Of a DNA stretch of 33,592 bases, positions 1 to 33,592 are shown piece by piece; position 1 is the first letter of the stretch; the number at the start of each line of letters is the position of its first letter. The position numbers were made by a program, and so were the translations under genes. Under the pieces are notes generated by a model that searched no databases, was not told where the DNA came from, and saw only the letters and a program-made list of their open reading frames with translations. The stretch lies in IMG/VR virus record IMGVR_UViG_3300035670_009241, positions 1 through 33,592 of that record; one strand, given 5' to 3'. The stretch is from a virus.

Positions 1-133
1 GATAAGTGTAAATAGCATATCTCCAATTCCTTATCAAATAGATGATGTTTTATATCCAAATTTTAAGATTAGCATAGAAAATTTAGAAAAACCAAGATAT
101 TTAAATGGTTATAAAGGAGTAGAAATAACATAG
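1..133 (+). CDS. 3' end of an unidentified gene (partial)
   Basis: An open frame enters from the left edge (complete codons from base 2) and ends at TAG 131-133. The roughly 43 visible C-terminal residues end in NGYKGVEIT and match no family I recognise. The frame is AT-rich like the genes that follow and stops 24 nt before the next ATG, so it is probably the upstream member of the same plus-strand run. No function can be given from this fragment. Confidence 0.6.
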   Translation, partial: ISVNSISPIPYQIDDVLYPNFKISIENLEKPRYLNGYKGVEIT

Positions 134-135
134 TG

Positions 136-141
136 TATAAT
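136..141 (+). promoter_or_regulatory. possible -10 box before the first 2OG oxygenase gene
   Basis: TATAAT lies just after the upstream stop codon, preceded by GTG as at 3966-3974. A ribosome-binding site GGAGG (148-152) follows and decides the ATG at 158. No matching -35 is visible. Confidence 0.4.
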
Positions 142-157
142 AATATTGGAGGTATAT

Positions 158-754
158 ATGCATAGAATTCACATAGAAGAAAATTTTATAACTGAGGAAG
201 ATGCTAATATTTTAATAGAAGAGCAAAGAAATCCATCAGAAGTAAATCCTTATCCAGAATATTATAACGAAAGATATGGAGGGACTGCATTTCCATATAA
301 TCCTCGTGTTATAAAAATGTTAAATAAATATGGACACAAATCTAATGAAATGCATAAAAAACTAAATGGCTTCGTAAATGATATATATATTTTTAAAGCA
401 TTTGGCTCTGTATGGACCCCTGGAACAAAAGGTGATTTACATATAGACGCACAAGATCCTGAGCCTTTTATCGAGTGGAGTACTATAATATATTTAAATG
501 ACGAATATACTGGAGGAAAAATATATTTTCCAAATCAAAACTTTGAATACTCTCCTAAAAAATTTTCTGCAGTATTTTTTCCAAGCGCTGGGTCAGAGTA
601 CATTCATGGTGTCACAACTATTAAAACTGGTGTAAGGCATACAGCGTTATACATGCATACCAGTTTGCCTGAGCATATTGATCCAGACTTTTTAGAACAA
701 GGCAAAAGGGCTATATGGGGTGCTACCGCAAACAATAGGTGGAAAAATGATTGA
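158..754 (+). CDS. 2OG-Fe(II) oxygenase (prolyl 4-hydroxylase-like)
   Basis: A 198-aa protein with the double-stranded beta-helix signature of 2-oxoglutarate/Fe(II) dioxygenases. The metal ligands are H95-x-D97 and H150, and R160 in GVRH is the expected 2-oxoglutarate-binding arginine. The core stretch between them (IYLNDEYTGGKIYFP) is typical of P4H-like phage hydroxylases. The start is ATG 158 because GGAGG lies at 148-152; an in-frame TTG at 146 would overlap that site. The end overlaps the next gene by 8 nt. The substrate is unknown; a protein side chain, sugar or nucleotide are all possible. Confidence 0.85.
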   Translation: MHRIHIEENFITEEDANILIEEQRNPSEVNPYPEYYNERYGGTAFPYNPRVIKMLNKYGHKSNEMHKKLNGFVNDIYIFKAFGSVWTPGTKGDLHIDAQDPEPFIEWSTIIYLNDEYTGGKIYFPNQNFEYSPKKFSAVFFPSAGSEYIHGVTTIKTGVRHTALYMHTSLPEHIDPDFLEQGKRAIWGATANNRWKND

Positions 755-1394
755 TTATGAAGTTTTAGATTTAGGCTTAGTTTTATACAAGAACATAATT
801 CCAGAACCAGATAAAATTATTGATGATGTAAATAATTTAGATCAAAAATTTTTAAATAAAGAGCATAAAGATAACTATACTGATGTTAAAGGATGGATAG
901 ATTGGTCAGATAATGGTAGCACATTTTGCTGGCAAAAATTTCTTCCACCAGTAGATAAAATAAATAAAAATGATTATTATTTTAACGAACAATACAGCAT
1001 TTCAAAAAGATTGTATGATTCTTTAGACGCTGCAACAGAACATTACTCAAAAACACTGTATCCTTTTTGTGGACAAAATATTAAAAATAGAGAATTTAGC
1101 ATTCATTTATTGAGATATGAGGTAGGCGGATTTTTGCCAGCGCATCAAGACCACGGCGTTAGCAGTAGAATATTATCAACTGTAAGTTATTTAAATGATG
1201 ATTATGAAGGAGGAGAAATAGAATTTCAAAACTCTAATGTAAAAATTAAACCCCCAGCAGGCAGCATTATATTTTTCCCTTCTAATTTTTTATATGTTCA
1301 TGAAGTGTATCCAATAACAAGAGGATCAAGGTATTCACTACCACATTGGTATCATAATATGAGAGAAATGATAAATTCTACAGGTGAAGCATGA
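747..1394 (+). CDS. 2OG-Fe(II) oxygenase (second copy)
   Basis: A 215-aa protein of the same fold as its neighbour. H133-Q-D135 and H185 form the iron triad, R195 is the likely 2-oxoglutarate ligand, and YLNDDYEGGEIEF is the conserved core strand. ATG 747 is preceded by AGGTGG and overlaps the stop of the upstream gene, so the two are probably translationally coupled. An in-frame GTG at 720 lies well inside the upstream gene and is less likely. Two adjacent but divergent oxygenases suggest different substrates or positions rather than a recent duplication. Confidence 0.85.
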   Translation: MIDYEVLDLGLVLYKNIIPEPDKIIDDVNNLDQKFLNKEHKDNYTDVKGWIDWSDNGSTFCWQKFLPPVDKINKNDYYFNEQYSISKRLYDSLDAATEHYSKTLYPFCGQNIKNREFSIHLLRYEVGGFLPAHQDHGVSSRILSTVSYLNDDYEGGEIEFQNSNVKIKPPAGSIIFFPSNFLYVHEVYPITRGSRYSLPHWYHNMREMINSTGEA

Positions 1395-1477
1395 AAAAAA
1401 TAATTAAAAAAATAAAACTATGGTTTTTGTTAAAAAAACTTAAAAAAGATTATAGAAAAAATAATTTTATATATTAA
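1391..1477 (+). CDS. 28-aa cationic amphipathic micro-protein
   Basis: ATG 1391 overlaps the upstream stop as ATGA and opens a 28-codon frame ending at TAA 1475. About 11 of 28 residues are Lys or Arg, alternating with Ile, Leu, Trp and Phe (IIKKIKLWFLLKKLKK), as in a membrane-active amphipathic helix. The coupling junction supports translation. The poly-A-rich base composition could also produce such a peptide by chance, so its reality is uncertain. It lies between the second oxygenase and the SGNH-like gene. Confidence 0.4.
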   Translation: MKKIIKKIKLWFLLKKLKKDYRKNNFIY

Positions 1478-1498
1478 CAAAAATAAAGGAGTTAGGAC

Positions 1499-2545
1499 AT
1501 GTCAGCAAACCCAAATCATATATATAATTATATTAATAATAATAATTTTATAGATGATGCCATTTTAAATGGTCCTAATGGCCTTTTTAGTTTTGATGAT
1601 AAATCAATGAGACTTTTATTTTTTAATGATTTACAAAAGCCAATGGCATTAGAAGATTTTTATAATAATAAAACTACAGAAAAAGTTACTAATGTTACAT
1701 GTAGATTTAATAATGAAGGCTTTAGGTCAGATGACTTTATGCCAAATACAGAAATTCTGGTATCTGGATGTTCACATACCTATGGCATGGGGATGCCAGA
1801 AGAATATATTTGGGCATCGATAGTAAAAAATAAACTAAATAAAACAGTTAGTAATTTAGGTCAGCCAGGTGCATCTTGGACAATGATAGTAAATAATTTA
1901 TTTGCTTATTTCAGAAAGTATGGACATCCAAAAACAATATGTATAATTTTTCCAAATATAGAAAGAATTCAAGTTCCAGTAAATCAAAATTTTTTATTAA
2001 CTGAAAAACTTTTATATAGTGAAAATTTATCAAACAGATATCTTCAAGTTAGCAACTTACAAGATTATGTAGGACCAAGACTTTCTAAAAGACCTCATAT
2101 TGCCAGAGACGTAATCTCTCCAGATTTATTTTATTTTTTATCTATGCAGAGCATAAATTATTTAGAAATTTATTGTAAGTCTGTTGGGATTAATTTAATT
2201 TGGTCCACCTGGGATTTTATGACTGGCAAATCAATAGAAAAAATGAAATCTATTGATAATTCATATTTTGAAGGATATTTTAGTTTAAATATGGACCATT
2301 GGTGCTTCTCTAATATTAAAGGACCAGATAACTTTCATGCGTCGCCAATACAGCCTGAAGATAAATGTTTAACTGTGGAATCTTGTGATAGAATTATTTC
2401 ATGTCATGAGGAACTTAAAAATAAAACAAAATTATTTTTTGATATGGGTCTAGACAATTGTCATTGGGGATCTCATAGACATGAGCATATTGCAGAAACA
2501 GTATTAGAACAGTTAGGGAAATATTATGATAATTTGGGGAATTAA
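1499..2545 (+). CDS. SGNH/GDSL-like hydrolase or acyltransferase-type protein
   Basis: A 348-aa protein. GCSHTYGMGM (about residues 90-99) resembles SGNH block I with the nucleophile in a G-C-S context, NLGQPGAS resembles block II, and D-x-C-H near the C-terminus (DNCHWGSH) could supply the Asp/His pair of block V. SGNH proteins hydrolyse or transfer acyl groups on sugars and lipids. Start ATG 1499 has AAGGAG at 1486-1491. A homologue with the same blocks lies on the other strand at 20397-21416. The context of carbamoyl-, glycosyl- and sulfotransferases suggests a glycan-tailoring role, which is inference. Confidence 0.7.
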   Translation: MSANPNHIYNYINNNNFIDDAILNGPNGLFSFDDKSMRLLFFNDLQKPMALEDFYNNKTTEKVTNVTCRFNNEGFRSDDFMPNTEILVSGCSHTYGMGMPEEYIWASIVKNKLNKTVSNLGQPGASWTMIVNNLFAYFRKYGHPKTICIIFPNIERIQVPVNQNFLLTEKLLYSENLSNRYLQVSNLQDYVGPRLSKRPHIARDVISPDLFYFLSMQSINYLEIYCKSVGINLIWSTWDFMTGKSIEKMKSIDNSYFEGYFSLNMDHWCFSNIKGPDNFHASPIQPEDKCLTVESCDRIISCHEELKNKTKLFFDMGLDNCHWGSHRHEHIAETVLEQLGKYYDNLGN

Positions 2546-3962
2546 TGAAACTACGCATGACGCATCTATATCTGTAATTAAAAATAATGAAATATTGTTT
2601 GCTGGACACTCAGAAAGATATAGTAAGGAAAAAAATGATTGGTTTACCAATGACTTGTTAATTGAGGATGCACTTTCGTATGGTGTACCAAACAGAATTT
2701 CATACTATGAAAATCGTTGGCTTAAAAAAGTAAGAATAAAAACTCGTGGAGGTTTTGGAGGAGATAAACCATATTATCTTAAAAGAAAAGATTTAAGTTG
2801 TATCCCTAGAGAACATTTTAGTCACCATCATTCGCATGCTGCAGCAGGCTATTACACAAGCAAATTTAACGACGCAGTAGTAGTTGTGCTTGACGCAATT
2901 GGAGAGTACAATACATCAACAATTTGGGTAGGAGAGGGTAGCAATTTAAAGCGAGTATACTCAAAAAACTATCCGTTTAGTTTTGGACTATTCTACTCAG
3001 CATTCACACAATTAGTTGGATTAAAACCAAATGAAGAAGAATATATATTTATGGGTATGGCAGCCTATGGAGATTGGACAAAATATTATCTTAAAGTAAA
3101 AGAATATTTTCCAGATATAAATACACAAAAATATAATTTTCATAAAGGAATAAATGATTGGGGATGGGTGACAGATCAAGATAAGTTTGATATTGCTGCT
3201 GCTGTTCAGAGGGTATACGAAGAAAGATTAGTTAATTTTATGGCTATGGCCAAACAAATAACAGGTAAGAGCAATCTTGTATTTATGGGTGGATGTGCTC
3301 TTAACTGTGCAGCGAATACAATGCTTTGGAGGATGTTTGATGATGTGTGGATTATGCCAAACCCAGGAGATGCTGGATCGTCTCTAGGAGCGGCTGCAGC
3401 AGCCTATGGAGGGCATTTAAACTGGGAGCATCCATATCTTGGTTATGATCTTGGAGGAGAATATCCAGTAAAATCCATCATGACAGAATTAATAAGAAAT
3501 AAAATTGCTGCTGTGGCAACAGGAAGAGCAGAATACGGACCAAGGGCTTTGGGCAATAGATCTATTTTGGCAGACCCAAGAGATCCAGATATCAAAGATA
3601 AGGTTAATTTAATTAAGAAAAGAGAATTATTTAGACCATTCGCTCCAGTAATATTAGAGGAACATGCAAGTAAGTGGTTTGACATGAAATATACATCTCC
3701 ATATATGCAATATACTCCAAAATGTTTAAAGCCTGACTTAATACCGTCAGTGGTTCACAAGGACGGTACTTCTAGAGTTCAAACGGTAAATAAAAATCAA
3801 CATCTAGGACTTTACAATTTGCTTTCAGAATGGTATGCTGTAACTGGTGTCCCCATATTACTAAACACTAGTTTAAACATAAAGGGACAGCCTCTTCTTA
3901 ATGATAAAAAAGACATAGAAAATTGGGAAAAGGCATATAATCATAAGATAATAACAGGATAG
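2526..3962 (+). CDS. Carbamoyltransferase, NodU/TobZ/CmcH family
   Basis: A 478-aa protein. The N-terminal Kae1-like domain begins MIIWGINETTHDAS and carries the metal/substrate histidines HHHSHAA (H100-H104) followed by a VVVLDAIGE strand. The C-terminal YrdC-like half has GRAEYGPRALGNRS and ends near the conserved LLNTSLNIKGQP motif. Family members transfer a carbamoyl group from carbamoyl phosphate, through carbamoyl-adenylate, to hydroxyls of sugars or antibiotics. The length is slightly short but both catalytic halves are present. It overlaps the SGNH-like gene by 20 nt, implying one operon. The acceptor is unknown; a phage- or host-surface glycan is plausible. Confidence 0.9.
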   Translation: MIIWGINETTHDASISVIKNNEILFAGHSERYSKEKNDWFTNDLLIEDALSYGVPNRISYYENRWLKKVRIKTRGGFGGDKPYYLKRKDLSCIPREHFSHHHSHAAAGYYTSKFNDAVVVVLDAIGEYNTSTIWVGEGSNLKRVYSKNYPFSFGLFYSAFTQLVGLKPNEEEYIFMGMAAYGDWTKYYLKVKEYFPDINTQKYNFHKGINDWGWVTDQDKFDIAAAVQRVYEERLVNFMAMAKQITGKSNLVFMGGCALNCAANTMLWRMFDDVWIMPNPGDAGSSLGAAAAAYGGHLNWEHPYLGYDLGGEYPVKSIMTELIRNKIAAVATGRAEYGPRALGNRSILADPRDPDIKDKVNLIKKRELFRPFAPVILEEHASKWFDMKYTSPYMQYTPKCLKPDLIPSVVHKDGTSRVQTVNKNQHLGLYNLLSEWYAVTGVPILLNTSLNIKGQPLLNDKKDIENWEKAYNHKIITG

Positions 3963-3968
3963 ATGGTG

Positions 3969-3974
3969 TATAAT
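3969..3974 (+). promoter_or_regulatory. -10 box of a leaderless promoter
   Basis: TATAAT is followed by exactly 6 nt and then ATG 3981. With normal -10 to +1 spacing the transcript would begin at the start codon. No -35 match and no Shine-Dalgarno sequence are seen. Confidence 0.5.
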
Positions 3975-3980
3975 TGAATT

Positions 3981-4169
3981 ATGCCTAAGTATGAATATGA
4001 CTGCATGAGATGTGCAAAAAGATACACACAAGAAAGATCAATAAAAGAAGATGATCCTGGATATAATTGTGAGACTTGCAATAAGCCATTAGTTCGTGTA
4101 TACTCTACTGTAGGTGCTGTATTTAACGGCTCTGGATTTTATTCAACAGACAACAGGAAAGGTAAGTAA
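3981..4169 (+). CDS. FmdB-type zinc-ribbon protein
   Basis: A 62-aa protein beginning MPKYEYDCMRCAKRY, the standard opening of the FmdB/CxxC zinc-ribbon family. C8-x2-C11 and a second C-x2-C pair (CETC) would bind one zinc. The tail is short and polar. The family is widespread in bacteria and phages with no firmly assigned function, although a regulatory role has been proposed. It starts 18 nt after the carbamoyltransferase stop and appears to be read from its own leaderless promoter. Confidence 0.85.
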   Translation: MPKYEYDCMRCAKRYTQERSIKEDDPGYNCETCNKPLVRVYSTVGAVFNGSGFYSTDNRKGK

Positions 4170-4172
4170 AAC

Positions 4173-4733
4173 ATGTCAGATATAGTAGATCATATACCAG
4201 AGGGTCAGTTATGCCAAGCATTTGACTCAATGCTAATTTTTAAAGAAAAAATTGAGATAGTTGAGTTACTACCAGACGGATCTGCTAAAGGAAATACATC
4301 ATGTATATGTCCCGCTTATGTATATCTTGAAGGAAGTCGTGGAAAAAGATTTTTATGTGATTTTCATTATTATTTTGAAGAAAACATAACGCTAAGCAGA
4401 ACTCCAGAATTATGGCCAGACATTGCAAAAATTTTTATAGATAATAGAGAAGCAGTAAAAGAGACATTTCCAAAAACTAATGTAGAAGTTAAAGAATTAG
4501 GCCCATGTTGGTGTGGTAGCAAGTCTTATGTTGAAGTATTAAATATCGATGATACTGGAGGTATTACAAAAAGACATATACAATATTTTTGTAATTTTCA
4601 TTGGAGAAAATTGTATTGGAGAATGTTAAATCATGGACTTGATTTATATAACTCTGGAGCAGAAATACATGATCAAAGATTTTTAATGACCGAGTCAATT
4701 CAAGAAGAATCAAAAAAATTGAGGCTAGTATGA
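4173..4733 (+). CDS. Protein with two degenerate DUF7455-like Cys/His zinc motifs
   Basis: A 186-aa protein of unknown function. Two blocks share a plan: CICPAYVYLE followed by FLCDFHYY, and CWCGSKSYVEV followed by YFCNFHWRK. Both resemble the C-x2-C then C-x2-H pattern of the next gene's product (CDRCGAEALVMV, MFCGHHYNK). I infer an internal duplication of a DUF7455-like zinc ribbon, with one CxxC reduced to CxC. It begins 3 nt after the FmdB-like gene and ends in an ATGA overlap with the next gene, so the three small metal-binding proteins probably form a unit. Confidence 0.6.
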   Translation: MSDIVDHIPEGQLCQAFDSMLIFKEKIEIVELLPDGSAKGNTSCICPAYVYLEGSRGKRFLCDFHYYFEENITLSRTPELWPDIAKIFIDNREAVKETFPKTNVEVKELGPCWCGSKSYVEVLNIDDTGGITKRHIQYFCNFHWRKLYWRMLNHGLDLYNSGAEIHDQRFLMTESIQEESKKLRLV

Positions 4734-4942
4734 ATTCTATGAAAGAAAAACAATATGTTTTGGGACCATCTGATAGATGTGACAGATGTGGTGCTGAGGC
4801 ATTAGTTATGGTCACTGGATTAAATGGATGCTTGATGTTTTGTGGTCATCACTATAATAAAGTAGTCGATAATGCTGTTGGTTATGACAAGATAATGAAG
4901 TTTGCCGTAACAATTACAGACGAAAGAGATAAAATATCGTAG
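4730..4942 (+). CDS. DUF7455-family zinc-ribbon protein
   Basis: A 70-aa protein with CDRCGAEALVMVTGLNG followed by MFCGHHYNK. This matches the DUF7455 pattern found in actinobacteria and their phages, with C-x2-C and C-x2-H as probable zinc ligands. Its function is not established. ATG 4730 overlaps the upstream stop as ATGA, with GAGG at 4721-4724. It is one of the better taxonomic hints in the window that the host is an actinobacterium. Confidence 0.8.
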   Translation: MNSMKEKQYVLGPSDRCDRCGAEALVMVTGLNGCLMFCGHHYNKVVDNAVGYDKIMKFAVTITDERDKIS

Positions 4943-5587
4943 ATGATATTTTGTGATAAGCATAAATTTCTATTAATAAAAAATATGAAAGTTGGTTCTA
5001 CTTCCTTGGAGGTAGAACTTTCTCAAATTTTGCCAGATTCTGCTATTGTTACTTTTATCAATCCGCCAAATAAAAAACATAGACCAAGAAATATGGGTAG
5101 TTTTGTAAATCACACATCTTTTTTGGAGGCAAATAAAAAACTAGATCTTACAGATGTAAAATCTTATGTAATGGTAAGGCATCCTTTTAATATGGTTCTT
5201 TCTGATTTCTTTTTTAGAAAAGAGATTATGGATTTAGGAGATTGGAATAAACTTACTAAAGTAAAACAAAATGATATGATTAACAAATATTTTAGTAATG
5301 ACTTTTCTAATGGTGAGTGGTTTAAGAGTACAAAAAATCTATATACTATCGATAATAAGATAGCAGTCACAAAAATATTAAAATACGAAAACGGCCTAGA
5401 AGATGAAATAAATTCAATATTGCCAGCGCATGGCCTACCCACAATTAAGATTGTAACTTATGAAAAAGAGTACAGGCCAAAAAATGTTACATATGATATT
5501 TTTTCAAAAGAAATACTTGATATGATAAGAAAAGAATGGTCCTGGGAGTTTGACAGTTTAGGGTATAATTATTATTATGAAGGATAA
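4943..5587 (+). CDS. Sulfotransferase-family protein
   Basis: A 214-aa protein with both PAPS-binding signatures. The 5'-phosphosulfate loop is KNMKVGSTSLE (residues 13-23) and the 3'-phosphate motif is VMVRHPFNMVLSDF (R79, S87). Such enzymes move sulfate from PAPS to a hydroxyl or amine of a sugar, lipid or tyrosine. ATG 4943 follows directly on the previous TAG and the end overlaps the next gene by 11 nt. A second sulfotransferase-like gene (17400-17975) and an APS-kinase-like gene (21782-22537) in the window make sulfation plausible. The acceptor is unknown. Confidence 0.8.
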   Translation: MIFCDKHKFLLIKNMKVGSTSLEVELSQILPDSAIVTFINPPNKKHRPRNMGSFVNHTSFLEANKKLDLTDVKSYVMVRHPFNMVLSDFFFRKEIMDLGDWNKLTKVKQNDMINKYFSNDFSNGEWFKSTKNLYTIDNKIAVTKILKYENGLEDEINSILPAHGLPTIKIVTYEKEYRPKNVTYDIFSKEILDMIRKEWSWEFDSLGYNYYYEG

Positions 5588-6146
5588 ACTGTCTGAGGGG
5601 TTTAATTTTAAACTAATTAAACATTATGATGTTGCAGAATTAGTAGACATTGTGTCTAAATTTAATACTGAATGGAAACTAGATACATCTAGACAAAGCC
5701 AAAAAAATGGTGCACATCAAAATACAAATACATATTATGTAAAAAGTTTTTCTACTAGTTGGATGGAAGGGGATAAATTAACAGTTTTTCCTCTTGCAAA
5801 TAATGTACAGGTTTTAAAAATAGTAAATAAAATTTGTGATGATTTAGAAAAAATACATAATGGAAAATGTGCGATTGCTATGATTGTTAAGTTATTGCCA
5901 GATAGCGATATAGATCCTCACCAAGATGATACGGAATATTTAGGTTTAACACGCAGACACCATATACCACTTCAAACTAACAGTAATGTATTTTTTCATG
6001 TAGGCTCTGAAAAAATAAATATGAAAGTCGGTGAATGTTGGGAAATTAATAATAGTAAGGTTCATTTTGTAGAAAATAATAGTATTGAAGACAGGGTACA
6101 TCTGATAATAGACATAATGCCTAACCACTTTATAGGAGGTAAATAA
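5577..6146 (+). CDS. Aspartyl/asparaginyl beta-hydroxylase-like 2OG oxygenase
   Basis: A 189-aa protein. H115-Q-D117 (DPHQDD), H163 and R173 (EDRVHLIIDI) form the iron and 2-oxoglutarate site. The order RRHHIPLQ, FFHVG, GECWEINN, VHFVENN is that of the Asp/Asn beta-hydroxylase family (PF05118 type). ATG 5577 lies inside the end of the sulfotransferase gene. Known relatives hydroxylate protein Asp/Asn residues or free amino acids; which applies here cannot be seen. It is the third 2OG-type enzyme of the window. Confidence 0.85.
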   Translation: MKDKLSEGFNFKLIKHYDVAELVDIVSKFNTEWKLDTSRQSQKNGAHQNTNTYYVKSFSTSWMEGDKLTVFPLANNVQVLKIVNKICDDLEKIHNGKCAIAMIVKLLPDSDIDPHQDDTEYLGLTRRHHIPLQTNSNVFFHVGSEKINMKVGECWEINNSKVHFVENNSIEDRVHLIIDIMPNHFIGGK

Positions 6147-7121
6147 ATGACAGTAACAATACATACTAGAATTCCATATGAAGGAGACTTTGACTTTGTT
6201 GAAGAGACAAAGTGTATGAGAATTTTTCATGATATTACAAAAGATAATTTAACAGATCCCGTCGAAGGATTACCAGAATTTATATCTGATGATAAAAAAA
6301 TGTTTTTAAAGGTAGCAGCAAGTCACTATCATTGTATATATGATTTTCTAGGAACAGTATTTTTCTTATATGAAAAGGATCCTGAAATTAACTTTATATT
6401 AGATATCGGAGATGGAAGGCTGGTTCCTTCAGCAAAAACTACAATAGATTTTGCATTAGATTTAATAAAAGAAAATAAAATAAAACATGAAATTGTAAAT
6501 TTTGCTGGAAAAACTAATTTTAACATAAACAATTTTTATATAAAAACAGATAGGTGGACAGATCCAGGAACTCCAAACAAAATATTAAAATATGCAAAAA
6601 ACCATATAAGAAATGAATCTGTAGATCCCTTTAGAAAAGTTTATGTATCAAGAAGAATTGCCGATGAGCGTAAAATGAAAAGTTATGGTAAAAATCTAAG
6701 CGATAAATTAACAAGATCTTCCTATGCTCGTATAGACGATGAAACAAAATTGGAAAAATTTTTTGCTAATAATGGTTTTGAGGTAGTTTTTCCAGAAGAT
6801 TTTGATACATTTGACGATCAATTAAACTATTTTTATGAAACAAAAGTTGCTATTGGTTTAACTGGGGGTGGCCTAACAAACCTTATGTTTATGCAAGATA
6901 AAGGTATTGTCGTAGAACTTATAACAACTTTAATAACTAACAGAAATGATAGACAGGCAAAAGTTTTAAGACTTGAAGAAGGACAGCATCATTTTTATCA
7001 TTCAATAGCATTCCAAAAAGAACATGAATATGTTGGTGTTATAAATAAAACTATAAGTGCAGATGACATTATAAAAAAATTTGAAACTTTGCCACACTTG
7101 ATGGCCTTATTAGGCAAATAA
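6147..7121 (+). CDS. Glycosyltransferase family 61 (DUF563-like)
   Basis: A 324-aa protein. The C-terminal half holds the GT61 hallmarks in order: KVYVSRR, an R.DDE..LE.FF segment, GFEVVFPEDF, then TKVAIGLTGGGLTNLMFM and VVEL. GT61 enzymes act on complex glycans, commonly transferring xylose or GlcNAc-type sugars. AGGAGGT directly precedes ATG 6147. The following HAD-nucleotidyltransferase gene starts 1 nt after its stop. A diverged homologue lies at 24467-25522. AGA, ATA and TTA codons are conspicuous, matching the tRNA set encoded later in the window. Confidence 0.85.
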   Translation: MTVTIHTRIPYEGDFDFVEETKCMRIFHDITKDNLTDPVEGLPEFISDDKKMFLKVAASHYHCIYDFLGTVFFLYEKDPEINFILDIGDGRLVPSAKTTIDFALDLIKENKIKHEIVNFAGKTNFNINNFYIKTDRWTDPGTPNKILKYAKNHIRNESVDPFRKVYVSRRIADERKMKSYGKNLSDKLTRSSYARIDDETKLEKFFANNGFEVVFPEDFDTFDDQLNYFYETKVAIGLTGGGLTNLMFMQDKGIVVELITTLITNRNDRQAKVLRLEEGQHHFYHSIAFQKEHEYVGVINKTISADDIIKKFETLPHLMALLGK

Positions 7122-7122
7122 T

Positions 7123-8487
7123 ATGAAAAATAGACTTATAATTTTTGATTTAGACGGAACATTAATAGATAGTAAACATGTACACTTTAATGCATTAAAT
7201 AAGTCTTTAGCAGAAATAGATAATAGATTAGTTATATCTGAAAAAGATCAGCAATATATATATGAGGGTCTTCCTACTACCGAAAAACTAAAAATACTTA
7301 CACACAGATATAACCTAAGTCCATCGCTATATGAAAAAATATGGAGTATAAAACAAAAATATACAACTGAAGAATTTTCTAAACTTAATCCTGATGATGA
7401 GTTAATAAATATTTTTAAATATATAAAATCAAATGAAATAAAGGTTGCTGTTGCAAGTAATAGTATAAAAAATACCGTTAACCTAATTTTAGAAAAACTT
7501 GGAATATTGCCATATATAGATTATGTGGTTAGTAATGAAGATGTTGTTAACCCAAAACCTCATCCAGAAATGTTTTGGAAATGTATGTCTTACTTTAATT
7601 GTTTACCAGAAGAAACAATCATATTAGAGGATAGCGTAATTGGCAAAATGGCTGCTTATAATAGCGGGTCTAAACTTATTGAAGTTCAAAACAGATCATC
7701 CATAACATTAGGCATGATTGAAAAAAATGTAAAAGAATTAATAGATAGGCAGTCGTCATCTTTTGGAAAAAAAATTAATATAGTCATTCCAATGGCTGGT
7801 GCTGGAAGCAGATTTTCTGATGCTGGATATACATTTCCAAAACCATTAATAGATGTAAATGGAAAGCCTATGGTTCAATTAGTTATTGACAACCTATCAA
7901 TTGAAGGAAATTATATATTTATAGTACAAAAAGAACATTATGAAAAATATAATTTAGAAGATTTGCTAAATTTAATATCTCCAAATTGTACAATTATACA
8001 GGTTGATGGAATTTTAGATGGCGCAGCAAAAACAGTATTATTGGCAAAAAAATATATAGATAATGATTACCCATTAATAATCTCAAACTGTGATCAGGTT
8101 ATTGATTGGGATTCAAAAAAATTTATATACGATATTATGACTAAAAATTCAGACGGCTCAATACTTTTGTTTAATGCTACACATCCAAAATGGTCTTACG
8201 CAAAAATTAATGATTATGGAATGATTTCAGAGGTAGCAGAAAAAAGGGTAATTAGTAATAATGCTACTGTCGGAGTTTATTATTGGAAGCATGGGTCTGA
8301 TTTTGTTAAGTATGCAGATCAAATGATTGCAAAAAATATTAAAACTAATAACGAATTTTATGTATGCCCCGTATATAATGAAGCATTGTTAGATAATAAA
8401 AAAATACATCCGTTTTTTGTTGATAAAATGTTTGGAATCGGAACTCCAGAAGATTTAGATTCTTATTTAAAGGGCAAAAATGTATAA
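7123..8487 (+). CDS. HAD phosphatase-nucleotidyltransferase fusion
   Basis: A 454-aa two-domain protein. Residues 1 to about 205 are a beta-phosphoglucomutase-like HAD domain: FDLDGT (D9, D11), ASNS (112-114), K145 in NPKPHP and ED 169-170. Residues from about 216 are a sugar-1-phosphate or choline-phosphate nucleotidyltransferase: IPMAGAGSRFSDAGYTFPKPL, then NCDQVIDWD as the metal-binding region. The fusion suggests one protein that trims a phosphate and activates a phosphorylated compound as an NDP or CDP derivative. The next gene, an APH/choline-kinase-like kinase, overlaps by 8 nt. Similar fusions occur in capsule loci. The substrate is unknown. Confidence 0.85.
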   Translation: MKNRLIIFDLDGTLIDSKHVHFNALNKSLAEIDNRLVISEKDQQYIYEGLPTTEKLKILTHRYNLSPSLYEKIWSIKQKYTTEEFSKLNPDDELINIFKYIKSNEIKVAVASNSIKNTVNLILEKLGILPYIDYVVSNEDVVNPKPHPEMFWKCMSYFNCLPEETIILEDSVIGKMAAYNSGSKLIEVQNRSSITLGMIEKNVKELIDRQSSSFGKKINIVIPMAGAGSRFSDAGYTFPKPLIDVNGKPMVQLVIDNLSIEGNYIFIVQKEHYEKYNLEDLLNLISPNCTIIQVDGILDGAAKTVLLAKKYIDNDYPLIISNCDQVIDWDSKKFIYDIMTKNSDGSILLFNATHPKWSYAKINDYGMISEVAEKRVISNNATVGVYYWKHGSDFVKYADQMIAKNIKTNNEFYVCPVYNEALLDNKKIHPFFVDKMFGIGTPEDLDSYLKGKNV

Positions 8488-9325
8488 GACCGATTTTTAT
8501 AATTCAAGATATTTTAATAACATTACAAAAGACAATGATATTTTAATTAAATCTTCTAGCAATATTGAAAAAATAATTTCAGAATATCATTATTATTATA
8601 ATTTGCCAGAAGAGAAACAAAGATTTTTTGTACAGCCCTTTGAATTAAATGTTTCAAACTCTTTAGCAAGTTACAAGATGGAACTTATAAATTATAAAAA
8701 TTTGGCAGACTTATTTTATTCTGATCATATATCTTCAAAATCTTTTGAATTAGTATTAGATCATATAAATGAGTTTAAAAAAAATACTTATGTAGAAAAT
8801 TATATATTAGTTAAAGAACAATCTAAAGAACTTGTTATAGAAAAAACTAAAAATAGAATAAAAGATTTTAAAGAATATAATTATTTACTTGATAAAATAA
8901 TAGATGTTTTTGAAAAATATCAAGAATGTAGAAAAACATGGAACGTTGTTTTATCGCACGGCGATCTATGTCTATCTAATATTATTTGGATAAAAGAAAT
9001 AAATATGATTAGGTTTATAGATCCAAGAGGTGTAAAAAAACAAAATGATATGTATCTTGATGAATATTATGATCTAGCAAAACTTAGTCATTCAATATTT
9101 GGAGGATATGAATCAATTATTTATAATAAAAAAATTGATTATGAAAATATAAAAAAAACTTTTATAAATTTTTTAATTGAAAAAAATATATGTGTTGATT
9201 TATTAAAGGTATATGAGGCATCATTATTTTTATCTATGGTACCACTTCATATTGATAATAAAAAAAATATAAATAGTTTTTTATCGACTTGTCAAAAAAT
9301 TTTAAATGAGGTTGATTGTAAATGA
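8480..9325 (+). CDS. APH/choline kinase-like phosphotransferase
   Basis: A 281-aa protein of the aminoglycoside/choline kinase superfamily. The Brenner motif is SHGDLCLSNIIW (H160, D162, N167) and the metal-binding aspartate is D181 in FIDPRG; EYYDLAKLSHS follows as in the family. The N-terminal lobe is degenerate, without a clear ATP-binding lysine motif. It overlaps the upstream fusion gene and the downstream GDPD-like gene (4 nt). Because its partner is a nucleotidyltransferase, I infer a LicA/LicC-like pair that phosphorylates and activates a small alcohol or sugar. Drug resistance is unlikely in this context. Confidence 0.75.
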   Translation: MYKTDFYNSRYFNNITKDNDILIKSSSNIEKIISEYHYYYNLPEEKQRFFVQPFELNVSNSLASYKMELINYKNLADLFYSDHISSKSFELVLDHINEFKKNTYVENYILVKEQSKELVIEKTKNRIKDFKEYNYLLDKIIDVFEKYQECRKTWNVVLSHGDLCLSNIIWIKEINMIRFIDPRGVKKQNDMYLDEYYDLAKLSHSIFGGYESIIYNKKIDYENIKKTFINFLIEKNICVDLLKVYEASLFLSMVPLHIDNKKNINSFLSTCQKILNEVDCK

Positions 9326-9771
9326 TTATTATTTCTCATAGAGGTAACATTAATGGGCCAGATAAAAATTTAGAAAATGTTCCAGAGCATATACTTAATG
9401 CAATATCACAGGGCTTTGATGTAGAAGTAGATACATGGTTTATCAATAATAAAATATATTTTGGTCATAATGGTCCAGAATATTTAGTAAATTTACCATT
9501 TTTATTTTCTATATCAAAAAATGCATGGTTTCATTGTAAAAACATAGATGCTTTATATTTTTTTACAAACGACTTCCCAAATTTTAAATTTTTTTGGCAT
9601 CAAAATGACGATTATGCATTAACTAGTAATAATATAATTTGGACTTATCCTGGAAAAGTTGTAACAAATAGAAGTATAATTGTTAATCTTGAATTAAAAA
9701 ATATTCAAAAACAAGTATATGGGATATGCACGGATTATCCAATCTTATTAAAGGAGAAAAAAAATGTATGA
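9322..9771 (+). CDS. Glycerophosphodiester phosphodiesterase-like protein
   Basis: A 149-aa protein opening IIISHRGN, with ENVPEHILNAISQGFDVEVDTWF and YFGHNGPEY. These correspond to the HRG, ENT/E-x-D and substrate-strand elements of GDPD TIM barrels. It is much shorter than the usual 230-250 aa, so it may be a reduced or specialised member or only a structural relative. It overlaps the kinase gene by ATGA and is in turn overlapped by the nuclease gene. In Haemophilus a GDPD (GlpQ) feeds choline to the LicA/LicC pathway; the grouping here could be analogous, which is inference. Confidence 0.6.
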   Translation: MIIISHRGNINGPDKNLENVPEHILNAISQGFDVEVDTWFINNKIYFGHNGPEYLVNLPFLFSISKNAWFHCKNIDALYFFTNDFPNFKFFWHQNDDYALTSNNIIWTYPGKVVTNRSIIVNLELKNIQKQVYGICTDYPILLKEKKNV

Positions 9772-10174
9772 ATATAGAGTAAAAAATATTACCAAGGTTG
9801 TAGATGGCGATACGATAGATGTAGATATTGATCTTGGATTTAATATATCATATAGCCAAAGAGTAAGGCTTGCTGGTATAGATACCCCAGAATCACGTAC
9901 AACGGATAAGTTTGAAAAATCTCTAGGGCTTGAATCAAAAGAGTACTTGAAATATAAACTAAAAGATGCTAAACTTATAGTTATAAAGACAGAAAAGCCA
10001 GACTCTTCTGAAAAATATGGCCGTATTTTAGGATGGGTATATGTTAATGGGGACACGGTTTCCGTAAATGATCACATGATAGAGGATGGTTATGCTTGGG
10101 GATACCTTGGAGATACTAAGGTAAAAGACTTTGCTGCACTTGCTGCACAAAGAGAAAAGGCAAAAAATGGATGA
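9764..10174 (+). CDS. Thermonuclease (SNase-like)
   Basis: A 136-aa protein with the staphylococcal-nuclease fold signatures VVDGDTIDVDIDLGF, VRLAGIDTPE and EKYGRILGWVYV. The catalytic residues are R35, D40, E43 and R87. Such enzymes are calcium-dependent endo/exonucleases of DNA and RNA. No signal peptide is visible, so it probably acts inside the cell, for example in host nucleic-acid breakdown. AAGGAG lies just before ATG 9764. The stop overlaps the next start. Confidence 0.85.
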   Translation: MYEYRVKNITKVVDGDTIDVDIDLGFNISYSQRVRLAGIDTPESRTTDKFEKSLGLESKEYLKYKLKDAKLIVIKTEKPDSSEKYGRILGWVYVNGDTVSVNDHMIEDGYAWGYLGDTKVKDFAALAAQREKAKNG

Positions 10175-10490
10175 GATAAATGATTTTGATAAAATGGTTT
10201 TGTTGGGGCTTGTTGAGCCAGCAGCAATAGACCCATTAACTGGAGAAATGCTATATACTTTTTCCAAAGATTTAGAAAAAACTAATCCACAACTTCATCA
10301 ATTAATTATGGATAACTTTTATATGTCTGCCCTAAAATTATGGGAGTTGGGCTTTATAAGCATGGATGTGACACACGACAATCCTCTAGTTAATCTTACT
10401 CCAAAGGCGTTTGATGAAGATCAGGTAAATACTTTGAATGAGGATATGAGATTTTCTTTAAGTGAAATAAAGCGAGGTTTATTGCAATAA
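10167..10490 (+). CDS. Hypothetical acidic protein
   Basis: A 107-aa protein of unknown function, beginning MDEINDFDKMVLLGLVEPAA. The start at ATG 10167 overlaps the SNase stop by 8 nt and follows a purine-rich AGAGAAAAGG site. It is acidic and predicted soluble, with alternating helical segments and no Cys/His cluster or known catalytic motif. It ends just before the -10 box of the next transcription unit. Confidence 0.65.
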   Translation: MDEINDFDKMVLLGLVEPAAIDPLTGEMLYTFSKDLEKTNPQLHQLIMDNFYMSALKLWELGFISMDVTHDNPLVNLTPKAFDEDQVNTLNEDMRFSLSEIKRGLLQ

Positions 10491-10494
10491 GTAG

Positions 10495-10500
10495 TATAAT
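10495..10500 (+). promoter_or_regulatory. -10 box, near-leaderless promoter
   Basis: TATAAT is followed by 9 nt and ATG 10510 with no ribosome-binding site, so the transcript would carry about 3 nt of leader. This is one of the looser examples of the leaderless pattern. Confidence 0.4.
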
Positions 10501-10509
10501 AAGATAATC

Positions 10510-10938
10510 ATGGAATACCTGGTTGGATTTTTTACATGTTTTATTTTAATCTATGCTGTTATTAAATTGCAAAAAAATAATAATATATTGCAAGAAAAAA
10601 AAATACAGCAGATTAGATATAGTCAAAGCCATGTACACTCTTTGGTTTCTCCCTTGCTTCCAAAAGCCTCTAGGGTCAAAAGAACAACCAAGAGTCAGGC
10701 AACCATGATTAATGATAAAAACCATATTAAAGTTATAATAATGGACAATAAAGCCTATTGGATTAAAGACAATGCCTTTTATACAGCAAACATGTCAATT
10801 GATGGAACAGTTGACAAAGATACTACTTCAATAGTTGACACGGAGGGTATGAATAAGGTACAATTAGATCAGATGTTGTTCATAGTGGACAAACTTCGAG
10901 AAGGGACTTTTGATGATAGTGGGGGTACAAGGGACTAG
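10510..10938 (+). CDS. Small membrane-anchored protein of unknown function
   Basis: A 142-aa protein. Residues 3-20 (YLVGFFTCFILIYAVI) form one membrane segment, followed by a basic linker and a soluble domain of about 70 residues (KVIIMDNKAYWIKDNAFYTA). The topology is most likely N-out/C-in or a signal anchor. It is not recognised as a known family. The 3' end overlaps the next gene by 26 nt. Actinophages often carry such anchored proteins near regulators, but no role can be given. Confidence 0.6.
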   Translation: MEYLVGFFTCFILIYAVIKLQKNNNILQEKKIQQIRYSQSHVHSLVSPLLPKASRVKRTTKSQATMINDKNHIKVIIMDNKAYWIKDNAFYTANMSIDGTVDKDTTSIVDTEGMNKVQLDQMLFIVDKLREGTFDDSGGTRD

Positions 10939-11263
10939 TAGTTTTGATGACTACCAGGTTTTTCTACGTGCCATGGGCGTTGCCCTGTCTAGTATAAAAC
11001 AAGAAGATCCTTATTTTTATATATATACTGCTGGACCAGCAAAAATAAATTCTATGGTTATGGAGTTTGTAAATGTTTCTGAAAGAAGCATGAAGTCACG
11101 GGGTATAAAAGTTAAGATGTATAAGGTTCCTCCGTCTTGGGTAGAAGAAAATATAAATGACTTTAACTATTTAGCGTTCTTATCTAAACCAAAAGAAGTT
11201 ACGTCTAGATTAGTAAAAGTTGCAGAAGAAAATAATGTTGAAGTTGGAATATTTAGATACTAG
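10913..11263 (+). CDS. Hypothetical protein, possible Rossmann-like fold
   Basis: A 117-aa protein opening MIVGVQGTSSFDDYQVFLRAMG, a beta-loop-helix pattern like SLOG/Rossmann nucleotide-binding proteins, followed by alternating strands and helices (FYIYTAGP, IKVKMYKVP, VEVGIFRY). ATG 10913 is chosen because GAAGGGAC lies 6-7 nt before it. TTG 10910 is an alternative. The family assignment is tentative and no catalytic residues are evident. Confidence 0.6.
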   Translation: MIVGVQGTSSFDDYQVFLRAMGVALSSIKQEDPYFYIYTAGPAKINSMVMEFVNVSERSMKSRGIKVKMYKVPPSWVEENINDFNYLAFLSKPKEVTSRLVKVAEENNVEVGIFRY

Positions 11264-11270
11264 GAGAAAA

Positions 11271-11495
11271 ATGCAAATCACTTCTTTAGATAAAATGGAA
11301 GAAATTGTTAATAGCAATAAAGAGTTATACTGGGATGGCTGGGAAGTTGTTCATCGATATATGTCTGATAAGGCTAAAACTTCTAAGCATGGCGTATACT
11401 TTAAAGGTAGTTGGTATATGTCAAGACGATTTGAGCCGAGCAGAAATGGCTGGGATATTCCAGAAAGGTTTGTTGTTGGACATGCACAAACTTAA
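11271..11495 (+). CDS. Hypothetical 74-aa protein
   Basis: A small soluble protein beginning MQITSLDKMEEIVNSNKEL, rich in Trp and aromatic residues in the centre (DGWEVVHRYMSD, GSWYMSRRFEPSRNGW). TAGGAGAAAA immediately before ATG 11271 makes the start secure. The end overlaps the WhiB-like gene by 14 nt. I do not recognise the family, but its position directly before a regulator suggests cotranscription with it. Confidence 0.65.
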   Translation: MQITSLDKMEEIVNSNKELYWDGWEVVHRYMSDKAKTSKHGVYFKGSWYMSRRFEPSRNGWDIPERFVVGHAQT

Positions 11496-11763
11496 ATGGA
11501 AAGATGAGGCAACATGTCTTGATTATGATACAAATTTATTTTTTGATAAGTATGAAGAAGATGAACCTTTAAGAAATGCCATAGATAAACTTTGCCTAGA
11601 GTGTCCAGTATCAAAAACATGTTTTGCTGTTGGAGTATCAAGCAAAGAATACGGTGTTTGGGGTGGCATATATTTAGAATCTGGAAACATATCAAAAGAA
11701 TTCAATAACCATAAAACAAAAGAATTTTGGTCTTTGATTTGGAAAAAGATGTCATTTGAATAA
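11482..11763 (+). CDS. WhiB-like Fe-S transcription factor
   Basis: A 93-aa protein with the four WhiB cysteines C12, C38, C41 and C47 (LCLECPVSKTC) and the turn GVWGG at 58-62, which together bind a [4Fe-4S] cluster and contact the vegetative sigma factor in characterised members. The family is restricted to actinobacteria and their phages, so this gene is strong evidence for the host group. Start ATG 11482 is tentative; an in-frame TTG at 11476 sits better relative to AGAAAGG at 11462-11468. The C-terminal tail is short. It may control phage or host promoters. Confidence 0.9.
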   Translation: MHKLKWKDEATCLDYDTNLFFDKYEEDEPLRNAIDKLCLECPVSKTCFAVGVSSKEYGVWGGIYLESGNISKEFNNHKTKEFWSLIWKKMSFE

Positions 11764-11764
11764 T

Positions 11765-12361
11765 ATGGAAAACATAAACTTTTTATATTCTGATAATTTT
11801 TTAAATATTTCAGAAATTAGGAAAATACAAAAGGAAGTTATTTACCATAATCCTTTTTTCTTTAATCCATTTGAAACTCCAATAAAGGGTGATCAGCCAG
11901 ATTATGTTTTTGGAGATATGTTTGAGGATTTTCCGTTCTTCGTAAGTGGACAAAATAGTATATCTAATAACAAAATTGAAGAAATTTCCTATTTTATTTT
12001 TAATAAGTTTGCGATACAAAACAATATAAATAATAAAAAAGTTGTGAGGGCAAAATGTAATTTAACTACAATTACAAAAGAAAAAAAGCCATCATGGCCA
12101 CATGTCGACGGTAGAGATGATCATTATGTATTTTTATATTATGTAAATGATAGCGATGGCGATACTGTAATATATAATCAAGAGTTTGTTGATAAACAAT
12201 ATAAGCAAGAAGATATGACAATTTTTAAACAAATATCTCCTAAAGCAGGATCTGCCATATTTTTTAATGGTAAGTATTTTCACACTTACTATTCCCCACA
12301 AAAAAATAATATTAGATGTGTTATAAATATGAACTTAGAAGATATGGAAATAACTTTATAA
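11765..12361 (+). CDS. 2OG-Fe(II) oxygenase (fourth)
   Basis: A 198-aa protein with H113-V-D115 (WPHVDGRDDH), H173 (KYFHTYYSP) and R184, the metal and cosubstrate residues of 2OG dioxygenases, and the strand FLYYVNDSDGDTVIYN typical of P4H-like members. ATG 11765 follows the WhiB stop by 1 nt. An in-frame TTG at 11756 is possible, and no strong ribosome-binding site distinguishes them. The end overlaps the next gene in a TAATG junction. It is separated from the main oxygenase cluster by the regulator block. Confidence 0.8.
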   Translation: MENINFLYSDNFLNISEIRKIQKEVIYHNPFFFNPFETPIKGDQPDYVFGDMFEDFPFFVSGQNSISNNKIEEISYFIFNKFAIQNNINNKKVVRAKCNLTTITKEKKPSWPHVDGRDDHYVFLYYVNDSDGDTVIYNQEFVDKQYKQEDMTIFKQISPKAGSAIFFNGKYFHTYYSPQKNNIRCVINMNLEDMEITL

Positions 12362-12600
12362 TGTATACAGATAATATGAAAAAGGCTTTTAGATCTTTAG
12401 ATTATTTTGCACCTAAAGGATTTAAACTAGAATTAATAGATAATGATAGTTTTATTACTGTTCGTGCTTCTGAAAAATCTTTTATGTCTCTACTTGACGA
12501 AGATAAGCGTCGTGCTGTAGAATATATGGTAAGGGTAAAAAAAGCCCTAGAAGATAATGGCGCTATTGTTCTTCTTGTTCGTGAAGGAGGTAAGGAATAA
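12361..12600 (+). CDS. Hypothetical 79-aa protein
   Basis: A small protein beginning MYTDNMKKAFRSLDYFAP. ATG 12361 shares its A with the previous stop, and the stop in turn overlaps the next ATG (TAATG), so it is translated within a coupled series. Sequence features are a basic centre (DEDKRRAVEYMVRVKKAL) and a hydrophobic C-terminal strand (AIVLLVREGG). No family is recognised. Confidence 0.6.
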   Translation: MYTDNMKKAFRSLDYFAPKGFKLELIDNDSFITVRASEKSFMSLLDEDKRRAVEYMVRVKKALEDNGAIVLLVREGGKE

Positions 12601-13097
12601 TGCAAACATTTTTACCGTCATCTAGATATAGTACTGCTGCTACGATGTTAGATAGTAAACGACTTAATAAACAAATTTTAGAAGGATATCAAATCCTAAA
12701 TGTTTTATCTGACAGATCCCCTACTGGCGGATGGCGTAATCATCCTGCAGTGCTTATGTGGAAGGGCAATGAGCATGGTCTTTGGCGCTATATTCAGGCT
12801 ATGATAGCAGAGGCAAAGACTCGTGGAATTAAAACTATCAATAATGAAAACAATCTTAATGCATTATACATTCAATGCTCAAAAAATTGGGGAGATAAAA
12901 CTCCTGAATACTTTACTAATGAAACTAAGATGATGCGTATTATTACTACTCATCGTGCAAACCTATTTAAAAAAGATCCATTGCATTATGTGGAATATCA
13001 GTATGCAGTAGATAGCCCTTACAACGCTCCATGTTGTCCAGACCGTAAAGAGCCTTGTAAATACTATTGGCCGACACATGAGGCATCTAATGTTTGA
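12600..13097 (+). CDS. Pyrimidine-dimer DNA glycosylase-family protein (PF03013 type)
   Basis: A 165-aa protein opening MQTFLPSSRYSTAATMLDSKRLNKQILEG, with GGWRNHPAVLMWKG and LWRYIQAMIAEAKTRG. This matches the actinobacterial branch of the Pyr_excise family that includes T4 DenV. Characterised DenV cleaves the N-glycosyl bond at UV-induced dimers and nicks the abasic site. A Cys-rich tail (APCCPDRKEPCKYYWP) is unlike DenV and could bind a metal. GGAGG precedes the overlapping TAATG start. It probably repairs phage DNA; activity of this branch is less established. Confidence 0.75.
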   Translation: MQTFLPSSRYSTAATMLDSKRLNKQILEGYQILNVLSDRSPTGGWRNHPAVLMWKGNEHGLWRYIQAMIAEAKTRGIKTINNENNLNALYIQCSKNWGDKTPEYFTNETKMMRIITTHRANLFKKDPLHYVEYQYAVDSPYNAPCCPDRKEPCKYYWPTHEASNV

Positions 13098-13497
13098 TTT
13101 ATTAATTTTTATAACGGTTATTGTAGTAATTGCTGGTGCTGTTTTAGAAAACATTAGATTAAAAAATAGTAATACAGAATTATTATTTTTGTTGGCACAA
13201 TTGAATCTAGATAATGATGCTATAAAGAAAAACTTGCCCACATCTGAAGATATAGAAAAAGATCACTTAATAAAATTTTTATCAGAAACAAGAGAAGCCT
13301 CTTTTATTTTTATACAAGAGTTTCAAGATGAAATTAAAAATCTTAAGCAAGAACTTGATGAAGAAGTAAAATATTTTGAAAAGTTTGGCAATCTTTCAGA
13401 GCCATACGAAGTTCATCATAATATGTCTAAAAAGTTTGTAGAATATTACAACAAATTATTAAAGTTTTTACCAGAAGAAGACAAAGATGGACGCTAG
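13090..13497 (+). CDS. Membrane-anchored coiled-coil protein
   Basis: A 135-aa protein. Residues 2-20 (FDLLIFITVIVVIAGAV) form one membrane segment. The rest is charged and heptad-like (FQDEIKNLKQELDEEVKYFEKF), predicting a coiled coil of about 40-60 residues. ATG 13090 with GAGG at 13080-13083 is preferred to ATG 13078. The architecture resembles small phage spanin- or Rz-like and anchoring proteins, but no lipobox or partner is evident, so the role stays open. Confidence 0.6.
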   Translation: MFDLLIFITVIVVIAGAVLENIRLKNSNTELLFLLAQLNLDNDAIKKNLPTSEDIEKDHLIKFLSETREASFIFIQEFQDEIKNLKQELDEEVKYFEKFGNLSEPYEVHHNMSKKFVEYYNKLLKFLPEEDKDGR

Positions 13498-13675
13498 AGG
13501 TATTCCGACTTGCTCATGTCCTCAGTGTGGCTGTGTATATTTTAAGGCTGTAATTCAGTTTGATCCAATAGACTATGAAATAGGGTTATATTTTTTGGAC
13601 GGGGAATGTAAGGATTGCGGAACATTAGTTACACTTCCTACTCCAATAGACAAGATGAAAGAGAAGGGTTTATGA
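13487..13675 (+). CDS. Zinc-ribbon protein
   Basis: A 62-aa protein with C-S-C-P-x-C-G-C near the N-terminus and C-x2-C (ECKDCG) near residue 43, giving a zinc ribbon around an FDPIDYEIGLYFL strand pair. Similar short proteins with the ending TLPTPID are common among actinophages, from memory rather than a search. ATG 13487 overlaps the previous stop by 11 nt and the end overlaps the XapX gene. No function is known. Confidence 0.65.
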   Translation: MDARGIPTCSCPQCGCVYFKAVIQFDPIDYEIGLYFLDGECKDCGTLVTLPTPIDKMKEKGL

Positions 13676-13830
13676 AGGAAATATTTTTATCAATTATTAC
13701 TGGTTTTGGATGCGGAGTAGTCTTTGCAGCCTTTAAATTACCAGTTCCAGCCCCTCCCGTTTTTGCGGGTGTTGCTGGTATAATAGGGTTATGGCTTGGC
13801 TATGATGTCATAACCAAGGTCATATCCTAG
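13672..13830 (+). CDS. XapX-domain membrane protein
   Basis: A 52-aa protein, almost all hydrophobic: FLSIITGFGCGVVFAAF then LPVPAPPVFAGVAGIIGLWLGY, two membrane helices separated by the proline-rich turn that defines the XapX (DUF1427) domain. The function of the domain is unknown. ATG 13672 follows AAGGG at good spacing and overlaps the zinc-ribbon stop. The next gene encodes another small hydrophobic protein. Confidence 0.75.
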   Translation: MKEIFLSIITGFGCGVVFAAFKLPVPAPPVFAGVAGIIGLWLGYDVITKVIS

Positions 13831-13838
13831 GAGGAAAA

Positions 13839-14102
13839 ATGAACATGTTAAAAGAAGAACATAAAAAGATGCTCGCATCATACGGACGATCTGTCCTTGC
13901 TGGTGTTGCAGCACTATATGTTGCTGGAGTAACTGATCCAAAAGAACTTTGGGCAGCACTTGTAGCAGCAGTCGCACCAGTGGCACTAAGAGCGTTGAAT
14001 CCAAACGATTCAGCATTCGGACGTCTTCCTGCAGCAAAGGCTGTAGATGAAGCAATGAAAGCAATTAAGAAGCCAATTAAGAAGGCTGCATCAAATAAGT
14101 AA
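13839..14102 (+). CDS. Small Ala-rich membrane-associated protein
   Basis: An 87-aa protein preceded by AGGAGG. A hydrophobic Ala/Val-rich stretch (SVLAGVAALYVAGVTDPKELWAALVAAVAPVALRAL, about residues 18-53, written here in two helices) is followed by a basic Lys-rich tail (KKPIKKAASNK). One or two short membrane helices plus a cationic C-terminus would fit a holin-like protein, but no lysin gene is visible nearby. The assignment is therefore only a possibility. A clear promoter follows its stop. Confidence 0.55.
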   Translation: MNMLKEEHKKMLASYGRSVLAGVAALYVAGVTDPKELWAALVAAVAPVALRALNPNDSAFGRLPAAKAVDEAMKAIKKPIKKAASNK

Positions 14103-14110
14103 TCATTTAT

Positions 14111-14144
14111 AGCATACCATTTGACTAAAATCTTTTGGTATGCT
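14111..14144. promoter_or_regulatory. Perfect inverted repeat around the hsp20 promoter
   Basis: AGCATACCA (14111-14119) and TGGTATGCT (14136-14144) form a perfect 9-bp inverted repeat with a 16-nt centre. It flanks the -35 and touches the first base of the -10 box, so it may be an operator; as RNA from the upstream gene it could also act as a terminator stem. Confidence 0.6.
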
Positions 14145-14149
14145 ATAAT
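14121..14149 (+). promoter_or_regulatory. Consensus sigma70-type promoter of hsp20
   Basis: TTGACT (14121-14126), a 17-bp spacer and TATAAT (14144-14149) match the housekeeping promoter consensus closely. The predicted start is near 14156, giving a leader of about 50 nt before ATG 14208. Confidence 0.8.
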
Positions 14150-14154
14150 TATTT

Positions 14155-14178
14155 TATACCTGCCCAAAGGGGGGTATA
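14155..14178 (+). promoter_or_regulatory. Hairpin at the 5' end of the hsp20 leader
   Basis: TATACC (14155-14160) pairs with GGTATA (14173-14178), and CCC pairs with GGG around an AAA loop with a small internal loop. It forms the very 5' end of the predicted mRNA and leaves the AAGGAGG site (14195-14202) free. It may stabilise the mRNA or sense temperature. Confidence 0.5.
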
Positions 14179-14207
14179 TTTTGAACTCGCTTAACAAGGA
14201 GGAAATA

Positions 14208-14627
14208 ATGGTAAGTTCATTTGCATTGGATCTATTTAAGGATCCATTTTTTATTGGTTTCAACCGTGAGTTGGACCGTCTTTCAAATATCCATCGTGAG
14301 GCAACCCGTCAGTCTTATCCACCATATGATGTGGTAAAACTTGATGAGGACACTTACAAGTTATCTTTGGCCATTGCTGGCTTCAGCAAGGACGAAGTTG
14401 AGGTTTCTGTGGATAATGGAAGTCTAATTATCAAGGGTGAGAAAACCGAAGACGAGACAGAAAATGTCTTACATAAGGGTATCGCAACTCGCAAGTTCAC
14501 ACGCACCTTTGCTCTAGGAGAGTATATGGAGGTTGATCGTGCTGAAATGGCAGACGGTATTCTTAGCGTCATTGTGGAAAGAAACATCCCAGAAGAAAAG
14601 AAACCAAAAACAATCAAAATAAAATAA
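14208..14627 (+). CDS. Small heat-shock protein, Hsp20/alpha-crystallin family
   Basis: A 139-aa protein. After a short N-terminal region (SFALDLFKDPFFIGFNREL) comes the alpha-crystallin domain: PPYDVVKLDEDTYKLSLAIAGF, EVEVSVDNGSLIIKGEK and the strand ADGILSVIVERNIP. The C-terminal tail has basic residues and KTIKIK, close to the I-x-I anchor. The protein would hold unfolding proteins in soluble complexes. AAGGAGGAAATA precedes ATG 14208. Its G+C content is higher than that of the oxygenase genes, suggesting a different origin. Hsp20 genes are known in other large phages. Confidence 0.92.
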   Translation: MVSSFALDLFKDPFFIGFNRELDRLSNIHREATRQSYPPYDVVKLDEDTYKLSLAIAGFSKDEVEVSVDNGSLIIKGEKTEDETENVLHKGIATRKFTRTFALGEYMEVDRAEMADGILSVIVERNIPEEKKPKTIKIK

Positions 14628-14644
14628 ACTGATATGATATAGTC

Positions 14645-14729
14645 AGGTCCCCTGCAGGACCTTGGGATGATTAGTTACCATCTTATTAACCTGGGCCTTC
14701 GTGCCTGAATTTCCTGCGGGGGATTTATA
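14645..14729 (+). promoter_or_regulatory. Structured leader of the HNH gene, candidate RNA switch
   Basis: A TATGAT box at 14633-14638 predicts a transcript starting near 14645. Two exclusive pairings are possible. Locally, AGGTCC (14645-14650) pairs with GGACCT (14657-14662). At long range, CCCCTGCAGG (14649-14658) pairs over 10 bp with CCTGCGGGGG (14713-14722), which would bury the GGGGG ribosome-binding site 7 nt before ATG 14730. Inside are GATG/CATC and GGC/GCC hairpins. I recognise no known riboswitch class. Confidence 0.55.
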
Positions 14730-15026
14730 ATGTCCAGTATAATAATCCTATCTATGACAGATAAAGAACTTCATAGGCAAAAGCAGGCTTATAAACAAAG
14801 GCTGACAGAAATAAAACAGTCTAGTGGGTGTGTAGACTGCGGAGAAAATAACCCAATAGTTTTAGATTTTGATCATCTTAAAGATAAAAAATATAATATT
14901 TCAAGAATGATACACGACGGTTTTTCTTGGCGGTCTATCAAAAAAGAGATAGAAAAATGCGAGGTTGTATGCGCTAACTGCCATAGAATAAGAACTTATA
15001 ATAGATTTAATGCTGAGTCTGCTTAA
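14730..15026 (+). CDS. Small HNH endonuclease
   Basis: A 98-aa protein with C34-x2-C37 (GCVDCG), D48-H49 (LDFDHL) and C81-x2-C84-H85 (VVCANCHR). These are the zinc knuckles and catalytic HNH elements of the compact phage HNH family, with the RMIHDGFSWRSIKKEI helix pair between them. Such enzymes nick or cut DNA and may be homing or packaging nucleases; without an intron here, a free-standing homing or accessory role is likely. The leader may control translation. Its stop overlaps that of a convergent small gene. Confidence 0.88.
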   Translation: MSSIIILSMTDKELHRQKQAYKQRLTEIKQSSGCVDCGENNPIVLDFDHLKDKKYNISRMIHDGFSWRSIKKEIEKCEVVCANCHRIRTYNRFNAESA

Positions 15027-15202
15027 GAGTTCTTGATATCTGTAATAATAGCATCAGCAAGACCTTTGTCAAAATGAATATGTTTGTTGGATAATTCATC
15101 AAATTGTGGCTGAAGAATAGAAACAATTCTATCTTTTGTGGCTTGAATTATTTTATGAACAATAATTTCAGCCTGTTGCTCTGGCGTAATATTTTCTTCC
15201 AT
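15023..15202 (-). CDS. 59-aa helical protein, convergent to the HNH gene
   Basis: A complete minus-strand frame beginning MEENITPEQQAEIIVHKII and ending TDIKNS. It shares its last bases with the HNH stop. The composition is mixed and amphipathic (helical), with no Cys or membrane segment. Support for its reality is the TAGAAT box exactly 6 nt before the ATG, matching the leaderless pattern elsewhere, and the absence of any plus-strand gene between 15027 and 15240. Function unknown. Confidence 0.65.
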   Translation of the reverse strand: MEENITPEQQAEIIVHKIIQATKDRIVSILQPQFDELSNKHIHFDKGLADAIITDIKNS

Positions 15203-15208
15203 ATGTCT

Positions 15209-15233
15209 ATTCTATCATAAGATATGATATACT
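15209..15233. promoter_or_regulatory. Divergent leaderless promoters
   Basis: On the minus strand TAGAAT (15214-15209) is 6 nt from ATG 15202. On the plus strand TATACT (15228-15233) is 7 nt from ATG 15241. Neither gene has a Shine-Dalgarno sequence. The word GATATGATATA here recurs at 14631-14641. Confidence 0.5.
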
Positions 15234-15240
15234 ATTTATT

Positions 15241-16320
15241 ATGCCATATCATGTAGGTGCTAAAGGGTCATCGGGTTGTTCTGGATACCCTGCTGTAAAA
15301 GACACAGGAGAGGTTATGGGATGCCATAAGACTCGTCGTGAGGCTGCAGCACAGATCTACGCTATTAACCGCTCTGAGGGCAATATAGGCAAGGCTATGG
15401 TCAAAGAGGGCGACATGGTAATGGCTCCACATGAAGAAGAAATGTATGTTGGTCGTGTAGTTCATGTAATGACAGAAGGTATGCTTGGTATGCCAGGATC
15501 AGAATATTCTCTTGAAGCATCAGCAGAAGAGCCTGCTATTTTAATTCAATTATTTGAAATGGAAGAAGGCGGTCTTGAAGAGACTGAGTATTTTGTTGGA
15601 GCAAAGGCATCGGAGGTTATGGTTATGCCATCATTAGAAGAAAATGTAGGAATGGATAAGGCATATGAAGGATGCGGATGTCCAATGTGTAAAGAATTAG
15701 ATGTAACGTGTGAACAATGTCCACAATGCCAATCTGGAGAAATGAAATCAGATTGTTGTGCTAATGTAGTTAAGCAAGCACCATGTTGGGACGGATATGT
15801 ACAAAGGGGAATGAAGCCAGGAGAAAATGGTAAACCAGTTCCTAATTGTGTTCCAGCAGAAAAGGCTGATGATCTTTGGGAAGACTCCGATGATGTAGTC
15901 TATGAAACTGATTCTGTTTCAAAAGCAGATGGATATTCTCCACCAGCAGGTGCTCGTGCTGCAGCAAGAAAAGCAATTAGATTTAAAGAACAAGGTAAGG
16001 CAAAAGGTGCAGGTACATCAGTAGGATGGACTCGTGCAGGACAGTTAGCAAGAGGAGAATCACTTTCTCTTAGTACTGTCAAAAGAATGTACTCTTATTT
16101 TTCTCGTCATGAGGTTGATAAAAAGGGGAAGGATTGGGCTAATCAATCAAATCCGTCCAATGGGTACATAATGTGGTTAGCATGGGGTGGGGATGCTGGC
16201 TATTCTTGGTCACGCCGTATAGTGAATGCAGAAAAAGATAAGGCACTATTTGCTGATACCTTTAACTCAATAGAAAAACAAAGCAAGAAAGTTCGTGGTA
16301 GCGGTAATGGCTTCTGGTAA
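15241..16320 (+). CDS. Multi-domain phage protein, probably head-associated
   Basis: A 359-aa protein. Its modules are: residues 1-45 with GYPAVKDTGEVMGCHKTRREAAAQ, a substrate-like motif found at the start of actinophage head proteins; an acidic beta-rich part (50-135); a Cys-rich segment (CGCPMCKELDVTCEQCPQC, CCANVV, about 142-180); PCWDGYVQRGMKPGENGKPVPNC; and a helical C-terminal module (GARAAARKAIRFKEQG, AGQLARGESLSLSTVKRM, WLAWGGDAGYSW). I recognise the first and last modules from actinophage structural or maturation proteins, by memory only. It is apparently expressed from a leaderless promoter. Confidence 0.55.
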   Translation: MPYHVGAKGSSGCSGYPAVKDTGEVMGCHKTRREAAAQIYAINRSEGNIGKAMVKEGDMVMAPHEEEMYVGRVVHVMTEGMLGMPGSEYSLEASAEEPAILIQLFEMEEGGLEETEYFVGAKASEVMVMPSLEENVGMDKAYEGCGCPMCKELDVTCEQCPQCQSGEMKSDCCANVVKQAPCWDGYVQRGMKPGENGKPVPNCVPAEKADDLWEDSDDVVYETDSVSKADGYSPPAGARAAARKAIRFKEQGKAKGAGTSVGWTRAGQLARGESLSLSTVKRMYSYFSRHEVDKKGKDWANQSNPSNGYIMWLAWGGDAGYSWSRRIVNAEKDKALFADTFNSIEKQSKKVRGSGNGFW

Positions 16321-16459
16321 ATCATCAGGAAAGTATAGATCAAAACATCCATTTAATCCAATTCAAATTAAAGATGGAATGGTTGTCCGTCTAAGAAAAG
16401 ACGGTACCGTTAAAGCAGTTCTTGGTAAATATGGTGAGTATAATAAGAAAAACAAATAG
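16307..16459 (+). CDS. 50-aa basic protein
   Basis: ATG 16307 lies inside the end of the 359-aa gene and opens a 50-codon frame ending at TAG 16457-16459. The protein is strongly basic (SGKSSGKYRSKHPFNP) with a small beta-like core (DGMVVRLRKDGTVKAVLGKYG). It fills the whole gap to the next gene, whose ATG follows after AGGAG, so it is probably real. No family is recognised; nucleic-acid binding is possible from the charge. Confidence 0.6.
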   Translation: MASGKSSGKYRSKHPFNPIQIKDGMVVRLRKDGTVKAVLGKYGEYNKKNK

Positions 16460-16468
16460 GAGATCGTA

Positions 16469-16687
16469 ATGGAATCAACAAAAAGAAGTTTGCTAAAAAC
16501 ATTAAGTTGGGAAACATTTCACCTTATAGGTGTTGCAGGAGTTCTTGCAGTAGGAGTTTATTTAGCCACTGGAGAATGGGAATATGAATATGCTGCACTT
16601 GGGGCACTTGTTTACATTGCCTGGGAGGCATTAGGATATTTCCTACATGAAAGAGTTTGGGCCAAGTTTGGCAGGAAGGTGAAATAA
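16469..16687 (+). CDS. DUF2061 membrane protein
   Basis: A 72-aa protein with the DUF2061 plan: basic N-terminus (MESTKRSLLKTLSWE), two membrane helices (HLIGVAGVLAVGVYLATG and YAALGALVYIAWEALGYF) and the conserved FLHERVWAKFG end. The family is found in bacteria and phages, and its function is unknown. AGGAG lies 6-7 nt before ATG 16469. A second DUF2061 gene lies at 21513-21716 on the other strand; the two are diverged, so duplication is old or the genes were acquired separately. Confidence 0.85.
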   Translation: MESTKRSLLKTLSWETFHLIGVAGVLAVGVYLATGEWEYEYAALGALVYIAWEALGYFLHERVWAKFGRKVK

Positions 16688-16803
16688 TGCGTATTAAAAT
16701 TATTAAGTTTGTTGTTAAAATACTTGGATATCAGTGGGGTGGAGATTCTTTGAATGCTCCTATTTGGACAGTAAAAGCAAAAAAAAATGATAACAAGAAG
16801 TGA
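16687..16803 (+). CDS. 38-aa basic micro-protein
   Basis: ATG 16687 shares its A with the DUF2061 stop (TAATG) and opens a 38-codon frame. The peptide begins MRIKIIKFVVKILGYQWGG and ends KAKKNDNKK. The N-terminal third is amphipathic and cationic. The 3' end overlaps the next gene by 17 nt. Coupling on both sides favours translation, but the family is unknown. Confidence 0.5.
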   Translation: MRIKIIKFVVKILGYQWGGDSLNAPIWTVKAKKNDNKK

Positions 16804-17407
16804 AATAATAGAATCAACAAAAAATAGAAATGTTTTTGTTATAAAAAATTTTTATAACGAAATTGCAAGTTGGAAAGAAATTGATGAGTTATATGATATA
16901 GGAAAAAATACAGAAGATATTCAGTACGTATCTTTTGCTACTATGGCTATTAGAAATGCATCCTCATATACTGAGATATATAATGATTTAATTAATAAAT
17001 TATCACAGGTGCATAATGGTCAGTGCTTAGGAGCAATGTCAATTATTCATTTTGTTAGTAGCACAAATAATAGAATAAATGATCCTGATGCAATCAGGCT
17101 AAGAGATAAGTTTAACCATGATAATCCCCATGATTGGCCAAATCATTTAATAGTAACCGAAGATGGAGTTACTCCTAAAGAAAATTTTGAGCCAACAATA
17201 CATTCGGATGCTGCTGATGGATTTTTTATTCAGGGAGACGGAGAAACCCTTTGGCGTATTTATGATGAAAATGATAATATTAGGTATACGCATACCCTAA
17301 GTAGGGGAGACTTTATGTACATTCCAAAAGATATTAGGCATAGCGTAGAATCATTATGCCCAAGACATGCCGTATCTATAGCATTTTCTGATTATAATTT
17401 TAATTAA
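16787..17407 (+). CDS. Cupin/JmjC-like 2OG oxygenase
   Basis: A 206-aa protein. H139-S-D141 in TIHSDAADGFFIQGDGETLWRIY and H185 in IPKDIRHSVESL give the H-x-D...H iron site on a cupin scaffold, as in JmjC/Cupin_8 hydroxylases. Such enzymes hydroxylate proteins, including ribosomal proteins (ROXY-type), or small molecules. It is the fifth putative iron oxygenase in the window. It runs into the convergent sulfotransferase gene with an 8-nt overlap of their ends. The N-terminal 80 residues are not recognised. Confidence 0.7.
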   Translation: MITRSEIIESTKNRNVFVIKNFYNEIASWKEIDELYDIGKNTEDIQYVSFATMAIRNASSYTEIYNDLINKLSQVHNGQCLGAMSIIHFVSSTNNRINDPDAIRLRDKFNHDNPHDWPNHLIVTEDGVTPKENFEPTIHSDAADGFFIQGDGETLWRIYDENDNIRYTHTLSRGDFMYIPKDIRHSVESLCPRHAVSIAFSDYNFN

Positions 17408-17975
17408 TAAAATTTGTTGTAAGTGATTTATAATTTTCATATATTTCGTAACATTTAGTTAAGTCATATTTTAATATTTTTTCACGAATATAGTTATATT
17501 CTTCATTATTTTTAGATGTTCTTAAAAAATAACTGTTTTTATTATCTTTAACTAAATCAACGTAATCATCATAATTAACGATTTCATTATTTGTTTCATC
17601 GCTAATTAATTTTACTAATGTGTTCCTAAAAATATTAATTTGTTTATAATCTAAAAACAAACTATAATGATTTTTAATGGTATTATAAAAATATATATAG
17701 TCTTCAATTCTTTGAGGAATTGTTTCCTTTAGATATTCGTCTAAATTTCTGTCATTTCTCCAATAAAAAGATTCCATAGTTATAAAAGAAGATATTGCAT
17801 CAACTGGATCTCTTAAGACAGTAACTATATAGTCTGATTCTGTAAAAGTATCTAATAAACTGTTATCAAACATGTGACTTTTAAAAATATTTTTTCCAAA
17901 AGATGTAGATAAAAGCCAATACAAATAATTAGATCCAGTTCTAGGATATGTTACTATTTTAATTGTTTTTTGCAT
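17400..17975 (-). CDS. Sulfotransferase-family protein (second)
   Basis: A 191-aa protein with the PAPS loop TYPRTGSNYLYW (residues 9-20) and the 3'-phosphate motif VTVLRDPVDAISSF (R55, S62 or S63). The spacing is right for a small bacterial or phage sulfotransferase. The sequence is clearly different from the copy at 4943-5587, so each may have its own acceptor. TATAAT exactly 6 nt upstream of ATG 17975 indicates a leaderless transcript that starts just after the tRNA-Thr gene. Its 3' end overlaps the convergent oxygenase gene. Confidence 0.8.
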   Translation of the reverse strand: MQKTIKIVTYPRTGSNYLYWLLSTSFGKNIFKSHMFDNSLLDTFTESDYIVTVLRDPVDAISSFITMESFYWRNDRNLDEYLKETIPQRIEDYIYFYNTIKNHYSLFLDYKQINIFRNTLVKLISDETNNEIVNYDDYVDLVKDNKNSYFLRTSKNNEEYNYIREKILKYDLTKCYEIYENYKSLTTNFIN

Positions 17976-17981
17976 AATATG

Positions 17982-17987
17982 ATTATA
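17982..17987 (-). promoter_or_regulatory. -10 box of a leaderless promoter
   Basis: On the minus strand TATAAT is followed by 6 nt and ATG 17975. No ribosome-binding site is present. The box lies between the tRNA-Thr 3' end and the sulfotransferase gene. Confidence 0.55.
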
Positions 17988-17991
17988 TCAG

Positions 17992-18063
17992 AGCCTCCTG
18001 TAGGATTTGAACCTACGACAACCCGCTTACAAGGCGGGTACTCTACCCCTGAGTTAAGGAGGC
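17992..18063 (-). tRNA. tRNA-Thr (anticodon TGT)
   Basis: A cloverleaf with acceptor GCCTCCT/AGGAGGC, anticodon stem CCCGC/GCGGG with loop CTTGTAA, and T arm GTAGG-TTCAAAT-CCTAC. It reads ACA. No CCA is encoded. It is placed between katG and the sulfotransferase gene. Confidence 0.95.
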
Positions 18064-18073
18064 AACCCCTTAA

Positions 18074-20113
18074 TTACTTGACATCAAACCTATCAAGCAT
18101 CATAACTTTATCCCATGTCTTAGCAAAATCAAATAAGAACTTATCATTTGCATCATCTGCAGCATATACCTCTGCTATTGCACGAAGTTCTGAATTTGAT
18201 GCAATAATAAGATCTACACGAGGAACATCTTGTGCCTGATCAGCACTAATATAAGATAATAACTCAACTAAATAAGTGTTATCTATTTTGTTATTTGATA
18301 GCATTCTAAATCCAGACAACAAAACTACCAACTCAGATGTGGTTATGTTAAGCATGTTTGCTTTTTCAATTAACAACACCTCTTCTGGAGCGCCAGCCCC
18401 ATCTTTTAGGTAGTTTCTAAAGCCATCGGCGATAGGTTCAAGAACCTTAAATGATTCAACATCAGTCTGCTCTTGAGTTGCATCGCCACGACCAGGAGTA
18501 AACGGAACTTTAATCTTTTCGCCAGAGGCTTTTTCAATTGCTGCACATCCAGCAAGAACAATTAGATCTGCAAGAGAAACCATATGCTCTTTTTGAATTT
18601 GCTCTAAAAAGGAAATAGTGTCAGAAATTATTTCATGGTCATTTGCTTCCCATGTATTCTGTGGCTGTAGTCTAATTCTTGCTCCATTTGCACCACCACG
18701 CTTGTCTGTGTTGCGGAAGGTAGAAGCAGAAGCCCATGCTGTATATACAAAATAATACATAGGAATATCAGAAGACTTTATTCTATTCTTAATACTATCT
18801 ACATCAATATCTTTTGTAATTGATACAGGGACTGGATCTTGCCAAATTAATTCCTCTGAAGGAACTTCTTTACCAAGATACCTTGCAGTTGGACCCATAT
18901 CTCTATGTGTCAACTTAAACCAAGCACGAGCAAATTGATCAGAGAAATAATCAAAGTCTTCAAGGAATCGTCTTGAAATCTTTTCATATTCTGGGTCAAA
19001 CTTGAGCGCTAAGTCTGCAGTTGTCATAACTGGAGCATGGAACTTACCATCAATATGTGCGTCTGGAACTAAGTCAGCAGCAGATTCATCTGTAGGAATC
19101 CATTGTGTCGCACCTGCTGGGGACTTTACTTGCTTCCAATCATACTTAAATAATAATGTTAAATATGTATTGTCCCATCTTGTTGGGGTTGGTGTCCAAG
19201 CACCTTCAATGCCACTTGTAATGGTATCTTCCGCATTACCCTTCCCAAATGAATTTTTCCATCCAAAACCCATTTGTTCAATAGGTGCAGCCTCTGGCTC
19301 TGGTCCAACATTAGATGGATCTCCAGCACCATGTGCCTTACCAAAAGCATGTCCACCTGCAATAAGTGCAACGGTCTCTTCATCATTCATCGCCATACGA
19401 GCAAAAGTTTCACGAATATCACGAGCAGATAGAAGCGGATCTGGATTGCCATTTGGTCCTTCAGGGTTTACATAAATTAGCCCCATCTGAACTGCAGCAA
19501 GGGGATTTTCTAACTCCCTGTCACCACTATAGCGATTGTCTGCAAGCCATTCCTTTTCGCTACCCCAATAAGTATTATCTGCCTCATATACATCTTCACG
19601 ACCTCCACCAAAACCAAAAGTCTTAAGGCCCATATTTTCTAAAGCAACATTACCAGCAAGAATCATGAGGTCTGCCCATGAAATCTTCTTTCCATATTTC
19701 TTCTTGATAGGCCAAAGAAGTCTTCGAGCCTTATCTAAATTACCATTATCTGGCCATGAATTTTGTGGAGCAAATCTATGTAGGCCTTCTCCTGCACCAC
19801 CACGACCATCGGTTGTTCTGTACGTACCTGCGCTATGCCAAGCCATACGAATGAATAGTGGGCCATAGTTACCGTAATCAGCAGGCCACCAGTCTTGCGA
19901 GGTAGTCATAACTTCCTCAATATCAGCCTTAAGACTATCAAGATCTAAACTGTTAAACTCTTTGGCATAATCAAAATCATGATCCATCGGGTTTGACAAA
20001 GATGAGTTTTTTCTTAATGGAGAAAAGTCTAATTGGTTTGGCCACCAATCTTTGTTATATGTTCCTTCGTTTGTTAGGCTATTACCCATAAATGGGCATT
20101 TTTTTTCTGACAT
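18074..20113 (-). CDS. katG: Catalase-peroxidase KatG
   Basis: A 679-aa bifunctional haem catalase-peroxidase that would destroy hydrogen peroxide in the cytoplasm. All key residues are present: distal R89, W92 and H93 (RMAWHSAG), proximal H255 ([12 protein letters not shown]), W306, D367 and the switch arginine R404 (THRDMGP). The W92-Y214-M240 set corresponds to the Trp-Tyr-Met adduct needed for catalase activity. It is about 50-60 residues shorter than typical KatG (726-740 aa), with about 15 missing at the N-terminus and most of the rest in the C-terminal domain between FRML and RVDLI. Base composition is higher in G+C than in flanking genes. Its location between tRNA genes suggests acquisition as an accessory metabolic gene. 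Confidence 0.97.
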
Positions 20114-20142
20114 TATATTTTCTTTCTACTAGTAGTTATTCT

Positions 20143-20148
20143 ATTATA
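20143..20148 (-). promoter_or_regulatory. Extended -10 promoter of katG
   Basis: On the minus strand TGGTATAAT gives an extended -10, 29 nt before ATG 20113. A purine-rich site (AGAAAGAAAA) follows. No -35 match is seen; transcripts may also run in from the tRNA genes. Confidence 0.5.
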
Positions 20149-20156
20149 CCAAATAG

Positions 20157-20228
20157 TAGCACTAACGGGAATCGAACCCGTCTTTCCGCCGTGAAAGGGC
20201 GATGTCCTAACCGATAGACGATAGTGCC
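20157..20228 (-). tRNA. tRNA-Glu (anticodon TTC)
   Basis: Acceptor GGCACTA/TAGTGCT (first pair G-U), anticodon stem TCGCC/GGCGG with loop CTTTCAC, T loop TTCGATT. It reads GAA. CCA is not encoded. First of a tight trio of tRNA genes with 4-nt gaps. Confidence 0.95.
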
Positions 20229-20232
20229 TTGG

Positions 20233-20306
20233 CGATCCGTATCGGACTTGAACCGACGACCTCTACCGTGACAGGGTAGCGTTCTAACCAACTGAACTAA
20301 CGGACC
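20233..20306 (-). tRNA. tRNA-Asp (anticodon GTC)
   Basis: Acceptor GGTCCGT/ACGGATC (one G-U), anticodon stem CTACC/GGTAG with loop CTGTCAC, T loop TTCAAGT, and discriminator G as usual for Asp. It reads GAC and GAT. Confidence 0.95.
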
Positions 20307-20310
20307 TTGG

Positions 20311-20383
20311 CTGGTCTGGCAGGTCTCGATCCTGCGACATCTCGATTAACAGTCGAGTGTTCTACCAACTGAACTACAGACCA
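20311..20383 (-). tRNA. tRNA-Asn (anticodon GTT)
   Basis: Acceptor TGGTCTG/CAGACCA, anticodon stem CTCGA/TCGAG with loop CTGTTAA, and discriminator G. It reads AAC and AAT, which are very frequent in the AT-rich enzyme genes of this window. Confidence 0.95.
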
Positions 20384-20396
20384 ATAAATTAAATTA

Positions 20397-21416
20397 TTAA
20401 AGATTTACAAAAAAATCCGCAAGATGAAATTGAAAATGAATTCCTGGATGAGAAGCCCAATTAGGCCTTTCTTCATCATTAATTATAACATAGTCTGATC
20501 CAATTGTCCAACAATGATTGCTATTCAAGTTTGAACCATGATCAGAATTACATAAACTAGTATCAAAGGACGCATTTCCATTTAAATAATTTTTCCCAGA
20601 CTCAGTAATAAATTTTTTATATTTTTTTAATTTAAAATTAGGAACTTCTAATAGTTTATCTATTAAAAACGCACTTGCTGGATCCCATGTTGTCCAACAT
20701 AATTCAATATTATTTGTTGAACAAAATGATTCTAGTATATAAATTGCATTAATAGAGTTTAATATCAATTGATGTGGTGATAAAAGACTTTCTACATGCC
20801 TTTCTTTTAGATCTGGAATTTCACCATACATCTTTTTTTCATCATAATTAAAATAAATGGCTGGATTTGCTGATGTAAGATTTAGTCTATAGTTTTCATG
20901 ACGATCTCTTACCCATTTTTTAGAAGAATAAAATTCAAAATCTTCAATCATCAAACTTCTAAATAAATCAGGAAATACGCAAAAAATCTTTTTAGGCATT
21001 TTATAATTTGTTGCATATGAAATTAAAATATTACATATTCCTTCAATAGAATATCCTGGCAATCCAAAATTATTGATTTTTTGATTAGTTTTTTCACCTA
21101 AAATATCTGTCCATCTTCCCTCTTCTGGAACACCTACACCAAAGGTAAAAGAGCATCCAGCACCAATAATTTCAGATTCAGGATTAAACTTACCACGCAT
21201 TCCAAATTCATTAATATAATAATCATTATAATCATCTAACGTTTTTACCTTGCTCATTTTATTACGAAGTGACATTCCAAAAGGATTTTCTTGAAATGGC
21301 TCAAATGGACCGAATTGATCGGTGTTAGTAAAGTTTTTTAATAAGTAAAAATTATTATTTTCATTATTTTCATAAAAATCTAATATGTTTTTGCTTATAT
21401 TGCTTATCTTATTCAT
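20397..21416 (-). CDS. SGNH/GDSL-like protein (second copy)
   Basis: A 339-aa protein with GAGCSFTFGVGVPEE (block I-like), NFGLPGYS (block II-like), IFCVFPDLFRS and a C-terminal SHPGIHFQFHLADFF in the place of block V. The order and spacing match the protein encoded at 1499-2545 (GCSHTYGMGMPEE, NLGQPGAS, IIFPNIER, GSHRHEHIAE), so the two are paralogues or two members of one phage family. The catalytic Asp/His pair is less certain here. A TAAAAT box 7 nt before ATG 21416 and no Shine-Dalgarno sequence suggest near-leaderless expression. Confidence 0.65.
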   Translation of the reverse strand: MNKISNISKNILDFYENNENNNFYLLKNFTNTDQFGPFEPFQENPFGMSLRNKMSKVKTLDDYNDYYINEFGMRGKFNPESEIIGAGCSFTFGVGVPEEGRWTDILGEKTNQKINNFGLPGYSIEGICNILISYATNYKMPKKIFCVFPDLFRSLMIEDFEFYSSKKWVRDRHENYRLNLTSANPAIYFNYDEKKMYGEIPDLKERHVESLLSPHQLILNSINAIYILESFCSTNNIELCWTTWDPASAFLIDKLLEVPNFKLKKYKKFITESGKNYLNGNASFDTSLCNSDHGSNLNSNHCWTIGSDYVIINDEERPNWASHPGIHFQFHLADFFVNL

Positions 21417-21436
21417 AGTATCTATTTTACCACAAG

Positions 21437-21509
21437 TACCCTCGATTGGATTTGAACCAACGACAAACGGATTAGAAGTCCGCTACTCTATCCCCTGAGT
21501 TACGAGGGT
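21437..21509 (-). tRNA. tRNA-Arg (anticodon TCT)
   Basis: Acceptor ACCCTCG/CGAGGGT, anticodon stem GCGGA/TCCGT (one G-T pair) with loop CTTCTAA, T loop TTCAAAT. It reads AGA, the commonest Arg codon in the AT-rich genes here. Confidence 0.95.
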
Positions 21510-21512
21510 ATA

Positions 21513-21716
21513 TTACTTTCTACCCCACTGAATATTATTCCAGCCACGCTCATGGAAATAATATAAAATAGTTTTTGTTATAACTTCTAAACTTGCAATT
21601 GCTCCAGCAGTTACTGGTTCTTTTGTTATTAACCAAGATAGCAGAAATGTATCTATAGTTCCTATAACTCTCCATGTAATTGCCTTGGCAGCAGATCTAC
21701 TCTTCGTTACTCTCAT
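21513..21716 (-). CDS. DUF2061 membrane protein (second)
   Basis: A 67-aa protein with the DUF2061 features: basic N-terminus (MRVTKSRSAAKAITWRVIG), helix DTFLLSWLIT, helix TAGAIASLEVITKTILYYF and the hallmark FHERGWN. It is shorter than and diverged from the copy at 16469-16687. It lies between tRNA-Arg and the kinase-nucleotidyltransferase gene and is probably cotranscribed with the latter. Function unknown. Confidence 0.85.
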   Translation of the reverse strand: MRVTKSRSAAKAITWRVIGTIDTFLLSWLITKEPVTAGAIASLEVITKTILYYFHERGWNNIQWGRK

Positions 21717-21816
21717 CTATTTTTTCTTGAAGGTTAATAAATAGTTCTGTTTCTTTATCTGCCCATGAATTACTTGAATTATCAAATACCCATCTCTTTA
21801 CGTTTTTCAGTAGCAC
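21697..21816 (-). CDS. Possible 39-aa acidic micro-protein
   Basis: A minus-strand frame from GTG 21816 to TAG 21697 gives a peptide containing RWVFDNSSNSWADKETELF and ending DESNEE. It bridges the 65-nt gap between the kinase gene and the DUF2061 gene, overlapping both. The composition looks protein-like, but there is no ATG and no ribosome-binding site, so this is a weak call. Confidence 0.25.
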   Translation of the reverse strand: MLLKNVKRWVFDNSSNSWADKETELFINLQEKIDESNEE

Positions 21817-22537
21817 TAATAGATTCAATTTCTTCTCCTAACTTTATCTCTTCAATTTTATAACCGACATCTCTGCCATAAACAACATTAGTAATGTTTG
21901 GTAACCTAAGTATCAAAGTATCATTTTCATATTCATTTTTTTCTATAATTCTTTTAACTTGATCAAACTTAAAAGGATCTTTTGCAGAAGTTGCATAAGT
22001 ATTTCTAACACCTATGATAACCTGATTAGTTCTTTTATGTGCCTCTTCTTTTAGAGCATTGTGTCCATCATGCCAAGGTTGATATCTGCCAAGCATTAAG
22101 GTTGAAGGTGCTGTCCAATCAAATAGTTGTGCATGGCCAATAATATTTTGTACCTCTTGTTCAATTGTCATACCTTCTGTTATTCTTATATCAAAATTTT
22201 CGGGATACTCCCAAATCTTATTTGTATTTTCATATCTACTTTCAGATATTCTATCTACCCAAACAATTAGATCTGCATCACCAAAAGCATCTCTGGTCTG
22301 CTCAGTAGGACAAACAAAATCTACAATAACATCAAATCCTTGTTTTGATATTAGTCTAGACATCTCACCCATTCGTCTTGCTTGCTCAATTCTATCTTCA
22401 TTAGTAAAACTTAAATCAGAATTTATTGTAGCCCTAACCTCATCAGCATTTAAATGTACGGCATTAATCTTTTCTTTAAGTGCCTGTGCAAGTGTTGTTT
22501 TGCCAGAACCAGGCAGTCCAATAATTTGTATAATCAT
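21782..22537 (-). CDS. APS kinase-like / nucleotidyltransferase fusion
   Basis: A 251-aa two-domain protein. Residues 1 to about 140 resemble adenylylsulfate kinase: P-loop GLPGSGKTT (7-15), LNADEVR (29-35) and IVDFVCPTEQTRDAF (71-85). Residues 146-251 are a HIGH-type nucleotidyltransferase: LGRYQPWHDGH (149-159) and ISATEKR (240-246), close to NadM or cytidylyltransferases. APS kinase forms PAPS, the donor for the two sulfotransferases in the window. The C-terminal domain is too small to be a classical ATP sulfurylase, so its product is uncertain. GGAGG precedes ATG 22537. Confidence 0.8.
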   Translation of the reverse strand: MIIQIIGLPGSGKTTLAQALKEKINAVHLNADEVRATINSDLSFTNEDRIEQARRMGEMSRLISKQGFDVIVDFVCPTEQTRDAFGDADLIVWVDRISESRYENTNKIWEYPENFDIRITEGMTIEQEVQNIIGHAQLFDWTAPSTLMLGRYQPWHDGHNALKEEAHKRTNQVIIGVRNTYATSAKDPFKFDQVKRIIEKNEYENDTLILRLPNITNVVYGRDVGYKIEEIKLGEEIESISATEKRKEMGI

Positions 22538-22565
22538 TTATTCCTCCATAATAAGTATACCACTG

Positions 22566-22638
22566 TGCCCCTGGTTGGATTCGAACCAACGCTGTCACGA
22601 TTTTAAGTCGTGTGCCTCTACCACTGGGCTACAAGGGC
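22566..22638 (-). tRNA. tRNA-Leu (anticodon TAA) with short variable arm
   Basis: Acceptor GCCCTTG/CAGGGGC, anticodon stem CACGA/TCGTG with loop CTTAAAA, T arm GTTGG-TTCGAAT-CCAAC, discriminator A. It reads TTA. Bacterial Leu tRNAs normally have a long variable arm; here it is only about 5 nt. Confidence 0.85.
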
Positions 22639-22642
22639 TTTG

Positions 22643-22716
22643 TACATCTGGAAGGACTCGAACCTTCGGCTCTCTGCATATAAGGCAGGTACTCTAACCA
22701 ACTGAGTTACAGATGT
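22643..22716 (-). tRNA. tRNA-Ile (anticodon TAT)
   Basis: Acceptor ACATCTG/CAGATGT and T arm GAAGG-TTCGAGT-CCTTC. The anticodon stem CCTGC/GCAGA has one C-A mismatch and loop CTTATAT. It would read ATA directly, instead of through a lysidine-modified CAT anticodon. Confidence 0.85.
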
Positions 22717-22719
22717 ATA

Positions 22720-22982
22720 AACCTAACTTTATTATGCGTCCCAGTTAGGCTTGGGTATGTCTAGAACATAAGTAGTATGATCGGCACAATGTGCTACAGG
22801 GACTGCTCTACGCAATTTTTATATACCAGCCACGAAGTCCGTTTTTACGGAAGAATCAACTGCTGGCTCTGCATCCTAGATAGAGATGATCTTGGACTGT
22901 TTCGACACAGTTTACCATTAATCACTACCAACGTAGTTTCGGTGCAGTTGTACTTAACCTAAGTCGAATCTGGTTAAGCCTT
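22720..22982. ncRNA. Structured non-coding segment inside the tRNA cluster
   Basis: No credible gene fills these 263 nt, but seven simple hairpins tile them. Paired arms are 22722-22728/22743-22749 (7 bp), 22756-22760/22766-22770, 22784-22787/22791-22794, 22826-22830/22862-22866 enclosing 22838-22842/22847-22851, 22896-22900/22907-22911, 22924-22928/22933-22937, and 22953-22959/22972-22978 (7 bp). The flanking tRNAs are on the minus strand, so an RNA on that strand is likely, but the strand is not fixed by the hairpins. I do not recognise a known RNA class. Confidence 0.5.
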
Positions 22983-22983
22983 G

Positions 22984-23057
22984 TAGAGCAGGTAGGACTC
23001 GAACCTACGATAACCGAATTATGAGTTCGGGGCCTTAACCAACTTGGCTACTGCTCC
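22984..23057 (-). tRNA. tRNA with CAT anticodon (elongator Met, or Ile2)
   Basis: Acceptor GGAGCAG/CTGCTCT (first pair G-U), anticodon stem CCGAA/TTCGG with loop CTCATAA, T loop TTCGAGT. The paired position 1-72 argues against initiator Met. A lysidine-type Ile2 cannot be excluded. Confidence 0.92.
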
Positions 23058-23062
23058 ATTAT

Positions 23063-23494
23063 TTAATTATAAAACAAGGTAGGCTGTGTGTCAAGTTCTT
23101 CTTCTATATATTTTAAATATCTTACTTCATCTATAATCTTATGACAAAGGGCTGTATCTATCATTTGTGCAGAAGAACTTCCAGTAATTGGTTTGGCAGA
23201 AAAATAAACTACGTAATATGTTTCAGGATATTTAGCCTTTATTAATGCACCATTAGCAATAGCCTTTTTAACATTGTCAGTTCTTTGCGCCCCTGGCCTT
23301 TTTCCATCTGAGTCTCTACCACCTTTAGACTCTACATACTCTTTATTATCGGCAATAAAATCTACTTCGCATCCAGTTCCATCAATATAAACATTAGTCC
23401 TTATACTATTAAAACCTCGCTGCTTAAGATCATCTAAAACTATTAGTTCAAATTGATCGCCAGACTTTTTAGATTCAGATTGAAAATTAGACAC
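23063..23494 (-). CDS. PD-(D/E)XK-type nuclease
   Basis: A 143-aa protein with a restriction-endonuclease-like core: GDQFELIVLDDLKQRGF, then GTGCEVDFIADNKEYVESKGG, giving D45 and E55-S-K57 as the metal-binding D...ExK triad. A later YYVVYFSAK strand completes the fold. Such proteins include Holliday-junction resolvases, restriction enzymes and phage DNA-processing nucleases; the small size and lack of partner domains do not allow a choice. It begins inside the end of the CDGSH gene and stops 6 nt before the tRNA-Met gene. Confidence 0.75.
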   Translation of the reverse strand: MSNFQSESKKSGDQFELIVLDDLKQRGFNSIRTNVYIDGTGCEVDFIADNKEYVESKGGRDSDGKRPGAQRTDNVKKAIANGALIKAKYPETYYVVYFSAKPITGSSSAQMIDTALCHKIIDEVRYLKYIEEELDTQPTLFYN

Positions 23495-23672
23495 CCTTTA
23501 CCTTCTTAATAGTTTCTATTATAGACATTTTCATACCAAGAGCATTTAATTTACCATCAGATATATCAATTTCCTCTATTTCTGAAATTATTTTATCCTT
23601 AATAGATTTAACTATTTTATGAGTTCCATTACACTCAGGATAATCTGTTGAAAATCCACAACCACACGGCAT
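23487..23672 (-). CDS. CDGSH-type iron-sulfur protein
   Basis: A 61-aa protein whose N-terminus fits the CDGSH pattern residue by residue: C3-x-C5-x2-S8-x3-P12-x-C14-N15-G16-T17-H18. The only departure is Asn for Asp in the CDG step. C3, C5, C14 and H18 would bind a [2Fe-2S] cluster. The remaining 43 residues are helical and unrelated. CDGSH proteins act in redox sensing or cluster transfer. AAGGAG precedes ATG 23672, and the 3' end overlaps the nuclease gene by 8 nt. Confidence 0.8.
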   Translation of the reverse strand: MPCGCGFSTDYPECNGTHKIVKSIKDKIISEIEEIDISDGKLNALGMKMSIIETIKKVKGV

Positions 23673-23673
23673 A

Positions 23674-24039
23674 TTATTTCTCCTTTTTAATTAATCTAAA
23701 TGCATCGCCTGTTTCTTCATCTTCATAATCCCAAACAAAGGCATTTATGAAGTCTGGTTTTTCCCAATAAGGTACACCTTCAGAATCGTAATCATTCCAT
23801 CCATCTCCACTCATGTCGAAACCAAATTCGTAGAATGTGCCAAACTTATAATATATAGGCCATGTTATCTTCCAAATAGTTGAATGTAGTTTATACCCCC
23901 AACCAAAATTTTCTAACTCGTCGTAATCTGAAATACGTAAAATAGCCCAACCAGATATATACCCGCATAAGTTAGCAAGCCAGCGTAATGGTGGGCGGGA
24001 TTTGTCAATTCTTAAACTATTATCTATATGGCCCACCAC
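23674..24039 (-). CDS. Conserved-looking hypothetical protein, aromatic-rich
   Basis: About 121 aa from GTG 24039 (GTG 24036 is equally possible; GGGAG lies 7 nt upstream). The protein has hydrophobic and Trp-rich segments (LRWLANLCGYISGWAIL, HSTIWKITWPIYYKFGTFYEFG) that could form membrane-associated helices, and an acidic tail (WDYEDEETGDAF). An upstream in-frame ATG at 24102 would overlap the preceding gene by 83 nt and is rejected as the start. No family is recognised. Confidence 0.6.
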   Translation of the reverse strand: MVGHIDNSLRIDKSRPPLRWLANLCGYISGWAILRISDYDELENFGWGYKLHSTIWKITWPIYYKFGTFYEFGFDMSGDGWNDYDSEGVPYWEKPDFINAFVWDYEDEETGDAFRLIKKEK

Positions 24040-24184
24040 GAACCAACTCCCATTCCCCAGTATCTTTAGCAACAAAAACATCACCTGTTTGTCTATCAAC
24101 AAGCATATATTTTTCAGGACATTTAGTTTTTAATGTAACAACAACTGATTTTTCTAACTCTTCAAATTCTACACGATTTCTCAC
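24020..24184 (-). CDS. 54-aa hypothetical protein
   Basis: The frame starts at GTG 24184, which overlaps the stop of the upstream small membrane gene as GTGA. The product begins MRNRVEFEELEKSVVVTLKT and contains LVDRQTGDVFVAKDTGEWELV, suggesting a small beta barrel. A longer reading from ATG 24241 would lie inside the previous gene. It is probably translationally coupled on both sides. Function unknown. Confidence 0.55.
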   Translation of the reverse strand: MRNRVEFEELEKSVVVTLKTKCPEKYMLVDRQTGDVFVAKDTGEWELVRGGPYR

Positions 24185-24348
24185 TTTACTATCACCCCAA
24201 CTAAAAACCCAATAATAAAAGAAAATATTGCAACGGACCAATAAAAAGTTTTTTGAAGATAGTCAATAACAATATCTTTAACTACCTCTTTTGGTACAGT
24301 AATTTCATACTCATCATAATCTGGATCTGGGAAATTATAAGATTTCAT
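24181..24348 (-). CDS. 55-aa small membrane protein
   Basis: A complete frame beginning MKSYNFPDPDYDEYEITVPK, with an acidic soluble N-terminus and one C-terminal membrane helix (FYWSVAIFSFIIGFLVGVIV). AAGGAG lies 6 nt before ATG 24348. The ATG overlaps the stop of the micro zinc-finger gene upstream (ATGA) and the stop overlaps the GTG of the gene downstream. Topology would leave the acidic part on one face of the membrane. Function unknown. Confidence 0.7.
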   Translation of the reverse strand: MKSYNFPDPDYDEYEITVPKEVVKDIVIDYLQKTFYWSVAIFSFIIGFLVGVIVK

Positions 24349-24452
24349 CTGTGCTCCTTCATATGTCTACTAAGTGTATCATGGGCAAAAATTCCCCAAC
24401 GAACCTCTATCTCTTTCGAGCAAATATCACAAACTATTATTTTGTTGGCCAT
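24345..24452 (-). CDS. 35-aa C2H2-like micro zinc finger
   Basis: The product is 35 aa with C-x2-C (VCDICSKEIE) and H-x3-H at the end (LSRHMKEHR), spaced like a single classical C2H2 finger (about 17 residues between pairs). It would be almost nothing but the finger. TAGAAT exactly 6 nt before ATG 24452 suggests leaderless transcription starting at the gene. A DNA- or protein-binding role is possible from the fold. Confidence 0.65.
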   Translation of the reverse strand: MANKIIVCDICSKEIEVRWGIFAHDTLSRHMKEHR

Positions 24453-24458
24453 TACTCT

Positions 24459-24464
24459 ATTCTA
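24459..24464 (-). promoter_or_regulatory. -10 box of a leaderless promoter
   Basis: On the minus strand TAGAAT followed by 6 nt precedes ATG 24452. The box falls between the end of the GT61 gene and the micro zinc-finger gene. Confidence 0.5.
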
Positions 24465-24466
24465 CA

Positions 24467-25522
24467 CTAACTATGATCATTTGTAAAGTTGATATCTTGA
24501 ATATTTTTAAAAATTAATTTTATTTTTTTTATTATATCATTTGCTTCACCAGAAAAAGAAGGAATACTTATATATAAAATCTGAGAGGATACGGATAAAT
24601 GAAACCACGATGTTTCTAATAGTTCTGTTTTACCCACTACAACTGGAACTGATATTTCAATAACAGTTGCGTTATCAGGTAGCCAAACCATATTAGATAT
24701 TCCAGAATGTGTTGAGCAGATCATTATTTTTGTTTCTGATAAAAATTTTATTTGTTCTTCCATGTTTTTAAAATCTTCTGGATAAATTATTTCAAATCCT
24801 TCAGAAATTAAATAATCTTGTAAAATTTCTTCATTATAAACTCTTTCATCATCAAATCTGTTTAATTTAATAAAATCTTTTACTTTTGTACCTGTTGTAA
24901 AATGAACACTTTTTTGTATAGTTTTTTGCCTACTAATATAAACTTTTCTAAAAGGTTCTTTTTTTGTTTTATAAAAATCCCTTATTTCTTTTAAATTTTT
25001 AGAAAGATGATATTTACCTCTTATATTGATATAATCTTTAAAAAACCAAAAATTATTAACAATAAACTTAGTGTCTTTACTCATTTTTATTAAAAAACAT
25101 TTTTGCTTTCCAGCACTTTTTTGTTTTATATAATCATTGAATAAATTAAAAAAATAAAATAAATCTAAATCTAAGTTTTTATCAAACCATTGCCCTTCAT
25201 CATAAAAAAATAAAACATTTCCATCTTCATGTCTTTTAAACCATTCTAACGCTATTGCAAAACGTTCATTAAATAGGTGGTGAACTCCAGGTATAACAGT
25301 AATTATTAATTTTGGATTTTTAGATTCAAGATTAAATGTATTTTCATCATTGTTAATTTCATTTATTTTAAAATCAAAAAACTCTTCATAATATATTGAT
25401 GCATCTTTGCCACTTTCCCAAAAATTCTTTGCTGAATCAGACATAGATAAGGTTCCAGATTCTAATGTATGGTCTGAAAGATTATAAAATAATGGATTTA
25501 CAAATGTATGATGAAGACTCAT
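24467..25522 (-). CDS. Glycosyltransferase family 61 (second copy)
   Basis: A 351-aa protein with the same C-terminal GT61 blocks as the gene at 6147-7121: PFRKVYISRQK, RFDDERVYNEEILQDYL, GFEIIYPEDF, ETKIMICSTHSGISNMVWLP and VIEIS. The N-terminal 180 residues have diverged. The glycine-rich loop GLTGGGLTNL of the other copy is STHSGISNM here, so acceptor or donor choice may differ. ATG 25522 follows the stop of a 51-aa gene by 2 nt, implying coupling. It ends just before the micro zinc-finger promoter. Confidence 0.8.
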   Translation of the reverse strand: MSLHHTFVNPLFYNLSDHTLESGTLSMSDSAKNFWESGKDASIYYEEFFDFKINEINNDENTFNLESKNPKLIITVIPGVHHLFNERFAIALEWFKRHEDGNVLFFYDEGQWFDKNLDLDLFYFFNLFNDYIKQKSAGKQKCFLIKMSKDTKFIVNNFWFFKDYINIRGKYHLSKNLKEIRDFYKTKKEPFRKVYISRQKTIQKSVHFTTGTKVKDFIKLNRFDDERVYNEEILQDYLISEGFEIIYPEDFKNMEEQIKFLSETKIMICSTHSGISNMVWLPDNATVIEISVPVVVGKTELLETSWFHLSVSSQILYISIPSFSGEANDIIKKIKLIFKNIQDINFTNDHS

Positions 25523-25524
25523 AG

Positions 25525-25680
25525 TTAAATGTTGTCCTTATTATTAAAAATTTTTAAAATTTGATCAACATATTTGTCATAATCTATTTCTAAGATCATA
25601 TTATCTGGAGATATTTTATGAATTTTAATATCTTTTCCAATTTCAAACAATATACTTTTTATTTTTTCCTCAATGTTCAT
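25525..25680 (-). CDS. 51-aa helical protein between methylase and GT61 genes
   Basis: A complete frame beginning MNIEEKIKSILFEIGKDIKI and ending IFNNKDNI. ATG 25680 follows the methylase stop by 1 nt, and its own stop precedes the GT61 ATG by 2 nt, so the three genes form a coupled unit. The length and helical pattern recall acyl-carrier-like proteins, but no DSL serine is present. The family remains unknown. Confidence 0.65.
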   Translation of the reverse strand: MNIEEKIKSILFEIGKDIKIHKISPDNMILEIDYDKYVDQILKIFNNKDNI

Positions 25681-25681
25681 G

Positions 25682-26365
25682 TTATGAAAAAACCAAAGTT
25701 GCTATAGGCCGTATAGACTGAGGCCCATAAATGCTTTCTATAGTACCCTCTTCCAAAATTTTGATAACATCATCAATGTAACCTCTAATTATTTTTTGAT
25801 TTTTAGTCCATCCTAAATTTATCAATAGAGATACAAATTTATCTGGAATAGATTCTTTAGCGCACTTAAGTACATCAATTATATTTTCTTTGTGATGCAA
25901 TGCTACTATAATATTGTCTTTTACATTTAACTTTGCTAAAGTATCTTTAATTTCATATTCACTTTTCTGGAAAAATTCAGCAACAGTATACATTGTTGAA
26001 GAATATCCAGAGGCTGCCATTGCCATGGGGCCTATGCTTGGACCAGCAATAACATCTACTGTTAAGTCATTTTCATGAACAACTCTAATAAGATCAGAAC
26101 CTGGATCAGCAGTTGACGGATATCCCATTTCATTTAATAACAGAACATTTTTTTCGTCTTTTAACATAGAAATAATTTGGTCAAAAAACTCTGCTGATCT
26201 ATTAAAGGTGACATAGTTTGGAATGTCTATGTTTAGTTCTTTTAGGTCAGAAAGAAATACTTCTTCGTGTTCGATTATTACAAGATCTACTGTCTTCAAA
26301 AGTTGAATAATTCTTGATGGAGTATCTTTTACTTCCCCAAGGTGGTTACATCCTATATAAAACAT
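25682..26365 (-). CDS. Tetrapyrrole-methylase-fold protein, RsmI-like
   Basis: A 227-aa protein. LLLNEMGYPSTADPGSDLIRVVHEN matches the GDAGTPxxSDPG region of RsmI, and VDVIAGPSIGPMAMAASG matches the following SAM-site segment. RsmI 2'-O-methylates C1402 of 16S rRNA. Here the first Gly-Asp is replaced by Asn-Glu and the N-terminal LGD motif is weak (NHLGEV), so the substrate may not be rRNA. RsmI is about 280 aa; this lacks the C-terminal extension. AGGAG precedes ATG 26365. The next genes are a 51-aa protein and GT61. Confidence 0.75.
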   Translation of the reverse strand: MFYIGCNHLGEVKDTPSRIIQLLKTVDLVIIEHEEVFLSDLKELNIDIPNYVTFNRSAEFFDQIISMLKDEKNVLLLNEMGYPSTADPGSDLIRVVHENDLTVDVIAGPSIGPMAMAASGYSSTMYTVAEFFQKSEYEIKDTLAKLNVKDNIIVALHHKENIIDVLKCAKESIPDKFVSLLINLGWTKNQKIIRGYIDDVIKILEEGTIESIYGPQSIRPIATLVFS

Positions 26366-26385
26366 AAAAACTCCTATTCGTTTTA

Positions 26386-26391
26386 ATTATA
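26386..26391 (-). promoter_or_regulatory. -10 box before the methylase operon
   Basis: On the minus strand TATAAT lies 20 nt before ATG 26365, followed by an AGGAG ribosome-binding site. No clear -35 is visible. Confidence 0.45.
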
Positions 26392-26394
26392 GCA

Positions 26395-26600
26395 TCATTA
26401 AAGTTCGGCGGGAAATAGAAATATCAAACCCCCTATGACCTATACGGTCAATAAGGTTTAATATTCTAAAGAGTAGCCGTTGCAGTCAACTTGGTTGAAG
26501 TGAATGGTACCCACATCTGCTGCATGAAATGCGGGTATGTGGAACATCATCAACTACAACCGTTTCTACACTAAGCCAGATAGAATGAACAGTATGCACA
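26395..26600. ncRNA. Second structured non-coding segment
   Basis: About 200 nt without a convincing gene lie upstream of the methylase operon. Visible hairpins are TGACC/GGTCA (26436-26440/26446-26450), TCAAC/GTTGA (26486-26490/26494-26498), and TACCC/GGGTA (26508-26512/26533-26537) stacked on GCAT/ATGC (26522-26525/26529-26532). The word GGGTATGT followed shortly by GAACAT also occurs in the segment at 22753-22769. The transcribed strand is unknown. Confidence 0.35.
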
Positions 26601-26639
26601 ATCAACTATTTTACAGCCATTTAATATTACTGATTAGTA

Positions 26640-26741
26640 CTAGATCAGTACAAAAAATACGGCTGCTGCAATAAGAACTAGTGCTGAAAGAGCAATTTTC
26701 TGTTTTGTTTCTTTAGACCATTCTTTAGTATCAATTGCCAT
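26640..26741 (-). CDS. 33-aa single-span membrane micro-protein
   Basis: A minus-strand frame beginning MAIDTKEWSKETKQK with one C-terminal membrane helix (IALSALVLIAAAVFFVLI). AGGAG stands 6 nt before ATG 26741, a strong reason to accept it. It is the last of four tandem tiny genes that run leftward from 27125. Small single-span phage proteins of this kind often act on host membrane complexes or lysis, but nothing specific can be read here. Confidence 0.7.
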   Translation of the reverse strand: MAIDTKEWSKETKQKIALSALVLIAAAVFFVLI

Positions 26742-26749
26742 AATATCTC

Positions 26750-26869
26750 CTATCCTGCATGCATCCATGTAAAATGCTTTTGACAGACATCGATAATCTT
26801 ACCAGTCTTATCTTCTGGCTGAGTAAATTCTGCCTCTTTATCACAATAATAACATTTTACTTTTTCCAT
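26750..26869 (-). CDS. 39-aa zinc-binding micro-protein
   Basis: The product begins MEKVKCYYCDKEAEF and contains a second C...H pair (VCQKHFTWMHAG), so C-x2-C with C-x2-H gives a zinc-knuckle pattern resembling the DUF7455-type ribbons at 4173-4942. ATG 26869 follows the previous stop directly. No ribosome-binding site is visible, so coupling is likely. Function unknown. Confidence 0.6.
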   Translation of the reverse strand: MEKVKCYYCDKEAEFTQPEDKTGKIIDVCQKHFTWMHAG

Positions 26870-26980
26870 TTATTTATTATAGCATGTTGGACAATGCTGC
26901 CACTTATCAACAACATCAATATCTATCATAAAAATAACTCCGCACTGATAGCATAAATATTTTATCTGCTTTTTATCCAT
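26870..26980 (-). CDS. 36-aa zinc-ribbon micro-protein
   Basis: The product begins MDKKQIKYLCYQCGVIF and has a second C-x2-C (CPTCYNK) at the end, forming a minimal zinc ribbon. ATG 26980 lies inside the end of the 50-aa gene (8-nt overlap). Its stop is adjacent to the next ATG without a gap. Function unknown. Confidence 0.6.
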   Translation of the reverse strand: MDKKQIKYLCYQCGVIFMIDIDVVDKWQHCPTCYNK

Positions 26981-27125
26981 GGGTATACCAGCCTGGTGGC
27001 TCTTCGTCCAGTGCATCTATTATCTGTTCTGCTAAATCTTTAGCAATCTTGTCCTTATGCTTGCCTTTTAAATAATCATAAATAACATCAGAAATGATAT
27101 TAATCTTGGCTTCTTTAGATAACAT
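26973..27125 (-). CDS. 50-aa helical micro-protein
   Basis: The frame begins MLSKEAKINIISDVIYDYL and ends EEPPGWYTHG. GGAGGAG stands 3-9 nt before ATG 27125, the best ribosome-binding site of the four-gene series. The sequence predicts two amphipathic helices. It is the first gene of the tandem tiny-gene unit and lies divergent to the GIY-YIG-like gene. Function unknown. Confidence 0.7.
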   Translation of the reverse strand: MLSKEAKINIISDVIYDYLKGKHKDKIAKDLAEQIIDALDEEPPGWYTHG

Positions 27126-27157
27126 GGCTCCTCCATTATACGGGTATTTTGCAACGG

Positions 27158-27163
27158 TATAAT
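27158..27163 (+). promoter_or_regulatory. -10 box of a leaderless promoter
   Basis: TATAAT followed by exactly 6 nt precedes ATG 27170. GAGG lies too close to the ATG (2 nt) to act as a ribosome-binding site. Confidence 0.55.
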
Positions 27164-27169
27164 GAGGCC

Positions 27170-27490
27170 ATGGACCCTACTATCCTATACATAGTATATC
27201 ACCCAAACCATAATGCCATAAAGGTAGGTATAGGGGATATTACTGGAAAAAGGTTTAAAGCCCATAAGACCAAGGGATGGGAATTGGTAGCCTATTGGTA
27301 TTTTCAAGATCGGCGGGATGCCAGAAGAGTCGAATCTATAGTAGTACAAACCCTAACAGAGAGATATGGACATTATCTGGATAAGGGGGATATGCCATAT
27401 GGGGGATATACGGAGACATTTAATGCCAAGAAAATAACCAAGAGAAGGTTAATTGGTTTGGTCAATAGGGCTATAAAGGGTGCTTCGTAA
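27170..27490 (+). CDS. GIY-YIG-like nuclease domain protein (T5orf172/MUG113 type)
   Basis: A 106-aa protein opening MDPTILYIVYHPNHNAIKVGIG, in which LYIV and KVGI stand for the two strands of the GIY-YIG core. GWELVAYWYFQDRRDARRVESIVVQTL supplies the arginine-rich helix and the conserved glutamate. It is the only plus-strand gene after 17407, and it sits next to the repeat-rich region, which suggests an independent mobile insertion. The stop lies in TCGTAA, the first copy of a word repeated downstream. Confidence 0.7.
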   Translation: MDPTILYIVYHPNHNAIKVGIGDITGKRFKAHKTKGWELVAYWYFQDRRDARRVESIVVQTLTERYGHYLDKGDMPYGGYTETFNAKKITKRRLIGLVNRAIKGAS

Positions 27491-27528
27491 TCCTTTTATA
27501 CCCGCTTTTAGATACCCTGGTTTGATGT

Positions 27529-27738
27529 TTATGCACAGACATTGAGACCTTTGATGATACAGGCTTCTACACCATCTCCGTATCTATGTTCAAACATTTT
27601 ACCTACACTCCATAGTTGATCATCTTCTACTATGAGATATTGGTTGATTGAGTCTGGATTTGTATCCCCTGCTATTCTTCCAATATGGTAGGTTTTGATG
27701 AGTTTGTCATTGATATAGATTGGGATATGTATAGGCAT
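27529..27738 (-). CDS. 69-aa hypothetical beta-rich protein
   Basis: A small soluble protein beginning MPIHIPIYINDKLIKTYHIGRIAG and ending ACIIKGLNVCA, with a central WSVGKMFEHRYGDG. It predicts mostly beta strands. A consensus promoter (TTGACA, 17 bp, TATACT) ends 6 nt before ATG 27738, so the mRNA would be leaderless. Similar short proteins occur in actinophages, from memory only. Function unknown. Confidence 0.65.
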   Translation of the reverse strand: MPIHIPIYINDKLIKTYHIGRIAGDTNPDSINQYLIVEDDQLWSVGKMFEHRYGDGVEACIIKGLNVCA

Positions 27739-27744
27739 GGTTTA

Positions 27745-27773
27745 AGTATATATCAGGATAGGTGGTTTGTCAA
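27745..27773 (-). promoter_or_regulatory. Consensus leaderless promoter
   Basis: On the minus strand TTGACA (27773-27768), a 17-bp spacer and TATACT (27750-27745) are followed by 6 nt and ATG 27738. The -35 runs into AACCA, the same context as the promoter at 27974-28002. Confidence 0.8.
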
Positions 27774-27779
27774 TAGAAG

Positions 27780-27788
27780 TTATCCACA
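27780..27788 (+). other. Perfect DnaA-box sequence
   Basis: TTATCCACA is the classical DnaA-box consensus. It stands alone beside the consensus promoter and at the left edge of the repeat-rich region. I found no second perfect copy nearby. Confidence 0.5.
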
Positions 27789-27922
27789 GATATATCTTAC
27801 TGATATTATTTTTAGATAGGGTTAAAGTGGAGTGAAGTGGAGGATAGTGGAGTATGGAGCGCTTTTTAAGGCGGGGATCGTAATGTCAAACCATCAAACC
27901 ATATATCCCAAACCATTGTATC

Positions 27923-27952
27923 CTTATACCATATATGCCCCATATCTGTCAA
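27923..27952 (-). promoter_or_regulatory. Possible promoter in the repeat array
   Basis: On the minus strand TTGACA (27952-27947) and TATAAG (27928-27923) are separated by 18 bp. The -35 overlaps an ATGGTTTGACA word, so a protein bound to the repeat would touch RNA polymerase. Confidence 0.5.
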
Positions 27953-27973
27953 ACCATGTATAAAAGGTTTGGC

Positions 27974-28002
27974 ATTATACATTCAAAACCATGGTTTGTC
28001 AA
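27974..28002 (-). promoter_or_regulatory. Perfect sigma70-type promoter in the repeat array
   Basis: On the minus strand TTGACA (28002-27997), 17 bp and TATAAT (27979-27974). The palindrome AAACCATGGTTT lies inside the spacer. No gene starts within 200 nt downstream, so it may drive a small RNA or a long leader. Confidence 0.7.
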
Positions 28003-28132
28003 GTATCTTCGTAATCTATTTTGAATGAAAAATTGCCAAAAGTCTGGGAAAATTCTGATAATTTCGTAATATGTTTTATTATGCCAGAAAATGTTTTAAA
28101 ATGTTTGAAAACCAGGAAACAATGGTTTGTTA

Positions 28133-28351
28133 TTACTTATATAGGTGTTTATGTGTACCTATAGATTGTTTGGGTTTCTCTTCAGATCCCGCCCGCTTTT
28201 CGGCGGGCAAAACGGCGGGGGAAAATGAAAAGAACTTACCCAAACCTATAAGATGAGTAATAGATACAAAGGCATTATGCATATTATCGCTAAAGGTTTG
28301 ATATCCTTTTGGATCATTTGCTCTATAGTTTGAAAAGTGTCTTGGACTCAT
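28133..28351 (-). CDS. Possible 72-aa protein within the repeat region
   Basis: The frame begins MSPRHFSNYRANDPKGYQTF and continues SDNMHNAFVSITHLIGLGKFF before a Lys/Glu-rich tail. TACAAT exactly 6 nt before ATG 28351 fits the leaderless pattern. The C-terminal third runs through the GC-rich hairpin at 28191-28208, so the natural end is uncertain. The N-terminal half looks like a real protein; no family is recognised. Confidence 0.45.
   Translation of the reverse strand: MSPRHFSNYRANDPKGYQTFSDNMHNAFVSITHLIGLGKFFSFSPAVLPAEKRAGSEEKPKQSIGTHKHLYK
28191..28208. repeat. GC-rich hairpin in an AT-rich region
   Basis: GCCCGC (28191-28196) and GCGGGC (28203-28208) pair around a TTTTCG loop, and further G-runs follow at 28214-28220. 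No T-run follows on either strand, so a simple terminator is unlikely. Confidence 0.5.
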
Positions 28352-28644
28352 ATATTAATTGTAACACTCTTTATACCGCCCAAACTTTCAGCGATTTTTT
28401 GGATGGCGTTCGTAATGTCTTTTTATCCTGTGTTTTGCGCTGGGCGCCCCAAATTTGGCGGGGGATAAAAAGATATCGTAATACTACCTATACAAGTATA
28501 CATAGATACAATGGTTTGACAAACAAAATATATTATGGTAGATGGTTTGGGAAAAATATGGTTTGATCGTAATCTGGGAAAAATGGTTTGGTATCGTAAT
28601 GGTTTGTATACCCAAAAAGATAGGTCGGCGCTTTTCAGCGCAGC
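28352..28644. other. Gene-free part of the repeat region
   Basis: About 290 nt without a supported gene. It holds the right-hand cluster of TCGTAAT and ATGGTTTG words, a TTGACA (28516-28521) with a weak TAGATG 17 bp on, and a GC-rich patch (28438-28465). Plus-strand frames here are broken by these repeats. Confidence 0.6.
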
Positions 28645-28911
28645 CTATGAATTGTCAAGCAATTCGTTAAGGCTTGTGAAACCAGCATCAGGAAGTCCCA
28701 ATGATTCTAAAAATAAATCCCATGTTTCATTTACATATTTTGTAGCCATGTCAGAAGCAGGAATAATTTCTTGCGAGATAGCAAACGCTAATGGCAAACC
28801 AATATCATTGTATTCAATAAAATCTTCAAACTCAGGTTCGCTTTTATAATTTAGCCACAAGTCCCCCAAGATACTACATCTGCTAGAAAAGTCTGTATTG
28901 GTATTGCTCAT
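28645..28911 (-). CDS. 88-aa hypothetical acidic protein
   Basis: The protein begins MSNTNTDFSSRCSILGDLWL and is acidic and helical (YKSEPEFEDFIEYNDIGLPLAFAI, VNETWDLFLESLGLPD). AGGAGAAA precedes ATG 28911. The start lies 29 nt inside the end of the upstream gene, so the two are coupled. It resembles small immunity- or chaperone-sized actinobacterial proteins but no family is recognised. Confidence 0.7.
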   Translation of the reverse strand: MSNTNTDFSSRCSILGDLWLNYKSEPEFEDFIEYNDIGLPLAFAISQEIIPASDMATKYVNETWDLFLESLGLPDAGFTSLNELLDNS

Positions 28912-29095
28912 TGTATTTCTCCTCTTTGTGGTGTTGTGCGCTCTCTGCGATAGTGATGAGTCTGTTGTAGGAAACTGTTGGTGCGATTACTGCTAAATAC
29001 TCGCCCACTTGCTCAATGTCAAGGCGAAGGTCAGATACGATAGCGGAAATACGCATGGCAACCTTTTCCTCGTCAGTTAGTTTATGTTTTCTCAT
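28883..29095 (-). CDS. 70-aa hypothetical helical protein
   Basis: The protein begins MRKHKLTDEEKVAMRISAIV and continues with SDLRLDIEQVGEYLAVIAPTVSYNRL in two parts, predicting three helices in a small bundle that could bind nucleic acid or protein. AAGGAG lies 6 nt before ATG 29095. A promoter with TTGCGC, 17 bp and TACAAT precedes it. Function unknown. Confidence 0.7.
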   Translation of the reverse strand: MRKHKLTDEEKVAMRISAIVSDLRLDIEQVGEYLAVIAPTVSYNRLITIAESAQHHKEEKYNEQYQYRLF

Positions 29096-29112
29096 AGTTC
29101 TCCTTAGTAGTC

Positions 29113-29141
29113 ATTGTATCAAATAAAAGGTGGGGGCGCAA
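29113..29141 (-). promoter_or_regulatory. Promoter of the 70-aa/88-aa gene pair
   Basis: On the minus strand TTGCGC (29141-29136), 17 bp and TACAAT (29118-29113), followed by AAGGAG and ATG 29095. The -35 lies inside the preceding terminator stem. Confidence 0.6.
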
Positions 29142-29169
29142 GTGGAAGAAAGGTGCCACCCACGCCCCC
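29132..29169 (-). terminator. Hairpin terminator after the 120-aa gene
   Basis: CGCCCCC (29163-29169) pairs with GGGGGCG (29132-29138); on the minus strand it is followed by ACCTTTTATTT. A second hairpin CCCCT/AGGGG (29067-range excluded; arms 29167-29171/29179-29183) stands just upstream. Together they end transcription from the gene at 29195-29557. Confidence 0.65.
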
Positions 29170-29194
29170 CTATTTCGGAGGGGACCCAACCCTC

Positions 29195-29557
29195 CTAGGA
29201 TGTGACCGTCGTCACAAGACCATGGTAGTTAATGAAATCTTGTATAGAGTGTGTCCCAGTGTCATCTTCTACAGTCTTATTAATTAAGTCGATAAGCACG
29301 GGGTGGTCCATAAATCCCAGGTTATTGGGGTCGCAGGCATAAATTCCAAAACCTGTCTCCTCCAATATATTATCTTGAATTAGATAACTGATTGCCATGC
29401 GAGTCGCATATGGCGCATCGCTCATCTCTAGACGTGGCTGTGCATGCTGCAATGCTGCTGCCAGGTTTTCATACATGTCATATTCACCCCAGTGGCTATA
29501 TAAGGCCACAGCCTGGTCCTTTGACTGCTTAAAAACGAATGTACAACGTGCTCCCAT
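29195..29557 (-). CDS. 120-aa hypothetical protein
   Basis: The protein begins MGARCTFVFKQSKDQAVALYSHWGEYDMY and contains LAAALQHAQPRLEMSDAPY and ATRMAISYLIQDNI, with an ending DFINYHGLVTTVTS. The first strand pair (CTFVFKQ, VALYSHWG) recalls conserved actinophage proteins of unknown function. GAAAGGA precedes ATG 29557 and a near-consensus promoter stands upstream. It is followed by a terminator, so it is a single-gene transcript. Confidence 0.75.
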   Translation of the reverse strand: MGARCTFVFKQSKDQAVALYSHWGEYDMYENLAAALQHAQPRLEMSDAPYATRMAISYLIQDNILEETGFGIYACDPNNLGFMDHPVLIDLINKTVEDDTGTHSIQDFINYHGLVTTVTS

Positions 29558-29589
29558 TGTGGGTCCTTTCGGTAGTAGGGTTTTCTTCT

Positions 29590-29618
29590 AGTGTATCAAA
29601 TTGTAGGTCTAATGTCAA
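29590..29618 (-). promoter_or_regulatory. Promoter of the 120-aa gene
   Basis: On the minus strand TTGACA (29618-29613), a 17-bp spacer and TACACT (29595-29590), followed by GAAAGGA and ATG 29557. Confidence 0.75.
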
Positions 29619-29631
29619 TTGCTGCCACATA

Positions 29632-29715
29632 TTACCACTTCTTATCATTTGTAAAGAACATATTAAAGGTACCTGCACACATAATTATGGCAAGCAGCAT
29701 GATCAAGATCTCCAT
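29632..29715 (-). CDS. 27-aa membrane micro-protein
   Basis: ATG 29715 overlaps the upstream stop (TAATG) and is preceded by GGAGGAG. The product is a single membrane helix (EILIMLLAIIMCAGTFNMFF) with a short polar tail (TNDKKW). The ribosome-binding site and junction are both strong, so translation is likely in spite of its size. Confidence 0.7.
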   Translation of the reverse strand: MEILIMLLAIIMCAGTFNMFFTNDKKW

Positions 29716-29999
29716 TACTCCTCCCGTTCTGCGATAGCAAATGATAGTTGATATGTTAATTGATATACTGCAGCAAGAGCGTCACACTGTCCCTCCCAGT
29801 ATTTACGCTCCATGGATTCCATAGCGTCGTCATAGTCATTGGCTTCTTCTATGCGCTGCGCCTCTTCTAGTTCTAGTTGGGCCTCATACATAAGATTCTT
29901 AAGTTCACCATGAATGATATCCAAGGCTGGTATGTTTTCATCTACCATATGCTGCAGATGTTCGCTTAGATTGTAATCTGGATTGAAGTCACTGTGCAT
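29715..29999 (-). CDS. 94-aa acidic helical protein
   Basis: The protein begins MHSDFNPDYNLSEHLQHMVD and has long charged helices (ELKNLMYEAQLELEEAQRIEEA, written in part) and a C-terminal WEGQCDALAAVYQLTYQLSF. It is predicted to be a coiled coil or helical bundle. AGGAG precedes ATG 29999 and the frame overlaps the upstream gene by 11 nt. It is seen in similar form in actinophages, from memory. Function unknown. Confidence 0.7.
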   Translation of the reverse strand: MHSDFNPDYNLSEHLQHMVDENIPALDIIHGELKNLMYEAQLELEEAQRIEEANDYDDAMESMERKYWEGQCDALAAVYQLTYQLSFAIAEREE

Positions 30000-30189
30000 G
30001 CTCTTCTCCTATCTTGATAAAATGACGGGTAGCAATAATCTGCCCACCTAACCAGTTATATTCAAAGTCTAACTCAGCATAGTCTTTAGAACTAGGGTCA
30101 AGTGATTCCATTTGTTCTGATACCTCTGCTTGGTCCTGCTCAATAGAAACCAGATGTATCTTCATGTATTCTAATAAATAATCAGACAT
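29989..30189 (-). CDS. 66-aa helical protein
   Basis: ATG 30189 overlaps the stop of the upstream 239-aa gene. The product begins MSDYLLEYMKIHLVSIEQDQ and holds YNWLGGQIIATRHFIKIGEE. It is acidic in the middle and helical, with no motif. An earlier in-frame ATG at 30219 would lie further inside the upstream gene and is not favoured. Function unknown. Confidence 0.65.
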   Translation of the reverse strand: MSDYLLEYMKIHLVSIEQDQAEVSEQMESLDPSSKDYAELDFEYNWLGGQIIATRHFIKIGEEHAQ

Positions 30190-30901
30190 CGACTTGGTCC
30201 ATTCTATAGTTGGGAACATACTCTTCAGTCAAGTATACTTTATGCTCCTCGCATTCTGCAACTGCTTCTAAGTCTGCCTCGCCTAAATAGTGACAAGAAT
30301 CACAGATTTCTCCACAATCGTTATCACAATACTGTAATGTGTTGAGTGCTTCACAGTCCCTACATTTGTTATCGTAGGATTCTGTTTCTGTAGGTTCTCC
30401 ATTTACTATGACTACCTCGCCACCCCAACCAGTCTCTTCCTCAAAGGATAGAGTAAATACTAGATTAGGATACTGCTCAGATAGTTTGACGATAGCCTCA
30501 ACAGGTGGGGACCAAGCGGTATTGAAGCGGTATGAAATAAAGTCCTTACTTTCACCAGTCAACTCAGTCTCAGGATACTTATCGTCCTCATTGACACATA
30601 CATCCCATTTAGTTCCCCAGTTACGCACATTCCAGTCATACCAGTGGTCTGAATCAAAGGATAGTCCTTTAGATAAGTCTGTCTCAGGTTGTGGGCCATA
30701 GTAGGCTTCTAGGTTTGTAGGTTTGACAATGTTCCAGAATGCAAATACAGGTTTGGAATACTTGAACAGTTTCTTTTCCATTTGTCCTGTTTCTCTGTTC
30801 CAACTATCATGCATTACCTCAAAGGGGGTATTGAGTTGGGTTTTGAGAGCAGATACGTCTCCACCTGAAATATCTAGGTAATTAAAACACCAATTGGGCA
30901 T
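30182..30901 (-). CDS. Api92-like phage protein with C-terminal Cys cluster
   Basis: A 239-aa protein opening MPNWCFNYLDISGG, the recognised start of the Api92-like/DUF1281-type ferredoxin-like phage family, with FAFWNIVKPTN, WYDWNVRNWGTKWDV and YRFNTAWSPP as conserved blocks. A C-terminal extension has seven cysteines and three histidines (CRDCEALNTLQYC, CGEICDSCHYLG, CEEH), probably a zinc-binding module not present in the basic family. AAAGGAAA precedes ATG 30901, with a consensus promoter upstream. The family is common in phages and plasmids; function unknown. Confidence 0.8.
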   Translation of the reverse strand: MPNWCFNYLDISGGDVSALKTQLNTPFEVMHDSWNRETGQMEKKLFKYSKPVFAFWNIVKPTNLEAYYGPQPETDLSKGLSFDSDHWYDWNVRNWGTKWDVCVNEDDKYPETELTGESKDFISYRFNTAWSPPVEAIVKLSEQYPNLVFTLSFEEETGWGGEVVIVNGEPTETESYDNKCRDCEALNTLQYCDNDCGEICDSCHYLGEADLEAVAECEEHKVYLTEEYVPNYRMDQVDV

Positions 30902-30930
30902 TGGATTTCCTTTCTATAGGTCTTTGTATT

Positions 30931-30959
30931 ATTCTAGCAAATTAGGCAGGGTATGTCAA
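30931..30959 (-). promoter_or_regulatory. Consensus promoter of the Api92-like operon
   Basis: On the minus strand TTGACA (30959-30954), 17 bp and TAGAAT (30936-30931), then AAAGGAAA and ATG 30901. It likely drives the coupled series down to 29632. Confidence 0.8.
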
Positions 30960-31117
30960 ACACGTCCCTCTGCCAATAGTCCTAGTAAGAAGTCCTCTAG
31001 ATCTCTAAGTACTGCTACATCTTCCTCTGCAAACTTAGTATCCTTAATATGGTGATGGATAGAATAGTTTAATATCATAGCCATATTCTCTACCTGCTCT
31101 GTTGTATATCCTAGCAT
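30956..31117 (-). CDS. 53-aa helical protein
   Basis: The start is ATG 31117, preceded by GAAAGGAAAT; a longer in-frame reading lacks such a site. The product begins MLGYTTEQVENMAMILNYSI and ends DFLLGLLAEGRV, two acidic helices joined by HHHIKDTKF. A promoter TTGCTT, 17 bp, TAGAAT stands upstream. Function unknown. Confidence 0.65.
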   Translation of the reverse strand: MLGYTTEQVENMAMILNYSIHHHIKDTKFAEEDVAVLRDLEDFLLGLLAEGRV

Positions 31118-31145
31118 TATATTTCCTTTCATGGGTTCTACTATT

Positions 31146-31174
31146 ATTCTACCAAAATCTAGGGGAAAAAGCAA
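31146..31174 (-). promoter_or_regulatory. Promoter of the 53-aa gene
   Basis: On the minus strand TTGCTT (31174-31169), 17 bp and TAGAAT (31151-31146). The same TTGCTT -35 recurs before the DUF932 gene. Confidence 0.65.
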
Positions 31175-31178
31175 GTTC

Positions 31179-31251
31179 TACGTAATAAAAAAAATTCATG
31201 ACATTTTTAGTCGGTTACGTAATAAAAGTTTTTGATGATATTTTTAGTCGG
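31179..31251. repeat. Two imperfect tandem repeats, 37-bp period
   Basis: TACGTAATAAAA...ATTTTTAGTCGG occurs at 31179-31214 and again at 31216-31251 with several changes. It lies downstream of the DUF932 terminator. ACGTA and a CCACTTTTT word also recur near 32420-32465. Confidence 0.7.
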
Positions 31252-31284
31252 CCACTTTTTTGATCTTTTGTCAAATAAAAAATA

Positions 31285-31307
31285 GAGCAGTTTATACTCA
31301 TGCTCAG
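31285..31307 (-). terminator. GAGCA/TGCTC hairpin, copy 1 (after DUF932)
   Basis: GAGCA (31285-31289) and TGCTC (31301-31305) pair around an 11-nt loop. On the minus strand a TATTTTTTATTT tract follows, so this copy looks like a terminator of the DUF932 gene. Similar copies are at 32473 and 33321. Confidence 0.6.
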
Positions 31308-31320
31308 GAGTTGAATTAGA

Positions 31321-32328
31321 TTAAACTAATTCTAAAGTGTTGCGAACAACATTTAGCAAACGATTTTTTTCTGCTGTGATAGCAGGGTCAAAACCACTTG
31401 AACCCATTAGGATTGATTCAGTAAGACCACGCTTACCACCACGATACCAATCGATTCTTTCTGTGAGTGCATTCCAAGCACCCCAAGCAGTATTGGCAAT
31501 CATGCCATTAAACTCACCTGTGTAAATATCATTGATTAAATCAACTTTATTTGTCCACTTAGAAAGTGCGCCTTTCTTAGTTTCATCAGGCTTAGGATAC
31601 GCAGCCAAAACAATATCATTGAATTGTTGCGCTGTGATTTCTTTTTCAATCATGAGTTGCGCCATGATAGAAAATTCGTCCATGTAAGCATTAGCAACAG
31701 CAAGAGCCTCACGAGCCTGTTGAACTTTACCCTCAGCAGATTGTGTGTGACGAATCTTGAATGATTGCTTAACGCCATTTGATTTCTTAGTTCGACCAAG
31801 AGCAACAGCGAGAGTGTTAGCGCATACAACACGAACAGGTGTCACGCTTGCTTGAATAGCAACAGAACCATCGTGTGATGTATTAACAAGAAGATAAGTT
31901 TTAACCTTATCCGCTACACCATTAGGGTCAAGAACAGTCTCACGCTCAAGAGCAAGAGAACCGAAAACAACACGACCACTACGCAATGAGCCAGCAGTCT
32001 CCCAACGACCTCCACCATCAAGAATTGCATCACCAAAAGTGAATAGTTCTTCATTTTGTAGTGGGACATAGCGTTCACCAACAACGCCTAAGACATCAAC
32101 TTGATTTGCGGTGAATGGATTATCACGCACAACATATTGATAAGATTTATCAGATGTAAGAGTAGATGGGATTTCTACATCTTCAAGACGAACATTCCAA
32201 CCATCGAGGTTAGCGAGTTCCAACATTTTTTCAGTATTAACTTCCTCCTGAAAAACAGTTCCTAAACCATGCCAAGCAGGTTCACGGAATGAAGCGAAAG
32301 AATTAGCAGATTCTAATTCATGAGCCAT
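31321..32328 (-). CDS. DUF932 phage/plasmid-like protein
   Basis: A 335-aa protein with the DUF932 features: FREPAWHGLGT near the N-terminus, DGWNVRLEDVEIP, VVRDNPFTANQVDVLGVVGERYVPLQNEE (in parts), GGRWETAGSLRSGRVVFGSL, and VRVVCANTLAVAL. The family is found in plasmids and phages of many bacteria; a DNA-related or defence-related role is suspected, not shown. AAAGGAAA precedes ATG 32328, with its own promoter. Its base composition is richer in G+C than the enzyme genes to the left. Confidence 0.92.
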   Translation of the reverse strand: MAHELESANSFASFREPAWHGLGTVFQEEVNTEKMLELANLDGWNVRLEDVEIPSTLTSDKSYQYVVRDNPFTANQVDVLGVVGERYVPLQNEELFTFGDAILDGGGRWETAGSLRSGRVVFGSLALERETVLDPNGVADKVKTYLLVNTSHDGSVAIQASVTPVRVVCANTLAVALGRTKKSNGVKQSFKIRHTQSAEGKVQQAREALAVANAYMDEFSIMAQLMIEKEITAQQFNDIVLAAYPKPDETKKGALSKWTNKVDLINDIYTGEFNGMIANTAWGAWNALTERIDWYRGGKRGLTESILMGSSGFDPAITAEKNRLLNVVRNTLELV

Positions 32329-32360
32329 ATTTATTTCCTTTCTGTTTGTTTATTATCTAA

Positions 32361-32389
32361 AGTTTAGCACAATGGGCTGACAAAAGCAA
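32361..32389 (-). promoter_or_regulatory. Promoter of the DUF932 gene
   Basis: On the minus strand TTGCTT (32389-32384), 17 bp and TAAACT (32366-32361). The stretch TGTCAG...TGCTAAACTT is shared with the promoter at 33280-33309, so the two may share a regulator. Confidence 0.65.
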
Positions 32390-32472
32390 ATCCTGGAATT
32401 CGGGCGTTTTGATCGTAACTACGTAAAACGGACATTTTAGGACAAAACGGGCCGACCACTTTTTGAGGAAGT

Positions 32473-32497
32473 GAGCAGTTTACGTGGACGTGCTCAG
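32473..32497. repeat. GAGCA/TGCTC hairpin, copy 2
   Basis: GAGCA (32473-32477) and TGCTC (32491-32495) with the shared GTTTA after the first arm and CAGG after the second. It is embedded between the 136-aa gene and the DUF932 gene, beside CACTT/AAGTG (32458-32475 region). Confidence 0.65.
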
Positions 32498-32548
32498 GTC
32501 CCTCACGGTCTCTTTGAAAGAAAGGATGAAAGAAGAGATCCGTGCACA

Positions 32549-32575
32549 TTGCGTGGCCTTTCATGAACCACGCAA
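32549..32575 (-). terminator. Hairpin after the 136-aa gene
   Basis: TTGCGTGG (32549-32556) pairs perfectly with CCACGCAA (32568-32575) over 8 bp. It starts 7 nt after the stop of the minus-strand gene at 32582. There is no T-run, so it may stabilise the 3' end or terminate with help. Confidence 0.55.
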
Positions 32576-32581
32576 ATTTAT

Positions 32582-32992
32582 TTAGATATCGATACTATCT
32601 ATATTTGCAGAAACATTTGTTACAATGCTCATGTCATATGTGATTGCTTCAAAATCAATATCATTAATTAATGATTCTGCGTCTTCACCTGCAGGAACTT
32701 CAAGTGTTAAATAGTAAGTTACGGTAACTTCTGCTTCAACTTCCTTAGTTAAATCGAATGCACCAATCTCAGAAAGTTCAACAGCCTGCTCTTCAGTGAT
32801 GTTGCCATTCTCTAGATTCTCCATGGTCCATTCATGTAGACCAGTTGACATTGCAGTGAGTGCTGCTGCAGTACTAAAGTCACGTTGTACAACACGAGCA
32901 TGAGACTCTTCTACAGTCTTTACTCGCTCCTCTAGTTCTGTAACTCGATTACGAAGGAATTCCTCCGTCATATGTATTTCATTAGTTTCCAT
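32582..32992 (-). CDS. 136-aa acidic coiled-coil protein
   Basis: The protein begins METNEIHMTEEFLRNRVTEL and a coiled coil follows (LEERVKTVEESHARVVQ). A helical middle (STAAALTAMSTGLHEW) leads to a beta-rich end (EVTVTYYLTLEVPAGEDAE). It is very acidic. AAAGGA precedes ATG 32992, inside the end of the upstream gene. Similar proteins with the TVTYYLTLEVP strand occur in phages, from memory. Function unknown. Confidence 0.7.
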   Translation of the reverse strand: METNEIHMTEEFLRNRVTELEERVKTVEESHARVVQRDFSTAAALTAMSTGLHEWTMENLENGNITEEQAVELSEIGAFDLTKEVEAEVTVTYYLTLEVPAGEDAESLINDIDFEAITYDMSIVTNVSANIDSIDI

Positions 32993-33254
32993 TTGTTATA
33001 TCCTTTCCAAGTTCATCAAATTCTTTGATATCACTAATCATAGCGTCCATTTGGTCTTCTGTCAATAGAACATTAGTTACAAGTGTTGCTGTTAGTGATG
33101 AGAGCAGAGCAGAATACTCAAACAATGCTCTTGCGAAATCATTATCTGACATTTCATTTCTTGCGTGAAATAGTTGTGAAGCCACGCTCATTGTTATTTC
33201 ATCATGAACTGCTTCTTGTGTTGCTTGTTGTAGTGCTATAGCGGTTGCTATCAT
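32982..33254 (-). CDS. 90-aa helical protein
   Basis: The start is ATG 33254, preceded by AGAAAGGAA; the longer in-frame reading to 33302 has no ribosome-binding site and runs into the promoter. The product begins MIATAIALQQATQEAVHDEI and is helical and acidic (ALFEYSALLSSLTATLVTNV, MDAMISDIKEFDELG). It overlaps the 136-aa gene by 11 nt. Function unknown. Confidence 0.7.
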   Translation of the reverse strand: MIATAIALQQATQEAVHDEITMSVASQLFHARNEMSDNDFARALFEYSALLSSLTATLVTNVLLTEDQMDAMISDIKEFDELGKDITNGN

Positions 33255-33279
33255 CTTAGTTCCTTTCTTTCTAATACTA

Positions 33280-33309
33280 AGTTTAGCATTGGGGTCTGAC
33301 ATTTGTCAA
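33280..33309 (-). promoter_or_regulatory. Promoter of the 90-aa/136-aa gene pair
   Basis: On the minus strand TTGACA (33309-33304), 18 bp and TAAACT (33285-33280), followed by the ribosome-binding site and ATG 33254. The spacer resembles that of the DUF932 promoter. Confidence 0.7.
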
Positions 33310-33320
33310 GTTAGGAGGTG

Positions 33321-33344
33321 GAGCAGTTTAGAGTCATGCTCAGG
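33321..33344. repeat. GAGCA/TGCTC hairpin, copy 3
   Basis: GAGCA (33321-33325) and TGCTC (33337-33341) with GTTTA and CAGG in the same places as copies 1 and 2. It lies just upstream of the promoter at 33280-33309. No T-run follows on the minus strand. Confidence 0.65.
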
Positions 33345-33399
33345 ACGATCCCCAGGGGACTTTCGCAGATAAATCTGCCTTGAACGCAGGGGATAGAGA

Positions 33400-33419
33400 G
33401 AGGGGCTTTTACACCCCTC
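33400..33419 (-). terminator. Hairpin after the right-edge gene
   Basis: GAGGGG and CCCCTC (33400-33405/33414-33419) pair around an 8-nt loop, 7 nt after the stop of the right-edge gene. It is followed on the minus strand by TCTCTCT, a weak terminator. Confidence 0.5.
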
Positions 33420-33425
33420 CCAATT

Positions 33426-33592
33426 TTACAAGTATCTAGCGATAGCGTTGTAAGTTGAGGTTGAAACTACTTCCTCATCTGTCATTTTGAGAATACGGAT
33501 AGCGTTCTCAATTTCCTCAATCATCTCACGATACTGCCAATCATGGTAAGACTCGTAGTCTTTTTGAGGTTCATCAGGTAGTTCAATAGAAC
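33426..33592 (-). CDS. C-terminal part of an unidentified gene (partial)
   Basis: A minus-strand frame enters from the right edge and stops at TAA 33428-33426. The 54 visible residues include KDYESYHDWQYREMIEEIE and end STSTYNAIARYL; they are acidic and helical. No family is recognised from this piece. Confidence 0.65.
   Translation of the reverse strand, partial: SIELPDEPQKDYESYHDWQYREMIEEIENAIRILKMTDEEVVSTSTYNAIARYL

Follow-up and report, generated by a model that had tools for sequence, protein, structure and literature searches.

An array of short repeated words in a freshwater phage of actinobacteria could, with what we judge to be about even chances, represent a genome-end locus in a lytic actinophage resembling the Stanwilliamsviridae: if cultured Streptomyces phages are a guide, it would lie at the junction between unique DNA and a terminal repeat and would act as a start of replication and/or packaging. 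The array is carried by a 33.6-kb linear virus record (33,592 nucleotides, analysed in full and hereafter called the window) from an uncultured phage of ~100-123 kb. The homology and anatomy of the locus are read directly from the comparisons described below; its function is what we infer. More tentatively, this large group of lytic actinophages may have built the operator of the host regulator MraZ, together with DnaA boxes, into a replication/packaging start at its genome end, thereby coupling to, or taking over, the division and replication programme of the host.

The array combines two words, TCGTAAT and CAAACCAT (Table 1). A sequence-only reading of the window had drawn attention to eight copies of the former and eleven of the latter, and both counts hold: the TCGTAAT words (27485-28600) all lie on the plus strand, and CAAACCAT occurs between 27887 and 28606 as four plus-strand copies followed by seven on the minus strand. 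Over the whole window there are 13 copies of TCGTAAT (mean 3.4 and maximum 8 in shuffled sequences) and 14 of CAAACCAT (mean 1.7, maximum 5), and the array itself, with 7 same-strand TCGTAA per 1.1 kb and 16 CAAACC, exceeds the respective maxima of 3 and 6 obtained in second-order Markov shuffles. Elsewhere the words are not equally dense, which rules out an even spread across the genome. The proposed flip in the orientation of CAAACCAT was recovered with a switch point at ~27975, and the mirror symmetry associated with it is real and conserved around a promoter, P1. Other details required amendment: the word at 27762 reads GTGGTTTG rather than ATGGTTTG, and the region, described as 0.9 kb of intergenic DNA, is 1.1 kb long and not wholly intergenic, because a 69-aa gene and a small ORF lie inside it; its core is non-coding. 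The TCGTAAT at 27485 may be fortuitous. Neither the DnaA box and MraZ operator at 27780-27852 nor the genome-end position seen in cultured kin had figured in that reading.

Table 1. Features of the array and its surroundings (positions in the window).
Feature	Position	Strand	Remarks
GIY-YIG endonuclease gene	27149..27490	+	points into array; PHROG match; same place in many relatives
TCGTAAT	27485..27491	+	contains stop codon of GIY-YIG gene
69-aa conserved protein gene	27529..27738	-	relatives 47-87% identical
Promoter-like P2	27745..27773	-	before 69-aa gene; starts with TTGACAAACC, as P1
DnaA box TTATCCACA	27780..27788	+	single exact copy in window
Invariant ATCTTACTGAT	27794..27804	+	heads AT-rich stretch; 79-sequence alignment
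MraZ operator, AGTGGAG x3 (consensus site)	27826..27852	+	10-bp period; pattern scan
Putative zone of mature left genome end / terminal-repeat start	27845..27880	.	by analogy with cultured Streptomyces phages
TCGTAAT	27878..27884	+	most conserved copy (word count, alignment)
CAAACCAT	27887, 27895, 27909, 27950 (27887..27957)	+	
Promoter P1, TTGACAAACC .. TATAATGCC	27974..28002	-	leftward; 17-nt spacer holding CCATGG palindrome
CAAACCAT	27991, 28122, 28511, 28542, 28558, 28583, 28599 (27991..28606)	-	
TCGTAAT	28009, 28064 (28009..28070)	+	
72-aa ORF inside array	28133..28351	-	start partly conserved
TCGTAAT	28410, 28476, 28567, 28594 (28410..28600)	+	
Promoter-like P3, TTGTCAAACC .. TATACT	28495..28522	-	counterparts in relatives G001, G009, G010
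88-aa conserved protein gene	28645..28911	-	3' end meets array
70-aa conserved protein gene	28883..29095	-	helical-hairpin model
DUF932 protein gene	31321..32328	-	syntenic marker common to Stanwilliamsviridae terminal repeat

Relatives were fetched via three neighbouring genes, yielding contigs of up to 123 kb; counts over these related sequences are not independent of one another. At the same site, most of them display ~4-10 same-strand TCGTAA words together with CAAACC words of flipping orientation, which disposes of the possibility that the words are absent from this site in relatives. Both words reach their highest density at the array in most of the large genomes retrieved. G009 has its densest TCGTAA window elsewhere, no comparable peak occurs in the sister genomes G005 and G006, and the distant relatives L014, L015 and L022 keep TCGTAA and have no CAAACC. 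Actinomycetia phage DSL-LC01, the closest record by RNR, possesses neither such an array nor TTATCCACA, and a blastn search of the region against named phages returned nothing of use. A WhiB-family regulator is encoded by all 15 genomes tested (the window, at 11497-11670 on the plus strand, and 14 related genomes), which suggests that the host is an actinobacterium. In the relative G001 there are genes for a DnaE-type polymerase, a DnaB-type helicase, a DnaG-type primase, a terminase, a portal, a protease and a ribonucleotide reductase, arranged in the order of Streptomyces phage Paradiddles; the DUF932 protein is at best 54% identical to its Stanwilliamsviridae counterpart. Among the neighbours of the array, which converge on it in many relatives, no initiator gene was recognised. 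The model of the 88-aa protein (helical bundle, pLDDT 92) had no PDB match at E <= 0.001 in a fold search, and the 70-aa and 88-aa neighbours were rejected as word-binding proteins, their models being a helical hairpin and a helical bundle, respectively.

Alignment of 79 relatives revealed a conserved core in the order DnaA box(es), ATCTTACTGAT, three AGTGGAG repeats, the first TCGTAAT, TGTCAAACC and P1, beyond which TCGTAAT words continue on the same strand. TGTCAAACC is the conserved form of TGTCAAACCAT, within which the CAAACCAT copy at 27950 is located. The DnaA box consensus is TTATCCACA (PMC10201434). Most relatives carry two or three boxes, 11-12 bp apart, that is, the tandem arrangement of a B. 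subtilis-type oriC; the window has one exact box, and some relatives have no exact box beside the operator. An unwinding element of the B. subtilis type would show a run of DnaA-trios (3'-GAT-5') beside the boxes; reading the sequence by eye against the consensus in PMC10201434 gave no clear run. Further tandem pairs of DnaA boxes, 11-12 bp apart, are found several kb from the array in four genomes (G001:77267-77287, G003:76384-76404, G007:118491-118511, G002:33651-33670).

The transcription factor MraZ, very widely conserved among bacteria, has an unclear role beyond its own operon. Judged by its sequence, the AGTGGAG triplet is identified as a consensus site, an operator of this host regulator, consisting as it does of at least three (A)GTGG(A/G) direct repeats with a 10-bp period. 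A scan of 84,980 prokaryote genomes for the pattern AGTGGAGTRAAGTGGAGGNNAGTGG gave 18 matches, 17 of them just upstream of mraZ (the gene was located by tblastn in 16 cases and by reading the translation in the seventeenth, L150). The eighteenth match is a contig in a metagenome bin, L154, that belongs to a phage of the same family as the window; this contig (CANGYR010000020.1) was binned as Chitinophagaceae and is probably mis-binned. A related pattern is present in at least 119 viral loci in IMG/VR. Among the matches listed, CGTAA occurs within 100 bp downstream of the operator in 116 of 119 loci (two of the three exceptions run off the end of the locus and the third has one substitution), at least two DnaA-type boxes lie within 110 bp upstream of it in 107 of 119, and mraZ stands beside it in none. 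An mraZ gene was not found in 14 phage genomes either. Like the bacterial mraZ operator of the division and cell-wall cluster, the phage copy is built of AGTGGAG-type direct repeats with a 10-bp period, but it is flanked by DnaA boxes and TCGTAA words and, because no mraZ adjoins it, is an operator-like site in an unusual setting. In a sister group (L038, L040, L044 and L047) the retained operator is accompanied by TCGTAAA words, and three of the four also have DnaA-type boxes, placed further downstream; the module thus persists there in a different layout. A literature search on MraZ and phage found no title describing MraZ operators in phages; retention of the operator in at least 119 phage contigs without mraZ offers an independent handle on the role of MraZ.

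The perfect promoter anticipated by the sequence-only reading corresponds to P1, TTGACA and TATAAT separated by 17 nt on the minus strand (28002-27974). Its -35 box, TTGACAAACC, is overlapped by a CAAACC word, its -10 box is TATAATGCC, and it carries the expected 12-bp palindrome, AAACCATGGTTT, at 27986-27997; the four overlaps or abutments of TTGACA with words (27768-27773, 27947-27952, 27997-28002 and 28516-28521) were also as described. P1 is among the most conserved parts of the array in the 79-relative alignment, being present in 71 of 79 and always with a 17-nt spacer, though 16-18 nt were allowed. Transcription from this sigma-70-type promoter runs leftward, across the MraZ operator and the DnaA boxes. 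Promoters fused to CAAACC are nearly confined to the array, ruling out a genome-wide regulon of such promoters. A structured RNA produced from P1 was rejected, as the consensus fold of the aligned leaders was empty (energy 0.0); an Rfam search returned tRNAs only.

The placement of the core at a genome end rests on its likeness to the region where the direct terminal repeat (~11 kb) begins in Stanwilliamsviridae of the Boydwoodruffvirinae (Paradiddles, Peebs, NootNoot, Mildred21 and Wofford). Paradiddles has a terminal repeat of 10,778 bp that opens with 877 bp of non-coding DNA, in which five TCGTAA stand, all on the plus strand, at 213-649. In nine cultured phages of this group, the initial ~700 bp of the repeat hold 4-6 TCGTAA, all on the same strand save one minus-strand copy in one phage, and a DnaA-box cluster is situated at -93 to -57, just outside the right-hand repeat copy, in all five phages with the junction read. 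The physical ends of BE1 phages have been mapped from read starts (PMC5764925). TCGTAA is found at +21/+22 in several mature ends and in the satellite MulchRoom, and some mature ends do not have the +21 word. In the Naboo assembly the array is inside the record, at ~50 kb, a layout that suggests how a collapsed repeat hides an end. In the more distant Annadreamy, a 1.5-kb non-coding region holds two TCGTAAA as well as DnaA-type boxes in tandem, at a distance of 12 bp. The presence of DnaA boxes by the repeat start of Streptomyces phages makes the start of long-terminal-repeat replication and the duplication of the ends directly testable.

The freshwater and Streptomyces phages share gene order, and in both a DnaA-box cluster lies on the left, TCGTAA words occupy one strand of non-coding DNA, and a minus-strand DUF932 gene stands on the right. 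Unlike the freshwater array, that of the Boydwoodruffvirinae has no MraZ operator and no CAAACC words, its word is mostly TCGTAAA, and its DnaA boxes are partly inverted, not tandem; an MraZ operator within the putative genome-end locus is confined to the freshwater family. Lsr2 is present in the Streptomyces repeats and absent from the freshwater phage, a difference in content that speaks against equating the two. The window matches the Streptomyces order of DnaA boxes, boundary and TCGTAA words; the terminal repeat itself belongs to the Streptomyces phages and is placed in the freshwater phage by analogy, with a boundary that would fall near 27845-27880. In the freshwater set, 32 contig ends fall in the 8 kb rightward of the operator versus 16.5 expected, and the 15 on the left show no enrichment, which is weakly compatible with a repeat extending rightwards.

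The array had also been proposed to be a multi-site control region or an iteron origin. In outline, the idea of a control region or origin is supported: the array has a non-coding core, is conserved and linked to a conserved promoter, and occurs essentially once in each genome. A strict iteron origin was discarded, given that the words are short and not long iterons, the TCGTAAT copies are irregularly spaced (27-393 bp apart) and no adjacent initiator gene is recognised. With bacterial oriC and iteron origins it shares DnaA boxes beside an AT-rich stretch and arrays of short words, and it differs from them in that the words are irregularly spaced and no initiator gene is recognised alongside. 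GC skew follows the coding strand, from which no origin signal could be told apart. A plasmid-prophage origin was rejected, neither ParA (PF13614) nor a tyrosine integrase being found in 11 genomes (serine integrases were outside the search).

If the array is indeed a genome-end start, host DnaA bound to the boxes would, with the AT-rich stretch, open the junction; DnaA recruitment is plausible because relatives encode DnaE, DnaB and DnaG homologues. A phage protein, which could be a replication initiator or a small terminase, would read the directional TCGTAA words and initiate replication and/or packaging in the rightward direction, into the repeat. P1 would be set by a second factor, bound to the CAAACC words that overlap its -35 box and flank it, and host MraZ, sitting on its operator, might report the division state of the host or be titrated by the replicating phage. 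Of the two roles, replication is favoured by the DnaA boxes, packaging by the unidirectional words within the end and by the lone word at +21/+22 of several mature ends.

In phage cosB and pac sites (lambda, P1), several short sites lie immediately within the left end of the packaged DNA; the array differs from them in being spread over 0.7 kb or more, with DnaA boxes outside the end. The cultured kin are like them in that the words of nine phages point one way across the opening ~700 bp of the repeat, and TCGTAA recurs at +21/+22, so the array might be a pure packaging signal, with the TCGTAA words as small-terminase sites inside the left end and the DnaA boxes and promoters unrelated. We regard this as rather unlikely: the +21 word is missing from some mature ends, and both families conserve DnaA boxes immediately beyond the end. 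Satellites encode terminases and no known replicase (PMC10690885). As a test of origin versus packaging they are not decisive, the array being absent from both satellites checked; nevertheless MulchRoom, which encodes its own terminase, carries only the single end word at +21, contrary to what a packaging signal would lead one to expect. MulchRoom and its helper MulchMansion have a similar mature end, TGGGGTAT..TTCGTAAG (L293:1-27, L295:1-28).

Alternatively, the array could serve transcription control only, as an operator array for P1 and P3 on which DnaA and MraZ act as repressors or roadblocks for leftward transcripts. The high conservation of P1, its course through the MraZ operator and DnaA boxes and the near-exclusive occurrence of CAAACC-fused promoters in the array all speak for such a role, but Streptomyces phages keep the DnaA boxes and TCGTAA, with no promoter equivalent to P1 seen in them, the neighbouring genes converge on the array in many relatives and the P1 leader has no structured RNA, making this explanation improbable. 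Very unlikely, in our estimation, is a decoy that titrates host MraZ and DnaA after phage replication: consensus-grade sites for two host regulators are kept by phages in which mraZ was not found, yet there are few sites per genome, and their fixed spacing to other elements would be needless for a decoy.

Other features of the window lie away from the array. A 679-aa protein with two peroxidase (PF00141) stretches (18074-20113, minus strand) is catalase-peroxidase-like, an unusual phage cargo that among 14 related genomes is found only in G008. Eight tRNA genes lie among metabolic genes at 17991-23057 on the minus strand. The same strand encodes a kinase with an APS-kinase-like N-terminus and a cytidylyltransferase-like C-terminus (21782-22537), as well as a tetrapyrrole-methylase-like protein (PF00590; 25682-26365).
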